From Halobacillus litoralis (lineage in GTDB: Bacteria; Bacillota; Bacilli; Bacillales; Halobacillaceae): a stretch of 64,000 nucleotides of DNA. The position numbers and the translations under genes are program-made. The notes beneath the pieces were generated by a model. It made no database searches. It saw only the letters and a list, made by a program, of their open reading frames with translations, and had not been told where the DNA came from. This document shows, piece after piece, positions 1 through 64,000 of this stretch. The stretch lies in assembly GCF_020524085.2 (NCBI RefSeq), contig NZ_CP129016.1:2350001-2414000 (forward strand), read 5' to 3'. How positions within the stretch are numbered: position 1 is the first letter of the stretch; every line of letters begins with the position of its first letter.

Positions 1-924
1 CTGAAGCGGTCAACTTGTCTGCAGGACAAACGAAGAAAAAGAAAGTACTCGTGTCGAAAGCCATTCATCCTGAGTCCTTAGCTGTTATCCATTCTTATGT
101 TAAAGGACCAGGCGTTGAAGTGGTGGAGATTGATCACAAGGACGGTAGAACAGACCTTGAGCAGTTAGAAAGAGAAATAGATGAAGACACGGCAAGTGTT
201 GTTATTCAGTATCCGAACTTCTTCGGTCAAATCGAACCGCTGGACCAGGTTAGATCTATTGTAGATACACAGAAAAAAGCGATGATGATTACATCAAGCA
301 ACCCCCCTCGCTCTAGGATACTTAACGCCTCCAGGCGAATTTGGAGCTGATATCGTTGTCGGAGATGCTCAAGTGTTCGGAATACCAGCACAATATGGCG
401 GCCCGCACTGTGGATATTTTGCGACGACGAAGAAATTGATGAGAAAAGTACCAGGGAGACTCGTTGGACAGACGGTGGATGAGGAAGGTCGTCGTGGTTT
501 CGTGTTGACTTTGCAGGCGAGAGAGCAGCACATCCGTCGTGATAAAGCCACTTCAAACATTTGTTCCAATCAGGCTTTGAATGCTCTCGCTTCATCCGTA
601 GCGATGTCTTCCCTTGGTAAACAGGGACTGAAAAAGATGTCCTGGATGAACATTCAAAAAGCAGCCTATATGAAGAAACAACTCCAGGAAAAAGGTATAG
701 AGGTTGTTTTTGATGGAGCATTTTTCAACGAAATTGTAGTCAAATTAGACAGAGACGTAAAAGAGTTCAACCACAAGCTGCTTGATCGCGGTATCATTGG
801 AGGATATGACCTGGGTGAGGCAGACGAAAAACTGAAGAACTGTATGCTAGTAGCCGTAACAGAAATCCGGACAAAAGAAGAAATTGATACGTTTGTCAAG
901 GAAGTGGGGGATCTTCATGTCTAA
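1..924 (+). CDS. gcvPA: Glycine dehydrogenase (decarboxylating) subunit 1, partial, frameshifted
   Basis: This is the C-terminal part of the alpha (N-terminal-type) subunit of the glycine cleavage P-protein, which with GcvPB decarboxylates glycine and passes the aminomethyl group to lipoyl-GcvH. The gene enters from the left edge; its frame begins at base 3. The reading changes frame at a run of six C (302-307). Dropping one C joins SSNP directly to [10 protein letters not shown] and continues through [14 protein letters not shown] and [15 protein letters not shown] to the stop at 922-924, all strongly conserved in GcvPA. The break is therefore one extra base, probably a sequencing error. The stop overlaps the gcvPB start by 8 bases, so the two are translationally coupled. 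Confidence 0.9.
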
Positions 925-2380
925 TCAGGACTTTCCATTGATATTTGAATTGAGCCAAGAAAGTCGTACCGGCTATAGTTTGCCAGAGTTTGATGTGCCG
1001 GAAACGAATGTTGATGATGTAATCGGAGAAGCCTATGTTAGAAAAAGTGAACCGGACCTTCCGGAGGTGAGTGAACTGCAGATTATGCGTCACTACACCG
1101 CTCTTTCTAAAAGAAACCACGGGGTTGACTCAGGGTTTTACCCTCTTGGATCTTGTACGATGAAATACAACCCGAAAATGAATGAAGATGTAGCTCGGCT
1201 GACTGGTTTCAGTCATATCCACCCTTACCAACCGGTGGAAAGTGTACAGGGAGCTCTACATCTAATGTATGATTTGCAAGAATCCCTGGCTGCGATCACT
1301 GGAATGGATACCGTTACTTTACAGCCAGCTGCAGGCGCACACGGGGAATGGACGGGATTAATGATGATCCGTGCTTATCACGAAGCAAAAGGAGAAACGA
1401 ACCGTACGAAAGTGATTGTTCCAGACTCGGCTCATGGTACGAACCCTGCCTCAGCAACAGTCGCAGGTTTTGAAGCGGTTACGGTCAAGTCAGATGAGCG
1501 AGGTCTTGTGGACTTGGAAGACTTGAAGCGTGTCGTAAATGATCAAACGGCAGCGTTAATGCTCACCAACCCGAATACCCTCGGTTTGTTTGAAGAGGAT
1601 ATCGAAGAAATGGCAGCCATCGTGCATGAAGCTGGCGGTAAGCTCTATTATGATGGAGCGAACCTTAACGCCATTCTTGGCTATGCGCGCCCAGGAGACA
1701 TGGGTTTTGATGTCGTTCACTTGAACCTTCATAAAACATTCACAGGTCCTCATGGTGGCGGAGGTCCGGGGTCAGGTCCAGTAGGAGTAACGGCAGAATT
1801 TGCTGAATACCTACCAGCACCGATTTTGACGAAGAAAAATGATCTATATGTGTTTGACTATGATCGTCCTAAATCCATCGGGAGAGTGAAACCGTATTAT
1901 GGGAACTTCGGAATCAATGTACGTGCCTATACGTATATCCGTACGATGGGACCAGAAGGGCTGAAAAAAGTGAGTGAGTACGCCGTCATCAATGCAAATT
2001 ACATGATGCGACGTCTTCAAGAGGAATTCGATCTTCCATTCGACCGTCATTGTAAACACGAATTCATTTTGTCAGGGAAGCGGCAGAAAAAACTTGGGGT
2101 CCGCACATTGGATATGGCGAAGCGTCTCCTAGACTTCGGCTATCACCCGCCAACGATCTACTTTCCGATCAATGTGGAAGAGGCACTCATGATCGAACCC
2201 ACGGAAACGGAATCAAAAGAAACCCTGGACGATTTCATTGACCGTATGATTCAAATCGCACACGAAGCGGAAAATGATCCTGAAAAAGTACAGGAGGCTC
2301 CTCATACAACGATTGTGAGCCGTATGGATGAAACTCAGGCAGCGCGTAAACCTGTTTTAAGATACCAAAAAGAGCAATAA
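917..2380 (+). CDS. gcvPB: Glycine dehydrogenase (decarboxylating) subunit 2
   Basis: This is the PLP-binding beta subunit of the glycine cleavage P-protein, 487 residues. The PLP-binding lysine is in [11 protein letters not shown] at about residue 273, followed by the glycine-rich loop [11 protein letters not shown]. The N-terminal block with HYTALSKRN and [10 protein letters not shown] is typical of the family. I chose ATG 917 ([10 protein letters not shown]) because it follows the purine-rich GGAAGTGGGGG by a normal distance and overlaps gcvPA; the longer reading from 884 would run deep into gcvPA. The two chains form the active heterotetramer (known for the family). A strong terminator follows directly. 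Confidence 0.96.
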
Positions 2381-2381
2381 C

Positions 2382-2421
2382 AAAAACCCGGCGTCCGTCT
2401 AGATATGGACGCCGGGTTTTA
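2382..2421 (+). terminator. Rho-independent terminator after gcvPB
   Basis: A GC-rich stem (ACCCGGCGTCC paired with GGACGCCGGGT) with a ten-base loop is followed by TTTT. It closes the glycine-cleavage operon. Confidence 0.9.
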
Positions 2422-2461
2422 TCTCTTAAACAATATGGCAGGATACTTGAATAGCCAGTTT

Positions 2462-2520
2462 CCAGACTTTTATTGAGTGGTTGGGGCTACGGGGAATAGC
2501 TCGCTTTCCGCGGGAGCGAT
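2462..2520. repeat. Truncated copy of the intergenic TIR repeat family
   Basis: The stretch containing GAGTGGTTGGGGCTACGGGG, then CTCGCTTTCCGCGGGAGCG, closely matches the left parts of the repeats near 16.8 and 34.1 kb. Only the left portion is present, with no recognisable right inverted end before the yqhL terminator. It is read as a decayed or partial copy. The 15-20 bases before it (GGCAGGATACTTG) resemble the B-type outer end of the full copies. Confidence 0.65.
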
Positions 2521-2534
2521 AGTTTAATGGGAAG

Positions 2535-2567
2535 AAAATAAAATCCCGGTTCTTAGGGGAACCGGGA
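2535..2567 (-). terminator. Terminator of yqhL
   Basis: On the minus strand an eight-base stem (CCCGGTTC / GAACCGGG) with a short loop is followed by ATTTTATTTT, just past the yqhL stop codon. Confidence 0.85.
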
Positions 2568-2574
2568 GGGTTGA

Positions 2575-2955
2575 TTATTTTTTCGTTTTGACCTTACCAT
2601 TCCACTTTTTGAAGCCACCTTCAAGCATATTGAGGTCTTCATATCCTTGTTTGTGGAGCATCATTGCGGCACGCGCGGACCGGGCGCCGCTTTGGCAGTA
2701 TAGATAAACAGGTTTGTCTTTGCGGATTTCAATAAGGCGGTTCTTCATTTGAGACAATGGAATATTTCTTGCCCCTAAGATGTGACCGCCATCAAATTCC
2801 TTCGGTTCACGAACGTCAATTAACTGGGCTTTTCTGTAGCCCTCGCGGAACTTGTCTTCCGGTAATGTGGTCATGATTTTTCTTGCTTTGAAGAATCTAT
2901 ACAAACCGAAAGCGATAACCACTAGGATCGCTGCGATTAAGATCCATAAATCCAT
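2575..2955 (-). CDS. yqhL: Membrane-anchored rhodanese-like protein YqhL
   Basis: This 126-residue protein has an N-terminal membrane helix (residues 3-21) followed by one rhodanese domain. The active-site loop is CQSGAR with the nucleophile Cys87, so sulfurtransferase or persulfide chemistry is expected; the physiological acceptor is not known. The motifs DVREPKEF and GHILGARNIP are typical of single-domain GlpE-like rhodaneses. The start has GAGGGGGATGG upstream. In B. subtilis the homologue also lies next to gcvPB, but there lipM follows, whereas here a ribonucleotide reductase gene follows. Confidence 0.9.
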   Translation of the reverse strand: MDLWILIAAILVVIAFGLYRFFKARKIMTTLPEDKFREGYRKAQLIDVREPKEFDGGHILGARNIPLSQMKNRLIEIRKDKPVYLYCQSGARSARAAMMLHKQGYEDLNMLEGGFKKWNGKVKTKK

Positions 2956-3202
2956 CTTTCCATCCCCCTCATTTCTCTATTCCTCTATCTATTATAGGAG
3001 GGAATGATGAGTATTTCAAAAAAATTTTTCCGAAACTTGCGGGGAATTGTTATTTTGTCGAGGATTGTAGAAGGTGTTTGGATGCAAATGATGAAAAAGC
3101 TGATACAAACAATAGGGAGCAGGTTTTTCTTTCAATCTCTGGTATATCCGTTTAATATCTCAAGATTTTTCGATTGACAAGTTTCTACATATTCGTTCAA
3201 CA

Positions 3203-3249
3203 GCACAATATATGGTGACTGAAAATTATCACAACACAATATATTGATT
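3203..3249 (+). promoter_or_regulatory. Pair of NrdR-box-like operators
   Basis: Two 16-base sites resemble the NrdR box acaCwAtATaTwGtgt. Site 1 is 3203-3218 (GCACAATATATGGTGA, 13 of 16 by my count). Site 2 is 3234-3249 (ACACAATATATTGATT, 14 of 16). They are 31 bases start to start, about three helical turns, the phasing expected for cooperative NrdR binding. NrdR represses ribonucleotide reductase genes in many bacteria (established knowledge), and both boxes lie just upstream of nrdJ. Confidence 0.8.
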
Positions 3250-3273
3250 ATCTTTTTGTAGATGTGGTATGTT
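3244..3273 (+). promoter_or_regulatory. Candidate sigma-A promoter of nrdJ
   Basis: TTGATT (3244-3249) and TATGTT (3268-3273) are separated by 18 bases, with an extended TG motif one base before the -10. The -35 overlaps the second NrdR-like box, which fits repression by occlusion. The assignment is by inspection only. Confidence 0.5.
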
Positions 3274-3326
3274 ACTTATATCAAATGAAAATTACTTAGT
3301 TTTTAGTTTAAAGGGAGAGATGCAAA

Positions 3327-5900
3327 ATGCAGACGACCACCTCCACAGATGTACACACGAAAATTGACGTGGACCGCCTCAATGCGGATATAAGGCAATT
3401 TCCACAGGTCCATGAGATTACTGAATCCATGACAATTACGCACAAAGGTGTATCAAGACTTGTGATGCTAGACAGGTATGCGTTTAAAGATACAGAAAAG
3501 TTGACTCTTGCAGAGGGAGATTTCGTTGTTCTTACAGTTAAGGACGACCCTAAGTTTCCTGCTCGAGGATTTGGATTTATTCATTCCATTGACTGGCAGT
3601 CCCATCAAGCCATTGTGAAAGTGGAGAATGAATTCTTAAATGTTCTTGAACATGAAGAGGAACGAAGAACGGGATTGATCAAGCGCAACCTTGATACCAT
3701 TGATAAACCTCTGGAAGTCTATTATGAGCAGATTGCACTTCGAAATGCGTCAGGTCTCTCAGAAGTAGAAACAGACACAGAAAAGAAACAGCAGAGCTTC
3801 CATGACTTTTATGAAGAGTTATCGGAGTTGAATTTCATTCCAGCTGGACGTGTATTGTATGGCGCAGGTTCACAAACCGACGTTACGTATTTTAATTGTT
3901 ATGTCATGCCATACATTCAAGACTCCCGCGAGGGTATATCGGACCATCGTAAGCAGGTGATGGAAATCATGTCCCGTGGAGGTGGAGTTGGAACAAACGG
4001 ATCGACGTTACGCCCACGTAATACGCTGGCTCGAGGAGTGAATGGTAAATCTTCAGGTTCGGTTTCCAGGCTCGATGATATCGCGAAGCTTACACATCTT
4101 GTGGAACAAGGCGGTTCGAGACGAGGGGCGCAAATGATCATGTTATCCGACTGGCACCCCGACATCTTGGAGTTTATTATCTCTAAAATGCAAAATACGA
4201 GAATTCTTCGATTCCTCATTGAGAATACCGAAGATGAAACGATCAAGCAGTTGGCTAAAGATAAATTGAAGTTTACCCCTCTCACGGAAACGGAGAAAGA
4301 CTTGTACCAGAGTGTTGTCAATTATAAGCACATTCAGGGACAAGGAGGGTTTACGGACCAAAGCATTCAAGAAGCGGAAGAAAAGCTGCACTTGGGTGGA
4401 AACTATACCGTTCATAATTCTGAATTCCTGACAGGTGCCAACATTTCAGTTTGTATCACCAATGAATTCATGGAAGCAGTGGAAAATGATGCTGATTATG
4501 AGCTGCGTTTCCCGGATGTAGAAAATTACTCAGCGGAAGAAATGGAAAGATACAATGAAGAATGGCATCAAAGTGGAGATGTTCGTGAATGGGAAGCTCG
4601 CGGATTTGGTGTACGCACGTATCGTACTGTGAAAGCTAGCGAACTATGGAACCTCATCAATATTTGTGCTACGTATTCGGCTGAGCCGGGGATATTCTTT
4701 ATTGATAATGCCAATGAGAAGACAAATGCAACAGCCTATGGACAGAAGGTCGTTGCTACGAACCCTTGTGGGGAACAGCCGCTTGCCCCTTATTCTGTTT
4801 GTAATTTGGCTGCTGTTAATTTGGCAAATCTTGCAGATAAAGATCGTAAGCAGGTCGACTTTGAAAAGCTTAAGAAAACGGTACGCCGTGGTGTGCGTTT
4901 GCAGGACAATGTAATTGATGCAACTCCATATTTCTTAGAGGAAAATAAAGTACAGGCCCTTGGAGAACGAAGAATTGGACTTGGTGTCATGGGACTGCAT
5001 GACTTGTTGATTTATTGTGAAACAACATATGGATCAGAAGAAGGGAATCAACTGGTCGATGAAATTTTTGAAGCTATCGCAACTACGGCATACCGTGAGT
5101 CCGTTGAACTTGCGAAAGAAAAAGGAAGCTTCCCATTCTTAACAGGAAAAACGGATGCAGAGACGAAAGAGCTGCGAGAACGTTTTATTCAAACCGGTTA
5201 TATGAAGGAAATGCCGGAAGATATACGCCAGGATGTATTGACTTATGGTATTAGAAACTCCCATCTCTTAACTGTTGCACCTACAGGAAGTACAGGTACA
5301 ATGGTAGGCGTAAGTACGGGTCTTGAGCCTTACTTTTCATTCTCCTATTATAGAAGCGGTCGATTAGGTAAATTTATCGAGGTTAAAGCAGATATTCTTC
5401 AGGAATATTTGGATGCTCATCCGGAACAAGATCCAAATGAGCTGCCGGATTGGTTCATCACCGCAATGACTATGACACCGGAGGCACACGCGGATACACA
5501 GTGTATTATACAGCGCTGGGTGGATAGCAGTATATCCAAGACAGTCAATGCTCCGAAAGGATACACAGTTGAAGAAGTGGAACGAGTGTACCAACGACTA
5601 TACCGTGGAGGTGCCAAAGGCGGTACGGTGTATGTTGATGGAAGTCGAGATAGTCAAGTACTATCTTTGAAAGCAGAAGAAAATGACTTCGAGGGAGAAC
5701 AGACGGAACTGTTTGAATCTGAAGACAAAAAACCCCATGTTGTTCTTATGGATACCATTCATGAACTCGACAAGACTAACGTTACGATTGGATCTGAAGT
5801 AGGAGATACTTGTCCAGTCTGCCGCCAAGGTACGGTTGAAGATATCGGTGGTTGTAATACTTGCACAAATTGTAATGCCCAACTGAAGTGTGGATTGTAA
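3327..5900 (+). CDS. nrdJ: Adenosylcobalamin-dependent (class II) ribonucleoside-diphosphate reductase
   Basis: This 857-residue single-chain reductase makes deoxyribonucleotides with a radical generated from adenosylcobalamin, so it needs no NrdB-type radical subunit. Visible hallmarks are FNCYV near residue 190 (first redox cysteine), NPCGEQPL near 479 (catalytic Cys and Glu), SVCNLAAVNL just after, and the PTGSTGTM loop near 652. The tail carries CPVC, GCNTCTNC and a final CGL: a zinc-ribbon-like cysteine cluster plus a cysteine that could re-reduce the active site. No ATP-cone is obvious at the N terminus, so allosteric activity control may be lacking (inference). It starts after AAAGGGAGAG and ends at a strong terminator as a single-gene unit. 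It occupies the place of lipM in B. subtilis. Confidence 0.93.
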   Translation: MQTTTSTDVHTKIDVDRLNADIRQFPQVHEITESMTITHKGVSRLVMLDRYAFKDTEKLTLAEGDFVVLTVKDDPKFPARGFGFIHSIDWQSHQAIVKVENEFLNVLEHEEERRTGLIKRNLDTIDKPLEVYYEQIALRNASGLSEVETDTEKKQQSFHDFYEELSELNFIPAGRVLYGAGSQTDVTYFNCYVMPYIQDSREGISDHRKQVMEIMSRGGGVGTNGSTLRPRNTLARGVNGKSSGSVSRLDDIAKLTHLVEQGGSRRGAQMIMLSDWHPDILEFIISKMQNTRILRFLIENTEDETIKQLAKDKLKFTPLTETEKDLYQSVVNYKHIQGQGGFTDQSIQEAEEKLHLGGNYTVHNSEFLTGANISVCITNEFMEAVENDADYELRFPDVENYSAEEMERYNEEWHQSGDVREWEARGFGVRTYRTVKASELWNLINICATYSAEPGIFFIDNANEKTNATAYGQKVVATNPCGEQPLAPYSVCNLAAVNLANLADKDRKQVDFEKLKKTVRRGVRLQDNVIDATPYFLEENKVQALGERRIGLGVMGLHDLLIYCETTYGSEEGNQLVDEIFEAIATTAYRESVELAKEKGSFPFLTGKTDAETKELRERFIQTGYMKEMPEDIRQDVLTYGIRNSHLLTVAPTGSTGTMVGVSTGLEPYFSFSYYRSGRLGKFIEVKADILQEYLDAHPEQDPNELPDWFITAMTMTPEAHADTQCIIQRWVDSSISKTVNAPKGYTVEEVERVYQRLYRGGAKGGTVYVDGSRDSQVLSLKAEENDFEGEQTELFESEDKKPHVVLMDTIHELDKTNVTIGSEVGDTCPVCRQGTVEDIGGCNTCTNCNAQLKCGL

Positions 5901-5904
5901 AGAA

Positions 5905-5941
5905 AAATAACCGGTCGTTTTTAACGACCGGTTCATTTTTT
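5905..5941 (+). terminator. Terminator of nrdJ
   Basis: A nine-base stem (AACCGGTCG / CGACCGGTT) is followed by CATTTTTTATT. Confidence 0.9.
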
Positions 5942-6143
5942 ATTGCGATTTATTACATTCTTGCTCTAACCATCTTGGTTTTAGAGCTTCCCGAATTCAA
6001 ATGCACAAAAATTCAGAAGTACAGCCCTCGCTTGTCACTGGTAGGAATCTGGTGTATCATTTTATTGTGCAAACATATGCTATAAAAACCGTCCGTCATA
6101 TTATGTATGGCGTGTACATAAGACAGGGTATTGGGGGTTCAAC

Positions 6144-6575
6144 ATGCCGACACCTAGCATGGAAGATTATATTGAACAAATATATATATTGATTGAAGAT
6201 AAAGGGTATGCACGTGTTTCTGATATTGCTGAAAATCTGCAGGTGCATCCGTCATCCGTGACGAAGATGGTTCAAAAACTTGACCGAGACCAATACTTGA
6301 ACTATGAAAAATATCGCGGGTTGATCCTAACACCAAAAGGAAAGAAAGTTGGGAAACGGCTTGTATATCGTCATGAACTTTTGGAGCAGTTCTTAGAGAT
6401 TATCGGTGTCGATCAGGAGAACATCTATGATGATGTTGAGGGTATTGAGCACCACATGAGTTGGAATTCCATCGACCGTATAGGAGATCTCGTTCAATAT
6501 TTTGATGAGAACCCGGAGCGAGTGGATTCTTTGAGAGAAGTCCAGAAAAAGAATGAAGAACAGAATGATGAGTAA
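6144..6575 (+). CDS. mntR: Manganese-responsive transcriptional regulator MntR
   Basis: This 143-residue DtxR/MntR-family repressor senses Mn(II) and controls manganese uptake and efflux genes. The winged helix-turn-helix spans about residues 5-65. All manganese ligands known from B. subtilis MntR are in place at the same numbers: Asp8, Glu11, His77, Glu99, Glu102 and His103. The length matches the family, which has no C-terminal SH3-like domain. The start at ATG 6144 follows a weak GGGGG ribosome site. The gene stands alone between two terminators. Confidence 0.95.
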
Positions 6576-6876
6576 GTAGACGCATGGGATCCCATGCGTC
6601 TTTTATTTGCTGATAAACTTGTGCTCCTAAACGACAGGGGCAGCTCTCTTAAAGATATATTGGATATGTTTTGGGATCTGCAGGGTCGTCTGATCCTTTT
6701 CACCAATCTTTTCTCACCAGAAGGTCCAGCCCCTAATTAGCTAAGGTAAGGAAGCTACTAAGTGTCAGCGAAAGACATGATTTAGCAGTATGAATAACCT
6801 TACATTTCAATTCGGCTGCTTTCGTTCTAATTTGCCAAACGCGTGTTTATAATGAAGTAAAGTGGGGTGAAGCAGG
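6576..6876. other. Intergenic region between mntR and yqhO
   Basis: This 301-base gap contains the mntR terminator at its left end and a TATAAT hexamer (6848-6853) about 24 bases before the yqhO start, with only a poor -35 (TTCTAA, 6825-6830). I see no gene, tRNA or conserved RNA in the rest. Confidence 0.5.
6578..6608 (+). terminator. Terminator of mntR
   Basis: The near-perfect palindrome GACGCATGGG / CCCATGCGTC is followed by TTTTATTT. Confidence 0.9.
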
Positions 6877-7764
6877 ATGAAAGTGGACGGAGTTTTTTCC
6901 GGTGGCGGTGTGAAGGCCCTTGCTTTCATTGGGGCACTTGAAGAACTGGAAGAGCAAGGATACACATTCAAACGAATGGCCGGAACATCCGCTGGTGCCA
7001 TTTTAGCGAGTTTGACAGCTGCCGGCTACACGGCTAAAGAACTGAAGGAAAGACTCAATAATCTTTCGTTTCTTAGTCTAGTAGACGTTCCATTGACAGA
7101 TCGCCTGTTTCCATTTATGAAATGGCTTCTTTTGTATTACCGGATGGGGCTTTATAAAGGGAATCAGTTGGAAAATGTTCTTGAAGAGTGGCTTGGTGAA
7201 AAAGGTGTTCGTACGTTTGCCGACTTACCGCCTGGGTCTTTAAAGGTGATATGTTCTGATCTAACACAGGGGAGAATCGTTGTCATACCTGATGATTTGA
7301 AGAAAGTTTACGGCATTGATCCGGCTACCTTTTCTGTAGCAAAAGCAGTAAGGATGAGCTCGGGACTCCCCTACTTTTTCATTCCCGTTAAAATACATGG
7401 GAAACGCGGAAGATCCATTATTGTAGATGGAGGAGTGTTGAGTAACTTTCCTCTGTGGATTTGGGAAAAACAGGACGGATGCCGTACTAGACCTATCATT
7501 GGAATGAAGTTAAGTGATGAACCAGATAAACTACCCGAACAGAAAATTAAAAATGCGATTCAAATGTTCCACGCCCTTTTTAAAACGATGCAGCAGGCTC
7601 ATGATGCAAGGTACATTTCCAAGGCTCTAAGTAAGGATATTATCTTCATTCCGGTCAGTGGAGTGGAAACGACGGATTTTGATATGAGCAAAGAAGAAAA
7701 AGAAACATTGATGGAATTAGGTCGAGAACATGCGGGGAAATTTTTAAAAAGGTGGAGCCGATAA
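6877..7764 (+). CDS. yqhO: Patatin-like phospholipase family protein YqhO
   Basis: This 295-residue serine hydrolase has the patatin fold. The oxyanion-hole motif GGGVKA is at residues 9-14, the nucleophile elbow GTSAG has Ser38, and the catalytic aspartate is in VDGGVLSNFP near residue 185. Together these give the Ser-Asp dyad of bacterial patatin-like esterases. There is no signal peptide, so it is probably cytoplasmic or peripheral to the membrane. Substrate unknown. It starts at ATG 6877 after GGGGTGAAGCAGG. In B. subtilis the gene also lies just after mntR. Confidence 0.92.
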   Translation: MKVDGVFSGGGVKALAFIGALEELEEQGYTFKRMAGTSAGAILASLTAAGYTAKELKERLNNLSFLSLVDVPLTDRLFPFMKWLLLYYRMGLYKGNQLENVLEEWLGEKGVRTFADLPPGSLKVICSDLTQGRIVVIPDDLKKVYGIDPATFSVAKAVRMSSGLPYFFIPVKIHGKRGRSIIVDGGVLSNFPLWIWEKQDGCRTRPIIGMKLSDEPDKLPEQKIKNAIQMFHALFKTMQQAHDARYISKALSKDIIFIPVSGVETTDFDMSKEEKETLMELGREHAGKFLKRWSR

Positions 7765-7781
7765 TACTAAAATATGAAATG

Positions 7782-7816
7782 AAAAATCGAGCCATCAGAA
7801 GGTGGCTCGATTTTTT
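7782..7816. terminator. Bidirectional terminator between yqhO and yqhP
   Basis: A stem (AATCGAGCCATC / GGTGGCTCGATT) has A-rich sequence on the left and T6 on the right, so it can stop transcription of both convergent genes. Its right half overlaps the yqhP 3' end. Confidence 0.85.
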
Positions 7817-8202
7817 CCTTTGCTTTTATTGCCTTCAATAACACGAAGCTGTGGACCGTTCATACGTTTGCGGTTTTTTCGACCTAATGAAGAGGCCTTG
7901 GTCTGTGCTTTGGCTACAGGGCTTTTCTTAATTGCGGGGGTTGGTTGCTTGTATTTTTGTTTAGATTGCTTGACCGCTTGCTTATATTTTTTCATTTCAT
8001 TTCGGTTTCCACCTGCCGCTCCTCCAAAGCCGCGTTTGCGGAGGAAGAAGAAGTAGATGGCTCCATAAATGAGAGCGGCGATTCCGATCATCGTGACGAT
8101 CGAAGTGAGAAAGCCAGTCGTGTTTGTAAACAGCTGGATGCCAACAAAGAAGATGGCTAAACCGATCAACGTGTAAATGACAGGAGTCATCCAATTACGC
8201 AT
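7795..8202 (-). CDS. yqhP: SA1362-family membrane protein YqhP
   Basis: This 135-residue protein has two membrane helices (about 7-25 and 32-54) followed by a short glycine-rich turn and a strongly basic, low-complexity tail rich in Lys, Gln and Arg. That layout fits the YqhP/SA1362 family; function is unknown. The tail could bind nucleic acid or acidic lipid, but nothing in the sequence decides this. It starts after AGAAGGGAGG on the minus strand and is convergent with yqhO. Confidence 0.8.
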   Translation of the reverse strand: MRNWMTPVIYTLIGLAIFFVGIQLFTNTTGFLTSIVTMIGIAALIYGAIYFFFLRKRGFGGAAGGNRNEMKKYKQAVKQSKQKYKQPTPAIKKSPVAKAQTKASSLGRKNRKRMNGPQLRVIEGNKSKGKNRATF

Positions 8203-8548
8203 GATATTTTCCTCCCTTCTCGTAGTGGTCGACTATGAATATCTGGTTATTGAACTATACCCTTATTTCAACACTATTCATCATCAGATGCGGCGGATGG
8301 TAGGCTGTTATGTGCTATTTAAGATTGTTTCCTTTATAGAGTAAAATATGCAGCCCCATCTTAATTTTTGAATGGTGGAAGAGTACATTTTAGTAAACTC
8401 TTACCTTCAAGCGGGCTGTTTAAACAATAGAATATTAAAATTGGTTGGACTTCTATTTTACCTTAAATCTCCATGAATCACTAGCCCAACAATTGAAAAG
8501 AGCATGAAAAAATTGGGGTTGGTTAAAATGAGAATAGAGGTGATGAAG
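8203..8548. other. Intergenic region upstream of yqhR, with a nested stem-loop
   Basis: This 346-base gap lies between divergent yqhP and yqhR. The yqhQ gene found here in B. subtilis is missing. At 8351-8418 an outer helix (CAGCCC 8351-8356 / GGGCTG 8413-8418) encloses an inner hairpin (AAGAGT 8379-8384 / ACTCTT 8397-8402, extended by GGT/ACC across a bulge). No run of T follows, so it is not an ordinary terminator. No promoter could be assigned with confidence. Confidence 0.45.
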
Positions 8549-9075
8549 ATGGCTGAAAAACAAAAAGACCAAAAACAAGACCAAAGACAACAAGAACCAC
8601 AGCAAAGTGTCATATCAAAAGCATTAGTCACAGGTTTTACCGCCGGAGTTTTATGGAGTGGTTTAGGGACAATCGCTTATTATTTTAATTTCACAGAGGT
8701 GTCTCCTGCCTCCTTCATATTTCGCTCATTTTGGCAGACGGAATGGACCGGAACATGGCTTGCTGAAGTGTTAGCCGTTCTTATTGTCGGTATTTTATCT
8801 TTAGGAACGGCTCGTTTACTACCTTCTCTTGAAAAAAAGGAATGGAATCTGGCCTGGGAGTCTTTTATGGAATCGGGCTATGGGCGATTGTTTATTTTCT
8901 ATTGACTCCGATCTTTCCGGCAATCCCGACTTTCATGGAACTCAATAGTGATACATGGGTTACAACCGGCTGTTTATTTATTTTATACGGTGTTTTTATC
9001 GGGTATTCCATTTCCTATGAATACAGGGAGTTCAATGAGACAGTGAATTCTTATTCAAATCAAGGGAGAGTATGA
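8549..9075 (+). CDS. yqhR: YqhR-like conserved membrane protein, frameshifted
   Basis: This membrane protein of unknown function has about four predicted helices. Its N terminus is rich in Lys and Gln, followed by ISKALVTGFTAGVLWSGL. The frame breaks at a run of seven A (8832-8838); restoring one A gives LEKKGMESGLGVFYGIGLW and runs on to the stop at 9073-9075. I prefer ATG 8549 because AGAGGTGATG precedes it by the usual distance, whereas the upstream ATG 8504 has no such site. It is followed by aroQ after 45 bases. The family name rests on position and membrane topology. Confidence 0.75.
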
Positions 9076-9120
9076 TAAACTTAAAGTGTATGACAATTTT
9101 GGAAATGGTGGGATTGTTGA

Positions 9121-9582
9121 ATGGGGAAGAAGCGGCTGTTTTTAATCAATGGGCCGAATTTGAATATGTTAGGCAAGAGAGAACCGGCTACCTATGGGAA
9201 AAAGTCTCTTGAACATGTTGAGACATTGGTCAAAGAAGTGGCTGCTGAGCAAGGGTTTGAAGTCACTTCTTTTCAATCCAACCATGAGGGGGAGCTCGTA
9301 GACTGGATCCAGCGAGCGGAAGAAGAAGCTGAAGGAATCATCATTAATCCAGCAGCTTATACACACACAAGCATCGCTTTACGGGATGCTGTCAGTTCCA
9401 TCTCAAAACCTGTGGTAGAGATTCATATATCAAATGTCCATGAACGGGAATCTTTCCGCCATACTTCGATGTTAGCACCGGTATGCTCAGGACAAGTGGT
9501 CGGATTTGGAATTGATGGCTACCGATTAGCGACATTGGGGCTGATCCAAAAGATAGAAAGTGAAGGGAGAAATCATTCGTGA
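9121..9582 (+). CDS. aroQ: 3-dehydroquinate dehydratase, type II
   Basis: This enzyme removes water from 3-dehydroquinate to give 3-dehydroshikimate in the shikimate pathway; type II forms a dodecamer. At 153 residues it has the normal length. Catalytic and binding residues are visible: Arg20 and Tyr25 in the flexible lid (GKREPATYG), Asn76 and His82 in INPAAYTHTS, Glu100 and His102 in EIHISN, and Arg113. The 3' end overlaps the next start codon by four bases (GTGA), so the two genes are coupled. It corresponds to yqhS of B. subtilis. Confidence 0.95.
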   Translation: MGKKRLFLINGPNLNMLGKREPATYGKKSLEHVETLVKEVAAEQGFEVTSFQSNHEGELVDWIQRAEEEAEGIIINPAAYTHTSIALRDAVSSISKPVVEIHISNVHERESFRHTSMLAPVCSGQVVGFGIDGYRLATLGLIQKIESEGRNHS

Positions 9583-10640
9583 GTAAACTTTCAAATTTAA
9601 GAAAATCGATGGCTTCAAAAGAATTAGACGGTCTTTTAATTATGAGTCCGAAAAACAGAAGGTATATATCAGGTTTTGTAGGCTCTTCTGGAGCTCTTTT
9701 AGTGACAAGCGATGAAGCTGTTTTAATTACAGATTTCCGCTATACAGAACAAGCGGCAGAGCAAGCCAAGGAGTTTGAGATTCTTGAACATAAAACGCCT
9801 ATGCCGAAAACGGTAGCTGAAAAAGCGAAAGAACTAGGTTTGAAACGAATCGGGTTTGAAAAAGATCATGTCACCTACACCCTTTTTGAACAATATAAAG
9901 AAGCATTAGACGCAGAGCTCGTCCCTACATCAGGCATTGTGGAAAAATTACGCTTGATTAAGACGGATGAGGAGATTAGTATATTAAAGGATGCCGTTAA
10001 GATTGCTGATGATGCTTTCGAACACATTCTTGGTTACATAAAGCCTGGTGTGAAGGAAATTGATGTATCGAATGAACTTGAGTTTTTCATGCGTAAGCAA
10101 GGGGCGACCTCCTCAAGTTTTGATATTATTGTTGCATCAGGCTACCGTTCAGCTTTGCCACATGGAGTGGCCTCCGAGAAGGAAATCCAATCCGGAGAGC
10201 TTGTAACGCTTGATTTTGGTGCCCTTTACAAAGGGTATTGTTCTGATATTACAAGAACTGTAGCTGTGGGCGAAATCAATGATCAGTTAAAAGAAATCTA
10301 TGATACCGTTTTACAGGCTCAGTTAAAAGGTATGGAAGGAATAAAAGAAGGCATCACCGGCAAAGAAGCGGATGCATTGACACGTGATTACATTAAAGAA
10401 AAAGGGTATGGCGAGTATTTCGGTCATTCCACGGGCCATGGAATCGGCCTGGATGTCCATGAAGGTCCTGGCCTATCCTTCCGTTCCGATGTCACGCTTG
10501 AAGAAGGTATGGTCGTTACAGTCGAGCCGGGCATTTATGTTCCGAACGTCGGCGGCTGCCGGATTGAAGATGATACAATCGTTACGAAAACAGGAAATGA
10601 ACGATTGAGCAAGTCTACCAAAGAATTAATCACGTTGTAA
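9579..10640 (+). CDS. yqhT: M24-family Xaa-Pro aminopeptidase (YqhT)
   Basis: This 353-residue cytoplasmic peptidase releases N-terminal residues next to proline. The N-terminal creatinase-like domain (about 1-125) is followed by the pita-bread catalytic domain. Its two-metal ligands are visible in order: Asp in TLDFGA, Asp in CSDITRTV, His in STGHGIG, Glu in VTVEPGIY and Glu in CRIEDD. The start is the GTG overlapping the aroQ stop. The same gene precedes efp in B. subtilis (yqhT), and 19 bases separate them here. Related genes are also called pepP, pepQ or papA. Confidence 0.92.
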   Translation: MSKLSNLRKSMASKELDGLLIMSPKNRRYISGFVGSSGALLVTSDEAVLITDFRYTEQAAEQAKEFEILEHKTPMPKTVAEKAKELGLKRIGFEKDHVTYTLFEQYKEALDAELVPTSGIVEKLRLIKTDEEISILKDAVKIADDAFEHILGYIKPGVKEIDVSNELEFFMRKQGATSSSFDIIVASGYRSALPHGVASEKEIQSGELVTLDFGALYKGYCSDITRTVAVGEINDQLKEIYDTVLQAQLKGMEGIKEGITGKEADALTRDYIKEKGYGEYFGHSTGHGIGLDVHEGPGLSFRSDVTLEEGMVVTVEPGIYVPNVGGCRIEDDTIVTKTGNERLSKSTKELITL

Positions 10641-10659
10641 TTAAAAGGAGGAAGGTCAA

Positions 10660-11219
10660 ATGATTTCAGTAAACGATTTTCGTACAGGTCTGACAATTGA
10701 AGTTGATGGGGGTATCTGGCAAGTAATGGATTTCCAACACGTGAAGCCAGGAAAAGGAGCGGCTTTTGTTCGTTCAAAACTCCGTAACCTACGTAATGGA
10801 AATATTCAGGAAAAAACATTCCGCGGCGGTGAAAAAGTAGAGCGCGCTCACATTGAAAACCGTAAGATGCAATATCTTTATGCGAATGGTGATATGCACG
10901 CGTTCATGGATATGGAGACATACGAGCAAGTAGAAATCCCTACGGCTACCATCCAGGACCAATTAAACTACCTAAAAAGAGAACATGGAAGTTCAAATCC
11001 AGTCTTATGAAAGTGAAACAATCGGTGTTGAACTGCCGAAAAACGTTGAGCTGGAAGTTACAGAAACGGAACCTGGCATCAAAGGCGATACAGCAAGCGG
11101 GGGTACAAAACCTGCTACGCTTGAAACGGGCCTTACTGTCCAAGTGCCATTCTTCATCAATGAAGGTGAAGTATTGGTCATCAGTACTACAGATGGAAAA
11201 TACGTATCCCCGTGCCTAA
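10660..11219 (+). CDS. efp: Elongation factor P, two frameshifts
   Basis: EF-P binds ribosomes stalled on polyproline and helps form the peptide bond. The N-terminal KOW-like domain ([13 protein letters not shown]) carries the tip loop [10 protein letters not shown] with the conserved lysine near residue 32. Two lesions break the frame. Removing one A from A5 at 10974-10978 restores [16 protein letters not shown]. Removing one C from C4 at 11208-11211 restores the normal end GKYVSRA and the stop at 11217-11219. The reconstruction gives 185 residues, the usual length, so both look like sequencing indels. RBS: AAAAGGAGGAAGG. Confidence 0.92.
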
Positions 11220-11230
11220 TATGTTTTCTC

Positions 11231-11264
11231 GAAGAACTTGTCCGAACCGGGCAAGTTCTTTTTT
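11231..11264 (+). terminator. Terminator of efp
   Basis: A nine-base stem (AAGAACTTG / CAAGTTCTT) is followed by TTTT and closes the yqhR-aroQ-yqhT-efp unit. Confidence 0.88.
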
Positions 11265-11578
11265 GTGAAAACATTTCTGTATTCCAAGGTGAGCAATCAT
11301 AACTCTTCCATACTTTCTTCCTATAGAATCCATTTCATTATCCATGTGTTAGAAAAGGATGGGGGGAAAGCGAACCTATTCCCGTAGCCACTAAACTCAA
11401 ACAACCCCCTCGGAATTAAATGTTCACTAAGTCTGCTTTATTGTGGTATGCAGCTTAGGAATAAGGTGGACACATACGGACATATATTGATTAAGGCTTG
11501 TCTTCGCAGTGTCTATCAATCGCTCTATTACCTCTCTATTACCTCTCTTAAAATCTTCTAGTTTTATACTATTTCACA

Positions 11579-11608
11579 GTCATAAGCTCTCAGTAAGCAC
11601 ATACATAT
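11579..11608 (+). promoter_or_regulatory. Candidate sigma-E promoter of the spoIIIA operon
   Basis: GTCATAA (11579-11585) and CATACATAT (11600-11608) are separated by 14 bases. This resembles the mother-cell sigma-E consensus, whose -10 is CATACAnT, and it lies 31 bases before spoIIIAA. The B. subtilis operon is sigma-E dependent (established knowledge). Confidence 0.65.
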
Positions 11609-11638
11609 GAAGTAAACCAAATAAAGGAGTAGGAGAGG

Positions 11639-12616
11639 ATGAAGGAGATTATACGTTTGTTTCCACCCTCTATCCAACATCTCTTAAAAAGTGAGGTCCA
11701 ATGGAAGAGTGTGCAGGAGATCCGTTTAAGGATTGGTCGTCCGATAGAGATTCTTGAAAATAATCGTCATGAATCCATTGAGAATGCAGTGATGACCGTT
11801 GAGCATCTCTCTTTCGTCCTAAATCAGATCAGTCAGTTCTCACTCTACCGTTTCAAGGAAGAGTTGAAAGAGGGGTTTATTACCATTGAGGGTGGCCATA
11901 GGGTAGGTTTGGCTGGTAAGACGAACACTCATCAAGATCATGTAGAAACGTTAAAGCACATATCCTTTATGAACATCAGGGTTGCTAGAGCTACTTCCGG
12001 GAATATTGAACCTCTCATTCCACACCTTTATGAATCTGGGCGTTGGATGAGTACACTGGTCATCGGACCTCCACAATCAGGGAAAACCACACTCCTGCGG
12101 GAATTGGCGCGTTACATTGGATCTGATCAACAAGGGTATCGCGCGGCGAAGGTCGCAATTGTGGACGAGCGTTCCGAAATTGCAGCAAGTATGAGGGGGG
12201 TTCCTCAGCTGGATGTCGGGTTCCGTACAGATGTGATGGATGCTTGCCCTAAAGCAGAAGGCATGATGATGATGATCCGTTCCATGTCACCTGAGGTGTT
12301 AATTGTAGACGAAATTGGTGGACAAAAAGACGCGGAAGCGGTCCGAGAGGCGACTTACACAGGTGTCGAAGTCATTTGCAGTATTCATGGTCAAAGTTTT
12401 TCAGGTGTAAAGAAACGCCCATCAGCCAAACAATTGATGGATGAGAAAGTGTTTCAACGCTACCTTGTCTTGGACCGAATGTCACCTCATAGAGAAAGAA
12501 ATTGGACAGTACTCGATCAATCGGGAGACCTATTGATTCAGGGCAAGGGGAGGGGAGCGAATGCAATGGATTGGGGCCGTCATCGTATTGACCGTTACGA
12601 CCTGGGCAGGGTTTGA
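11639..12616 (+). CDS. spoIIIAA: Stage III sporulation protein AA (engulfment channel ATPase)
   Basis: SpoIIIAA is the cytoplasmic ATPase of the SpoIIIA-SpoIIQ channel that links mother cell and forespore during sporulation; it resembles secretion ATPases. The Walker A motif GPPQSGKTT is at about residues 142-150, and a Walker B-like LIVDEIGG lies near 222. RBS: AAAGGAGTAGGAGAGG. The reading is 325 residues, somewhat longer than B. subtilis SpoIIIAA, and runs 56 bases into spoIIIAB. The last 15 or so residues are not family-like, so a small indel in the G-rich stretch near 12545 may have moved the true stop. Confidence 0.93.
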   Translation: MKEIIRLFPPSIQHLLKSEVQWKSVQEIRLRIGRPIEILENNRHESIENAVMTVEHLSFVLNQISQFSLYRFKEELKEGFITIEGGHRVGLAGKTNTHQDHVETLKHISFMNIRVARATSGNIEPLIPHLYESGRWMSTLVIGPPQSGKTTLLRELARYIGSDQQGYRAAKVAIVDERSEIAASMRGVPQLDVGFRTDVMDACPKAEGMMMMIRSMSPEVLIVDEIGGQKDAEAVREATYTGVEVICSIHGQSFSGVKKRPSAKQLMDEKVFQRYLVLDRMSPHRERNWTVLDQSGDLLIQGKGRGANAMDWGRHRIDRYDLGRV

Positions 12617-13070
12617 TATGGCTTCCCGTTTCAAGAAGCGTCCGGGACACATTAGGCAATGGAAAAATGCTTTACAGATGATAGAGGCAGAGATGGTTTA
12701 TGGACAATCTTCGCTGCTGGAAGTTTGTGAGAATCTATCTACACATTTACCGAGACCCATTAATCAGTTCTTTGAAGGGATTCTGAACGAAAATGGAGTT
12801 TGGGATGACTTTTATTCCTTATGGTCCAAACAGTTAAAGAAACACTGGTCGTTGAACGCGTTGTCGAAAAACGAATATGAAATTTTGATGCAGTTTGGAA
12901 GGACGCTTGGTCAGCACGATCTGGAGCAGCAGCAAAAACAGATTCAACTCACCATCCATCACCTTGACCGCGAACTGCATGATGCCCTGGAAGTCGGTGA
13001 TCAATACCAAAAGATGGCGAAAGGGATGGGGATATTAAGCGGGCTGCTCGTCATCATTCTAATCATGTAG
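12561..13070 (+). CDS. spoIIIAB: Stage III sporulation protein AB
   Basis: This 169-residue protein has an N-terminal membrane helix (about 2-19), a mainly helical cytoplasmic domain and a hydrophobic C-terminal segment (about 152-169). It resembles the inner-membrane platform (GspF-like) component of the SpoIIIA-SpoIIQ channel. The length is close to B. subtilis SpoIIIAB (171). The start overlaps spoIIIAA, with GGGGAGGGGAG upstream as ribosome site. It is required for sigma-G activity in the forespore (known for the family). Confidence 0.9.
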   Translation: MQWIGAVIVLTVTTWAGFDMASRFKKRPGHIRQWKNALQMIEAEMVYGQSSLLEVCENLSTHLPRPINQFFEGILNENGVWDDFYSLWSKQLKKHWSLNALSKNEYEILMQFGRTLGQHDLEQQQKQIQLTIHHLDRELHDALEVGDQYQKMAKGMGILSGLLVIILIM

Positions 13071-13119
13071 ATGGCTTAGCATGGTTTATATGGATTTTAC
13101 AAAAGGGGGAAGAGGCATT

Positions 13120-13326
13120 GTGCTCCAAGATGCAACGATATTATTCCAAATAGCTGGTGTCGGTATAATTGTCGCGATGATCCATAGCATCCTTAAACAG
13201 ATGGGAAAAGAAGAGATTGCACAGGCTGTGACCTTGACAGGTTTCATCATTGTATTATTTATCGTCCTTCACAGGCTCGCCGATCTGTTTCAACAAATCA
13301 AGTCTGTTTTTCTCTACCAGGGGTAA
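13120..13326 (+). CDS. spoIIIAC: Stage III sporulation protein AC
   Basis: This small membrane protein of the SpoIIIA channel is 68 residues with two helices. I chose GTG 13120 rather than ATG 13081: GGGGGAAGAGG precedes the GTG, the resulting length equals that of B. subtilis SpoIIIAC, and conserved FQIAGVGI then falls near the N terminus. The C terminus (IKSVFLYQG) matches the family. Only three bases separate it from spoIIIAD. Confidence 0.92.
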   Translation: MLQDATILFQIAGVGIIVAMIHSILKQMGKEEIAQAVTLTGFIIVLFIVLHRLADLFQQIKSVFLYQG

Positions 13327-13329
13327 CTC

Positions 13330-13722
13330 ATGGATATCATTCAAATTGTTTCTTTAGGATTAGTGGCGGCCCTGTTGATTTTACTTTTAAAGGAACACAA
13401 ATCTTCGGTCGCTTTTCTTCTCCTTTTATTCACAGTCATCATCTTGTTCTTAACCATCCTTGATCAGGTCAGGCATATCTTTTCCCTGTTGTCTTACATG
13501 GCAGAAAAGGCTCAGGTCGAACCTGTGTACTTCAAGACCATTTTGAAAATTATTGGCATCGCCTATATTGCTGAATTTGGTGCTCAACTTATTCGAGATG
13601 CCGGTCTAAATTCCTTGGCTTCTAAAGTGGAACTCGCAGGGAAATTGTTCATCTTAATGCTTGCCATACCGATTGTGACAGCTGTGATTGAGACCATATT
13701 GAATTTCATTCCAGGGGCATAG
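13330..13722 (+). CDS. spoIIIAD: Stage III sporulation protein AD
   Basis: This 130-residue integral membrane protein has about four helices, with a central stretch (FKTILKIIGIAYIAEFGAQL) typical of SpoIIIAD. It is a membrane subunit of the mother cell-forespore channel. It starts at ATG 13330 right after spoIIIAC, without an independent strong ribosome site, which suggests translational coupling. Confidence 0.93.
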   Translation: MDIIQIVSLGLVAALLILLLKEHKSSVAFLLLLFTVIILFLTILDQVRHIFSLLSYMAEKAQVEPVYFKTILKIIGIAYIAEFGAQLIRDAGLNSLASKVELAGKLFILMLAIPIVTAVIETILNFIPGA

Positions 13723-13741
13723 GAATTTCGGGAGGGATGCC

Positions 13742-14916
13742 ATGAAACGGATCGTGTTGTGTTGTCTGATCATAATCGGTTGCTTGAACTCTCCAATCAT
13801 CGTTGCCGCGTCTCCCTCCCCAGCCCCTGCAGATGCTGATATATCTATGCTCGACCAGGTATCTACAGAAGAGTTGGAGGAAAGTTGGAATCAATTGAAT
13901 CAACAGTATGGAGATTACCTGCCTAGCTTTCATACGAATAATTTCCGTGAATTTATTCAAAGTGAAAGTTCCGTTGAATCATCCGATTGGTTTTCGGGTA
14001 TTCTGGAATTCTTTTTCCATGAACTTCTCCTCAACGGAAAATTGCTAGCTTCACTACTGTTTTTGACACTGTTCAGTACTTTGCTTCATTCGGTGCAGTC
14101 CGCATTCGAAAATTCTGTGGTAAGTAAGATTGCTTACATGGTGGTTTACCTTGTTTTATTAACACTTGCTCTCGAGAGTTTTCGGCAAGTCATTGAATAT
14201 ACACTAGGGGCCATCGAACGGATGAGCAGCTTCATGATCGGGTTGATTCCCCTTCTTCTTGGAATCATGGCTTCCTTCAGTCACTTGATGTCCATTTCCT
14301 TTTTTTCACCCTATTATTATTGCCCTGGTCCCAATCCAGCGGCCTGCTAGTCAAATACTTGCTCATCCCATTGTTTGCATCCTCCGCTCTTTTGCTGATT
14401 GTGGGAAGCTTGAATGAGACATATAAAGTGGACCAATTGGCTGAACTTCTTAGGAAAACCGGCATGGCTATCATGGGTGTGTTTTTAACCATTTTTCTTG
14501 GAGTGATATCTGTCCAGGGGACTGTGACTGCGGTACAGGATGGAATTACGATGAAAACAGCTCGATTTGTCACAGGAAATTTTGTCCCCGTGGTCGGGAG
14601 ACTGTTTACGGATGCCACCGATACAATCCTAGGGGCTTCCCTTGTACTAAAAAACACACTAGGAATTGCTGGTGTCGTCATATTACTTGGAATCGCTGTG
14701 TTCCCGGCTATTAAAGTGCTGGCCATTGCGCTAATTTATAAAATCGCGGCTGCTCTCCTTCAGCCTCTGGGGGATGGGCCGATCATCCAGGCGATGGATG
14801 TCGTCAGCAGGCACATCTTCTATATTTTCGCAGCACTCTTAATGGTCTCCATGATGTTCTTCCTTGTAATCGTCATCATGGTGGCGGCTAGTAACATTAC
14901 GATGATGGTCAGATAG
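13742..14916 (+). CDS. spoIIIAE: Stage III sporulation protein AE, frameshifted
   Basis: This polytopic membrane protein of the SpoIIIA-SpoIIQ channel has a signal-like N terminus (MKRIVLCCLIIIGCL), an exposed segment, then many helices. The family block FLGVISVQG...TARFVTGNFVPVVG is clear in the second half. The frame breaks at a run of seven T (14300-14306). Restoring one T gives MSISFFFTLLLLPWS leading into SGLLVKYLLIPL, and the gene then runs to the stop at 14914-14916. The total near 390 residues is normal. RBS: GGGAGGGATGCC. The lesion is most simply a sequencing indel. Confidence 0.9.
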
Positions 14917-14917
14917 G

Positions 14918-15529
14918 ATGGTGAATATGGAGTATCTGATTGAGTGGATCACAAAGATTGTACTTTTTCTTTTATTAGCAATGGTAGCAGACGCCCTTCT
15001 GCCGTCCGGCGTCATGAAGAATTATGCACGTCTTGTCATGTCTATTTTGTTAGTACTGATTTTTATGGGGCCGCTTTTACAAATATTAAATATCGACCCT
15101 GAAAGCCTTGTCCAACGTGCAGATCAGACCATGCAGCAACAATTGGATGCAGAAGTTTTTGAGGAAAAAGTAGAATCAAAGAAAAATGAAATACTCGCCG
15201 GACAAGATGCATATAAATTAGAACAAGTTACTCAGGCTCTTGCAGCTGAAATTGAAACACCATTAAAAGAAGAACAAAACTTGGTTCTCGTCGATGTTCA
15301 AATGAGCTTCCATCAACAGCCCTACAGTTTGGAAACGTTGGACAAGCTGACCCTCACGCTTTCTCGTGATGAACTGACCCAGTCGGTCGAAGATGTAGAG
15401 ATCTCTATCATGGATGAAGGGGATACAGAAGAAGAAAAGCAAGATCCAGGATTATTAAAATGGGTCGCTGACTATCTTGATTTGAACAAAGAACAAATCA
15501 TTATCCGCTGGGAGGATGAGGATGAATAA
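14918..15529 (+). CDS. spoIIIAF: Stage III sporulation protein AF
   Basis: This 203-residue protein has two N-terminal membrane helices (about 8-27 and 37-56) followed by a charged domain that probably folds as a ring-building motif in the intermembrane space. The length is close to B. subtilis SpoIIIAF (206). The start may be ATG 14918 or ATG 14927; AGGATGGTGA favours the second slightly. The 3' end overlaps spoIIIAG by 8-14 bases. Confidence 0.9.
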   Translation: MVNMEYLIEWITKIVLFLLLAMVADALLPSGVMKNYARLVMSILLVLIFMGPLLQILNIDPESLVQRADQTMQQQLDAEVFEEKVESKKNEILAGQDAYKLEQVTQALAAEIETPLKEEQNLVLVDVQMSFHQQPYSLETLDKLTLTLSRDELTQSVEDVEISIMDEGDTEEEKQDPGLLKWVADYLDLNKEQIIIRWEDEDE

Positions 15530-16151
15530 ATGGTGGAACAAACTGACGGAACCTCTATCAAACAAAGAGGGGAGAAAGTTGAATAAAACGAAGTATTTGA
15601 TCGCCATTGGCATTATCGGAGTTTTGATTATTCTAACAAGTAATTGGTTTCAGCCGAACGATCCTCCTTCAACGGCTCTTGATGAAGGAAATGTCCAAAG
15701 TCAATCCGGAGAGGGTGCATCTGCTGCTCAAACTCCAGAAATGACGGACTCTATTTCACAGTTGGAAAAAGAGTATGAAAAACAGCTCAAGCCACTTCTC
15801 GAAAACATTCAAGGAGTGAGTGCTGTGGACATAATGATCAATCTGTCATCGACACATAAAAAAGTGTACGATAAAAATTTAATCGTCGGAAAACAAACCA
15901 CCAAGGAAAATGATAAGAACGGAGGGGAACGTGAAATTGAGGATTATTCGAGAGAACAGCAGCTAGTTCTCGTCCGCCAAGGCGATCGGGAAGTTCCGCT
16001 GTTAACACAAACATCTAAACCAGACGTAAGCGGGGTTTTCGTAACAGCCGAGGGGGTCGATCAAATGCAGGTGAAAGCGTGGGTGGTGGAAGCTGTCTCT
16101 AGAGTTTTGGATGTCCCGACCCACAGGATTTCTGTTTTGCCTAAACAATAA
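15516..16151 (+). CDS. spoIIIAG: Stage III sporulation protein AG
   Basis: SpoIIIAG forms the large ring of the channel in the space between the two sporangial membranes. This 211-residue protein has one membrane helix (about 27-45), a low-complexity linker and the ring-building-motif domain (DSISQLEKEYEKQLKPLL onward), with a serine- and lysine-containing insertion typical of the family (KNLIVGKQTTKEND). The alternative start ATG 15522 also has GGGAGG at a good distance. It overlaps spoIIIAF. Confidence 0.91.
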   Translation: MRMNKWWNKLTEPLSNKEGRKLNKTKYLIAIGIIGVLIILTSNWFQPNDPPSTALDEGNVQSQSGEGASAAQTPEMTDSISQLEKEYEKQLKPLLENIQGVSAVDIMINLSSTHKKVYDKNLIVGKQTTKENDKNGGEREIEDYSREQQLVLVRQGDREVPLLTQTSKPDVSGVFVTAEGVDQMQVKAWVVEAVSRVLDVPTHRISVLPKQ

Positions 16152-16163
16152 GGAGGGGTTACT

Positions 16164-16715
16164 TTGGTTAAAAAACAAACGGTTTGGTTGTTGACAATGT
16201 TGAGTCTCTTGATTGTACTAAGCGTATATTACATGACATCCCCGGACAATGGTGAAATGGCTTTTATACAGGAAGATGAATGGGCAGAAATTACAGAAGA
16301 CGCTGCCGGAGAAGAAGGCGTAGAAACCACAGGGGATGGCACTGTCATCTCGCAAATTTCTACAGATGAACTTTTCTCAGCTATCCGCCTAGATATGCAA
16401 AATCAACGGGATCAAATGCAGGAACAATTATCCGAAATCGTTGCTTCCAGTGACTTTAGTACAGAAGAAAAGAATGAAGCTTTAGAAAAAATGGAGACCA
16501 TTAAAGCAAACCAATCCAAAGAATCCATTATCGAAAATACAATCCGTGCAAGTGCTTCCTACGATGATGTATTAGTAAGAGCAGAAGATGAGGTCGTGCA
16601 CGTAACAGTAAAAGCAGATGAGTTATCGAAAACAGAAACGAACAACATCATACAAATGGTCTCTGACGAATTCGGGCAGAAAGAAGTCCAAGTACAATTC
16701 CAGCCAGCAGGATAA
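16164..16715 (+). CDS. spoIIIAH: Stage III sporulation protein AH
   Basis: SpoIIIAH is anchored in the mother-cell membrane and pairs with forespore SpoIIQ across the intermembrane space. The N terminus (VKKQTVWLLTMLSLLIVLSVYYM) is the conserved anchor. The rest includes the YscJ/FliF-like ring-building domain (about 75-183). The TTG start at 16164 follows AAGGAGGGG. At 183 residues it is shorter than B. subtilis SpoIIIAH (218), mainly in the acidic linker. It is last in the operon, before a strong terminator. Confidence 0.93.
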   Translation: MVKKQTVWLLTMLSLLIVLSVYYMTSPDNGEMAFIQEDEWAEITEDAAGEEGVETTGDGTVISQISTDELFSAIRLDMQNQRDQMQEQLSEIVASSDFSTEEKNEALEKMETIKANQSKESIIENTIRASASYDDVLVRAEDEVVHVTVKADELSKTETNNIIQMVSDEFGQKEVQVQFQPAG

Positions 16716-16724
16716 AAACAAAAC

Positions 16725-16764
16725 AAAAGCCTCACTCCTTCAAAAAAGGAGTGAGGCTTTTTTA
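16725..16764 (+). terminator. Terminator of the spoIIIA operon
   Basis: A 14-base stem (AAAGCCTCACTCCT / AGGAGTGAGGCTTT) is followed by T-rich sequence. Confidence 0.93.
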
Positions 16765-16806
16765 TCTTTTCTCTTCATTTATTATCCAGGTATTCTTGAA
16801 CAATTT

Positions 16807-17001
16807 GGCGGGATTTTGGAAGACTTGATTTAGAGACTAATATTGAGTGGATGGGGGGCTGCGGGGAATAACTCGCTTTCCGAGGAAGCTCACCACTCCC
16901 CCACAGGTAAGCGTGTGGCTTCCCAACCACGCCTGATGCTCAACCTAGGCAACGAATCCCGAATACATCTTTAAACGGAGTCTTCAAGTAAAGGGAGCTA
17001 A
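16807..17001. repeat. Intergenic TIR repeat, short copy
   Basis: The ends are imperfect inverted repeats: AAGACTTGATTTAGAGA (16820-16836) and TCTTTAAACGGAGTCTT (16968-16984). Outside them lie GGCGGGATTTTGG on the left (B end) and AAGTAAAGGGAGCTAA on the right (A end, inverted), as in the other copies. The interior can fold into a long hairpin (ACTCGCTTTCCGAGG..., CCACTCCCCCACAGG...). With the spoIIIA terminator on its left it fills most of the 440-base gap before accB. A lone TATAAT at 17086-17091 may belong to the accB promoter. Confidence 0.8.
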
Positions 17002-17155
17002 TATGAATAAAGGTGGGGGGATGTGATAGTTGTCAGAATATTACTGAGGGTTATTCTTGTCGCGAGTTGCAGGGAGGTGGTAATGTATAATAGAATATGA
17101 AGAGGTATTAGTACCAGTTTATAAAAAGTAACTTTACATAAGAGGGGTGCCAAAA

Positions 17156-17665
17156 ATGCTAAAGGTACAAGAAATCAGAGAAATCATTAAGTTGATTGAT
17201 CAATCCAATATCGATGAGTTTTCCTATGAAGCAAACGGAACTAAAGTTCACATGAAAAAGCCACAGGGAGAGGTTGTTACTGAACCTGTACAAGTCAAAC
17301 AAGCAGTACAAGCTCCACCAAAACCAGAGCCTAAACAAGAAGCTGTTGAAGAAGCACCTAAACAAGAGGTGAAAGAAGAATCAGCTGAGAAAGAAGCTCC
17401 TAAAGCTCAAGGGAATGCCGATTACGATGCAGAGGTGAAATCACCGATGGTCGGAACTTTCTACGCATCTCCTTCGCCTGAAGAGGATGTATATGTGAAA
17501 GTTGGAGACACAGTCAAAGAAGATTCCGTCGTCTGTATCGTTGAAGCGATGAAGTTATTTAATGAGATTGAAGCGGAAGTATCTGGGGAGATTGTTGAGA
17601 TTCTCGTTAAAGACGGTGAATTAGTGGAATATGGACAGCCGTTGTTCCGCGTGAAGTCCAAGTAA
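17156..17665 (+). CDS. accB: Biotin carboxyl carrier protein of acetyl-CoA carboxylase
   Basis: BCCP carries the biotin that shuttles CO2 between biotin carboxylase and carboxyltransferase in the first step of fatty-acid synthesis. This 169-residue chain has an N-terminal helix region, a Pro/Lys/Glu-rich linker (about 42-88) and a biotinyl domain whose biotin lysine is Lys133 in EAMKLFNE. I chose ATG 17156 over GTG 17147 because AGAGGGG lies nine bases before it. It is followed by accC after 16 bases; the carboxyltransferase genes are not in the window. Confidence 0.95.
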   Translation: MLKVQEIREIIKLIDQSNIDEFSYEANGTKVHMKKPQGEVVTEPVQVKQAVQAPPKPEPKQEAVEEAPKQEVKEESAEKEAPKAQGNADYDAEVKSPMVGTFYASPSPEEDVYVKVGDTVKEDSVVCIVEAMKLFNEIEAEVSGEIVEILVKDGELVEYGQPLFRVKSK

Positions 17666-17681
17666 ACGGGGGTTTGAGACG

Positions 17682-19040
17682 TTGATTAAAAAAGTTCTGA
17701 TAGCAAACAGAGGAGAAATCGCTGTCCGTGTCATCCGCGCTTGTAAAGAGATGGGGATTGAAACGGTCGCGGTATATTCCGAAGCTGATAAAGAAGCATT
17801 GCACGTCCAGATGGCTGACGAAGCGTATTGTGTCGGTCCGACGCTGAGTAAAGATAGTTATTTGAATTACACGAACATTATGAGTGTAGCCACATTAACG
17901 GGGACAGATGCGATCCATCCAGGATACGGATTTCTTTCCGAAAATGCAGAGTTTGCTGAGATGTGTGAAGAGTGTAACATCACTTTCATTGGACCTTCCT
18001 CTTATGCCATCCAAAAGATGGGAACGAAGGACGTCGCTCGTGAAACGATGAGAGATGCAGGAGTGCCTGTTGTTCCTGACTCAGCGGGCATTATTAAAGA
18101 TGAAGAAGATGGAATGAAAGTCGCTGAAGAGATTGGATACCCGGTTATTATCAAGGCGACAGCAGGCGGGGGAGGAAAAGGGATCCGTGTTGCCCGCAAC
18201 GAGGAAGACTTGAAAAAAGGAATTCGTATGACCCAGCAGGAAGCAGAAACTGCCTTCGGAAATCCTGGTGTCTATATTGAAAAATTCATTGAAGATTTCC
18301 GCCATGTTGAAATACAAGTCCTTGCCGACAACCACGGAAACGCCGTTCACCTTGGTGAAAGGGATTGTACCATTCAACGCCGCCTTCAAAAGCTGATTGA
18401 AGAAACACCTTCTCCAGCTATTTCTGAAGCTATGCGTGCCAAAATGGGAGATGCAGCAGTAAAAGCTGCTCTTGCCGTCAACTATTCAGGTGCGGGTACC
18501 GTTGAGTTTATCTACGACAAAGAAGATGATTCTTTCTACTTTATGGAAATGAATACAAGAATACAAGTTGAACACCCCGTTACAGAAATGGTTACAGGTG
18601 TAGACTTGATTAAAGAGATGTTGTTGATTGCGGAAAACAAGGAACTTTCCTTCAAGCAAGAAGAAATCGAATTCGAAGGTTGGTCCATTGAATGCAGAAT
18701 CAATGCAGAGAATCCTCACAAAAACTTTATGCCTTCCGCTGGGAAAATTGATATGTACCTCCCTCCAGGTGGACTCGGTGTAAGGGTTGATTCAGCAGCA
18801 TATCCTGGCTACATGATTCCGCCTTATTATGATTCTATGGTCGCTAAATTGATTACTTATGGTCGTGATAGAGATGAAGCGATTCGCAGGATGAAGCGTG
18901 CCCTTGATGAGTTTGTCATTGAAGGTGTTCATACGACGATTCCGTTCCACCAACGGATGATGGACCATGAAGTATTTGTTGGCGGAGACTTTAACACAAA
19001 GTTTTTAGAGAAATATACTATAATGAAGGATGAATCATAA
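17682..19040 (+). CDS. accC: Biotin carboxylase subunit of acetyl-CoA carboxylase
   Basis: This ATP-grasp enzyme carboxylates biotin on AccB. The chain is 452 residues. Visible features are the N-terminal KKVLIANRGEIAVRVIRA block, the glycine-rich ATP loop AGGGGKGIR near residue 162, the ERDCTIQRR segment and the catalytic EMNTRIQVEHPVTE. It starts at TTG 17682 with ACGGGGGTTTGAG upstream. It also could supply biotin carboxylation for the carboxyltransferase at 53.4 kb, which has no biotin carboxylase beside it (inference). Confidence 0.96.
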   Translation: MIKKVLIANRGEIAVRVIRACKEMGIETVAVYSEADKEALHVQMADEAYCVGPTLSKDSYLNYTNIMSVATLTGTDAIHPGYGFLSENAEFAEMCEECNITFIGPSSYAIQKMGTKDVARETMRDAGVPVVPDSAGIIKDEEDGMKVAEEIGYPVIIKATAGGGGKGIRVARNEEDLKKGIRMTQQEAETAFGNPGVYIEKFIEDFRHVEIQVLADNHGNAVHLGERDCTIQRRLQKLIEETPSPAISEAMRAKMGDAAVKAALAVNYSGAGTVEFIYDKEDDSFYFMEMNTRIQVEHPVTEMVTGVDLIKEMLLIAENKELSFKQEEIEFEGWSIECRINAENPHKNFMPSAGKIDMYLPPGGLGVRVDSAAYPGYMIPPYYDSMVAKLITYGRDRDEAIRRMKRALDEFVIEGVHTTIPFHQRMMDHEVFVGGDFNTKFLEKYTIMKDES

Positions 19041-19055
19041 AAAGGAGTGGTCATT

Positions 19056-19460
19056 GTGAGTGATAAGCAATTGTTGAATGTGACAGATGGATCGACATTA
19101 GGCAACATCGAGATTGCTCCTGAAGTCATTGAAGTGATCGCTGGAATCGCTGTTTCTGAAGTGGCTGGAGTTGCATCGATGAGAGGCAATTTCGCCTCTG
19201 GTGTGGCTGAACGCCTTGGTAAGAAGAACCACGGAAAAGGCGTTAAGGTGGAGCTCACTGAGAGTGGCATTTTAATTGATGCCTATGTAGTCATGGATTA
19301 TGGGATTTCCATTCCTGACACGGCACAAAAAATTCAGGACAACACAAGGCAAGCGCTTAAAAACATGACAGCACTTGATATTAATGAGATCAATGTCCAC
19401 GTTGTTGGCGTGCAAATGGAATCAGGGAAAGAGGAAGAAGTAGAAGTAGAAGAATTGTGA
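19056..19460 (+). CDS. yqhY: Asp23/Gls24 family protein YqhY
   Basis: This 134-residue cytoplasmic protein belongs to the Asp23/Gls24 (DUF322) family. The core NIEIAPEVIEVIAGIAVSEV and the later GISIPDTAQKIQDN are characteristic. I chose GTG 19056 because AAAGGAGTGG precedes it; the GTG at 19047 lies inside that ribosome site. Its position right after accBC is conserved, and in B. subtilis YqhY has been linked to control of acetyl-CoA carboxylase activity. A terminator follows. Confidence 0.92.
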   Translation: MSDKQLLNVTDGSTLGNIEIAPEVIEVIAGIAVSEVAGVASMRGNFASGVAERLGKKNHGKGVKVELTESGILIDAYVVMDYGISIPDTAQKIQDNTRQALKNMTALDINEINVHVVGVQMESGKEEEVEVEEL

Positions 19461-19463
19461 GAT

Positions 19464-19505
19464 TAATCAGAAAGGGGGGCCGCTCCCTTTCTGATTTTTT
19501 TGTTT
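19464..19505 (+). terminator. Terminator after yqhY
   Basis: A stem (ATCAGAAAGGG / CCCTTTCTGAT) is followed by TTTTTTTG. It separates accB-accC-yqhY from nusB. Confidence 0.88.
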
Positions 19506-19621
19506 TACTCTTAACCCTTTCGTTTGAAAAGAGGCAAATTTTGCGATCACCTGATTACAATGGCTTTTATCAAGCTAAAATGTTATTATTCTAACGGATA
19601 TTACCTTAAAGGAGAATGAAA

Positions 19622-20000
19622 ATGAAACGACGCACAGCACGTGAAAAAGCTTTCCAGGCGCTTTTTCAAACGATTACGAGTGATATTGAAACCGATGAGG
19701 CCATTGCTCATGTAGTCGAAGGCCAGGAAGTGGACGAGTTTTTATATGACCTCGTACATGGAGTCATGAATAATCGAGAAGAGTTGGATCAATGGATTTC
19801 TGACAATCTCGATCATTGGACGTTTCCACGGGTTAGCCAAAGTTGAGAAGACCGTCCTTCGAATGGCTGCCTATGAAATGAAATACAAAGAAGACGTCCC
19901 TGCACAAGTAGCCATTAATGAGGCGATTGAGCTAGCGAAAATTTTCGGAGAAGATGATTCAGGGAAGTTTGTAAACGGCGTATTATCAAAAATGGTATAA
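19622..20000 (+). CDS. nusB: Transcription antitermination factor NusB, frameshifted
   Basis: NusB binds boxA RNA with NusE (S10) and supports rRNA antitermination. The all-helical protein begins [16 protein letters not shown]. The frame breaks at GGG (19830-19832). Removing one G restores [19 protein letters not shown], followed by [17 protein letters not shown] and the normal end [11 protein letters not shown] chose ATG 19622, because ATG 19616 is too close to the AAAGGAG ribosome site. Reconstructed length is about 125 residues, normal for NusB. Probably a sequencing indel. Confidence 0.9.
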
Positions 20001-20022
20001 ACAAATAAGGGGGAAATGGGAC

Positions 20023-20874
20023 ATGTCAGCAGAAGTGATCTATGGAAAACAACTGGCAGAAGATCTACGACAAGAAATGAAAGAAGAAGTGAGTGCACTG
20101 CATACAAAAGATATTCGTCCGAAGTTGGTCGTCGTCATATTGGGTGAAGATCCTGCTTCGATGTCTTATGTAAAAGGAAAGCAGCGCGCTTCTGAGAAAA
20201 TCGGTATGGATTCTGATCTCATTGAATTACCTGTAGAAACTTCAGAACAGGAACTGCTGGATTTGATTGACAAACTGAACCAGGATCCTACTGTTCATGG
20301 GATTCTTGTTCAATTACCTGTGCCTGACCATATTTCTGACCAAAAAATCATTGAAGCCATTCATCCAGATAAGGATGTGGATGGTTTTCATCCCGCAAAT
20401 GTCGGCAAGATGATGACCGGCTAGGACACCTTTTTCCCATGTACACCTTATGGAATACTCGTCATGCTTAAACGTGCAGACATTACGCTTGAAGGAAAGC
20501 ATGTGGTGATCATCGGCCGTAGTAACCTTGTAGGAAAACCTGTAGGCCAGTTGCTGCTCAACGAAAATGCAACAGTTACCCATTGTCACTCCCGTACAAA
20601 ACATCTGCAGTCGCATACGAAGCAGGCAGATATTCTTATCGTTGCTGCAGGTAAACCTTCCTTAATTTCGGGTGAAGATATTAAAGAAGGTGCTGTGGTG
20701 ATCGATGTTGGAGTCAACCGTGTGGATGGTAAGCTGACAGGTGATGTGGATTTTGAGTCTGCGAAAGAAGTAGCTTCCCATATCACTCCAGTCCCTAAAG
20801 GTGTAGGTCCAATGACAATCACCATGCTCCTCCATAACACGATTAAAGCGGCAAAGCGAATTCATAATCAGTAA
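20023..20874 (+). CDS. folD: Bifunctional 5,10-methylenetetrahydrofolate dehydrogenase/cyclohydrolase, in-frame TAG
   Basis: FolD interconverts methylene-, methenyl- and formyl-tetrahydrofolate using NADP. Both halves are in one frame: the catalytic domain with [13 protein letters not shown] and VHGILVQLP, and the NADP-binding domain with [12 protein letters not shown] and [11 protein letters not shown]. They are separated only by a TAG codon at 20422-20424, inside [19 protein letters not shown]. Homologues carry Glu or Gln there, so one base change (CAG or GAG to TAG) explains it. No indel is needed, unlike the other broken genes here. Full length would be 283 residues. RBS: AAGGGGGAAATGG. 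Confidence 0.93.
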
Positions 20875-20885
20875 GGAGGATGGGC

Positions 20886-22238
20886 ATGCAGGATCAGTAC
20901 TTGAGCGTTACGGCGTTAACGAAGTACATTAAGCGTAAACTTTCAGGGGATCCGCACTTGAAAACGGTTTGGTTAAGAGGAGAAATTTCGAATTTCAAAC
21001 ACCATAGTCGAGGTCATATGTACCTTTCCTTGAAAGATGACCAAGCCAGAATACAGGCCGTCATGTTTGCCGGGAATAATCGTTCCCTGAAGTTTATGCC
21101 TGAGAATGGAATGAACGTCCTCGTCAAAGGGGAAATCAACGTATACGAACCTATGGGTCAATATCAGCTGTATATTAAAGAGATGCAACCAGATGGAATT
21201 GGAGCTCTTTACTATGCTTTTGAGCAGTTGAAGGAAAAATTAGAAAAAGAGGGCTTATTCTCTCTTGAACGTAAAAAGCCTCTTCCTACATACCCAAAAC
21301 ATATTGGTGTCATCACTTCTCCTACCGGGGCAGCTGTAAGAGATATAATGACAACGATAAAAAGGCGTTACCCTATTGTGCCAGTCACTGTCCTGCCTGT
21401 ACTCGTCCAGGGGGAGCGGGCAGCTTCTTCTGTCGTTAATGCCATCCAATACGCGAACGAAAAAATGGATGTAGATGTGTTAATTGTGGGTAGGGGCGGC
21501 GGTTCTATTGAGGATTTATGGGGATTTAACGAAGAGGTGGTTGCCAGAGCGATTGCAGAATCCGAAATCCCCGTCATCTCAGCCGTTGGTCATGAGACGG
21601 ATACCACCATCAGTGATTTTGTGGCAGATGTAAGAGCAGCGACACCAACGGGAGCTGCTGAAGTCGCTGTACCATCCATTGTAGAGTTGCGTGATCAGGT
21701 TAACGCGTTGGACCACCGCCTTCATAGGGCTATGGAAGTGAAGAAGACAGAGGCGAAGCAGCAATTGGAGCGTTTAAAAAAATCATATGCTTTCAAGTAT
21801 CCTGAACAGATGATGAAGCAAAAAGAGCAGGACTTGGATCGGGTCATGGAACGTATGGCGATACAAATGAAGCACATTCATCAAAAAAGTTTCGTAAATT
21901 GGGGCAACATGGCACGAAGGTTACGACAGCAGGGGCCGGAGTTGAAAATCAGAGAAGGCGCGGAGTCTCTAGAGCGCCAGACGAACCAGCTGCAGAAGCG
22001 GTTTCAGGCTCTTCTCCAGCAAAAGAAAGAACGCTTCTATACAAATGTCGATAAACTGACCTTAGTCAATCCTTTAGACATTATGAAGCGAGGCTTTGCT
22101 GTACCTTTTGATTCTGAGGGAGACGTTATAAAAAGTACTTCTGACATTACAAAAGGCCAATCCCTCTCCTTGAAAATGCAAGACGGAATCGTTGATTGTC
22201 ACGTAACGGATGTAAAGGAGGATGAAAATGACAGATAA
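20886..22238 (+). CDS. xseA: Exodeoxyribonuclease VII large subunit
   Basis: XseA is the catalytic subunit of exonuclease VII, which degrades single-stranded DNA from both ends. The chain of 450 residues has an N-terminal OB-fold (about 1-115, with [11 protein letters not shown]), then the exonuclease domain with [28 protein letters not shown] and [11 protein letters not shown], then a long coiled coil (about 275-400). I chose ATG 20886 because AAGGAGG ends directly before ATG 20880. It overlaps xseB by 11 bases. Confidence 0.95.
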
Positions 22239-22464
22239 GCAGGAAACCATCAGTTTTGAAGAAGCGATGAAGCAGCTCGAAGAGATTGTCGAGAAATTGG
22301 AAACAGGAGAAGTCCCCTTGGAAAAAGCGATCCAGTATTACCAAGAAGGCATGAAACTTTCCAAGCTTTGCAGTGAAAAGCTGGGGAATGTGGAGACTCA
22401 AATGCAGCAAATCATGAATGAACACGGAGAGTTGGAACCGTTCTCTGTCCAGGAGGAAGACTGA
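22228..22464 (+). CDS. xseB: Exodeoxyribonuclease VII small subunit
   Basis: This 78-residue helical subunit binds in several copies to XseA. The block [23 protein letters not shown] is the family signature. The start is ATG 22228, eight or so bases after AAAGGAGG at the end of xseA; ATG 22222 is too close. Three bases separate its stop from ispA. Confidence 0.95.
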
Positions 22465-22467
22465 GCA

Positions 22468-23346
22468 GTGCATTTAGCTGAATATCTTACAGAAAAAAGA
22501 CAACGAATCAATCAGCAGCTTGAAATGCTTGTTCGCGACTATACGGTTTCAGGACGACTTCAAGATTCCATGTTATATTCCATTCATGCTGGGGGTAAAC
22601 GGTTGCGTCCCATTCTATTGATGGCTACTGCTCAAGCTTTTCGAGTTCCTGAAGAGAGAGTGATGGGAGTCGCCTCAGCTCTCGAAATGGTCCATACTTA
22701 TTCCTTAATCCATGACGATCTCCCTGCTATGGACGATGATGATTTAAGACGAGGGAAACCAACGAATCACAAGCGTTTCGATGAAGCAACCGCCATCCTT
22801 GCAGGCGATGCATTATTGACGCTGAGTTCCCAGGTTATTTCGGAAGATGAAGGATTAAGTGATTCTGACCGCGTCTATTTAGTCCGTGAATTGACCAAAG
22901 CCAGCGGTGCGAGAGGCATGGTCGAAGGCCAGATGCAGGACATGCTGAGTGAAGGAGCTGAAATCTCCTTAGAAGCCCTTGAAAACATTCACAGGAATAA
23001 AACAGGGCAATTGCTGAGGTTCTCTATCCTTGCTGGAGCGTATTTAGGCGGAGCTTCAGAAGAAGTCCTCGAAGAAATGACTGAGATGGCTGAAGCACTT
23101 GGACTTTTATTTCAAATTCAAGATGACATCCTGGACGTCACAGGAGACTCTGAGGTTATCGGTAAGCCAGCCGGAAGTGATGAAGGTAACCATAAAAGTA
23201 CTTACCCGCAGCTTTTAGGACTAGATGGAGCTATAGCGCAAAAAGACAAATACGTTCAAAAGGCTCAACAGGCTCTTAAAAATGCAGGGGTTGAGGGGAC
23301 CACTCTTTCTGAACTTATTCATTACTTGAGCACCCGTGATCATTGA
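22468..23346 (+). CDS. ispA: Geranyl/farnesyl diphosphate synthase
   Basis: This prenyltransferase condenses isopentenyl diphosphate with dimethylallyl and geranyl diphosphate to make farnesyl diphosphate. It has 292 residues. The first aspartate-rich motif is HDDLPAMDDDD near residues 82-92, and the second is QIQDDILDVTGD near 217-228; the GGKRLRP substrate loop is at 42-48. It starts at GTG 22468 after AGGAGG. The OLE RNA gene begins about 50 bases after its stop. Its product pathway is fed by Dxs downstream. Confidence 0.95.
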   Translation: MHLAEYLTEKRQRINQQLEMLVRDYTVSGRLQDSMLYSIHAGGKRLRPILLMATAQAFRVPEERVMGVASALEMVHTYSLIHDDLPAMDDDDLRRGKPTNHKRFDEATAILAGDALLTLSSQVISEDEGLSDSDRVYLVRELTKASGARGMVEGQMQDMLSEGAEISLEALENIHRNKTGQLLRFSILAGAYLGGASEEVLEEMTEMAEALGLLFQIQDDILDVTGDSEVIGKPAGSDEGNHKSTYPQLLGLDGAIAQKDKYVQKAQQALKNAGVEGTTLSELIHYLSTRDH

Positions 23347-23361
23347 GGTAAATGATTTCGA

Positions 23362-23390
23362 TTGAGCCACGTGACAAAATGTGATATATT
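23362..23390 (+). promoter_or_regulatory. Candidate promoter of the OLE RNA
   Basis: TTGAGC (23362-23367) and TATATT (23385-23390) are separated by exactly 17 bases, with an extended TG one base before the -10. Transcription would begin near 23397, exactly at the 5' strand of the terminal helix of the RNA. It lies directly after the ispA stop codon, so the RNA can be made apart from the operon transcript. Confidence 0.7.
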
Positions 23391-23396
23391 ATGATT

Positions 23397-24010
23397 ACAA
23401 AAGGAATGGTGCAGTATTCTAGTCGGCCCTCCGTTCCTGAAGGCGGGCCTAAAAATCCGCCGAAGGGCACATCGATGAAGTTCCTTGTGTTGGCTTGAGG
23501 CGCCCAGCCTTGGGTCGATGCTGGGAGTTAAGGTCGCAGGGCGATCCACAAAGGCATGTGGGCGTTGACCCTGCTTCCGCGGAGGCCCATTATTGTAATG
23601 GTATCTGAGCCAGATACTGTTATGAAATGGGGTATGAACCTGCAGCATATGGAGTAACATCTATATGCGCAGCGTAGCCTGCCTTGAGTGGTTCTTGAGG
23701 GGATTATAGTCAGTGAACATCAAGCAGCTTCAGATGGCCACTGAGGTGCTGATGCAGAAACTATATGAAATCAGAACTGCAAAAGAGGCTAAGGAACGGC
23801 TAAAGGCTGTCGGGGAAATCCCCTAGACTGTTCTATGGACATGATTTAGGAATTATAGTGCGGACTAAGTGGCAATCTAGTCCAGCTGCCGGAGACGGGG
23901 CTGAGTCGAGTTTAAAGGGGAACCGCCAGAATGGTGACATTCGGTACTCGACTGGGAAAACCTACTAGACCTAAGCCGCAATTTTTACTTGAATCATGAC
24001 CATTCCTTTC
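23397..24010 (+). ncRNA. ole: OLE RNA (ornate, large, extremophilic)
   Basis: A stretch of about 610 bases without a coding frame lies between ispA and the gene for the OLE-associated membrane protein. That is the position and size known for OLE RNA in Bacillus halodurans and other extremophilic Firmicutes. Both ends pair over 11 bases (23400-23410 with 23999-24009). Internal helices can be seen at GGCGG/CCGCC (23442-23446 / 23457-23461), GGGG/CCCC (23812-23815 / 23820-23823) and AGTCGAGT/ACTCGACT (23904-23911 / 23946-23953). Two related segments, GGATTATAGT (23701) and GGAATTATAGTG (23849), recur. OLE forms a membrane-bound ribonucleoprotein with OapA and is linked to tolerance of cold, short alcohols and Mg2+ (established knowledge). 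The identification rests on synteny, the partner gene and visible structure; no covariance search was possible. Confidence 0.9.
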
Positions 24011-24051
24011 CTTACATAGGACACATCAATTTAGTGATATAGAGGGTATAT

Positions 24052-24651
24052 ATGGATAACAAATTAAAAAAATCTTTAAAATTCAGTCTGAGTATCGCCG
24101 TTATCACATTCGTGTTAGCGGCTATTTTTTCAGTTATATCTTCTTCCGTTTTAAGTGGAGTCGTATGGATCATCGGCCTCGTCCTTGTATTCATTATCGT
24201 CTTTACGGGTGTCGTATTTGACATGCTGGGTATCGCAGCCACTGCTGCTCAAGAACAGCCTTTCCATGCGATGGCGTCTGAAAAGGTGAACGGAGCAAAA
24301 GAAGCGATTGCCATTGTCAGAAACGCTGATCGATTCGCAAGTTTCTGTAATGACGTTATAGGGGATATATCTGGTATAGTTAGTGGTACGGCGTCTGCAG
24401 TTGTGGTCATCCAACTGGCCAACAACTTCGGCTATAGTGATGGATCAACAGTCCAGATTGTAATATCAGTGATCCTGACAAGTATTGTAGCTGCACTTAC
24501 CGTCGGTGGAAAAGCCCTTGGTAAATTTTTTGCCATCAATAAGTCCACGGACATCATTTTCTTCGCTGCAAAGGTCATTTCATGGTTAGAAAAGCGGCTG
24601 AAAGTAAGAATAGTAACAAGTGCACCGTCGTCCACTAAAAAATCAAGATAA
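24052..24651 (+). CDS. oapA: OLE RNA-associated membrane protein OapA
   Basis: OapA recruits the OLE RNA to the cell membrane. This 199-residue protein has a basic N terminus, about four membrane helices (near 11-32, 36-57, 107-125 and 131-152) and a very basic tail. Between helices 2 and 3 lies FDMLGIAATAAQEQPFHAMA, then KVNGAKEAI and FCNDVIGDISGI; this central block is typical of the OLE-associated protein and resembles the DUF21 region of CorC/CNNM-type Mg2+ transporters (inference). The gene sits 42 bases after the RNA and 18 bases before dxs, as in B. halodurans. RBS: AGAGGGT. Confidence 0.9.
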   Translation: MDNKLKKSLKFSLSIAVITFVLAAIFSVISSSVLSGVVWIIGLVLVFIIVFTGVVFDMLGIAATAAQEQPFHAMASEKVNGAKEAIAIVRNADRFASFCNDVIGDISGIVSGTASAVVVIQLANNFGYSDGSTVQIVISVILTSIVAALTVGGKALGKFFAINKSTDIIFFAAKVISWLEKRLKVRIVTSAPSSTKKSR

Positions 24652-24669
24652 ATACAAGGGGGTCCTTCA

Positions 24670-26562
24670 ATGGATCTGTGTAAAATTAAAGACCCTTCAA
24701 TTCTAAAGGGTATGAATACAAACCAATTAGAACAACTGGCAGATGAAACGAGGCAGTTCCTCATTGAAAACCTGGCTACGACAGGAGGTCACCTGGGGGC
24801 GAATCTGGGGGTCGTTGAGCTTACCCTCGCTCTTCATAAGGTATATAAAAGCCCGGAAGACCGCTTTCTTTGGGATGTCGGTCATCAATCTTATATCCAT
24901 AAAATACTGACGGGTCGTGGTGGACAATTCGAAACGCTCCGACAATATAAAGGGCTGTGCGGCTTCCCTAAACGTGACGAAAGTGAACATGATGTCTGGG
25001 AGACAGGACACAGTTCCACATCATTATCTGCAGCGATGGGAATGGCCATTGCAAGAGACCTGAATAACGAAAAGCATTCGATTTTACCAATCATAGGTGA
25101 TGGAGCTCTTACAGGGGGAATGGCATTAGAGGCCTTGAACCACATCGGACACGAGAAGAAGAATGTAACCGTTATCCTTAATGACAACGAAATGTCGATC
25201 GCTAAAAATGTCGGGGCTCTTCACGGTGCGCTAGGCAGGATGAGAAGTGCCGGGAAATACCATCGCGTAAAAGATGACCTTGAGTGGGTATTAAAAAAAA
25301 TTCCTGCGGTTGGCGGAAAAATTGCGCAGGCTGCTGAAAGACTAAAGGACAGCATGAAATACTTTGTTGTACCTGGTATGTTCTTTGAAGAACTTGGCTT
25401 TACGTATTATGGTCCAGTAGACGGGCATGATTTCAACGATCTTATCGAGAACTTGAATTATGCTAAAAAGACGGATGGTCCTGTTATTGTCCATGTGATG
25501 ACACAAAAAGGAAAAGGTTATCATCCTGCAGAGACCGACGTGAAAGACAAATGGCATGGTGTGGGACCCTATAAAATTGAGTCGGGTGAGAAAATTAAAC
25601 CCGTGGATGCTCCTCCTGCTTGGAGTTCGGTCATCAGTGAAGCCTTGCGCAAAGAAGCAAAGAAGGATGACCGTATCGTTGCCGTAACACCAGCGATGAT
25701 TCTTGGGTCTAAACTAGAGAAATTTGGGGAAGAGTTTCCGGATCGTCTCTTTGATGTAGGGATCGCTGAACAGCATGCAACCACGATGTCAGCAGGCCTG
25801 GCTACTCAGGGAATGAAACCGTTTTTGGCTATCTATTCTACCTTTTTGCAGAGGGGATATGATCAGGTTGTCCATGATGTGGCAAGGCAGAAATTAAACG
25901 TTATTTTTGGTATCGATCGCGCTGGATTGGTAGGGGCTGATGGCGAGACCCACCAGGGAGTATTCGATATTGCCTTCCTGCGGTCTGTTCCGAACTTTGT
26001 GATTTCCATGCCTAAGGATGAAAATGAAGCGCAACACCTTGTTCATACCGCCACACACTACGATGATGGCCCTTTTGCTATTCGTTATCCAAGAGGTAAT
26101 GCGAAAGGTGTACAAACAGATGAACAGCCTGAAATCATACCGATTGGAAGCTGGGAAGTGTTAAAAGAAGGAACGGATGCCGTCATCCTTACTTTTGGTA
26201 CAACCATTGATATGGCTCTTGAAGCTAGTGAAAAGATGGAAAAGGATGGCCGATCAGTAAAAGTCGTGAATGCTCGTTTCATTAAACCATTAGACGATGC
26301 AATGCTTCATGACATAATGAAAGCGGGTATGCCGATTCTTACTGTAGAAGAAGGCGTTCTACAAGGTGGATTCGGTTCAAGCGTGTTAGAGTTTGCAGAG
26401 GAAAATGAATACTCCTCCCAATGGGTCAAGCGTATGGGGGTACCGGACCGCTTCATTGAACATGGCAGTGTTCATAAGCTTTGGGAAGAAATCGGGTTAA
26501 CAACTGATCACATTGTACAAAATTTGAAACATATGATACCGAATAAACAGCAAAGGGCTTAA
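24670..26562 (+). CDS. dxs: 1-deoxy-D-xylulose-5-phosphate synthase
   Basis: Dxs joins pyruvate and glyceraldehyde 3-phosphate with thiamine diphosphate in the first step of the MEP isoprenoid pathway. The length of 630 residues is normal. Features are [14 protein letters not shown] near 38, the TPP/Mg motif [15 protein letters not shown] near 143, and the transketolase-like Glu in DVGIAEQHA near 368. Its product feeds the IspA reaction upstream in the same gene run. RBS: AAGGGGGTCC. Confidence 0.96.
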
Positions 26563-26566
26563 TGAT

Positions 26567-27392
26567 ATGGGAAGAAAAGTAAGGCTAGATGTTTTATTAG
26601 TAGAAAAAGGGTACGTGGAAACACGTGAAAAGGCGAAGAGAACCATAATGGCAGGGCTTGTTTTTCACAATCAAGTCCGCCTGGATAAGCCTGGTCAAAA
26701 AATAGAGGAAGCAACAGAGCTTACCGTCAAAGGCAAAGCGATTCCTTATGTAAGTAGGGGGGGGCCTGAAATTAGAAAAGGCCTTAAAGGTTTTTGACCT
26801 TTCAGTGAAGGATAAAGTGATGATTGATATCGGTTCGTCAACCGGAGGTTTCACAGATTGCGGTTTGCAAAATGGAGTGAAGCTTAGCTATGCCATCGAT
26901 GTCGGTTATAATCAGTTGGACTGGGGCCTTCGTAATCATGAACAGGTTGTTGTCATGGAGAGGACGAATTTCAGATACGTGACAAAAGATGATTTGAAGG
27001 AAGGACAGCCACAGTTTGCTTCCATTGATGTTTCCTTTATTTCTTTAAGAATCATCCTTCCGGTACTAGCAACGCTTTTGGACAAAGAAGGCGATGTTGT
27101 TGCATTGATTAAACCTCAATTTGAAGCTGGTCGTGAGCAGGTAGGGAAAAAAGGAATTGTCAAAGACCCGTCCATACATAGACAGGTGATTGAAAATATT
27201 CTTGATTTTGCAACTCAACACAGCTATTCTGTACATGGACTCACTTTTTCTCCGATTACAGGTGGAGACGGGAATATCGAATTCCTTGTCCATTTGCGCT
27301 TGAATGAGGTAGGACAAGGCGGAATTTCTGAAGAAATCAATATTGAGGCGGTCGTTGAAGAGGCGCATGAAGCGCACCGCAAAAACGCATAA
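26567..27392 (+). CDS. tlyA: TlyA-family rRNA 2'-O-methyltransferase (YqxC), frameshifted
   Basis: This family has an N-terminal S4 RNA-binding domain (VRLDVLLVEKGYVETREKAKR) and an FtsJ-like methyltransferase domain (DIGSSTGGFTDCGLQNG, KPQFEAGREQVGKKGIV). It methylates ribosomal RNA in species where it was studied. The frame breaks in a run of eight G (26757-26764). With seven G the text reads YVSRGGLKLEKALKVFDL and continues to the stop at 27390-27392, about 274 residues in all. A G8 tract could in principle slip in vivo, but with so many indels nearby a sequencing error is more likely. Confidence 0.9.
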
Positions 27393-27397
27393 TGAAC

Positions 27398-27426
27398 ATA
27401 AAAGGGCTTATGAAAAGCCCTTTTCT
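27398..27426 (+). terminator. Terminator after tlyA
   Basis: A stem (AAAGGGCTT / AAGCCCTTT) with a short loop is followed by TCTT. It is only moderately strong, so read-through into ahrC is possible. Confidence 0.7.
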
Positions 27427-27455
27427 TATGGAAGGACTGGAAACGGAGGATGGTC

Positions 27456-27906
27456 ATGAACAAAGGACAACGTCATATCAAAATCAGGGAATTGATTACG
27501 AATGACGATATTGAAACCCCAGGATGAGTTAGTCGATCGATTAAAGGGTATGGGCTATAATGTTACTCAAGCTACCGTTTCAAGGGATATCAAAGAATTG
27601 CACCTTGTCAAGGTACCTATGATGGATGGGCGTTATAAGTACAGCCTGCCGGCGGATCAGCGTTTTAATCCTTTTGAAAAGTTAAAACGTTTGATGATGG
27701 ATGCGTTTGTAAGCATCGATCGCGCTGGTCATTTCATCATATTAAAAACTCTTCCAGGAAACGCGAATGCGGTAGGGGCACTTGTTGATAATTTGGAATG
27801 GGATGAAATTATGGGCACGATTTGTGGAGATGATACATGTCTAATCATCTGTCGCAGTGCAGAACAAACAGAAACGATAAGTGAGCAGCTGCTCAATATG
27901 TTATAA
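27456..27906 (+). CDS. ahrC: Arginine repressor ArgR/AhrC, frameshifted
   Basis: This hexameric regulator represses arginine synthesis and activates catabolism when it binds arginine. The N-terminal winged helix starts [14 protein letters not shown] at ATG 27456, eleven bases after the start of GGAGGA. The frame breaks at CCCC (27517-27520); with three C the text reads [34 protein letters not shown], the family's DNA-binding block. The C-terminal oligomerisation domain holds [22 protein letters not shown] and the arginine-contact GDDTCL. The reconstruction gives 149 residues, as in B. subtilis AhrC. Confidence 0.93.
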
Positions 27907-27922
27907 CTGAGGTGAAAGTTTC

Positions 27923-29647
27923 ATGCTAACAGAATTGTCTATTCGTGATTTTGCAATTATTGATCGAATTTCAATTACGTTCAAAGAAGGTCTCACCGTA
28001 CTCACAGGAGAAACAGGTGCGGGTAAATCGATCATCATCGATGCCATTCAACTGCTATCGGGTGGACGAGGGTCCGTCGAGTTCGTGCGTCATGGAACAA
28101 AAAAAGCCGAAATTGAAGGATTGTTTACCATTGGAAGTAATCACCCTATTCATAAAGTGGGGGAAGAATTTGGCGTTGATATTGATGATGATGGAATGGT
28201 CGTTCTGCAAAGGACCATTACGCATCAAGGGAAGAGCATTTGCCGGGTGAACGGGAAACTAGTCACACTTGGAATTATGAAAGAATTCGGTCATTCTTTA
28301 ATCGATATCCATAGCCAGCATGAAACACAATCACTAATGGACCCAGAACGTCATATTGAACTCTTGGATATTTTTTCGGGTGACGATATGAAGTCCTCCT
28401 TGGATGAATATCAACGGGTATATGATAAATACCGTGTACTGAAAAAACGTTACAAGGAACTGAGCGAAAATGAGCAGGAAATGGCTCAACGGTTGGATTT
28501 GCTTGAGTTTCAGCTCAGAGAACTGCAAGAGGCTGAAATGCAGCCCCTTGAGGATGAGGAACTTTCAGAAGAGCGAAAAAAGCTTATGAATTACGAAAAA
28601 ATATATCAAGGAATCCATGATGCTTATTATTCCTTATATGGCGAACAAAAAGGCCTGGACTGGTTGAGTCATGCTATGACATCCTTGGAAAGTACGGCAG
28701 ACGTAGATGAGGAATTGGCCAAACTTTCAGAAGAAATGTCGAACTCTTACTATATTATTGAAGAACTGACCTTCCAATTGAGCAATCAAATGGCAGCACT
28801 TGAATTTGATCCTGAACGTTTAAATCAGATTGAATCACGGTTAAACGAGTTGAATCGACTGAAGAAGAAGTATGGGGCAACGGTCGATGATATGCTACAA
28901 TACGCTTCGAAAATCGAAGAAGAGATTGACGAGATTAAAAATAAGGATTCTCATTTGAGTAAAATGGATAGCGAAATTCATGAACTGGGTCAGGATGCTG
29001 TAATGGAGGCGAAAGCTCTTCATGACATTAGGACGAGTTCAGCAACGACCTTATCTGAGTATATCCATGAAGAGTTAAGGGATTTATATTTAGAAAAAGC
29101 GTCTTTTGCAGTCGATATCAACTTGAAAGAAGGCCGGGAATCTGATCCTGAACTTGAAGGCCATCCCGTACAATTGCTCCCCAATGGAATAGACATCGTT
29201 AAATTTCTAATTACCACAAATCCAGGGGAACCATTAAAAGAATTACATAAAGTTGCATCAGGAGGAGAAATGTCGCGTATTATGCTTGCTTTGAAGCGCA
29301 TCTTTTCACGACACCAAGGCGTTACGAGTGTGATTTTCGATGAGGTAGATACGGGTGTAAGCGGTCGAGTAGCTCAAGCGATTGCTGAAAAAATCTACGG
29401 GATATCGGAAGGTTCACAAGTCTTGTGTATTTCACACCTTCCACAAGTAGCTGCTATGGCCGATACTCACGTAAGAATTGAAAAAAGAGTGGATAATGAT
29501 CGAACTCATACAGCAGCAAAAGAATTGACATATGATGAGAAAGCAGATGAAATTTCCAGAATGATTACAGGCGCAGAACTTACAGAAACAACGGTTGAAC
29601 ATGCGCGTGAACTGCTACTCATGGCAGATAAACATAAGAAACGGTGA
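27923..29647 (+). CDS. recN: DNA repair protein RecN
   Basis: RecN is an SMC-like ATPase that acts early at DNA double-strand breaks. The chain of 574 residues begins MLTELSIRDFAIIDRISI and has Walker A GETGAGKS near 31-38. A long coiled-coil region (about 150-370) follows, then the ABC-type signature ASGGEMSRIMLALK and Walker B VIFDEVDTGVSG near 470. It starts at ATG 27923 after TGAGGTGAAAG. It ends the long gene run that begins at nusB. Confidence 0.96.
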   Translation: MLTELSIRDFAIIDRISITFKEGLTVLTGETGAGKSIIIDAIQLLSGGRGSVEFVRHGTKKAEIEGLFTIGSNHPIHKVGEEFGVDIDDDGMVVLQRTITHQGKSICRVNGKLVTLGIMKEFGHSLIDIHSQHETQSLMDPERHIELLDIFSGDDMKSSLDEYQRVYDKYRVLKKRYKELSENEQEMAQRLDLLEFQLRELQEAEMQPLEDEELSEERKKLMNYEKIYQGIHDAYYSLYGEQKGLDWLSHAMTSLESTADVDEELAKLSEEMSNSYYIIEELTFQLSNQMAALEFDPERLNQIESRLNELNRLKKKYGATVDDMLQYASKIEEEIDEIKNKDSHLSKMDSEIHELGQDAVMEAKALHDIRTSSATTLSEYIHEELRDLYLEKASFAVDINLKEGRESDPELEGHPVQLLPNGIDIVKFLITTNPGEPLKELHKVASGGEMSRIMLALKRIFSRHQGVTSVIFDEVDTGVSGRVAQAIAEKIYGISEGSQVLCISHLPQVAAMADTHVRIEKRVDNDRTHTAAKELTYDEKADEISRMITGAELTETTVEHARELLLMADKHKKR

Positions 29648-29659
29648 AAGAACAAACGA

Positions 29660-29695
29660 TAAGCGTATGGATTTACAATCCATACGCTTTTTTAT
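29660..29695 (+). terminator. Terminator of recN
   Basis: An eleven-base stem (AAGCGTATGGA / TCCATACGCTT) is followed by TTTTATC. Confidence 0.92.
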
Positions 29696-29881
29696 CTATC
29701 CTGTATTCTCTGCAAAATTTGATTCTATATTCCAATCTTTACATATACGTTGGAGAATGTTTCTACACAAGGGAAAGGGTACTATAATTACTGTGATTAT
29801 GCTCGTTTAAAAATGCTTGTGGAAGACCACATTATAAGTAAGCCATTTAGTTGGTACTGGAGTGATAAGGAGTGTGAACCC

Positions 29882-31131
29882 GTGAAAGATCAACAGACAT
29901 TTAAATATATATGTGGTTCCGTTCTCCTGCTGTTCATGCTCATTTTACCTTTGATAGCCCCTGTTCATGATTATCTGTCCATCCCTACCGATGTAAAAAT
30001 CAGTGCATCCAATGATTCGGAATCCTTTTCTGAATTAGAAGATACAGAAGCGTTAACTGCATTTTCATCCACGGATGACCACCAAGTCTTTTATGAGTTC
30101 GCTGGAGTCCCGCTTAAGAAAACAGATGTAACTCAAATGCGTGACATTCGTTTGATTCCTGGCGGTCAGTCCGTCGGGGTTGAATTGCATACAAAAGGAG
30201 TACTGGTGGTCGGTCACCATTTAGTCCATGGAGAAAGGGAGACGAAGAAATCACCAGGTGAGGAAGCGAATGTCCTCGTTGGTGACATTCTCCTTGAAGG
30301 GAACGGCCAAGAACTCAATAGTATGGAAGAACTGTCAACCATCGTTAAAGAGTCCGGCGAAGCGGAGAAACCCATTGAACTTAAAATCAAGCGAGGAAAA
30401 GAGATGATCTCCACCTCTTTAACCCCTGTCTTTAACGCCCAGGAGAAGGAATATCAAATAGGTCTCTACATCCGTGATTCAGCTGCGGGTATCGGGACAA
30501 TGACGTTTTATGATCCAGAGACGAAGAAATATGGAGCACTTGGACATGTGATTTCCGATATGGATACGAAGAAACCAATTGAAATCCATGAAGGAACGAT
30601 TGTTCGTTCCCACGTAACCTCTATTGAAAGGAAGCCAGGGAATTCCTGGTGAGAAAAAAGCGAAATTTTCATTACGCGATGATCGCTTAGGAACAATTAC
30701 AAAAAAACACACCATTCGGCATCTTCGGAGAATTAGACGGAGACATGAAGAATGATACGTATCCTAAAGGTGTCCCTGTTGGATTTGCAGAAGAAGTTGA
30801 AGAAGGACCTGCGCAAATTATGACTGTCTTAGATGGTGAGGAAATGCAGACCTTTGATGTGGAAATCGTCAGTAACATGCCGAAAAAATCGGCGGTTACA
30901 AAAGGAATGATTGTTAAAATTACAGACCCTGAACTTCTTGATAAAACAGGTGGTATTGTTCAGGGAATGAGTGGAAGCCCGATTATTCAAAATGGAAAAA
31001 TCATTGGTGCAGTCACTCATGTGTTCGTCAATGACCCGACAAGTGGCTATGGTGTACACATTGAATGGATGCTACAAGAAGCCGGAATAGAATTATACGA
31101 AGATAATATCAATAAGCAGAAAGCAAGTTAG
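29882..31131 (+). CDS. spoIVB: SpoIVB serine peptidase (S55), two frameshifts
   Basis: SpoIVB is secreted from the forespore and triggers processing of pro-sigma-K by cleaving SpoIVFA. It has an N-terminal membrane anchor ([19 protein letters not shown]), a PDZ domain (about 105-190) and the S55 peptidase domain, with catalytic His in YGALGHVI and Ser in VQGMSGSP. I chose GTG 29882 because AAGGAG lies ten bases before it. Two insertions break the frame. Removing an A at 30641-30642 restores [20 protein letters not shown]. Removing an A from A7 (30701-30707) restores [16 protein letters not shown]. It lies between recN and spo0A as in B. subtilis. Confidence 0.93.
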
Positions 31132-31162
31132 AAGAGCCTTCCTAAGGGCTCTTCTTTTTTTA
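31129..31162 (+). terminator. Terminator of spoIVB
   Basis: A stem (AGAAGAGCC / GGGCTCTTCT) is followed by T7. Confidence 0.92.
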
Positions 31163-31182
31163 TTGAATTCAATAAATATTCA

Positions 31183-31322
31183 TTCGACAAATTTCGACAA
31201 AAGGTAAATGAGGTTGTCGAATATGTGCGAATTCATGAGTATTTTAAAGCTTTTTCAAGATAATCTCAAATATTGAAATTTTTTTGTTATAATAAAAGAG
31301 GGTTAAATTCCTGGGTGTCGAA
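31183..31322 (+). promoter_or_regulatory. Spo0A-box cluster upstream of spo0A
   Basis: Four matches to the 0A box TGTCGAA are seen. Two are reversed and in tandem, ten bases apart (TTCGACAAA at 31183-31191 and 31193-31201). One is forward at 31213-31221 (GTTGTCGAA), and one forward at 31316-31322, 51 bases before the start codon. Between the third and fourth is TATAAT (31288-31293) without a good -35. Spo0A~P regulates its own gene in B. subtilis (established knowledge). No convincing sigma-H promoter could be placed. Confidence 0.8.
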
Positions 31323-31372
31323 TATGTGTATTACGGAAAAAAGAAGGACTATTTTGTAAGGAGGAAAAATAA

Positions 31373-32152
31373 ATGGAAAAGATTCGAGTCTGTCTTGCTG
31401 ATGATAACCGTGAGCTTGTAAAGCTACTTGAGGAATATTTTGATGATGCGTCGGATATTGATGTCGTAGGTACGTCTTATAATGGTAAAGATTGTCTTCA
31501 AATGGTTGAGGAGAAGAAACCCGATGTATTAATTTTGGATATCATTATGCCGCATTTAGATGGTCTTGCTGTGTTGAACAAGTTAAAAGACATGGACAAG
31601 CATCCAGAAGTTATCATGTTGACGGCGTTCGGTCAAGAAGAAGTCACAAAGAAAGCGGTGGAACTTGGAGCCGCTTACTTTATGATGAAACCATTCGACC
31701 TTGACCATCTCGGGGAGCAAGTTCGTCAGATAAAACATGCAGGCGACCCCATCAATCGTGCATTGGGGAACAGTTACACATCAACCAAATCGAAAAAACC
31801 TGACCTTGATACAAGTATCACTCACATTATCCATGAAGTGGGAGTACCTGCACACATTAAGGGTTATCAATATTTAAGGGAAGCCATTACGATGGTTTAC
31901 CATGATCTTGAACTTCTAGGCTCAATTACAAAAGTCCTTTATCCGGATATTGCCACGAAATATAACACGACGGCATCCCGAGTGGAGCGTGCCATTCGGC
32001 ATGCGATTGAAGTAGCCTGGAATCGAGGAAACATCGATGCCATTTCTTCTCTTTTCGGCTATACAATCTCCAATACAAAAGCAAAACCGACAAACAGTGA
32101 GTTTATCGCCATGGTGGCGGATCGCTTACGTTTAGAGCATAAAGCGAGTTAA
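31373..32152 (+). CDS. spo0A: Sporulation master regulator Spo0A
   Basis: Spo0A is the phosphorelay response regulator that starts sporulation. The 259-residue protein has a receiver domain with the acidic pocket Asp10-Asp11, phosphoryl acceptor Asp56 in LILDIIMP and Lys106 in MMKPFD. The C-terminal Spo0A-type DNA-binding domain (about 145-259) includes the recognition block [29 protein letters not shown] lies ten bases before ATG 31373. It is intact here, unlike several neighbours. Confidence 0.97.
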
Positions 32153-32154
32153 GG

Positions 32155-32199
32155 AAAAAGCACGAGAGATGTACAAACATCTTTCGTGCTTTTATTTTT
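32155..32199. terminator. Bidirectional terminator after spo0A
   Basis: A long stem (AAAGCACGA..AGATGT / ACATCT..TCGTGCTTT) is flanked by A-rich and T-rich runs. It serves spo0A and the convergent minus-strand gene whose 3' end it overlaps. Confidence 0.9.
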
Positions 32200-32473
32200 G
32201 TGTTGTCATCAGTTCAGTGATTTCTTTGGCTAGGTGCACATTTTCATATATACCTGCATCAATGTCTTCAATTTCGTTGTGTAAGAAATCAAAAAGCTCT
32301 TCCTCTAATAAAAATAATCCATCTCTGTTAATTAGCCGGTAACTGAAAGGGAGGTCCAAGTATTGAATGATGACAAAGGTGTGCCCTTGATCCTCGTATG
32401 TACATAGTATGGTTAATTCACTATCTTCGGGATAATACCTGAATCCACCAAATCCATCCCTTTTTAAAACCAT
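32192..32473 (-). CDS. Small hypothetical protein, 93 residues
   Basis: I do not recognise a family. The protein is acidic, soluble and lacks signal or membrane segments; it looks like a small alpha/beta fold (RDGFGGFRYYPEDSELTIL, then a helical acidic half). I chose ATG 32473 (MVLKRDGF) because GGAAGGGTGG precedes it at a good distance; an upstream ATG would add 19 residues without a ribosome site. It lies convergent with spo0A and divergent from the aspartokinase gene. Confidence 0.7.
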   Translation of the reverse strand: MVLKRDGFGGFRYYPEDSELTILCTYEDQGHTFVIIQYLDLPFSYRLINRDGLFLLEEELFDFLHNEIEDIDAGIYENVHLAKEITELMTTQK

Positions 32474-32605
32474 AGAACCACCCTTCCTCTTATCATCCAT
32501 CATATCTAAAAATACCAAAAGATGTAACAAATTTATAGAATAAATGTAAAAATTCCCATGTTTCCGTCAAATTTCGCAGTTCGTTTGTTTTTTTCTAATT
32601 TTTTG

Positions 32606-32635
32606 TTCAATTGTGCACCTTTTTTGTGATACAAT
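32606..32635 (+). promoter_or_regulatory. Candidate promoter of the aspartokinase gene
   Basis: TTCAAT (32606-32611) and TACAAT (32630-32635) are 18 bases apart, with an extended TG (32627-32628) one base before the -10. The transcript leader would be short, with no room for a lysine riboswitch or T-box. Confidence 0.5.
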
Positions 32636-32680
32636 TCTTAATTATTAATTACTTTCGTTCTCTAATGGGGTGTTGCATAA

Positions 32681-34030
32681 ATGAAGGTTGTAAAATTCGG
32701 AGGCAGTTCTCTAGCTGATGCCGGACAAATTAAAAAGGTAAAAAAAATCATGGATTTAGATGAAGATCGACGCGTAGTTGTTGTGTCAGCTCCAGGAAAA
32801 CGTCATAGTGAAGACGAAAAAGTGACGGATCTCCTAATTGCTTTAGGTACATCCATACAAATGCACCAAATGGATGAGACCGTTTATAAAAAAATCATCG
32901 ATCGCTTTCAATCGATGACCGAAGAGCTCGAGCTCTCCTTCCATGTGGTGGAACAAGTGAAGGATAAAATTGATGAAGCGATCCAACTGGTGAAAGATGG
33001 ATCTGAGCATGCGCTTGATGCTTTGAAAGCTTGTGGAGAGGATGGATCTGCACATATAGTGAGTGCATATTTACAGAAGACGGGGGCTGAAGCTTCTTAT
33101 GTAAATCCTAAAGAAGCAGGAATTCTCGTCCGAGATCAACCTGGTGGAGCGTTGGTTTTAGAAGAAAGCTTTGAAAAATTGTATAGCTTGAGGCATCGTA
33201 ATGAAATTCTTGTTATTCCAGGGTTTTTTGGCTATACGCCAGAAGGTGAATTGGTGACGTTCTCCCGCGGTGGATCTGATATTACCGGGTCCATTGTAGC
33301 AGCCGGTTTAAAAGCAGATTTATATGAAAACTTTACGGATGTGGATTCCGTTTATTGTGTGAATCCCATGTTCGTCGACCAGCCAAAAGAGTTGACCTCA
33401 TTAACTTATCGAGAAATGCGAGAGCTTTCCTATGCAGGTTTTTCAGTCTTTCATGACGAAGCACTTATCCCTGCATTCAAAGAAAAAATTCCTGTATGCA
33501 TTAAAAATACGAATAACCCTGCGGCACCTGGAACGATGATTGTAGCAGAACTACCAGAAAGGGAAAGTCATGTCGTGGGTATTGCAAGCGATGACGGATT
33601 TTTGAACTTATATGTGAGTAAATACTTAATGAACCGGGAAATCGGCTTTGGTCGCAGGTTGCTACAAATTTTAGAAGATGAAGAAGTATCTTTCGAACAT
33701 GCTCCTTCTGGAATCGATGACATGTCCGTCGTCATTCGTGAACATCATCTTCCACCTGAAAAAGAGGAAAAGGTTATAAAGCGGATTAAGGAAGAACTTG
33801 AAGTAGACACCGTCTTGATTGAAAGAGAAATGGCTATGATTATGATCGTAGGGGAAGGTATGAATCAGACAATTGGTATCGCCAGCCGTGCAGCAGCAGC
33901 TTTCCGTGAGGCAGAGGTCAATATTGAGATGATTAACCAAGGGTCATCTGAAGTATCAATGATGTTCGGTGTCAAGTCCTCAGGTTTAGGCAAAGCGGTC
34001 CAATCTCTATATCGCACGTTTTTTGAATAG
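32681..34030 (+). CDS. Aspartate kinase
   Basis: Aspartokinase phosphorylates aspartate, the entry to lysine, threonine, methionine and diaminopimelate synthesis. The chain of 449 residues begins with the nucleotide-binding MKVVKFGGSSLADAGQIKKV; TFSRGGSDITGS near 190 is the other family signature. Two ACT domains follow (about 300-375 and 385-449), so feedback control by an amino acid is likely. The overall form resembles the single-chain YclM (ThrD) isozyme of B. subtilis, not the alpha/beta LysC type. It stands alone, followed by a repeat element. Confidence 0.88.
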   Translation: MKVVKFGGSSLADAGQIKKVKKIMDLDEDRRVVVVSAPGKRHSEDEKVTDLLIALGTSIQMHQMDETVYKKIIDRFQSMTEELELSFHVVEQVKDKIDEAIQLVKDGSEHALDALKACGEDGSAHIVSAYLQKTGAEASYVNPKEAGILVRDQPGGALVLEESFEKLYSLRHRNEILVIPGFFGYTPEGELVTFSRGGSDITGSIVAAGLKADLYENFTDVDSVYCVNPMFVDQPKELTSLTYREMRELSYAGFSVFHDEALIPAFKEKIPVCIKNTNNPAAPGTMIVAELPERESHVVGIASDDGFLNLYVSKYLMNREIGFGRRLLQILEDEEVSFEHAPSGIDDMSVVIREHHLPPEKEEKVIKRIKEELEVDTVLIEREMAMIMIVGEGMNQTIGIASRAAAAFREAEVNIEMINQGSSEVSMMFGVKSSGLGKAVQSLYRTFFE

Positions 34031-34072
34031 GCCACTTTACTTTCCGTGCTGAGGGAAGTTATTAAAGGATAT

Positions 34073-34562
34073 GCCAGGATTGTGGAAGACTTAATTTCGA
34101 GGCTTTTGTTGAGTGGTTAGGGCTACGGGGGATGACTCGCTTTCCGCGTTGCCCCACACGAGGTGGGGGCGTTCGATGTTGGCGCAGGACGTGCCGAACT
34201 TAATCGAACTTCCTCTATTCTTTTGAGCCTCCTCAGAGGACTGAAGATTAATACTCCCATACCCAGGTATTTGAACCCTGAAAGCTTGATACAGAGCGTT
34301 TTATGCTTGTAACAATCGGGGTAGCGGAAGACAACTCATCTTGGTAAAGGGGTTCGTTTCTCACCGATATTGAATGGGGGATTGGGAAGCTGCGAGACTC
34401 CCGTGGGAGAAAGGAGATAGGCGAGATCCCGCAGGGCTTTAGTCCGAGGAATCTCGCCACTCCCCCACAGGAAAGCGAGTTGCTTCCCAGCCACCCCTGA
34501 CGATCAACCAGGCAACGAACCCCGGGATCATCTGGAAACTGAGTCTTCAATAATCAGGAGTT
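34073..34562. repeat. Intergenic TIR repeat, long copy
   Basis: The inverted ends are AAGACTTAATTTCGAGG (34086-34102) and TCTGGAAACTGAGTCTT (34531-34547). Outside are GCCAGGATTGTGG on the left (B end) and CAATAATCAGGAGTTTA on the right (A end, inverted). The right half holds the module GTTCGTTTCTCACC ... GGGAAGCTGCGAGACTCCC ... GGAAAGCGAGTTGCTTCCC ... GGCAACGAACCCCGG, which can fold as a long hairpin. It fills nearly all of the 567 bases between the aspartokinase and exonuclease genes. No coding frame is supported. Confidence 0.82.
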
Positions 34563-34573
34563 TATGTGTAAAA

Positions 34574-34612
34574 GGTAGAAAAACGAAGCAGTGATTTTCA
34601 CTGCTTCGTTTT
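34574..34612 (-). terminator. Terminator of the exonuclease gene
   Basis: A 12-base stem (AACGAAGCAGTG / CACTGCTTCGTT) is followed on the minus strand by TTTTTC. It overlaps the 3' end of the gene. Confidence 0.88.
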
Positions 34613-35341
34613 TTTCTGTTGAGCCAAAACTTCATTCAATTGTCCCAATGTGTGAACGTCATAATCAATCGTTTCTGAAAGCAAATACCGAAATAATTCT
34701 GCCGTCATAATAGCATCATTCAATGCATGGTGTCGCTCCCTTTTATCAATGCCCACGTACTTTAGCAAGGGGTCAAGCTGATGCTTTACGTTCGGCAGAA
34801 GCCATTGCGCCATAAGTTGGGAGTCGATTACATGTGGTTCATAATCAGGAAGCTTCCACCTTTTTAACATAGCCTTTAAGAATCGCATATCAAATTTAGC
34901 TGGATGGGCGACAAGAACAGACCCTTCACTGAAATCCATGAAGTTCCGGAAACCTTCAATGAAAGGACTGGCATTATCGAGGCGGTCCCGAGATAGTCCT
35001 GTTAAACGCAACGTTTGTTTATTAACAGGACGAATCGGCCGGATTACCTGATGGAACTTCTCCATTCGGCAAGCATGCAGTCCTTGAAGCCTGATTGCCC
35101 CTATCGATATGATCTCATGTCCGATTTCTGGTAAGAACCCGGTGGTTTCAAGGTCAAAGATGGTATAGTCCAAATCCTTTAATGGCTTTTTGTGAAAATG
35201 TTCCTTTTTATTGAATACATGCAGCTGTTTTTCTAATTCATGGTATGTGTGCCATTTCAGGTAAGGTTTGATCTTGAAATAGTACATCGGTTTTTCAAAA
35301 AGCAGGTACTTTATTATTTGTAAGTCAACTGGAAGCATCAT
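34598..35341 (-). CDS. 3'-5' exonuclease, DnaQ/DEDDh family
   Basis: This 247-residue protein has a DEDDh exonuclease domain (about 55-225) after a helical N-terminal segment. The Exo I motif is FDLETTG, Exo II AHPAKFDMRF and Exo III HHALNDA, so all five active-site residues appear present. It is too small to be a polymerase and resembles stand-alone epsilon-like exonucleases. Its start overlaps the stop of the DUF294/CBS gene by four bases, so the two are coupled. In other bacteria such exonucleases pair with DUF294 proteins (known association, role unclear). Confidence 0.87.
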   Translation of the reverse strand: MMLPVDLQIIKYLLFEKPMYYFKIKPYLKWHTYHELEKQLHVFNKKEHFHKKPLKDLDYTIFDLETTGFLPEIGHEIISIGAIRLQGLHACRMEKFHQVIRPIRPVNKQTLRLTGLSRDRLDNASPFIEGFRNFMDFSEGSVLVAHPAKFDMRFLKAMLKRWKLPDYEPHVIDSQLMAQWLLPNVKHQLDPLLKYVGIDKRERHHALNDAIMTAELFRYLLSETIDYDVHTLGQLNEVLAQQKKTKQ

Positions 35342-37281
35342 ACCACCCGATTTCGGTTATAGCTCAATTCCAGCACCTGCTGCAGGCGTTTGGCGATAAT
35401 GAGAGCTTCTCTGAGTGATCGACGTTCTTCTTTTTTCATAGGTCCGAGTTTTAAATCATTGCTTAATGGTTCTTCGTCGTCCAACTGTTGAAGATTAGCT
35501 TTCAAACGAAACAACATAAGACGGTGCAAGGCTGTTTTCGCATTTTCCACATCACGCGGGTGGAAACGTTCCTGTTCAGCTAAAGCTTCAAGCCTGTTTA
35601 CGGTATTAATTTCTTCAATTCCATATTTCATACTGTAAATACGGATGGCATTGACAATTTGCATAATCGCTGATTTTTTCAAGTTGAGCGTCCGCTTTTT
35701 ACCAATTCCTGAAATTCTTCCAAATGGTTGGACAGGGACCCGGAAACGAAGCGTATCTTTCATAAGCAATTGATGTAGGTTTAAGGATTTTTGAACGCGT
35801 TTCGTTACATATTTCTTCAAATCATAAGCAAGAGAATAATCGCCGGTAATTGGACGGAAATCCATGAAGATGGTGAAATCCCGAATTTCTTCTGCGTCCA
35901 TTTTGTTGATCCACTGGTCGATACTTCCTTGCCAATCGCTCATTTGCTGACGCCACTTCGGTTCCTTTGCCATAATACCACCTGTACAGTAAGGAAAGCC
36001 GCATTCATTCAACATATCATTGATTTTAAGGGTGAAAATTTCGAAGTATTTTTCGATTTTCGCTTTATGCTTACTCTTGTCATAGTCGGCAAGAATAATG
36101 GCGTTATCCTGATCCGTGGAGAAAGCCTGTTCTTTCCGTCCTTCACTGCCCATAACCAGAAAACAGTAATTGACCGGCGGAGCTCCATGACCTTCACGAA
36201 TCATTTCGTCTTCTGCGATCTGCACCACTTGTTTGTGAATCCGATCGTTATAGTTCGTCATCAACTCCGCTATGTCATAAGCGAACGTGTGTTCTTTAAT
36301 CAAGCTCGCAATGAATTTTTGGAAACGTTCATTATGAATCGGTGACAGCGGTTTGATTTCTTCGATAGTCGTAGCGTTTGAAATTTTATAGGTCAGATCG
36401 AAGTACACGGAATTTTTAATCGTGAAAAACGAGGACTGCCTCAAAATTCCGACAACCTTGTCCTTATGAAGAACAGGGATGATTTCTGTAGGATGATGCT
36501 TCAAATAACTCAATGCATCATAGATGAATTCTTGCTCATTGATCTCATAAGCTTCTTCAGACATATAAGCTTTGACAGGGTTCTTGTGATCGTTCTCAAA
36601 GTAAGCCTTCAATATTTCACCATATCCAATCATGCCAAGCATGGATTGCTGGTCATCACTGACAATCAGTGCTTCTATCTTCTGCTGTTGCAGCATGCGG
36701 GCAGCTTTCTCGATTGAGGCTTCTGGATGTATAAAAGTAGGGGGCTCCATATAAGCGTCTGCACGCTTCTTGTACAGTTCGCGATCATCCTGTTCATCTG
36801 TTGTAGAGCTTTTATATTTTACTTCATCATATAAGCTTTTCATCAAGTGGCTGATGCCATCCATCACAACTTTTGAAAAGTGGTTGTTGTTTGACATCAC
36901 TTTCAAGAAGGATTCACGTTCAAAGCAAATGGTTTTGATCGGTTCTAATGCCTGAACAGAAAATCGCATTTCCCCACTTGTGAGGAGAATCATTACACCT
37001 ACCAGGTCTCCCGGGTAATAGAATCTCACTGATAATTGGCGGCCGTTCGACCGGTGCATGATATTTTTAGCAAGTCCGGAGACCATGAAGTGGATATCGA
37101 TCGTGTCATCTTCATGGTCTTCATGGATGATGAATTCGTTTTTTGAAAATTCTCTGACCATGGCTTTCCCAAATACTTCTTCAAATTCTTCCTCAGAAAG
37201 CAAATCGAAAGGGTATTGCTTTCTAAACATTTCAAACTCTGTCACAGAGCAAAACTCCTTCTTCGCAGGTGTTATTTTCAC
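35338..37281 (-). CDS. cNMP-binding-like / CBS / DUF294 nucleotidyltransferase-like protein
   Basis: This 647-residue multidomain protein starts with a cyclic-nucleotide-binding-like fold (about 20-150, with FMVSGLAK, YYPGDLVGVM). A pair of CBS domains follows (about 178-300). Then comes the DUF294 putative nucleotidyltransferase domain with MGSEGRKEQAFSTDQDNAI near 376, which resembles the GlnD/GlnE-type active-site motif, and the helical DUF294 C-terminal domain. The architecture suggests ligand-controlled nucleotidyl transfer to a protein, but target and ligand are unknown. It lacks membrane segments. It is the first gene of a minus-strand pair, divergent from bkdR, with yqzF upstream. Confidence 0.85.
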   Translation of the reverse strand: MKITPAKKEFCSVTEFEMFRKQYPFDLLSEEEFEEVFGKAMVREFSKNEFIIHEDHEDDTIDIHFMVSGLAKNIMHRSNGRQLSVRFYYPGDLVGVMILLTSGEMRFSVQALEPIKTICFERESFLKVMSNNNHFSKVVMDGISHLMKSLYDEVKYKSSTTDEQDDRELYKKRADAYMEPPTFIHPEASIEKAARMLQQQKIEALIVSDDQQSMLGMIGYGEILKAYFENDHKNPVKAYMSEEAYEINEQEFIYDALSYLKHHPTEIIPVLHKDKVVGILRQSSFFTIKNSVYFDLTYKISNATTIEEIKPLSPIHNERFQKFIASLIKEHTFAYDIAELMTNYNDRIHKQVVQIAEDEMIREGHGAPPVNYCFLVMGSEGRKEQAFSTDQDNAIILADYDKSKHKAKIEKYFEIFTLKINDMLNECGFPYCTGGIMAKEPKWRQQMSDWQGSIDQWINKMDAEEIRDFTIFMDFRPITGDYSLAYDLKKYVTKRVQKSLNLHQLLMKDTLRFRVPVQPFGRISGIGKKRTLNLKKSAIMQIVNAIRIYSMKYGIEEINTVNRLEALAEQERFHPRDVENAKTALHRLMLFRLKANLQQLDDEEPLSNDLKLGPMKKEERRSLREALIIAKRLQQVLELSYNRNRVV

Positions 37282-37296
37282 TATGTCCTAATCCTT

Positions 37297-37524
37297 TTAT
37301 TTGAACCGCCCTTTGGTCAAGTTGCGCTTTCTGTCTCTGTGAAGGATAAACCCCCCAATGAAGGCCATTCCGCCAACAACAAAGAGAATTCCAACAAGTC
37401 CTTGAATGGCAATGTGAAAAAAGATGGAGTGAAATTCGCCAAAAAGGGCATCTCGAATCAATTTTATCCCATAAACGGCGATCAAACCTGGGGTGACTAA
37501 TAAAAGTAAAGCAATTAATCGCAT
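37297..37524 (-). CDS. yqzF: DUF2627 membrane protein YqzF
   Basis: This protein of 75 residues has two membrane helices (about 2-22 and 35-58) and a basic C terminus (HRDRKRNLTKGRFK). It matches the small DUF2627 (YqzF) proteins found next to bkdR in Bacillus; function unknown. I chose the second ATG (MRLIALLLL, 37524) because AAAGGAG lies eight bases before it, while the ATG at 37530 is only two bases away. It is divergent from bkdR. Confidence 0.8.
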   Translation of the reverse strand: MRLIALLLLVTPGLIAVYGIKLIRDALFGEFHSIFFHIAIQGLVGILFVVGGMAFIGGFILHRDRKRNLTKGRFK

Positions 37525-37659
37525 ACTCATAACTCCTTTAATTCAATCCATGAATAAGTATATCAAATGGCAGGGCAGGTTGGAACTATAGACACACTTG
37601 CTAAAATGTGCAGATTAAGGTACGATAAAGTTACGCAAAAAGTTGCAGGGTGTGGTGAA

Positions 37660-39735
37660 ATGAAACGTGTGTTGATAGTCGGAGCGGGGAAAGGTGGAAC
37701 CGCCCTGTTGAAATTGTTGAAGAAAATGGATCGTATGTTAGTGGTTGCAGTAACTGACATCGACCCGAATGCACCGGGGATAGCGCTTGCTGAGAGTTAC
37801 GGAATTTCTACAGACCGCCAGTGGCAGGATTGGATACATAGAGAGATTGATATCGTGATCGAAGCCACAGGGGATGAACATGTTTTCAATGAAATTCGTG
37901 AAACCAGAAAACGCTCAACGGTTGTCATCCCGGGATCGGTCGCTTATGTGACCGCAGAATTACTGGAAGAAAAGGAAACGCTCGTGCAAAAATTGAAGCA
38001 GCAGACGGAAAATCAACACCTGATCTTGAACAGCATTCATGATGGAATGATTGTGATAGATGAGGAAGGAAAGGTTTCATTTATCAACCGAAGCGCGGAG
38101 CGCATTGTAGGTATGGGGCGTTCATCTATGATTGGAGAACCCATCAATGAAATCATTCCGGATTCGAGGCTTCCTCAAGTCCTGGCCTCCCGTGAAGAAG
38201 AAGTAAATCAGAAGCTTGCCTTAGGAAACGGAAAGACGGTCGTGACTACAAGAATTCCGATGATCGGGCAGAATCAAAGAGTGATCGGTGCTTTTGCTGT
38301 TTTCAAAGATATTACAGAAGTTGTCTATCTCGCTGAGGAAATCACAGACCTTAAAGAAGTGAAAACGATGCTTGAGGCCATCATTCATTCTTCGGAAGAG
38401 GCGATTTCGGTTGTCGACGAAAATGGAAGCGGTTTAATGATTAACCCTGCATACACGAGGATTACAGGACTTTCTGAAGGGGAAATTGTAGGAAAGCCGG
38501 CAACGGTTGATATATCTGAAGGAGAAAGTATGCACATGAAAGTCCTTCGTACGAGAAGACCTGTCCGGGGAGTGCGTATGAAGGTTGGACCTTCGAAAAA
38601 GGACGTTCTCGTTAATGTCGCCCCTGTGATCGTTGATGGAAAGCTTAAAGGGAGTGTGGGGGTTCTTCACGACGTTTCGGAAATTCAAGCGTTGACGAGT
38701 GAACTTAAAAGAGCGCGACAAATCATACGCAGTTTGGAAGCAAAGTACACGTTTGATGATATTATCGGAGACTCTCAGGAAATGACCCTGGCTCTTGAAC
38801 AAGCGAAAGTCGGTGCGCGTACGCCAGCTTCCGTCTTGTTGAGAGGGGAGTCGGGGACGGGAAAAGAACTTTTCGCCCATGCGATTCATAACGAGAGCAA
38901 GCGGCGCCATAATAAGTTTATCCGTGTCAATTGTGCGGCCATAGCAGAATCCTTACTCGAAAGTGAATTGTTCGGCTACGAAGATGGTGCTTTCTCAGGT
39001 GCGAAACGAGGCGGTAAAAAAGGGTTGTTCGAGGAAGCGAACCACGGAAGTATTTTTCTTGATGAAATTGGTGAATTGACTTTGCCGATGCAGGCAAAAT
39101 TGCTGCGGGTGCTGCAAGAGAATGAAATCATCCGGGTCGGTGGTACGAAGCCTGTCCATGTAGATGTCCGTGTCATTGCTGCCACGAATGTGAATTTGGA
39201 AAAAGCGATTATGAACAAGAATTTCCGTGAAGATCTTTATTATCGTCTAAACAGGCTTCCGATTTACATTCCTCCCCTTCGTGAAAGAATCGGAGATGTT
39301 CAGCTTTTGACGCACCATTTGATCCAAAAGCTGAATGAAGACTATGGAAGGCATGTAACCTCAGTCGATGAGGAGGCATTTAGGATATTGAAAGACTACG
39401 ATTGGCCGGGAAATGTAAGAGAGTTAGAAAACATTATCGGCCGGGCGATGATTTATATGGAGAATATGGAAGATACGATCAAAGTGGAACACCTTCCTCG
39501 GCTGAAAAAGGCAACAACGGAATCAGGCGGTACTACGGAAAATGCGCCATGGCTGGGAGAGACCTTGCAAGAAGCTGTAGATGAATATGAAAAGAGTTTG
39601 CTTGCTGATGCTTACCGGTCTCATGATTTTAATAAAACGAAAACAGCCAAAGCTCTAGGGATTTCCATTCGGAATTTATATTATAAATTAGAAAAATATC
39701 AACTGGACAAAAAAAGCATGCAAAATTTTTCGTAA
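37660..39735 (+). CDS. bkdR: Sigma-54-dependent activator of branched-chain amino-acid catabolism BkdR
   Basis: BkdR activates the sigma-54 (SigL) promoter of the following operon. The 691-residue protein has a Rossmann-like N-terminal segment ([14 protein letters not shown]), two PAS domains (about 122-230 and 243-350), an AAA+ domain with Walker A GESGTGKE near 396 and GAFSGA near 445, and a C-terminal Fis-type helix-turn-helix ([20 protein letters not shown]). GAFSGA replaces the usual GAFTGA loop that contacts sigma-54, a conservative change. I chose ATG 37660 because the 31 residues before it do not look family-like and GGGTGTGGTG precedes it. Confidence 0.93.
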
Positions 39736-39749
39736 TGCAAACTTTTGCA
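39736..39749 (+). promoter_or_regulatory. Candidate BkdR upstream activating site
   Basis: The inverted repeat TGCAAACTTTTGCA begins right after the bkdR stop codon and about 46 bases before the -24 element. A related half-site, TGCAAAA, lies at 39719-39725. This is the distance expected for an enhancer of a sigma-54 promoter; binding is inferred. Confidence 0.55.
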
Positions 39750-39794
39750 GGACAATAAACCTCCAGGTGAACCTATTTTGGTGTTTACAGGAGT

Positions 39795-39810
39795 TGGCAT
39801 GAATATTGCA
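39795..39810 (+). promoter_or_regulatory. Sigma-54 (SigL) promoter of the bkd operon
   Basis: TGGCATGAATATTGCA matches the -24/-12 consensus (TGGCAC-N5-TTGCA) in nine or ten key positions, with the invariant GG (39796-39797) and GC (39808-39809) spaced ten bases apart. It lies 28 bases before ptb. Confidence 0.9.
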
Positions 39811-39837
39811 TGTATAGAAGAGGGGAAGAGGTGACGC

Positions 39838-40740
39838 ATGAAAAAGTTAGATGAACTAGTCGATCAAATTGACCGTCGCTCACCGAAAACGGTCGCTGTT
39901 GCTCAAGCAGCAGATCATGAAGTATTGAAGGCAGTTAAAATGGCCCGGGCATCCAACCTGGCTGAGTTCTTTCTTGTAGGAGATCAATCAGAGATTGAAG
40001 ACAAGTCAAAAGCTGTTGATTTGGATTTATCACAGGAAGGCATTGAAGTCATTCATGCAAGTGAGAAGGATAGTGCACAAGTCGCTGTGAAAGCTGTACA
40101 CTCCGGCGAAGCTCATGTTGTCATGAAAGGCCATATCGATACAAAATCTCTGTTGAAAGCCGTCCTGGATAAAGAGTACGGACTCAGGAAAGGTTCGGTA
40201 CTGTCTCACGTCGCGTTGTTTGAAATTCCAGGCCGGGATAAACTGATTTACCTTACAGATGCAGCGATGAATATCGCGCCAAGTCTGGAGGAAAAAGCAC
40301 AAATCATCAACAATGCGGTGGAAGTAGCTACACGGGCTGGTTGGGAGAACCCGAAGGTAGCTCCACTAGCTGCAGTAGAAGTAGTGAATCCTTCCATGAC
40401 AGCCACTCAAGATGCTGCGATGCTCACGCAAATGAACAGGCGCGGGCAACTGAAAAACTGTATCGTTGATGGTCCCCTTGCCTTTGACAATGCTGTCGAT
40501 CCAAAAGCGGCAGAACAAAAAGGGATCGTATCAGAAGTAGCGGGGCAGGCGGATATCCTCGTCGTTCCATCCATTGAAGTGGCCAATGCCTTATATAAGT
40601 CATTCATATATTTCGCCAAAGGAAAAGTGGCGGGTGTGATCAGTGGGGCTAAAGCTCCGATCGTATTGACGTCGCGAGCGGATGATGCTCAAAGTAAAAT
40701 TTATTCACTGGCTTTAGCTTTACAAGCCAGTCAACAATAG
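39838..40740 (+). CDS. ptb: Phosphate butyryltransferase
   Basis: Ptb exchanges CoA of butyryl- and branched-chain acyl-CoA for phosphate; Buk then makes ATP and the free acid. The 300-residue chain is close to B. subtilis Ptb (299). The PTA/PTB-family core is seen in [28 protein letters not shown] and [32 protein letters not shown]. First gene of the sigma-54-controlled operon; 11 bases separate it from bcd. Confidence 0.94.
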
Positions 40741-40751
40741 GAGGAATTAAA

Positions 40752-41855
40752 ATGAAAATTTTCAGCTATATGCAAGAGTACGATTACGAGCAATTGCTAT
40801 TTTGTCAAGATGAACAATCAGGTCTAAAAGCAATCATTGCCATCCACGATACAACACTTGGGCCTGCTCTTGGTGGTACACGTATGTGGACATACGCTTC
40901 TGAAGATGATGCAGTGGAGGATGCCCTTCGTTTGGCGAAAGGGATGACATACAAGAATGCTGCAGCAGGACTAAATCTCGGTGGAGGGAAAACGGTCATC
41001 ATCGGAGACCCTAAAACAGAGAAAAATGAAGAGATGTTCCGTGCCTTCGGTCGTTATATCCAAGGGCTGAATGGTCGCTACATCACAGCAGAAGATGTGG
41101 GAACAACCGTTCAGGATATGGATCTAATTCATGAGGAAACGGATTATGTGACAGGGATTTCTCCAGCTTTCGGATCTTCCGGAAACCCGTCACCAGTAAC
41201 AGCTTATGGCGTATATCGTGGAATGAAAGCAGCAGCGAAGGAAGGGTTCGGTACGGATTCCTTAGAGGGAAAAACAGTGGCTGTTCAGGGTGTTGGAAAT
41301 GTAGCCTTTACCTTATGCCGTCATCTCCACGAAGAAGGGGCAAATCTTGTAGTAACAGATATTAACAAAGAAGCGGTTCAGCGTGCAGTTGAAGAATTTG
41401 GTGCAAAAGCGGTTGATCCTGACGATATTTACAGCGTGGATTGTGACATTTATGCACCTTGTGCTCTTGGAGCAACGATAAACGATGAAACGATTCCTCA
41501 ACTAAAAGCAAAAGTCATTGCTGGTGCAGCAAATAACCAGTTGAAGGAAACAAAACACGGCGATATTTTGCATGAAAAAGGCATCGTTTATACGCCGGAC
41601 TATGTAATCAATGCGGGCGGCGTCATCAACGTAGCAGATGAGCTTCACGGATATAATAAAGATCGTGCGATGAAGCGGGTGGAAACGATTTATGACAACG
41701 TATCCCGCGTATTTGAAATTTCACGCCGCGATAACATTCCAACATATGCAGCTGCAGACCGTATGGCGGAAGAACGGATTGAGCGTATGCGCAGGTCCCG
41801 CAGTCAGTTCCTTCAAAATGGTCAACACATCTTAAGCAGAAGACAGAACGGTTAA
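40752..41855 (+). CDS. bcd: Leucine (branched-chain amino acid) dehydrogenase
   Basis: This NAD-dependent enzyme deaminates leucine, valine and isoleucine to their 2-oxo acids. The 367-residue protein shows the Glu/Leu/Phe/Val dehydrogenase signature with catalytic lysines in GGTRMW..., [20 protein letters not shown] and the NAD-binding [17 protein letters not shown] near 178. RBS AGGAGGAATTAAA. It supplies the substrates of the 2-oxo acid dehydrogenase complex encoded downstream. Confidence 0.95.
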
Positions 41856-41869
41856 CGGGGGTTTAGGAA

Positions 41870-42955
41870 TTGCAAACACATCGTATTCTGGTCATCAACC
41901 CAGGTTCCACATCTACGAAGATCGGAGTCTTTGATGATCAGGAAGTCGTTTTTGAAAAAACCATCCGTCACACGGCGGAGGATATCAGTTCATACAAGAG
42001 AATCATTGATCAATATGAATTCCGTAAACGCGTCATTCTCGACGAACTTGACCGTGAAGGCATCAACATCAGCAAATTGAGTGCCGTGTGCGGGAGAGGC
42101 GGATTGCTGCGTCCCATTGAAGGTGGGACGTATGAGGTCAATGACGCGATGCTTGAAGATTTAAAAAATGGATACAATGGAGAACACGCGTCTAATCTTG
42201 GTGGGATCATTGCCAATGAAATTGCACAAGGGTTGAACATTGGAGCTTATATCGTCGACCCGGTCGTGGTGGATGAACTCCATGAATTAGCCCGTGTTTC
42301 TGGTGTGCCTGAAATACCAAGAAAAAGTATCTTTCATGCCTTGAATCAGAAAGCTGTCGCGAGAAGAGCGGCAGCTGATCTTGGTCTGTCCTATAAGGAT
42401 GCCCGCCTGATCGTCACTCATATGGGTGGAGGAATCACGGTAGGTGCCCATGTTGGAGGCCGAGTGATTGATGTCAACAATGGTTTACATGGAGATGGAC
42501 CTTTCTCCCCTGAACGGGCAGGGACCGTTCCTGCTGGTGACCTTGTTTCCCTATGCTTCTCCGGCCAATATTATCGCGATGAAGTAATGAAGAAGCTGGT
42601 CGGGCAAGGCGGGCTTATGGCGTACTTGGACACAAACGATGCCCGTGAAGTTGAAGAGATGGTCGCCAATGGAGACAAAAAAGCGAAAGTTGTCTTTGAC
42701 GCCATGGCTTACCAAATTGCCAAAGAAATCGGAAGCATGAGTGCTGTGATGGAAGGTAAAGTGGATGCGATTGCGCTCACGGGCGGACTTGCCTACGGGA
42801 AAGCGTTCGTTGAAGAGATATCAAAACGTGTGCATTGGATTGCAGATGTTCTTGTGTATCCGGGTGAAAATGAGCTGGAAGCGTTGAATGAGGGGACGTT
42901 GCGTGTGCTTAATAAAGAAGAAGTTCCAAAACAATATCCTAACTTTCAAGAATAG
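41870..42955 (+). CDS. buk: Butyrate kinase
   Basis: Buk transfers phosphate from butyryl- or isovaleryl-phosphate to ADP. The 361-residue chain is an acetate/butyrate kinase of the ASKHA fold: N-terminal [17 protein letters not shown], central [24 protein letters not shown] and C-terminal [13 protein letters not shown]. The TTG start at 41870 follows ACGGGGGTTTAGG. Together with Ptb it lets the cell conserve energy from branched-chain acyl-CoA or make free acids for fatty-acid priming. Confidence 0.94.
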
Positions 42956-42970
42956 GAAGGAGAATCCAAG

Positions 42971-44392
42971 GTGGCACAAGAATACGATTTGGTCATTCTC
43001 GGAGGTGGCACAGGCGGTTACGTCGCCGCCATCCGAGCTTCAAAATTAGGCCTGAAAACGGCGATTGTAGAAAAAAGAGAACTTGGTGGGACATGCTTAC
43101 ACAGAGGGTGCATCCCTTCAAAAGCATTGCTTCGAAGTGCTGAAGTATTCAAACAGACGAAAGAAGCTGACCGGTATGGGGTTTCAACAGAAAACACAAC
43201 CTTGAATTTCACAAAAGTCCAAGAACGGAAACAATCGATTGTAGACACACTACATAAAGGTGTTCAAGGATTGATGAAAAAAGGAAAGATCGATATCTAT
43301 GAAGGCTTTGGCCGTATCTTAGGTCCTTCTATTTTTTCACCGACAGCAGGAACGATTTCTGTGGAGATGAACAATGGGGAAGAAAACGAAATGTTGATTC
43401 CTAAAAATGTGTTGGTGGCGACAGGTTCACGTCCTAAATCATTGCCGGGACTTGAAATCGATGGTGAAGTTGTCATGAGTTCTGATGAAGCTCTTCATAT
43501 GAAAGAACTTCCAGAATCGATCATCATCGTCGGTGGAGGGGTCATCGGAATTGAGTGGGCCTCTATGCTTGCGGACTTCGGTGTTAAAGTGACCGTTCTT
43601 GAGTATTTGCCACACATCCTTCCTACCGAAGATGAAGATATTTCCAGGGAAATGTTGAAGCAGATGAAAAAGAAAGGCGTCGACATTGTTACAAGCGCTA
43701 AAGTCCTTCCTGATACGATCGAGAAAGACACTGGTGTAAAAGTTGATGCAGAAGTGGACGGCGAAACGGTTACGTATGAAGCGGAACGCATGTTGGTTTC
43801 TGTCGGTAGAGCAGCAAATGTTGACAATATCGGTCTTGAAAACACGGATATTCAAGTTGAAAACGGGACCATTCAAACGAATAATGTCTACCAAACGAAA
43901 GAAAGCCACATATACGCGATCGGAGATGTCATTGGAGGCATGCAGCTTGCTCACGTAGCTTCTCATGAAGGAATGATTGCTGTTGAACATATGGCAGACC
44001 AAAACCCACATCCGATGAACCCGGAGCAAGTGCCAACCTGTATCTACTCCAATCCTGAAGTTTCAAGTGTTGGTTTGACGGAAAAAGCGGCAAAAGAGAA
44101 AGGGTTCGATGTGAAAGTAGGAAAGTTTCCGTTCCAAGCGATCGGGAAAGCGCTCGTACACGGAGAAACCGATGGCTTTGTCAAAATCGTAGCTGACAAA
44201 GAAACTGAAGACCTATTAGGTGTGCATATGATCGGTCCTCACGTAACGGACATGATTTCAGAAGCAGCCTTGGCTCAAGTTCTTGATGCCACCCCTTGGG
44301 AAATCGCTGAAACGATTCACCCCCACCCAACGCTCTCTGAAGCAATCGGGGAAGCGGCTATGGCCGTTGACGGCAACCAAATCCATGGATAA
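42971..44392 (+). CDS. lpdV: Dihydrolipoyl dehydrogenase (E3) of the branched-chain complex
   Basis: E3 reoxidises the lipoyl arms of BkdB with FAD and NAD. The 473-residue flavoprotein has the FAD motif VILGGGTGGYVAA, the redox disulfide GGTCLHRGCIPSK, the NAD-binding IIVGGGVIGIEWA near 180 and the C-terminal His-Glu pair in HPHPTLSEAI. The GTG start at 42971 follows GGAAGGAG. Dedicated copy for this operon, by position. Confidence 0.95.
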   Translation: MAQEYDLVILGGGTGGYVAAIRASKLGLKTAIVEKRELGGTCLHRGCIPSKALLRSAEVFKQTKEADRYGVSTENTTLNFTKVQERKQSIVDTLHKGVQGLMKKGKIDIYEGFGRILGPSIFSPTAGTISVEMNNGEENEMLIPKNVLVATGSRPKSLPGLEIDGEVVMSSDEALHMKELPESIIIVGGGVIGIEWASMLADFGVKVTVLEYLPHILPTEDEDISREMLKQMKKKGVDIVTSAKVLPDTIEKDTGVKVDAEVDGETVTYEAERMLVSVGRAANVDNIGLENTDIQVENGTIQTNNVYQTKESHIYAIGDVIGGMQLAHVASHEGMIAVEHMADQNPHPMNPEQVPTCIYSNPEVSSVGLTEKAAKEKGFDVKVGKFPFQAIGKALVHGETDGFVKIVADKETEDLLGVHMIGPHVTDMISEAALAQVLDATPWEIAETIHPHPTLSEAIGEAAMAVDGNQIHG

Positions 44393-44411
44393 ATATGAAG
44401 GAGGGATCCTC

Positions 44412-45405
44412 ATGGCTGAAAATCGCCATAAAGCTTTAGGCTTAAGTGATGATCAAGTGTTGGACATGTTTCGCACGATGTTGTTAGCAAGAAGAATCGA
44501 TGAACGGATGTGGTTATTAAACCGCGCCGGTAAAATCCCATTCGTCATTTCCTGTCAAGGTCAGGAAGCTGCCCAAGTAGGGGCGTCCTACGCTCTTGAT
44601 CGTGAAAAAGATTATGCTCTGCCTTACTACCGTGACATGGGTGTTGTTCTGTCATTCGGTATGACCGCTCAAGATCTGATGCTCTCTGGTTTTGCAAAAG
44701 CAGAAGATCCAAACTCAGGTGGCCGCCAAATGCCAGGTCACTTCGGCCAAAAGAAAAACCGGATCGTTACCGGTTCTTCACCAGTTACTACGCAAGTTCC
44801 GCATGCAGTAGGGATTGCTCTGGCAGGGAAGATGGAGAAGAAAGACTTTGTTTCTCTCGTAACATTCGGTGAAGGTTCTTCCAACCAGGGGAGATTTCCA
44901 CGAAGGTGCGAACTTTGCAGGGGTACACAAGCTTCCTGTTATCTTTATGGTTGAAAACAATAAATATGCCATTTCTGTTCCAGTATCCAAGCAGCTTGCC
45001 TGTGAAAAAGTTTCTGACCGCGCCATCGGTTATGGTATGCCAGGTTTCACAGTAGACGGCAATGACCCTCTAGCTGTTTATGAAGCGGTAAAAGCAGCGG
45101 CTGATCGTGGCCGTAATGGAGAAGGACCGACACTAATTGAGACTGTATCCTACCGCCTCACCCCGCACTCCAGTGATGACGATGACCGTACGTACCGAGA
45201 GCGTGAAGAAGTGGATGAAGCGAAGAAAAAGGATTCGATCGTCACTTTCGCCCAGTACTTGCGTGACACAGGTGTCCTGACGGATGAGAAGGAAAAAGAA
45301 ATGAATGACGAAATCAGTGAAATCGTCAATGAAGCGACTGACTATGCCGAGAATGCGGCGTATGCGGAAGCAGAATCAGCAATGAAATATGTGTACGAAG
45401 AGTAA
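44412..45405 (+). CDS. bkdAA: 2-oxoisovalerate dehydrogenase E1 alpha subunit, frameshifted
   Basis: E1 alpha binds thiamine diphosphate and decarboxylates branched-chain 2-oxo acids. The N-terminal two thirds include YYRDMGVVLSFGM and GGRQMPGHFG; the TPP motif begins at FGEGSSNQG. There the frame breaks: deleting one base at 44892 restores GDFHEGANFAGVHKLPVIFMVENNKYAIS, the family text, and the gene then runs to the stop at 45403-45405. About 330 residues result, the normal length. This lesion is not in a long homopolymer. RBS AAGGAGGGATCC before ATG 44412. Confidence 0.92.
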
Positions 45406-45420
45406 GGAGGGGGAGCAATA

Positions 45421-46404
45421 ATGGCAGTTATATCTTATATTCAAGCCGTCACTCAAGCTTTAAAAGAAGAAATGAAGCGGGATGAAAAAGTGTTCGTCCT
45501 TGGTGAAGATGTTGGAAAACGCGGGGGCGTATTCCGCGCGACAGATGGTCTTTACGATGAATTTGGTGAAGACAGAGTTCTTGATACCCCACTAGCTGAA
45601 TCCGCAATTGCAGGAGTTGGAATCGGTGCAGCTATGTACGGCATGCGTCCGGTAGCTGAGATGCAGTTCGCTGATTTTATCATGCCGGCGGTTAACCAGA
45701 TTATTTCAGAAGCGGCTAAAATCCGATACCGTTCCAATAACGATTGGAGTGCTCCAATTACTATCCGTGCCCCTTATGGTGGCGGTGTCCACGGGGCTTT
45801 GTACCATTCCCAATCCGTTGAAGCGGTTTTCGCAAATCAGCCGGGATTGAAAATTGTGATGCCATCGACTCCTTATGATGTCAAAGGTTTGTTAAAAGCG
45901 TCGATCCGCGACAATGATCCGGTTCTTTTCTTTGAACATAAACGAGCGTACCGCTTAATCAAAGGTGAAGTACCTGATGAAGACTATACACTTCCCATCG
46001 GAAAAGCAGATGTGAAGCGCGAAGGTTCTGATATTACAGTCATTACGTACGGCCTTTGTGTCCATTTTGCTCTACAAGCTGCAGAGAAACTCGCAGAAGA
46101 GGGCATTGATGCACATATCCTTGACTTACGTACAGTGTATCCACTGGATAAAGAAGGAATCATCGAAGCGGCATCTAAAACGGGTAAAGTCCTGCTTGTA
46201 ACCGAGGACAATTTAGAAGGTGGAATCATCTCAGAGGTATCCGCAATCATCAGTGAGAATTGCCTGTTCGACCTGGACGCTCCCGTGAAGCGCCTGGCCG
46301 GTCCGGACGTGCCATCCATGCCTTATGCTCCTACGATGGAGAAGCACTTTATGATGAATCCAGATAAAGTAGAAAAAGCGATGAGAGATCTCGCGGAATT
46401 TTAA
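45421..46404 (+). CDS. bkdAB: 2-oxoisovalerate dehydrogenase E1 beta subunit
   Basis: E1 beta forms the alpha2beta2 heterotetramer with BkdAA. The 327-residue chain shows MAVISYIQAVTQALKEEM, GEDVGKRGGVFRAT, DTPLAESAIAGVGIGAA and RAPYGGGVHGALYHSQSVEA, with the catalytic-site His region typical of the beta subunit. The transketolase C-terminal domain follows at about 200-320. RBS AAGGAGGGGGAGC. 19 bases separate it from bkdB. Confidence 0.96.
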   Translation: MAVISYIQAVTQALKEEMKRDEKVFVLGEDVGKRGGVFRATDGLYDEFGEDRVLDTPLAESAIAGVGIGAAMYGMRPVAEMQFADFIMPAVNQIISEAAKIRYRSNNDWSAPITIRAPYGGGVHGALYHSQSVEAVFANQPGLKIVMPSTPYDVKGLLKASIRDNDPVLFFEHKRAYRLIKGEVPDEDYTLPIGKADVKREGSDITVITYGLCVHFALQAAEKLAEEGIDAHILDLRTVYPLDKEGIIEAASKTGKVLLVTEDNLEGGIISEVSAIISENCLFDLDAPVKRLAGPDVPSMPYAPTMEKHFMMNPDKVEKAMRDLAEF

Positions 46405-46423
46405 TTGAAGGAGGAGGTTTCCT

Positions 46424-47740
46424 GTGGGTTTAGAAAAAATCAATATGCCTCAGCTTGGTGAAAGTGTCACAGAAGGAACGATCAGTACATGGCTTGTCCA
46501 GCCTGGAGATCAGGTGAATAAATACGATCCCATTGCAGAAGTCATGACAGATAAAGTGAACGCAGAAGTCCCATCTTCTTTTTCCGGAGAGATCAAAGAG
46601 CTTGTCGCATCTGAAGGAGATACCATTGAAGTCGGGGAACTCATGTGCTACATCGAAGTAGAAGGTGCGGGGTCTGCCGAAGCACCTGAAAAAGAAGAGA
46701 ATAAGCATGCGCCTGCACAGGAAACGCCGGTGGCTGAAGAAAAATCAGCAGCTTCCAGTAAACCTGAGAAAAAACAGGACAAAGGCAATAAAAAGCGGTA
46801 TTCTCCAGCCGTAATGACGCTAGCACAGGAACATGATATTGACTTGAATCAAGTCGATGGTTCCGGTCGTGGTGGACGTATTACGCGTAAAGATATCGAG
46901 AAAATCATTGCAAGCGGAGATATTCCTAAAGAAGAGGAAGCTAAAGCAGCTGCGCCAGTCGAGCAACCTGCACAAGCGGAGCAAAAGGCAGCACCATCTC
47001 CAGCCCCTTCACAACAGACACCGAATGTACAAGCAGGTGAAGGAGACATCGAGGTCCCTGTCACTGGTGTCCGTAAAGCCATTGCAGCAAACATGGTGAA
47101 GTCGAAGACGGAAATCCCTCATGCCTGGATGATGGTTGAAGTGGATGTCACGAATTTGGTTGAACTTCGCAATGCAAAGAAAAACCAATTCAAACAACAG
47201 GAAGGTTTCAGCCTGACTTATTTCGCTTTCTTTGTGAAAGCCGTCGCTCAAGCATTGAAGGAATATCCACAATTGAACAGTATGTGGGCAGGCGACAAGA
47301 TCATTCAGCGCAAAGCGATCAACTTGAACATCGCCGTGGCAAAGGATGACCAGTTGTTCGTTCCTGTTATCAAAGATGCTGATGAAAAGAGCATCAAAGG
47401 AATTGCAAAAGACATTACAGACCTTGCGAACAAAGCTCGTCAAGGCAAGCTGACATCGAAAGATATGGAAGGTGGTACATTCACCGTCAATAACACAGGT
47501 TCTTTCGGTTCCGTCCAGTCTATGGGTGTGATCAACCACCCTCAGGCTGCTATTTTGCAAGTGGAATCCATTGTGAAAAAGCCGGTTTACCAAAATGGTA
47601 TGTTCGGAGCACGTGACATGGTCAACCTATGCCTATCGTTAGACCACCGGGTTCTTGACGGCCTCGTTGCCGGCAACTTCCTTGCTCGCGTGAAAGAGAT
47701 CTTAGAAAAAATGTCAGAAGACAACACATCGGTATATTAA
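46424..47740 (+). CDS. bkdB: Lipoamide acyltransferase (E2) of the branched-chain 2-oxo acid dehydrogenase complex
   Basis: E2 is the core that carries acyl groups on lipoate and passes them to CoA. The 438-residue protein has one lipoyl domain (about 1-78, lipoyl lysine in MTDKVNAEVP), a Lys/Glu/Pro/Ala-rich linker, a peripheral subunit-binding domain (YSPAVMTLAQEHDIDL near 126), a second linker, and the catalytic domain (about 212-438) with the active-site histidine in SLDHRVLDG. GTG 46424 follows GAAGGAGGAGG. Last gene of the operon. Confidence 0.96.
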   Translation: MGLEKINMPQLGESVTEGTISTWLVQPGDQVNKYDPIAEVMTDKVNAEVPSSFSGEIKELVASEGDTIEVGELMCYIEVEGAGSAEAPEKEENKHAPAQETPVAEEKSAASSKPEKKQDKGNKKRYSPAVMTLAQEHDIDLNQVDGSGRGGRITRKDIEKIIASGDIPKEEEAKAAAPVEQPAQAEQKAAPSPAPSQQTPNVQAGEGDIEVPVTGVRKAIAANMVKSKTEIPHAWMMVEVDVTNLVELRNAKKNQFKQQEGFSLTYFAFFVKAVAQALKEYPQLNSMWAGDKIIQRKAINLNIAVAKDDQLFVPVIKDADEKSIKGIAKDITDLANKARQGKLTSKDMEGGTFTVNNTGSFGSVQSMGVINHPQAAILQVESIVKKPVYQNGMFGARDMVNLCLSLDHRVLDGLVAGNFLARVKEILEKMSEDNTSVY

Positions 47741-47747
47741 GTAAAAA

Positions 47748-47788
47748 GAAAAAAGCTATCCTCCACTTGTGAGGGTAGCTTTTTTGAG
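47748..47788 (+). terminator. Terminator of the bkd operon
   Basis: A stem (AAAAGCTATCCTC / GAGGGTAGCTTTT) is followed by TTGAGAT, with six T in and after the stem. Confidence 0.88.
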
Positions 47789-47940
47789 ATATATATTCTG
47801 GTTAAGATCATTGGTAATAAAAAGTGAGGCAAGCTTAATGGTGGATAGAAACACTTTTTTCAAAAGCCATTCCCAGATAGTTATAATGTATAATCACTTC
47901 ATTTATTTCTTTATTGTTAATGATGCTTAAACCGTAGCTA

Positions 47941-48324
47941 TTATCTTTTTTTAGTAGCGGTACCATTATTCACCTTATCTAACTGTGATGATGGAGAAGT
48001 ATTTGGCTTAATGACCACGTCCTGAATATCGGTCAGCCCATACTCTACCGCCTCCCCATCAAAGCTGTCTGCTACGATAAAACCTTTGAGTGGATCGCTT
48101 ACTTGAACTTTTTTATCCAAAGGTTCTTCATTCGTATTTATTCGCACATCCTCAATTTTTATATTACTGAATCCTTTATTTCCGATACTAATAACTACGG
48201 ACTGTTTATCTGCCGAAGAACCAATCGCCCCGTTTACTAATGGTGTATGAAATTTAATAAAAGAAAAAAGTCCAATGAAACATGAGGAAATGATCAGAAC
48301 GATTATGACACTTACTTTTTTCAA
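47941..48324 (-). CDS. Hypothetical secreted or membrane-anchored protein, 127 residues
   Basis: I do not recognise a family. The TTG start (48324) follows GGGGGAGGAGA. Residues 6-25 form a hydrophobic signal or anchor helix (VSVIIVLIISSCFIGLFSF). It contains one Cys, but no good lipobox, so a membrane anchor is more likely than a lipoprotein. The rest (about 26-127) looks like a small beta-rich extracellular domain ending in a basic TATKKR. Its 5' neighbour brxB is divergent; the bkd terminator lies about 150 bases beyond its stop. Confidence 0.7.
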   Translation of the reverse strand: MKKVSVIIVLIISSCFIGLFSFIKFHTPLVNGAIGSSADKQSVVISIGNKGFSNIKIEDVRINTNEEPLDKKVQVSDPLKGFIVADSFDGEAVEYGLTDIQDVVIKPNTSPSSQLDKVNNGTATKKR

Positions 48325-48543
48325 GTCTCCTCCCCCTTTTGTCAGCTCGCTTCCTTATTTTTATAAAGTATGATGTTTAGACCGCGCCTTCAGATAACAT
48401 AAGCGTACCATACGTTTCTGATGCTTAAGAAGTCATACTAGTGTAATCCTTGGGTTTCTGTCTCTTAACTATACAATTCAATTGAAAGATGTCAGATATC
48501 TTGGTAAAATGTTCATAGCATTTCTATAAAGGGGCCATGTCAA

Positions 48544-48975
48544 ATGGATTTTAATATTTTTATGAACGACGTTGTTTCAAAAGCACGTGAAGAAATTACA
48601 CAAGCAGGATATACGGAACTGACGACACCTGAAGAAGTCGATCAGGCTCTAAATAAAGAAGGTACAACACTTGTGATGATCAACTCTGTATGTGGGTGTG
48701 CAGGAGGAATTGCCCGTCCAGCAGCAGCTCATGCGATTCACTACGATAAGCGCCCGGATCACCTTGTTACTGTTTTTGCTGGGCAGGACCGTGAAGCGAC
48801 AGATCGTGCTCGTGAATATTTTGAAGGTTATCCGCCTTCCTCTCCATCTTTTGCGCTTTTGAAGGATGGCAAAATCCAGACAATGGTCGAGCGTCACGAC
48901 ATTGAAGGTTTTGAACCGATGGAAGTCATCGGAAAGCTTCAGCGCAGTTTTGAAGAGTATTGCGAAGAAGTATAA
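48544..48975 (+). CDS. brxB: Bacilliredoxin BrxB (YqiW)
   Basis: This 143-residue protein of the BrxA/BrxB (DUF1094) family has the CGC motif at Cys50-Gly51-Cys52 ([14 protein letters not shown]). Bacilliredoxins remove bacillithiol from S-bacillithiolated proteins after oxidative stress. The thioredoxin-like fold is supported by the later block [21 protein letters not shown] 48544 follows AAGGGGCC. In B. subtilis the gene (yqiW) also lies just after bkdB. Confidence 0.95.
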
Positions 48976-48988
48976 GAATACAATAAGC

Positions 48989-49026
48989 GTAGGATCTTTG
49001 TTTATAAAGCAAAGATCCTTTTTTAC
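48989..49026 (+). terminator. Terminator of brxB
   Basis: A ten-base stem (AGGATCTTTG / CAAAGATCCT) is followed by TTTTT. Confidence 0.92.
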
Positions 49027-49107
49027 GTAAAACCCGGCCCTTACATAATAGTCCGCTCGATCTTTTTAGATCAGCGAGATAATGAAAGAACAGAGGTGAA
49101 CACAGGA

Positions 49108-50058
49108 TTGAAGATAGGATATCGGACTATAAAGACGGCATTGGGAACACCGTTTGCCATCTGGATTGCTCAGATGCTTCAGCTGGAGAATTTCGCATCA
49201 GCAGGAATCTTGACCATTCTCTGTATTCAAATAACGAGAAAACGTTCCTTTTTAAGTGCGTGGCATCGCTTTTCTGCTTGTTTATTAGCGATGGGGTTTT
49301 CATTCGCCTTTTTTGAACTATTGGGATACAACCCCATTGCGATTGGATTAATGTTGTTTGCCTTTATTCCGGCGACGGTGTGGTTCAAAATCACACCTGG
49401 AATCGTAACCAGCTCAGTCATCATCCTTCATCTCTACGGTTCAGGTGATATCGGCTGGAGTGTTATTTGGAATGAAGTGTTGTTAATTACCGTGGGGATT
49501 GGAACCGCCTTGCTTCTGAATTTATATATGCCTAGTCTGGAGAAGAAGTTGAATCAGTATCGAAATCAGGTGGAAAACAACTTTTCCATTATTTTGAGAG
49601 AAATTGCTCAATTTTTACGTAATGGAGATAATGATTGGTCTGGCAGGGAGTTAACGGAGACTGCTAACCTTCTTGAGAAGGCCAAATCTCTCTCCTATCG
49701 GGACGTAGAAAATCATTTGCTTCGCTCCCACAATCATTTTTATCACTATTTTCATATGCGAACCAAACAGTTTGAACTTCTGGAACGTATGCTGCCACTC
49801 GTATCCCGGATATCGACATCTGATGCACATGGCATTCGAATGGCCGAATTTTTCGATGATTTAGCTGATGCTGTCCATCCCGGGAATACAGCCCTTATCT
49901 ATTTAAGGATGCTGAAAGAGATGAAAGAGGACTTCCGGGAAGACCGGCTGCCGGAGACGCGGGAAGAGTTTGAAGTAAGAGCCAGTCTATTCCATTTATT
50001 AAATGAAATAGAGGACTATCTGATCATAAAAAGATCATTCAAAAAGAGTGATGTATAG
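49108..50058 (+). CDS. yqjA: Aromatic acid exporter family protein (YqjA-like)
   Basis: This 316-residue protein belongs to the ArAE/FUSC-like exporter family (DUF939). The N-terminal half carries about five or six membrane helices (to about residue 145), and the C-terminal half is a helical cytoplasmic domain (SLEKKLNQYRNQVENNFSIIL onward). I chose TTG 49108 (LKIGYRTIKTALGTPFA), which matches the family start and follows AGAGGTGA by nine bases; GTG 49096 would overlap that site. Substrate unknown. An L,D-transpeptidase gene follows after 36 bases. Confidence 0.85.
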   Translation: MKIGYRTIKTALGTPFAIWIAQMLQLENFASAGILTILCIQITRKRSFLSAWHRFSACLLAMGFSFAFFELLGYNPIAIGLMLFAFIPATVWFKITPGIVTSSVIILHLYGSGDIGWSVIWNEVLLITVGIGTALLLNLYMPSLEKKLNQYRNQVENNFSIILREIAQFLRNGDNDWSGRELTETANLLEKAKSLSYRDVENHLLRSHNHFYHYFHMRTKQFELLERMLPLVSRISTSDAHGIRMAEFFDDLADAVHPGNTALIYLRMLKEMKEDFREDRLPETREEFEVRASLFHLLNEIEDYLIIKRSFKKSDV

Positions 50059-50094
50059 GGGGAAACCGTGAGGGGAAACTCTTAGTAAAAGAGG

Positions 50095-50613
50095 ATGATT
50101 GCGTTGTACAGCTTTCTTTTACTTTTCAGTTTATTAAACCCTCTACTTCCTCCTCACACGCCGGCTGACCCCGTTATTATTGTAAACAAAGCGACCCATG
50201 AGGTTGTCCTCTACCAAAACAACCAGGTTCTATTCAAGGCTCCTGCGGCCATAGGAAAGACGAAGGACTTGACGCCGGAAGGACAGTTCAATGTTAAAGT
50301 GAAAGCTAAAGATCCATACTATCGGAAAAAAGACATCCCAGGCGGTGATCCTAAGAATCCACTAGGGAGCAGGTGGATCGGGTTTGATGCAAGAGGAACA
50401 GATGGTAGAATTTATGGAATTCATGGAACAAATCAGCCGGATTCTATCGGCAAATCAGTATCGGCTGGTTGTATCCGCATGAATAACAAAGATGTCGAAG
50501 CTTTATTTGACATGGTTCCCGCTGAAGCAGATGTATGGATTGTAGACAGCGAAAAGGAAATGTCTGATTTATATCGCCACTGGGAAGAAAATAACCTACA
50601 AAAACAACTCTAG
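50095..50613 (+). CDS. L,D-transpeptidase (YkuD family)
   Basis: This 172-residue exported protein has a hydrophobic signal region (about 2-20) and one YkuD catalytic domain. The active site is clear: His110 in IHGTNQP and Cys126 in SVSAGCIRM. It would form 3-3 peptidoglycan cross-links or attach other groups to the stem peptide in the wall. There is no LysM domain, unlike YkuD itself. ATG 50095 follows AAAAGAGG; TTG 50104 is an alternative. It may share a transcript with yqjA. Confidence 0.9.
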   Translation: MIALYSFLLLFSLLNPLLPPHTPADPVIIVNKATHEVVLYQNNQVLFKAPAAIGKTKDLTPEGQFNVKVKAKDPYYRKKDIPGGDPKNPLGSRWIGFDARGTDGRIYGIHGTNQPDSIGKSVSAGCIRMNNKDVEALFDMVPAEADVWIVDSEKEMSDLYRHWEENNLQKQL

Positions 50614-50619
50614 AAACTA

Positions 50620-50661
50620 AGAAAGCCGAACAGATGGTCATTCCATCTGTTCGGCTTTTTT
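50620..50661 (+). terminator. Terminator of the L,D-transpeptidase gene
   Basis: A 16-base stem (AAAGCCGAACAGATGG / CCATCTGTTCGGCTTT) is followed by TTT. On the minus strand it is followed only by CTT, so it is weaker for the Prli42-like gene. Confidence 0.92.
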
Positions 50662-50671
50662 CATTCATTTA

Positions 50672-50785
50672 TTATAAGAAGAAACTCGCGCCAGCCAATG
50701 CACTAGATAGAAGCATAGACAAAATCATGACATAGATCACGACTTTCATACGGCGTTCGCGTTTTGAACGTTTTTTTGTAGCCAA
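50672..50785 (-). CDS. prli42: Prli42-like small membrane protein, 37 residues
   Basis: A short frame on the minus strand starts at TTG 50785, right after AAGGAGG at a normal distance. It encodes a basic N terminus (ATKKRSKRERRMK) and one membrane helix (VVIYVMILSMLLSSALAGASFFL). This layout closely resembles Prli42, the mini-protein that anchors the stressosome in Listeria and has Bacillus homologues. Length, basic start and the LSSALAG-type helix end support the match. The strong ribosome site and absence of any other gene here argue that it is real. No stressosome genes are in the window. Confidence 0.75.
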   Translation of the reverse strand: MATKKRSKRERRMKVVIYVMILSMLLSSALAGASFFL

Positions 50786-50962
50786 GGTGTGTAACCTCCT
50801 TCTCAGTCAATCCTACTGACATTCTACATAAAAAAGAGAAATTGGACAAGGGCGTGAAATCATTTACAATAAAATTGTGAATGATAGTAATTTTTAGATA
50901 GGTAAGCGCTTCATTTCTGGTATGCTAGTAGTGTGAATGGACTGAATAAGGAGGCCTTTCTT

Positions 50963-52618
50963 ATGAACAGATCATCAAGTGACCAACACCCGAAGCAAAA
51001 ATGGGAAAAAGATGTAGAAAAAACGACGGAGCGTTTTCCTGAAAGGAAAGAGGCGTTTCATACGAGTTCCGATATTCCGGTAGAGCGATTATACACTCCG
51101 GAACAGATGGATGAGGATTACATAGAGGAGATCGGCTTTCCAGGCCAATATCCTTATACGAGAGGGATTCAGCCGACCATGTATCGAAGCCGCTATTGGA
51201 CGATGCGTCAATATGCAGGATTTGGATCGGCAGAAGAAACAAATGAGAGATTCCGATATTTATTGAAGCAAGGTCAGACCGGCTTATCGGTCGCCTTCGA
51301 TCTGCCGACACAGATCGGCTATGATTCTGATGACCCTATGGCTGATGGGGAAGTAGGGAAAGTCGGCGTCGCCATCGATTCATTAAAGGACATGGAGCAG
51401 TTATTCGATCAAATTCCACTCGATAAAGTAAGTACGTCGATGACAATTAACGCACCCGCCAGCATTCTGCTTGCGATGTACATCGCTGTTGGAGAAAAGC
51501 AGGGGGTAGCTCCTGAAAAACTGACAGGGACGATTCAGAACGACATTTTGAAAGAATATATTGCTCGAGGTACGTATATCTATCCACCTAAACCTTCCAT
51601 GAGGCTCATCACAGACATATTCGGGTATTGCCAGGAACATTTACCGAAATTCAACACGATCAGCATCTCCGGCTATCATATCCGGGAAGCAGGGTCCACG
51701 GCCGTGCAGGAAGTCGCCTTTACGATTGCGAACGGCATGGCTTATGTGGATGCGGCGATCGAGGCTGGACTCGAAGTCGACCAGTTTGCGCCAAGGCTTG
51801 CCTTCTTCTTCAATGCTCACAATCAATTTTTTGAGGAAGCGGCCAAGTTCCGGGCAGCCCGCCGCATGTGGGCAAAGATCATGAAAGAACATTATGGAGC
51901 AGAGAATCCGAAAAGTTGGAAGCTACGTTTCCATACACAAACAGGAGGAAGTACACTAACGGCTCAGCAGCCGGATAACAATATTGTACGTGTCACATTA
52001 CAAGCACTCGCTGCTGTTATGGGAGGAACACAGAGCCTGCATACCAACTCAAGGGATGAAGCTCTTGCCCTTCCGACAGAAGATTCCGCAAGAATTGCGT
52101 TACGCACACAGCAGATCATTGCTAATGAGAGCGGTGTAGCAGACACGATTGACCCTCTCGCTGGTTCCTACTTCGTGGAGTCCCTTACAGACCAAATCGA
52201 AAAAGAAGCTCATGCATACCTTGACCGTATTAAAGAATTCGGTGGAGCGGTCCAGGCGGTAGAAGAAGGGTATATGCAGCGTGAAATTCATAAAGCTGCC
52301 TACGATGCACAAAAACGGATCGAATCGAATGAGGACATCGTCGTCGGAATGAACGAATTCAAACTTGAAGAAGAGATACATGCAGACTTGTTACGCGTGG
52401 ATGAAGCACTGGAACAAGCACAAATCAAGAAAACACAGGAAGTGAGATCTTCCCGCGATCAGGACTCCGTGGAGACAAGCCTTAAGTCACTAAGAGAAGC
52501 TGCAAAAGGGGCAGAGAATGTCATGCCGCATATCGTGAAAGCGGTAAAAGCGTATGCCACCGTCGGGGAAATTGCGAACGTTTTACGAGAGGAATTTGGA
52601 GAATACACGGGAATGTAG
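50963..52618 (+). CDS. Methylmalonyl-CoA mutase, catalytic large chain
   Basis: This 551-residue chain holds the substrate-binding TIM barrel of B12-dependent acyl-CoA mutases: [23 protein letters not shown] (conserved Tyr and Arg near the CoA), [40 protein letters not shown] and [16 protein letters not shown]. It lacks the C-terminal B12-binding domain, which is encoded by the next gene. It would interconvert (R)-methylmalonyl-CoA and succinyl-CoA. I chose ATG 50963 because AAGGAGG lies eight bases before it. A related mutase (for example isobutyryl-CoA) cannot be fully excluded, but the carboxylase and epimerase neighbours favour methylmalonyl-CoA. Confidence 0.88.
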
Positions 52619-52633
52619 GAAGGGATGATGAGG

Positions 52634-53446
52634 ATGAAACCAATACGTGTACTTATAGCGAAACCAGGGTTAGATGGACATGACAGAGGAGCTTTAATTA
52701 TCGCCCAGGCACTCAGAGACCATGGGATGGAAGTCATTTACACAGGTCTCCGGCAATCAGCCTTACAAATCGCAAGAGCCGCCATTCAGGAAGATGTGGA
52801 TGTGGTCGGGCTATCCTCTCTCTCCGGTGCTCACAAGTCATTGTTTCCTAAAGTGGTCCAGGCGCTGGAAGAGCAGGGAGCATCTGATATTCCTGTCATC
52901 GGGGGCGGTGTCATACCTGCAGAAGATATTCCTTTTCTTGAAGAAAAAGGAGTGAACAAAATCTTTACAAGCGGGTCACCGACAGATGCAATCGCTATTT
53001 ACATTAAACAGCTTCTTAACAAGGAAACCATCCATGCACCGAAACAAATTGCCCATATCGGTATTGCTGTCGAAAGCATCGATGCAGCCTTGCCGTTCTA
53101 CCAGCATAACCTTAGCTTAGAGCTTGAGGCTGTTGAAATTGTGGAATCAGAACAAGTGCGTGTCGCTTTTCTTAGAATCGGAGAAACGATGTTTGAATTG
53201 TTGGAGCCTTTGAGTGATGACTCCCCGATCCAATCGTTTTTGACGAAAAAAGGAGAAGGTGTCCACCATATTGCCTTGGAAGTGGACGATCTTACGAAAC
53301 GTTTGGAGCAGTACAAAGAGCAAGGGGTCCGTCTTATTCACGAACAGCCGAAACAGGGCGCTCATGACAGCCAGATCGCCTTTTTGCATCCGAAAGCAGC
53401 GAATGGTGTATTGTTTGAACTATGCCAGCATGGAGAGGAGGAGTAA
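52634..53446 (+). CDS. Fused B12-binding mutase chain and methylmalonyl-CoA epimerase
   Basis: This 270-residue protein joins two functions. Residues 1-128 form the cobalamin-binding domain of the mutase with LDGHDRG (His16 as lower axial ligand), GLSSLSGAH and IGGGVIP. Residues 138-266 form a VOC-fold epimerase: IAHIGIAVESIDAALPFY with His141, VHHIALEV with His211 or His212, and the C-terminal Glu262 in LFELC, the expected metal ligands. The linker is only about ten residues. No frame lesion is needed to join them. I chose ATG 52634; ATG 52625 and 52628 lie within or too near the GGAAGGG ribosome site. Confidence 0.88.
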   Translation: MKPIRVLIAKPGLDGHDRGALIIAQALRDHGMEVIYTGLRQSALQIARAAIQEDVDVVGLSSLSGAHKSLFPKVVQALEEQGASDIPVIGGGVIPAEDIPFLEEKGVNKIFTSGSPTDAIAIYIKQLLNKETIHAPKQIAHIGIAVESIDAALPFYQHNLSLELEAVEIVESEQVRVAFLRIGETMFELLEPLSDDSPIQSFLTKKGEGVHHIALEVDDLTKRLEQYKEQGVRLIHEQPKQGAHDSQIAFLHPKAANGVLFELCQHGEEE

Positions 53447-53448
53447 CC

Positions 53449-54996
53449 GTGGATATTTTTGATAAAATCAATGAATTATACGATAAGCGTCGCCAAGTTG
53501 AATTAGGAGGCGGAGATGAGCGGATTGACAAACAGCACGATAAGGGGAAATGGACAGCGAGAGAACGCATTGAACACCTGTTGGATGAGGACTCTTTCAT
53601 TGAGTTGAACCCATTTATTGAACATCGGCATGATGCCTTCGGGATGGATGGGAAATCAGCACCGGGTGAAGGGGTGGTGACAGGGTTTGGTAAAATTCAT
53701 GGACGTGATGTGTATCTGTTCGCTCAGGACTTCACGGTTTACGGTGGAGCCTTAGGAGAAATGCATGCGAAAAAAATTGCCGCTGTCATGGACCTTGCTG
53801 CGAAAAATGGCACCCCATTTATTGGCTTGAACGATTCTGGAGGAGCACGAATCCAGGAAGGCGTTTCTTCCTTGGATGGGTATGGCCAAGTCTTTTATCG
53901 GAACTCGATCTATTCCGGAGTCATTCCGCAAATATCGGTCATTATGGGGCCGTGTGCTGGAGGAGCTGTTTATTCTCCCGCAATCACTGATTTCGTCATC
54001 ATGGTGGAAAAAACATCGCAAATGTTTATTACCGGTCCGAAAGTCATCGAAACAGTAACCGGCGAGCAAATTTCCGCAGAAGATCTCGGCGGTGCTGGCG
54101 TCCATAATTCTTTGAGTGGGAATGCCCACTTGAAAACCTCTGATGAAGCTTCGGCGCTGGATGCTGTTCGTGATCTCGTCAGTTATCTGCCACAGAACAA
54201 TGAAGAACTAACCCCTGAAGTCGAAGTGGAAGCTGATGAAAACTTCAGACCTGACATCACAGATAAAATACCTTTTGACCCGATCCGACCTTATGATGTG
54301 CGTATCGTTATCGATGAATTTGTTGACGAAGATTCCTTCTTCGAAATCCATAAGGACTTCGCCAAAAACATCGTCGTCGGATTTGCACGTCTGCAAGGGA
54401 AGACTGTAGGACTTGTATGTAATCAGCCGAAATACATGGCTGGAGGACTTGATATCGACTCTAGCGATAAAGCTGCCCGTTTTATCCGTACGTGTGATTC
54501 TTTCAATATCCCTCTCATCACATTTGAAGATGTGACCGGCTTCTTCCCGGGCATTAAGCAGGAACATGGGGGAATCATCCGCCACGGAGCCAAAATTTTG
54601 TACGCTTATTCTGAAGCCACCGTTCCTAAACTGACAGTTATTACGAGAAAAGCTTATGGTGGAGCGTATGTCGCGTTGAACAGTAAATCGATCGGGGCGG
54701 ACCTTGTCTATGCCTGGCCAAACGCGGAAATTGCTGTAATGGGTCCTGAAGGGGCGGCGAATATCATTTTCGCAAAAGAAATCAGAGAAAGCGAAACCCC
54801 AGAGGAAACGCGACAAAATAAAATCAATGAATACAGGGAACGATTCGCAAACCCTTACGTGGCAGCAGGACTTGGGATGATTGATGATGTCATCGACCCA
54901 AGAGAAACACGTTCCACACTGATTAAAGCCCTGGATATGCTGAAGAATAAACACGAAGAACGCCCATATAAAAAGCATGGCAACATCCCTCTATAA
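53449..54996 (+). CDS. Acyl-CoA carboxyltransferase beta chain (propionyl-/methylmalonyl-CoA, YqjD-like)
   Basis: This 515-residue carboxyltransferase has two crotonase-like halves. Family blocks include GKWTARERIEHLLD, GLNDSGGARIQEGV, MGPCAGGAVYSPA, FEDVTGFFPG and AYGGAYVALNSKS. It should transfer carboxyl from biotin to propionyl-CoA, giving (S)-methylmalonyl-CoA for the epimerase. There is no biotin carboxylase or biotin carrier next to it, so it must use partners encoded elsewhere, or work as a decarboxylase part. GTG 53449 follows GAGGAGGAG, two bases after the epimerase fusion stop. Confidence 0.9.
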   Translation: MDIFDKINELYDKRRQVELGGGDERIDKQHDKGKWTARERIEHLLDEDSFIELNPFIEHRHDAFGMDGKSAPGEGVVTGFGKIHGRDVYLFAQDFTVYGGALGEMHAKKIAAVMDLAAKNGTPFIGLNDSGGARIQEGVSSLDGYGQVFYRNSIYSGVIPQISVIMGPCAGGAVYSPAITDFVIMVEKTSQMFITGPKVIETVTGEQISAEDLGGAGVHNSLSGNAHLKTSDEASALDAVRDLVSYLPQNNEELTPEVEVEADENFRPDITDKIPFDPIRPYDVRIVIDEFVDEDSFFEIHKDFAKNIVVGFARLQGKTVGLVCNQPKYMAGGLDIDSSDKAARFIRTCDSFNIPLITFEDVTGFFPGIKQEHGGIIRHGAKILYAYSEATVPKLTVITRKAYGGAYVALNSKSIGADLVYAWPNAEIAVMGPEGAANIIFAKEIRESETPEETRQNKINEYRERFANPYVAAGLGMIDDVIDPRETRSTLIKALDMLKNKHEERPYKKHGNIPL

Positions 54997-55066
54997 TTGA
55001 CACAGTCCTTTCATTCCGCTAACGTACTAAGAGGAATGTGTTTACATATGAAGGAGGCAGACATAG

Positions 55067-56191
55067 ATGGTAGCCATTAATAAAGAACGCTTACTGAAGG
55101 AATTTCTAGAGTTGGTTCAAATTGACTCAGAAACGACACAGGAAGCAGAAATCGCTAAAGTATTGAAAAAGAAATTCCAGGACTTAGGTTTGGAAGTCAT
55201 GGAAGATGATGCAGCCTCGATCACAGGTCATGGGGCAAACAACCTTATTTGTAATTTAGAAGGATCTAAAAAGGACGCAGAGCCGATTTACTTCACTTCT
55301 CACATGGATACGGTGGTTCCAGGTAACGGTGTGAACCCTTCTGTTGAAGATGGTTATATCGTGACCGATGGTACAACGATCCTTGGAGCCGATGACAAAG
55401 CGGGTGTTGCTGCGATTCTCGAAGCGATCCGTTCTCTTCAAGAACAAAATGTCGAGCATGGATACCTGCAGTTCGTCATCACTGTAGGAGAAGAAAGCGG
55501 CCTTGTTGGCGCGAAGGCTCTTGATGCTTCCATGCTCAAAGCGAAATACGGGTATGCGCTCGATAGTGATGGTCAAGTTGGAAACATTATCGTAGCTGCT
55601 CCTACACAGGCGAAAATCAACGCCGTTGTTAAAGGGAAGACAGCTCATGCAGGGGTTGCTCCTGAAAAAGGGATTTCAGCAATTACACTGGCTTCACGTG
55701 CGATTGCTAAAATGCCGCTGGGGCGGATTGATGATGAAACAACAGCGAACATCGGTCGTTTTGAAGGTGGTCAAAAAACGAATATCGTTTGTGACCACGT
55801 AGAAGTATTAGCCGAAGCCCGTTCTTTAGACCCTGAAAAAATGGAAGCGCAAGTAGAGAAGATGAAACGAGCGTTCCAAGAAACAGCCGAAGAAATGGGT
55901 GGCGAAGTCGAACTTGATGTCGAAGTCATGTACCCTGGCTTTAAACAACAAGCCGGAGACCAAGTCGTAGAAGTCGCACGTTCTGCTGCGAAACGCATTG
56001 GTCGTGAAAGTGAACTGTTAACAAGTGGCGGCGGAAGTGATGCCAACGTCATCGCAGGCCACGGCGTCCCTACAGTCAATTTGAGTGTAGGATACGAAGA
56101 AATTCATACAACCAACGAGCGCATGCCTGTCAGTGAGCTTGAAAAAATTACAGAGTTCGTAACGGCGATCGTTGAAGAAGTAGCACAATAA
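55067..56191 (+). CDS. pepT: M20-family peptidase, tripeptidase T-like (YqjE)
   Basis: This 374-residue zinc peptidase has the M20 motifs SHMDTVVPG (first metal ligands), GADDKAGVAAILEA (bridging Asp) and VGEESGLVGAKAL (catalytic Glu pair); the lid dimerisation domain is near 180-290 and the final ligand His is in YEEIHTTNE. It resembles PepT and YqjE of B. subtilis and should trim tripeptides in the cytoplasm. ATG 55067 follows GAAGGAGGC. The B. subtilis yqjD-yqjE order is conserved. Confidence 0.9.
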   Translation: MVAINKERLLKEFLELVQIDSETTQEAEIAKVLKKKFQDLGLEVMEDDAASITGHGANNLICNLEGSKKDAEPIYFTSHMDTVVPGNGVNPSVEDGYIVTDGTTILGADDKAGVAAILEAIRSLQEQNVEHGYLQFVITVGEESGLVGAKALDASMLKAKYGYALDSDGQVGNIIVAAPTQAKINAVVKGKTAHAGVAPEKGISAITLASRAIAKMPLGRIDDETTANIGRFEGGQKTNIVCDHVEVLAEARSLDPEKMEAQVEKMKRAFQETAEEMGGEVELDVEVMYPGFKQQAGDQVVEVARSAAKRIGRESELLTSGGGSDANVIAGHGVPTVNLSVGYEEIHTTNERMPVSELEKITEFVTAIVEEVAQ

Positions 56192-56202
56192 CTTGCTACC
56201 CC

Positions 56203-56236
56203 GATACTCCCTGAATCTTCAGGGAGTATTTTTTAT
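56203..56236 (+). terminator. Terminator of pepT
   Basis: A stem (ATACTCCCTGAA / TTCAGGGAGTAT) is followed by TTTTT. Confidence 0.92.
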
Positions 56237-56260
56237 GATCTATATTACACTCTTCCACAT

Positions 56261-56797
56261 AAGCTCCCGTTTGTAAAAGACTCAGTTTCGAGACAATGGG
56301 TTGGGTCTAGGGGCTCCGGGAAAAGGTTCGCTTTCCATGGGGCGGGCGCTGAGCCTCCTCAGGCTACGCCTTCCGGGGTCTCATCTGTCCCACACGTCGC
56401 ATAGGAGTCTCACCGTTTCCCTCCGCCCCTTTACCATATAAGTGTCTCGAAACCACTTCTAAAAGAGTCAGCGTGTATGGTTGAGGGAAATGAATAATTA
56501 AAACACCTCCAAAGTACGTAAAAGCTTGATCCAGTGCGCTTCACACCTCAAATGTTTGATAGTTGAAGACCTTCCAACTTGGTACAGGGGTTCGTTTCTC
56601 ACCTTAATCGTACGGGGTGGTTGGGAAGCTGCGAGACTCCCGCGGGAATGGATGGACTGGCATGACCCCACAGTGCGAAGCACGAGGAGGCTTGCCGTCA
56701 TCCCCGCAGGAAAGCGAGTAGCTTCCCAGCCACCTGACGCCAACAACGTAACGAACCCCGGAAACATCTCGAAACCGTGTCTTAAAGAAACCTGCAC
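56261..56797. repeat. Intergenic TIR repeat, long copy
   Basis: The ends are AAGACTCAGTTTCGAGA (56277-56293) and TCTCGAAACCGTGTCTT (56767-56783), inverted with two mismatches. AAGCTCCCGTTTGT (A end) lies outside the left end. An internal GTCTCGAAACCACTTCT (about 56443) is another inverted copy of the end and splits the element in two halves, each able to fold: GGTTCGCTTTCC ... GAGTCTCACCGTTTCCC, and GGGAAGCTGCGAGACTCCC ... GGAAAGCGAGTAGCTTCCC. It fills most of the 731 bases between pepT and dinB. Short frames inside are repeat sequence, not genes. Confidence 0.85.
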
Positions 56798-56883
56798 GTT
56801 AGTTCAATAATGCGATTATGAGTTTTATGTATTGGACAAACAATAAATAAAGCGTTGTTGAACATGAACGAAGCATGACATGA

Positions 56884-56904
56884 TATAATAGAGAACAAAT
56901 GTTC
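56884..56904 (+). promoter_or_regulatory. dinB promoter -10 with LexA (DinR) box
   Basis: The extended -10 TGATATAAT (TATAAT 56884-56889) is followed at 56893-56904 by GAACAAATGTTC, a perfect GAAC-N4-GTTC core of the Bacillus LexA operator (CGAACrnryGTTcG). The operator would cover the transcription start. The ribosome site follows at once. Confidence 0.8.
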
Positions 56905-56922
56905 CAATGGAGGAAGAACGTT

Positions 56923-58169
56923 ATGCAGTCCAGATGGTATCCAAAAAAAGGACGCGTCATTTTTCATGTTGATATGAATAGTTTCTATGCATCTGTGGAA
57001 GCAGCTTTTGATCCATCCTTAAAAGGAAAGCCGCTTGCTATTGCAGGGAACCCTGAAGAAAGACGTGGAATCATTGTCACAAGTAGCTATGAAGCCCGCA
57101 ACTACGGAGTTAAAACGACGATGCCTTTAGGAGAGGCTAGACGGTTGTGCCCTGAACTTATTGTTATGGGACCAACGTTTGAACGGTACCGTACAGCGTC
57201 CAAAGAAATGTTTAAAATTCTAGCTGATGTGACACCGCTCGTTCAGCCGGTTTCCATAGACGAGGGGTATATGGATATTACCGGCTGTGTGGACCAAGGC
57301 TCACCTCCGGAAATAGCCAAGCGTATTCAGCAGCGTATCAATGACGAGCTCGATCTTCCTTGTAGTATTGGGATAGCTCCAAATAAATTTTTGGCAAAGA
57401 TGGCTTCCGATATGAAAAAGCCTATGGGAATTACGATCTTACGGAAAAGAGATCTTGAAACAAAATTATGGCCATTGGCGATAGAAGAAATGTATGGAGT
57501 CGGTTCAAAAACAGCAGAGAAACTAAGAAAAATCGGCATTGAAACCATTGGAGGATTAGCTGAACACCCTGTCCTTGAATTGAAGGGTGTTCTTGGAATC
57601 AATGGAGAGCGATTGAAAAATAGAGCGAATGGAATCGATGATCGGCCTGTCGATCCTGATGCTGTTCATGAATTTAAAAGTATCGGCACATCAACAACGC
57701 TTCCCGAAGATACGACGGATGACACAGAGGTACAAACCGTCATTCGGAGGCTTTCCAATAAAGTAGAAGGTCGGATGAAGAATAAGAAGGTTCTTGCAAG
57801 AAATGTGCAGTTGACGATTCGTTATCATGATCGAAAAACAGTGACACGAAGTCGGCAGCTGCAGGAATTCATCCACTCGTCGGAGGACCTTTTTCAAGTG
57901 GCGATGCAGTTATTCGATGATCACTGGAATCAGCAGCCTGTTCGACTGCTTGGCGTTACAGCGAGCGACTGGCGGAGAAATCAGAGGTCAGTCAACAACT
58001 TGATCTTTTTAATTTTGAACAATATGCCAGCAAGGAAAAATTATATAAGACGATTGATGATCTGACTGAGAAATACGGCAAAAACCCTTTCCGTGATCTC
58101 AGTAATCCGACAAATCCTCAGGTGAATACGAGCTTTCAAAAGGATTTTCTCGATGATTTCAAAAAATGA
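56923..58169 (+). CDS. dinB: DNA polymerase IV, frameshifted near the C terminus
   Basis: This Y-family polymerase copies damaged templates. Motifs are FHVDMNSFYASVE (metal Asp), SSYEARNYGVKTTM and VSIDEGYMDI (metal Asp-Glu), then the helix-hairpin-helix MYGVGSKTAEKLRKIGI and the little-finger domain. At about 57970 one T seems lost; with it the text reads ASDLAEKSEVSQQLDLF, which contains the QLDLF clamp-binding motif, and runs to the stop at 58167-58169. As given, the chain ends early at 58065 without that motif. ATG 56923 follows TGGAGGAAG. Full length about 416 residues, close to PolY1 (YqjH). Confidence 0.92.
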
Positions 58170-58228
58170 TTCCCAGGCATATCCTCCATCTTCTTTTCCA
58201 TACTAAGAGAGAAGGGAGGCGTTTTAGA

Positions 58229-58357
58229 ATGGGTAGAGATCGACAGGAGAAAAAGTTGAAAACATCCGGCAGAGTGGAGTCCGATCGTGATCAGCGCTTA
58301 AGTTATCCCGGTGCGACCGCGATGGAGGGGCCAGAAGCAGCTCGTAAACGCAGATAA
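58229..58357 (+). CDS. Small conserved protein, YpzI-like, 42 residues
   Basis: A very short, hydrophilic, strongly charged protein (MGRDRQEKKLKTSGRVESD ... ATAMEGPEAARKRR). Start ATG 58229 follows AGAAGGGAGG. It resembles the small YpzI family of Bacillaceae by the pattern DRQEKKL...GRVESDRDQ; function unknown. Composition and the neighbouring sspP suggest a spore-associated product (inference). The assignment is from memory of the family and is uncertain. Confidence 0.6.
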   Translation: MGRDRQEKKLKTSGRVESDRDQRLSYPGATAMEGPEAARKRR

Positions 58358-58374
58358 TCAAGGAGGCGGATTTT

Positions 58375-58526
58375 ATGGGTAGACGCACATGGGACCAAAA
58401 CAGCAAGAACAACCAAACTTACCTCTAGGGCCGAAACAAGCATACGGGGAACCGGCTCAAGGATCTCATAAAGTGAAAAACAGACAGCATTCGCGTCAAA
58501 AACAAAAATCTTCTCACGATATGTAA
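58375..58526 (+). CDS. sspP: Small acid-soluble spore protein P, probably frameshifted
   Basis: The C-terminal part GSHKVKNRQHSRQKQKSSHDM matches SspP (CotL), a minor small acid-soluble spore protein. The family frame can be read from ATG 58389, but AAGGAGG (58361-58367) fits ATG 58375 far better. Reading from 58375 gives MGRRTWDQNSKNNQ and meets a stop near 58426. A lost base near 58405-58420 would join the two and give 50 residues, close to B. subtilis SspP (48). If no base is lost, the gene starts at 58389 with 45 residues. Confidence 0.72.
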
Positions 58527-58530
58527 GGTG

Positions 58531-58560
58531 AAAAGGCAGCCACTTGGCTGCCTTTTTATT
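58531..58560 (+). terminator. Terminator of sspP
   Basis: A stem (AAAGGCAGCCA / TGGCTGCCTTT) is followed by TTATTTTTC. Confidence 0.9.
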
Positions 58561-58644
58561 TTTCTAACCATCCAATAATCCCCAACGGATTGAATGGCAT
58601 ATGATCTCAGTTCTTGGACAAAATAATTATTGAGGAGGTTGAGA

Positions 58645-58872
58645 ATGATGCCAGAACAAATTGTCGCCGTTAGAAAAAACGGGCAAGGTAGCATTGTTGA
58701 AATGCAACTGTCGTCAGGACAAGTGATCGATTATAAACGAGCACATGAAATGGCGCGCAGTGGTGAACTGGAACACGTGAACCTCATTAGAGGTAAAGAT
58801 GGAGAAGACCATCTGCGCAGTGAACCAGATGGCATTCAATCCAACAACTTGGACAACCTTCCATCTTTTTAA
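58645..58872 (+). CDS. DUF3892-like small protein, 75 residues
   Basis: This soluble protein reads VAVRKNGQGSIVEMQLSSGQVIDYKRAHEMARSGELEHV, a pattern of the DUF3892 family (short beta strands and one helix). Function unknown. ATG 58645 or 58648 can be the start; GAGGAGG ends seven bases before the first. The acidic tail (GEDHLRSEPDGIQSNNLDNLPSF) is typical. It stands alone between two terminators. Confidence 0.75.
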   Translation: MMPEQIVAVRKNGQGSIVEMQLSSGQVIDYKRAHEMARSGELEHVNLIRGKDGEDHLRSEPDGIQSNNLDNLPSF

Positions 58873-58875
58873 TAG

Positions 58876-58914
58876 AGAACCCAGGCAAAGCCTAGCGCTT
58901 GCCTGGGTTTTCTT
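58876..58914 (+). terminator. Terminator of the DUF3892-like gene
   Basis: A stem (AACCCAGGCAA / TTGCCTGGGTT) is followed by TTCTTTATT. Confidence 0.92.
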
Positions 58915-58924
58915 TATTCCACTA

Positions 58925-59330
58925 AAGCTCCCGTTTGTTGAAGACTCAGTTTCGAGACGTTTGTGTGATTCTAGGGGCTACGGGAAAAGGTTCGCTTTCC
59001 ATGGGGCGGGCGGTGAGCCTCCTCAGGCTACGCCTTCCGGGGTCTCACCTGTCCCACACGTCCCATAGGAGTCTCACCGTTTCCCTCCGCCCCTTTGCCA
59101 AGGAAGATTCTCGAAACCACTCCTGAAAAGGCAGATCGTATGATTATGGTAAGTAGATGACTAGAACGCCTCAACAGTACGTTAAAGCATGATCCACAGC
59201 GCTTTACACCTCTAACAGTTGGATAGTGGAAGAACCACCTAACTTGGTACAAGGGTTCGTTTCTCCCTAACACCCAACAAGGCAACGAACCCCGGACACA
59301 TCTCGAAACTGAGTCTTACACAATCCTGCC
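58925..59330. repeat. Intergenic TIR repeat, copy with internal deletion
   Basis: The ends AAGACTCAGTTTCGAGA (58941-58957) and TCTCGAAACTGAGTCTT (59301-59317) are perfect inverted repeats. AAGCTCCCGTTTGTTG lies outside on the left (A end) and ACACAATCCTGCC on the right (B end). Up to about 59115 it is nearly identical to the copy at 56.3 kb. It lacks the inner GGGAAGCTGCGAG hairpin of that copy, passing directly from GGGTTCGTTTCTCC to GGCAACGAACCCCGG. It fills most of the gap before the ABC transporter. Confidence 0.87.
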
Positions 59331-59370
59331 ATTATCTGCAATAAAAAATAGTGAGCGGGATGATAAATAA

Positions 59371-59459
59371 TGAAATATATACATATAAATATTTCAAAAA
59401 GTTATTGACTTCTTTTTTTATTGAGGTACACTAAAAATGAAATAATTGATGTATTTCAT
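59371..59459 (+). promoter_or_regulatory. ABC-transporter promoter flanked by two related palindromes
   Basis: The promoter is TTGACT (59405-59410) and TACACT (59427-59432), 16 bases apart. Upstream is TGAAATAT-N10-ATATTTCA (59371-59396); downstream is ATGAAATA-N7-TATTTCAT (59437-59459). The shared TGAAATA/TATTTCA half-sites suggest one dimeric regulator binding both sides. No regulator gene lies nearby in the window. Confidence 0.6.
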
Positions 59460-59487
59460 TACAAAATTTTTAATTGGAGATGATGAA

Positions 59488-60189
59488 ATGGCAATCTTCG
59501 CAAATCAAGTCAATAAAACGTATCAGAGCGGAGAAGTGACAGTTCAGGCGCTGCGCCAGGCGTCATTGGAAGTACCAGATAAAAAAATCGTAACGATTCT
59601 TGGACCTTCAGGGTCAGGGAAATCAACACTACTTAATGTCATTGGGGGGATCGATCGTTACGATTCAGGATCAATCAAAGTAGGAGACACGATCCTGGAT
59701 CAATTAAAGGATCGTCAACTTACGGATTACCGCCGGAGATTCGTAGGGTTCATTTTTCAACAGTATAATTTAATTCCAACGCTGACCGTCGAAGAAAATG
59801 TTGAAGTCGGGCGGGAATTGAGTCAGCAACCGCTTACTATGAAAGATATTTTAGAAAAAGTAGGAATGTGGGATAAGAAAGATAAATTTCCTTCTCAACT
59901 AAGTGGGGGTGAACAGCAACGTGTCGCAATTGCGAGAGCGCTAATAAAGAACCCGCAGATTTTACTCTGTGATGAACCTACAGGGGCCCTGGATGAAGAA
60001 ACAGGGAAGAATATCCTGAAGTTGTTGAAGTTCGTAAATGAGCAGTATGGAACGACGGTCTTAATCATCACTCACAACCAGGGGATCGGCGAGATGGCTC
60101 ATTCCGTTATCCGAATGAAAAGCGGTGAAATTGTAGATTCCTATGAAAACGAAAACCCGGTCCAGCCAGAGAAGGTGACATGGTCATGA
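59488..60189 (+). CDS. ABC transporter ATP-binding protein, MacB/LolD type
   Basis: This 233-residue ATPase powers the FtsX-type permease that follows. It shows Walker A GPSGSGKST (about 39-47), Q-loop FQQYNLIP, signature LSGGEQQRVAIARA and Walker B ILLCDEPTGALD, then a His switch in IITHN. I chose ATG 59488 because TTGGAGATG lies just before it; earlier starts fall within the palindrome. It overlaps the permease gene by 10 bases. Substrate unknown; such pairs often export peptides or lipoproteins or act in antimicrobial resistance. Confidence 0.92.
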   Translation: MAIFANQVNKTYQSGEVTVQALRQASLEVPDKKIVTILGPSGSGKSTLLNVIGGIDRYDSGSIKVGDTILDQLKDRQLTDYRRRFVGFIFQQYNLIPTLTVEENVEVGRELSQQPLTMKDILEKVGMWDKKDKFPSQLSGGEQQRVAIARALIKNPQILLCDEPTGALDEETGKNILKLLKFVNEQYGTTVLIITHNQGIGEMAHSVIRMKSGEIVDSYENENPVQPEKVTWS

Positions 60190-62420
60190 TCCTAAAGAAA
60201 TCTGTGTACAGGACTTTAAAAGAAAAGAAATTCCAATATGCCGGGGTGGCTGTTCTTCTTTTACTCGCAGTTATGCTTTATGTGTCCTTATCCATGGCCA
60301 TCACGACACTGGAATCAAGAAATGAAACATTTTCAGAGGACTATAAACAGGAAAGCTTTCATTTTGTAGCTGGGGGGGAAGTTACAGATGACCAGCTCTC
60401 CCTATGGGGAGATGAGTATAATGCCACTTTAGAAAAACGGAAGTATGCAGATTTTGAGGTCGATGATTCGACATTGCGCGCATTTACGATTACTGATTCT
60501 GTTAATATCCCTTACATTGCTGAAGGGAACGCACCATCGAGCGATCAAGAGCTGGCTATTTCCAAAGTGTATGCGGAAAAACATCAATACGAACTGGGCG
60601 ACATCATCACACTCGACGACCAAAAGTTTGAAATCACAGGATTTGTATACTTACCTGATTATATTTATATGGTCGAACAAATGACTGATTTGTTAGCGGA
60701 TGCTGAAAAATTTGGTGTAGCAGTCGTTTCCGGTTCAGATTTTTCCGTAAATGCTCAAACGGAAATTCTAGGCTGGACGGAGAATGAAGACGTTCCTGAT
60801 GGGTTTAGGGAAGCGGTAAGTGAAGAAACATCTCTTTTGCAATTCGTGAACTCAGAAGATAACCCGCGCATAGGTTTTGTGGAAACAGAGATCGAAGGTG
60901 CTAAGGGAATGACGACGACATTACCCCTGTTCATTCTTGCCCTCTCCATCGCTATGGTTTTGATGCTGATGAAGCGACGTATGGAAATGCAGAGAAAAGA
61001 AATCGGCACGCTGATGGCGCTTGGGTACCGGAAGAAAGAATTAGTCCGTCATTACTTAGGCTATGCCTGGGTCATTGGATTGGCAGGAACAGTCGGTGGT
61101 TTAACTGCGGGTGCTGGTCTGTCTGTACCGCTTTCGAATCTGTACGCGAACTACTTTAACTTACCAGCTCTTTCCATGTTTGACTGGGATCCTTTTGTTC
61201 TTGTCATAGGATTTGTCATTCCTTTAATACTTTTGATCTTGCTAACGACTTTCGTCATCAGTCGGACGTTACGAACAGAACCACTGACGCTCCTGAGGCC
61301 TAAAGAGATGTCCAGTGGGAAAAAATCCTGGCTTGAAAAACTTCCACTTTTGCAAAAAGGAAGTTTTATCCGCAGGTTCCGTTTGAGGTTACTGGTGAGA
61401 AACAAAGCGAGAAGCTTCTATATTTTTATCGGGGTCATGTTCTCAACCGTTTTATTATTGTTTGGATTGATTACGTTCAATAGCATGGATCAGCTCGTAG
61501 AAACGACGTATAAGGAAATTTTGAAATACGACTATGCTGTCCACTATCAATCGTTAATGACAGAAGAAACGGATGAAGAACAAAGTCCTTTTATAATGAA
61601 CGAACTTGGTGTCGTGGATGAAGACGTGAAAATTACAGCATATGGAATGGAAAAAGATAACGAGTTTATTCAATTGAGTGCTGAAGGAGAAAGCTTGCAA
61701 TCCAAATTATCAGAAGGGGTGATTATCAGTGCTCCTCTAGCCGCGGTTCTTGGGGTAGGGGAAGGGGATGAAATCCACCTCGAAAATTCATTGAACTCGG
61801 ATACGATACAGGTAGAGGTTGCTGCAGTGGCCGATCTTTATATTGGTAATAACCTGTATCTTCCTCGCGAGGAATTGAACGATTTCCTTGGTTTCCCTGA
61901 AGAGGCCTATACAGGTACATGGCAGAAGCAGCCCCCTGAGAATAGTGGAAATGTTTATATGGTAGAAGATAAGCAGAAGGCGATCGACAGTTTTGAATCG
62001 ACGACAGGAGCAACTAGAGCGTCGGTTGCAGGGATGGCCGTTTTCGCTGTATTAATTGGAGTGATTGTTCTTACTTTGCTCACCAATTTGATCGTTGAGG
62101 AAAATACGCCTTCCATTTCGTTGTTTAAAGTGATGGGCTATCATGATAAAGAAGTTTCTAAACTTGTTTTGAGTGTGTACACCCCGATTGTACTCATCGC
62201 TTACTTTGTTTCAATTCCGCTCGCGAGTTTAAGCTTGGAGCAAACGATGAACACGCTGGTTCAGGAGACCGGTTTTCTTATGCCGACTGATGTAGCGTGG
62301 TGGATGGTCGTGATTGGATTCATTGTCATCCTGCTTACGTATTGGCTCTCTCTTGGACTATCCAAACGAAAGTTGAAGAATGTATCGTTGCAGGAAGCAT
62401 TGAAAAAGCAACAAGACTAG
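60180..62420 (+). CDS. ABC transporter permease, FtsX family
   Basis: This 746-residue permease has a first membrane helix (about 16-38) and a large external domain (about 40-235). A group of three helices follows (about 243-265, 300-325, 337-362) as the first FtsX domain, then a helix at 410-430, a second external domain, and a final three-helix FtsX domain (about 620-735). The repeat structure resembles permeases of the MacB/BceB-like superfamily. The start at ATG 60180 follows GAAGGTGAC; ATG 60186 is possible. No two-component system is next to it. Confidence 0.88.
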   Translation: MVMILKKSVYRTLKEKKFQYAGVAVLLLLAVMLYVSLSMAITTLESRNETFSEDYKQESFHFVAGGEVTDDQLSLWGDEYNATLEKRKYADFEVDDSTLRAFTITDSVNIPYIAEGNAPSSDQELAISKVYAEKHQYELGDIITLDDQKFEITGFVYLPDYIYMVEQMTDLLADAEKFGVAVVSGSDFSVNAQTEILGWTENEDVPDGFREAVSEETSLLQFVNSEDNPRIGFVETEIEGAKGMTTTLPLFILALSIAMVLMLMKRRMEMQRKEIGTLMALGYRKKELVRHYLGYAWVIGLAGTVGGLTAGAGLSVPLSNLYANYFNLPALSMFDWDPFVLVIGFVIPLILLILLTTFVISRTLRTEPLTLLRPKEMSSGKKSWLEKLPLLQKGSFIRRFRLRLLVRNKARSFYIFIGVMFSTVLLLFGLITFNSMDQLVETTYKEILKYDYAVHYQSLMTEETDEEQSPFIMNELGVVDEDVKITAYGMEKDNEFIQLSAEGESLQSKLSEGVIISAPLAAVLGVGEGDEIHLENSLNSDTIQVEVAAVADLYIGNNLYLPREELNDFLGFPEEAYTGTWQKQPPENSGNVYMVEDKQKAIDSFESTTGATRASVAGMAVFAVLIGVIVLTLLTNLIVEENTPSISLFKVMGYHDKEVSKLVLSVYTPIVLIAYFVSIPLASLSLEQTMNTLVQETGFLMPTDVAWWMVVIGFIVILLTYWLSLGLSKRKLKNVSLQEALKKQQD

Positions 62421-62423
62421 AGC

Positions 62424-62456
62424 AAAAGGACAGCGGCCCGGCCGCTGTCCTTTTTC
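62424..62456 (+). terminator. Terminator of the ABC transporter genes
   Basis: A very GC-rich stem (AAAGGACAGCGGC / GCCGCTGTCCTTT) is followed by TTCG. Confidence 0.9.
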
Positions 62457-62480
62457 GCGCGCAAGAAGCCAGGAACGCGC

Positions 62481-62510
62481 AAAAAAAGCGAGCGCAATGC
62501 TCGCTTTTTA
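62481..62510 (-). terminator. Terminator of the aldehyde dehydrogenase gene
   Basis: On the minus strand a stem (AAAGCGAGCATT / GCGCTCGCTTT, nine clean pairs) is followed by TTTTG. It lies right after the stop codon. Confidence 0.88.
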
Positions 62511-63872
62511 CTATCCAAAGAATTTCTTCAGCACTGTCATACCTAGTTGAGACCCGGGATAGCGGAAGTTCTGATCGAATCGTGTTGTTTGTTTTGTGAT
62601 GCTTTTTTCGTGCGTGAACGTATCAAAACTTCGCTTGCCGTGATAGCTGCCCATGCCGCTCTCGCCGACACCTCCAAATGGAAGGTGTGGATTGATGATA
62701 TGGTAAAGGGCGTCGTTAATGCATCCGCCGCCGAAAGAAATCGAGTTGAGGATACGCTGCTGTTCGACTTCGTTTTCGCCGAAGTAATACAGAGCAAGCG
62801 GCTTAGGACGGCTGTTGATTTTATCAATTACTTCATCTAATTCATGATAAGTCAATACAGGGAGCACGGGCCCGAAGATCTCGTCTTTCATGACCTGATC
62901 CTCCCAGGACACCTGGTCGAGAATGGTAGGCGCGATTTTGTGTTTAGATTCATCCAAAGAACCGCCTACAACGACCGTTCCGGAATCGAGATACGAAGAA
63001 ACGCGTTCAAAATGCGTTTGGTTAACGATCTTGGTGTACTCTTCATTGTCCAAAGGATTTTCTCCGTAAAACTGCTGGATGTACTTCTTCATGGTACGGA
63101 TTAAGTCCGCTTTCACTTCATGGTGGACATAAAGGTAATCAGGCGCAATACACGTTTGCCCTGCATTGGTGAATTTGCCCCAGACGATCCGCTTGGCGGC
63201 AAGATCGATGTTTGCGTCTTTGTGAACGATCGTCGGGCTCTTTCCTCCGAGTTCCAGCGTGACAGGAATGAGCTGTTTGCTCGCTTTCTCCATAATGATT
63301 TTCCCGACGGGGACACTTCCGGTGAAGAAAATATAATCAAGCGGTTGTTCAAGCAGCTCCTGGGTCACCTCTTTACCGCCTTCAATCACGGCAATAAAGT
63401 GAGGAGGAAAATATTGTTCAATCATTTTTTTCAACACCCATGAAACGGTTGGTGTTAGTTCAGACGGTTTAATGATGACCGTATTCCCTGCTGCAATCGC
63501 ACCGATCACCGGAGCGAGGGCAAGTTGGACAGGATAGTTCCACGGAGCGATGACCAGTACAGTGCCATAGGGTTCTTTTCGAATAAAGTTTTTTGAACCT
63601 GTATGGGTAAGTGGGGTCTTCACTTTAGTGGGCTGCATCCATGTTTTTAACTGTTTCACATGGTGATCGATTTCACTTTTCAAAAAGGCGATTTCTGATG
63701 CGTACGCTTCATATTCCGATTTGTTCATGTCGAATTTCAAAGCATTGAGGATCGGTTTTTCAAAGGTCGTCAGCATCTTTTTCATTATTAACAGCTGTTC
63801 TTTTCGGAAAGCATAACTCTTCGTATGTCCTTCTTGGAACCATGATTTTTGTTGCTTGACCGTTGCGTGCAT
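62511..63872 (-). CDS. Aldehyde dehydrogenase (YwdH-like)
   Basis: This 453-residue NAD(P)-dependent enzyme oxidises aldehydes to acids. Motifs are APWNYPVQLALAP (substrate channel), IIKPSELTP, the Rossmann FFTGSVPVG, catalytic Glu in TLELGGKSP and the nucleophile Cys near 241 in NAGQTCIAPDY, then EIFGPVLPV and PFGGVGESGMG. The C terminus has the extension typical of class 3-like fatty-aldehyde dehydrogenases (ending FRYPGSQLGMTVLKKFFG), as in YwdH. AAAGGAGGAGC lies just before the start. It follows a partial gene by 25 bases, so they may share a transcript. Confidence 0.92.
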   Translation of the reverse strand: MHATVKQQKSWFQEGHTKSYAFRKEQLLIMKKMLTTFEKPILNALKFDMNKSEYEAYASEIAFLKSEIDHHVKQLKTWMQPTKVKTPLTHTGSKNFIRKEPYGTVLVIAPWNYPVQLALAPVIGAIAAGNTVIIKPSELTPTVSWVLKKMIEQYFPPHFIAVIEGGKEVTQELLEQPLDYIFFTGSVPVGKIIMEKASKQLIPVTLELGGKSPTIVHKDANIDLAAKRIVWGKFTNAGQTCIAPDYLYVHHEVKADLIRTMKKYIQQFYGENPLDNEEYTKIVNQTHFERVSSYLDSGTVVVGGSLDESKHKIAPTILDQVSWEDQVMKDEIFGPVLPVLTYHELDEVIDKINSRPKPLALYYFGENEVEQQRILNSISFGGGCINDALYHIINPHLPFGGVGESGMGSYHGKRSFDTFTHEKSITKQTTRFDQNFRYPGSQLGMTVLKKFFG

Positions 63873-63897
63873 ACAGCTCCTCCTTTGTTAAGTCCGT

Positions 63898-64000
63898 GTA
63901 ATAGGATGTTGATAAAAATCGTATGCAATTGTCGTATTCGGGAATATCTGCTGTGCTTCTTCCAGGAGCTCCTCCACGGAATCACCCTGATATCTGGAAG
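63898..64000 (-). CDS. 3' end of an unidentified gene
   Basis: A frame open from the right edge ends at TAA (63898-63900) after about 33 residues (GDSVEELLEEAQQIFPN ... AYDFYQHPITRT). It lies 25 bases before the aldehyde dehydrogenase on the same strand, and the ribosome site of that gene follows its stop. The fragment is too short to name. Confidence 0.5.

Follow-up and report, generated by a model that had tools for sequence, protein, structure and literature searches.

A full-length OLE RNA gene and its partner oapA between ispA and dxs in Halobacillus litoralis

OLE is described as an abundant RNA of about 630 nt that forms part of a membrane-bound particle (PMC9723947, PMC12265935). Contacts that join two OLE RNAs into a dimer have been reported from cryo-EM (PMC12286853). 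Helices P3 and P3.1 are given in PMC12265935 as typically 12 bp together, and a published proposal has the P3/P3.1 helix crossing the membrane. In the OLE-associated membrane protein, OapA, mutation of D100/D104 is reported to be worse than deletion (PMC9723947). Halalkalibacterium halodurans is stated in PMC11332333 to lack mpfA, and an anticorrelation between OLE and MpfA has been published. The genes ole and oapA are often directly adjoined by dxs, according to PMC10898510.

The sequence considered here, the window, is a stretch of 64,000 nt from Halobacillus litoralis (contig NZ_CP129016.1, positions 2,350,001 to 2,414,000, forward strand). Its open frames, together with Pfam and NCBIfam models for the neighbouring genes, give the gene order xseB-ispA-OLE-oapA-dxs (Table 1), which we take to be the order of the Bacillus halodurans locus. 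The locus almost certainly comprises an intact OLE RNA gene of full length, accompanied by oapA, its constant partner. Within the ispA-dxs gene row, the predicted RNA has its own conserved promoter, an OLE fold closed by its own ends, and loops of the dimer type.

Table 1. Features of the ole-oapA locus and its flanking genes, in window coordinates
Feature	Position	Strand	Basis
xseB, exodeoxyribonuclease VII small subunit	22222..22464	+	Pfam/NCBIfam models
ispA, farnesyl diphosphate synthase	22468..23346	+	Pfam/NCBIfam models
OLE promoter: -35 TTGAGC (23362-23367), 17-base spacer, extended -10 TATATT (23385-23390)	23362..23390	+	scan, conserved position
OLE RNA, end helix to end helix, 610 nt	23400..24009	+	RF01071 match, sequence, covariation
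End helix P1, 5' strand, AAAGGAATGGT	23400..23410	+	covariation; absent from Rfam structure line
P3.1 (23425-23428) and P3 (23431-23438), 5' strand	23425..23438	+	alignment helices, covariation
P4 A-rich loop, CCTAAAAA, dimer contact in published structure	23448..23455	+	conserved in 108 rows
P9 palindromic loop TGGCCA, dimer kissing loop in published structure	23735..23740	+	alignment
P3 (23792-23799) and P3.1 (23805-23808), 3' strand	23792..23808	+	alignment helices, covariation
P12.2/P13-type hairpin region, published OapB binding place (putative placement)	23904..23953	+	alignment helices
End helix P1, 3' strand, ACCATTCCTTT	23999..24009	+	covariation
oapA, OLE-associated membrane protein, 199 aa	24052..24651	+	intact open frame; OapA alignment match
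dxs	24670..26562	+	Pfam/NCBIfam models

Identity and integrity of the OLE copy

The OLE covariance model RF01071 (gathering score 50) matches the window at 23390-24019 on the plus strand with 508.1 bits and an E value of 4.1e-146. The match takes in model positions 1-616 of 616, where a sequence-only reading of the same DNA had proposed a nearly full-length match as its check. This is the single OLE match in the genome, and the same search finds OLE in none of 14 control genomes. That reading had also described a non-coding stretch of about 610 bases with paired ends of 11 bp, lying between ispA and dxs and followed by a gene for the OLE-associated membrane protein. All of this is borne out: the stretch is 610 nt long and its two ends pair over 11 bp, family models confirm xseB, ispA and dxs around it, and the gene that follows is oapA.

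The window copy matches RF01071 over its whole length, shares the helices, loops and gene neighbour of the OLE RNAs, and has no essential difference from them; the P7, P8 and P9 regions vary among members in both sequence and length. It belongs to a known family as an ordinary full-length copy, and the locus itself is unsurprising and represents no new kind of system. Shortened OLE RNAs, variants 1 and 2, are described in PMC11332333, and the copy might have been one of these. The match over the full model refutes this reading, and with P7, P8 and P9 regions of 51, 33 and 108 nt and the P13-type loop present, a shortened form is exceedingly improbable.

Several genes near the locus are split or shortened. 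In nusB (19616-19846) the frame is shortened, argR (27502-27903) lacks the start of its first domain, and folD (20023-20874) and two genes that are presumably tlyA (26567-27392) and spoIVB (29750-31131) each consist of two open frames. These defects look like indel errors of the assembly rather than biology. Since they make regional damage or sequencing error possible, the OLE copy could be real in sequence and still be decayed or unexpressed. This is very unlikely, because the copy differs from those of the five nearest relatives by 7-11 substitutions and 0 indels over 610 columns, and a decayed copy is rejected on the lack of indels. The full RF01071 match, the intact oapA and the conserved promoter also speak for an intact gene, and a truly decayed locus, that of genome G081, is different in that it keeps a short relic of oapA and has no OLE match.

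Near the OLE locus also lies argR, and PMC12265935 and PMC12054373 mention ArgR as a candidate partner of OLE, on evidence that is unpublished. The sole other Rfam match in the window at gathering thresholds is a Bacillaceae-1 RNA (RF01690) at 34153-34219 on the minus strand, with 63.1 bits.

Fold, loops and ends of the RNA

The fold is based on an alignment of 108 OLE RNAs, comprising the window, 77 relatives from the same order and 30 rows from elsewhere in the phylum. The 30 rows have the highest scores among the 284 matching genomes, so diversity at the far end is under-sampled. RNAalifold recovers the OLE helices from this alignment, in accord with the several internal helices claimed from sequence; the RNAalifold helices are predicted on the same alignment that gave their counts. 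Helix names were assigned by fit to the published text description.

For the covariation test, pairs were fixed from the window and counted solely in the other 107 rows, with 500 shuffles of the partners. Of the 1174 cells of P1 (11 bp), 91.1% pair, against 74.9% on average and 77.1% at most after shuffling, and 231 cells are changed on both sides, compared with a shuffled mean of 86. Pairing reaches 94.2% of 848 cells in P3 (shuffled mean 75.8%, maximum 78.2%) and 97.9% of 423 cells in P3.1 (shuffled mean 74.3%, maximum 78.5%). When the partners are slid by 1-3 columns, only 21-66% of the cells in these three helices are paired. P1 and P3/P3.1, which are missing from the structure line of the Rfam match, are well supported. 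The pairs of P2 are almost invariant, so this helix provides little covariation evidence.

The loops are highly conserved. The P4 loop is CCTAAAAA in 100 of the 108 OLE RNAs and GCTAAAAA in 8 of 108. All 108 have GCCCA or GCCCC in the P5.1 loop and a P6.1 loop ending in GGCA. The aligned P9 loop region contains GGCC in 103/108 and AGCT in 2/108, while 3/108 have neither of these nor GATC; one of these three rows, L011, has another self-complementary stretch. Judged by their sequences, the P4, P5.1/P6.1 and P9 loops agree with the cryo-EM dimer of PMC12286853. The P13-type loop is GGTGAC, GGCGAC, GGCAAC or GGTAAC in all 108 RNAs, and the joining stretches at the putative OapC kink-turn site near P5 are strongly conserved.

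The typical 12 bp of the published P3/P3.1 helix is matched by the 8 + 4 bp of the window. The 5' strand of this helix is 14 nt long in 78/78 order-level rows and 14 or 15 nt long in 30/30 phylum-level rows, and its sequence is free although its length is nearly fixed. The 3' strand varies from 15 to 20 nt in order-level rows and from 14 to 17 nt in phylum-level rows, and the P7, P8 and P9 regions range widely (27-55, 25-47 and 82-110 nt, respectively). The constancy of the 5' strand suits the published idea that the helix crosses the membrane. Length varies no more in a 10-bp control helix near the 3' end (23840-23849/23989-23998), whose sequence is likewise free, so the constancy of P3/P3.1 is no proof of membrane crossing.

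The RNA has a promoter-like sequence of its own, as the sequence-only reading had claimed, with TG preceding the -10 box. By composition alone, promoter-like sites are common, with 5 in the scanned stretch compared with 4.0 expected, yet the position of this one is kept in relatives, and a chance promoter is rejected. The best site in the 67 upstream bases scores at least 9 in 77/77 testable order-level loci, a number that includes the window and leaves out L003 of the 78 order-level loci for having too little upstream sequence. The mean score in the 77 loci is 10.3, compared with 7.4 after shuffling, and a score of at least 9 is found in 8 of 231 control windows placed 250-480 bases upstream and taken as ispA coding sequence. 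One bonus point is given for TG before the -10 box, alike in loci, shuffles and controls.

The commonest spacing, found in 45/77 loci, puts the end of the -10 box 21 bases before the CAGTAT motif. Based on this spacing, the RNA is likely to start at the start of P1. At the other end, a simple scan of the OLE-oapA interval in the window finds no terminator-like site, which suggests that the 3' end probably arises by processing; 3'-end processing of OLE is reported for H. halodurans (PMC9723947, PMC11332333). The lack of a terminator-like site between OLE and oapA would also fit a stretch that is mainly a long structured leader, regulating oapA and dxs in cis without forming a separate RNA, and so would the fact that in 107/107 relatives it closely precedes an oapA match on the same strand. 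A leader of this kind is very improbable, given the end-to-end helix, the promoter belonging to the stretch itself and the published description of the family as an abundant RNA of about 630 nt in a membrane-bound particle (PMC9723947, PMC12265935). The preferred reading remains a separate OLE RNA.

OapA, its partners and the distribution of the pair

In the window, oapA starts 32 nt past the end of the Rfam OLE match. In the 107 relatives with OLE, an oapA match is always found just downstream, about 10-121 nt after the end of the OLE match, these distances being extrapolated from partial matches. An ispA match on the same strand is present upstream of OLE in 96/107 relatives, with 2 of the 11 misses at contig starts, and a same-strand dxs match lies within the fetched stretch in 99/107.

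At E 0.001, Pfam and NCBIfam models leave OapA of the window without a match; what identifies the protein is its position, the conserved pair of acidic residues and its occurrence together with OLE. The OapA alignment A1, which includes the window protein, finds it as the sole match in its own genome (E 1.1e-90). The protein fits the description of OapA as a membrane protein of about 21 kDa that carries a conserved acidic pair and is found with OLE. D101 and D105 are invariant in all 106 complete frames from the 108 loci, L084 and L085 being left out because the fetched stretch holds no complete oapA frame; by their spacing, four apart, these residues fit D100/D104 of H. halodurans OapA. A simple hydropathy scan marks residues of about 7-67 and 130-157 as hydrophobic and, more weakly, those near 103-127; the first of these stretches is long enough for two of the four transmembrane helices expected of OapA. 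The 17 named loci matched by OapA are all from Halobacillus, H. aidingensis at 100% identity, in a search that reaches close relatives only.

OapA, OapB, OapC and bS21 of the H. halodurans OLE ribonucleoprotein are all encoded in the genome of the window. OapB (the L036 protein) matches the solved structure 7k9b, OLE-associated protein B, with an E value of 6e-32, and it also matches the KOW model; its gene sits just upstream of infA. OapC/YbxF is a protein of 83 residues, its start chosen by us, that matches 3v7e (E 9.4e-22) and 4lck, which is YbxF (E 1.2e-21). The genome contains one other L7Ae-family match, L033, which is the weaker of the two. The OapC/YbxF gene lies between rpoC and rpsL, as judged by eye. 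bS21 is found with an E value of 2.4e-18.

OLE occurs in 78 of the 101 relatives. Within the genus, with the genome of the window counted, 21 of 22 genomes have it, and a phylum-wide sample gives 284 of 398. Since the family is already so widely recorded, the earlier statement that a further intact example is useful is fair, and the gain is modest. No paper naming both 'OLE RNA' and Halobacillus was found in the open-licence literature, supplements apart, and the available text of PMC12054373 mentions neither ispA, dxs, the P1 stem nor Halobacillus. A published GTDB-wide scan for OLE probably covers these species already.

An OapA match occurs in 79 of the 101 genomes, comprising all 78 with OLE and G081. 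In 8 of the 78 matches in OLE-positive genomes, one stop is counted inside the matched stretch, probably because the match extends past the end of the gene. Neither OLE without OapA nor an intact OapA without OLE was seen in the 101 genomes. The match in G081 is the only one among the 23 OLE-negative genomes, and it is weak, covering 40 positions with three stops. This relic of oapA (L132, 2651-2740) sits in the ispA-dxs gap of a genome that lacks OLE. It is direct evidence that the locus was lost from its ancestral position, and G081 is the one OLE-negative genome in which a relic points to loss of ole-oapA rather than original absence.

The region around dxs was looked at in 6 of the 23 OLE-negative genomes. 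Five of the six keep the order xseB-ispA-dxs, with ispA-dxs gaps of roughly 100 to 540 bases that have no Rfam match at E values up to 1. G021, the genome of the same genus without OLE, gives no credible dxs match, the best reaching 61.8 bits, so the absence of OLE there looks like an assembly gap; it was kept in the OLE-negative counts. G046 is without the ole-oapA pair and G092, of the same genus, has it. This contrast and the shared distribution indicate that ole and oapA are present or absent as a pair, in agreement with PMC11332333. In G075 (L133, about 1495-1930), a second, diverged oapA-like gene is present in two overlapping pieces, and this genome has a single OLE match.

OLE and the MpfA-type exporters

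The genome of the window encodes two complete CNNM-CBS-CorC_HlyC proteins of the MpfA type, L034 and L035, whereas H. halodurans is published as being without mpfA. Each of the 101 genomes, all 78 OLE carriers included, has at least one CNNM and at least one CorC_HlyC domain; these counts are of single domains, the full CNNM-CBS-CorC_HlyC build having been checked for L034 and L035 only. The mean number of CNNM domains per genome is 2.59 in OLE-positive genomes (n=78) and 2.74 in OLE-negative genomes (n=23), with P 0.51. For CorC_HlyC domains the means are 2.03 in carriers and 2.65 in non-carriers, with P 0.003 uncorrected for kinship. Outside the family to which the genome of the window belongs, exactly one CorC_HlyC domain is found in 14/35 OLE carriers, compared with 0/22 non-carriers. 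None of the 78 carriers lacks MpfA-type domains, so this sample shows the published anticorrelation only weakly. The trend runs in the published direction, and coexistence is the rule among the 101 genomes.

A kinship between OapA and CNNM has already been suggested in print. The OapA alignment matches a CNNM protein of G044 with an E value of 5.6e-6, overlapping the PF01595 match, in one of the 101 genomes only, though all 101 have a CNNM domain. Against L034, the OapA profile gives an alignment that runs along the CNNM domain, with an E value of 0.002 and a probability of only 14%. Together these matches are a weak sign of kinship. OapA differs from MpfA/CNNM-type Mg2+ exporters, to whose CNNM domain it may be weakly homologous, in having no CBS or CorC_HlyC match and in working, as published, with an RNA. 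With two complete MpfA-type proteins in the genome, OapA cannot be the only candidate exporter.

By analogy with what has been published for OLE in Clostridium and Halalkalibacterium halodurans, the OLE RNA of H. litoralis would be cut from a longer transcript at its 3' end and would dimerise through its P4, P5.1/P6.1 and P9 loops, and OapA would anchor it to the membrane. Together with OapB and OapC, this particle would adjust growth to cold, alcohol, Mg2+ and carbon stress, as published work suggests. As the likeliest further step, the RNA may gate or sense through OapA, a putative distant relative of the CNNM membrane domain of MpfA-type Mg2+ exporters, and such gating would couple the flow of divalent cations to the state of stress. 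This gating or sensing step is tentative and rather doubtful. Less likely again is a broader picture in which the 12 bp of P3/P3.1 would act as a physical ruler, as if spanning the membrane, and OLE-OapA would work beside MpfA-type exporters in this order without replacing them, for example as a sensor beside the main pumps.

The locus adds an intact example of OLE in which OapA, OapB, OapC and bS21 are accompanied by two MpfA-type transporters. The source organism, judged by its relatives, is a culturable moderate halophile. The presence of OLE and two MpfA-type transporters in one genome would permit a direct test of the overlap between OLE-OapA and MpfA.
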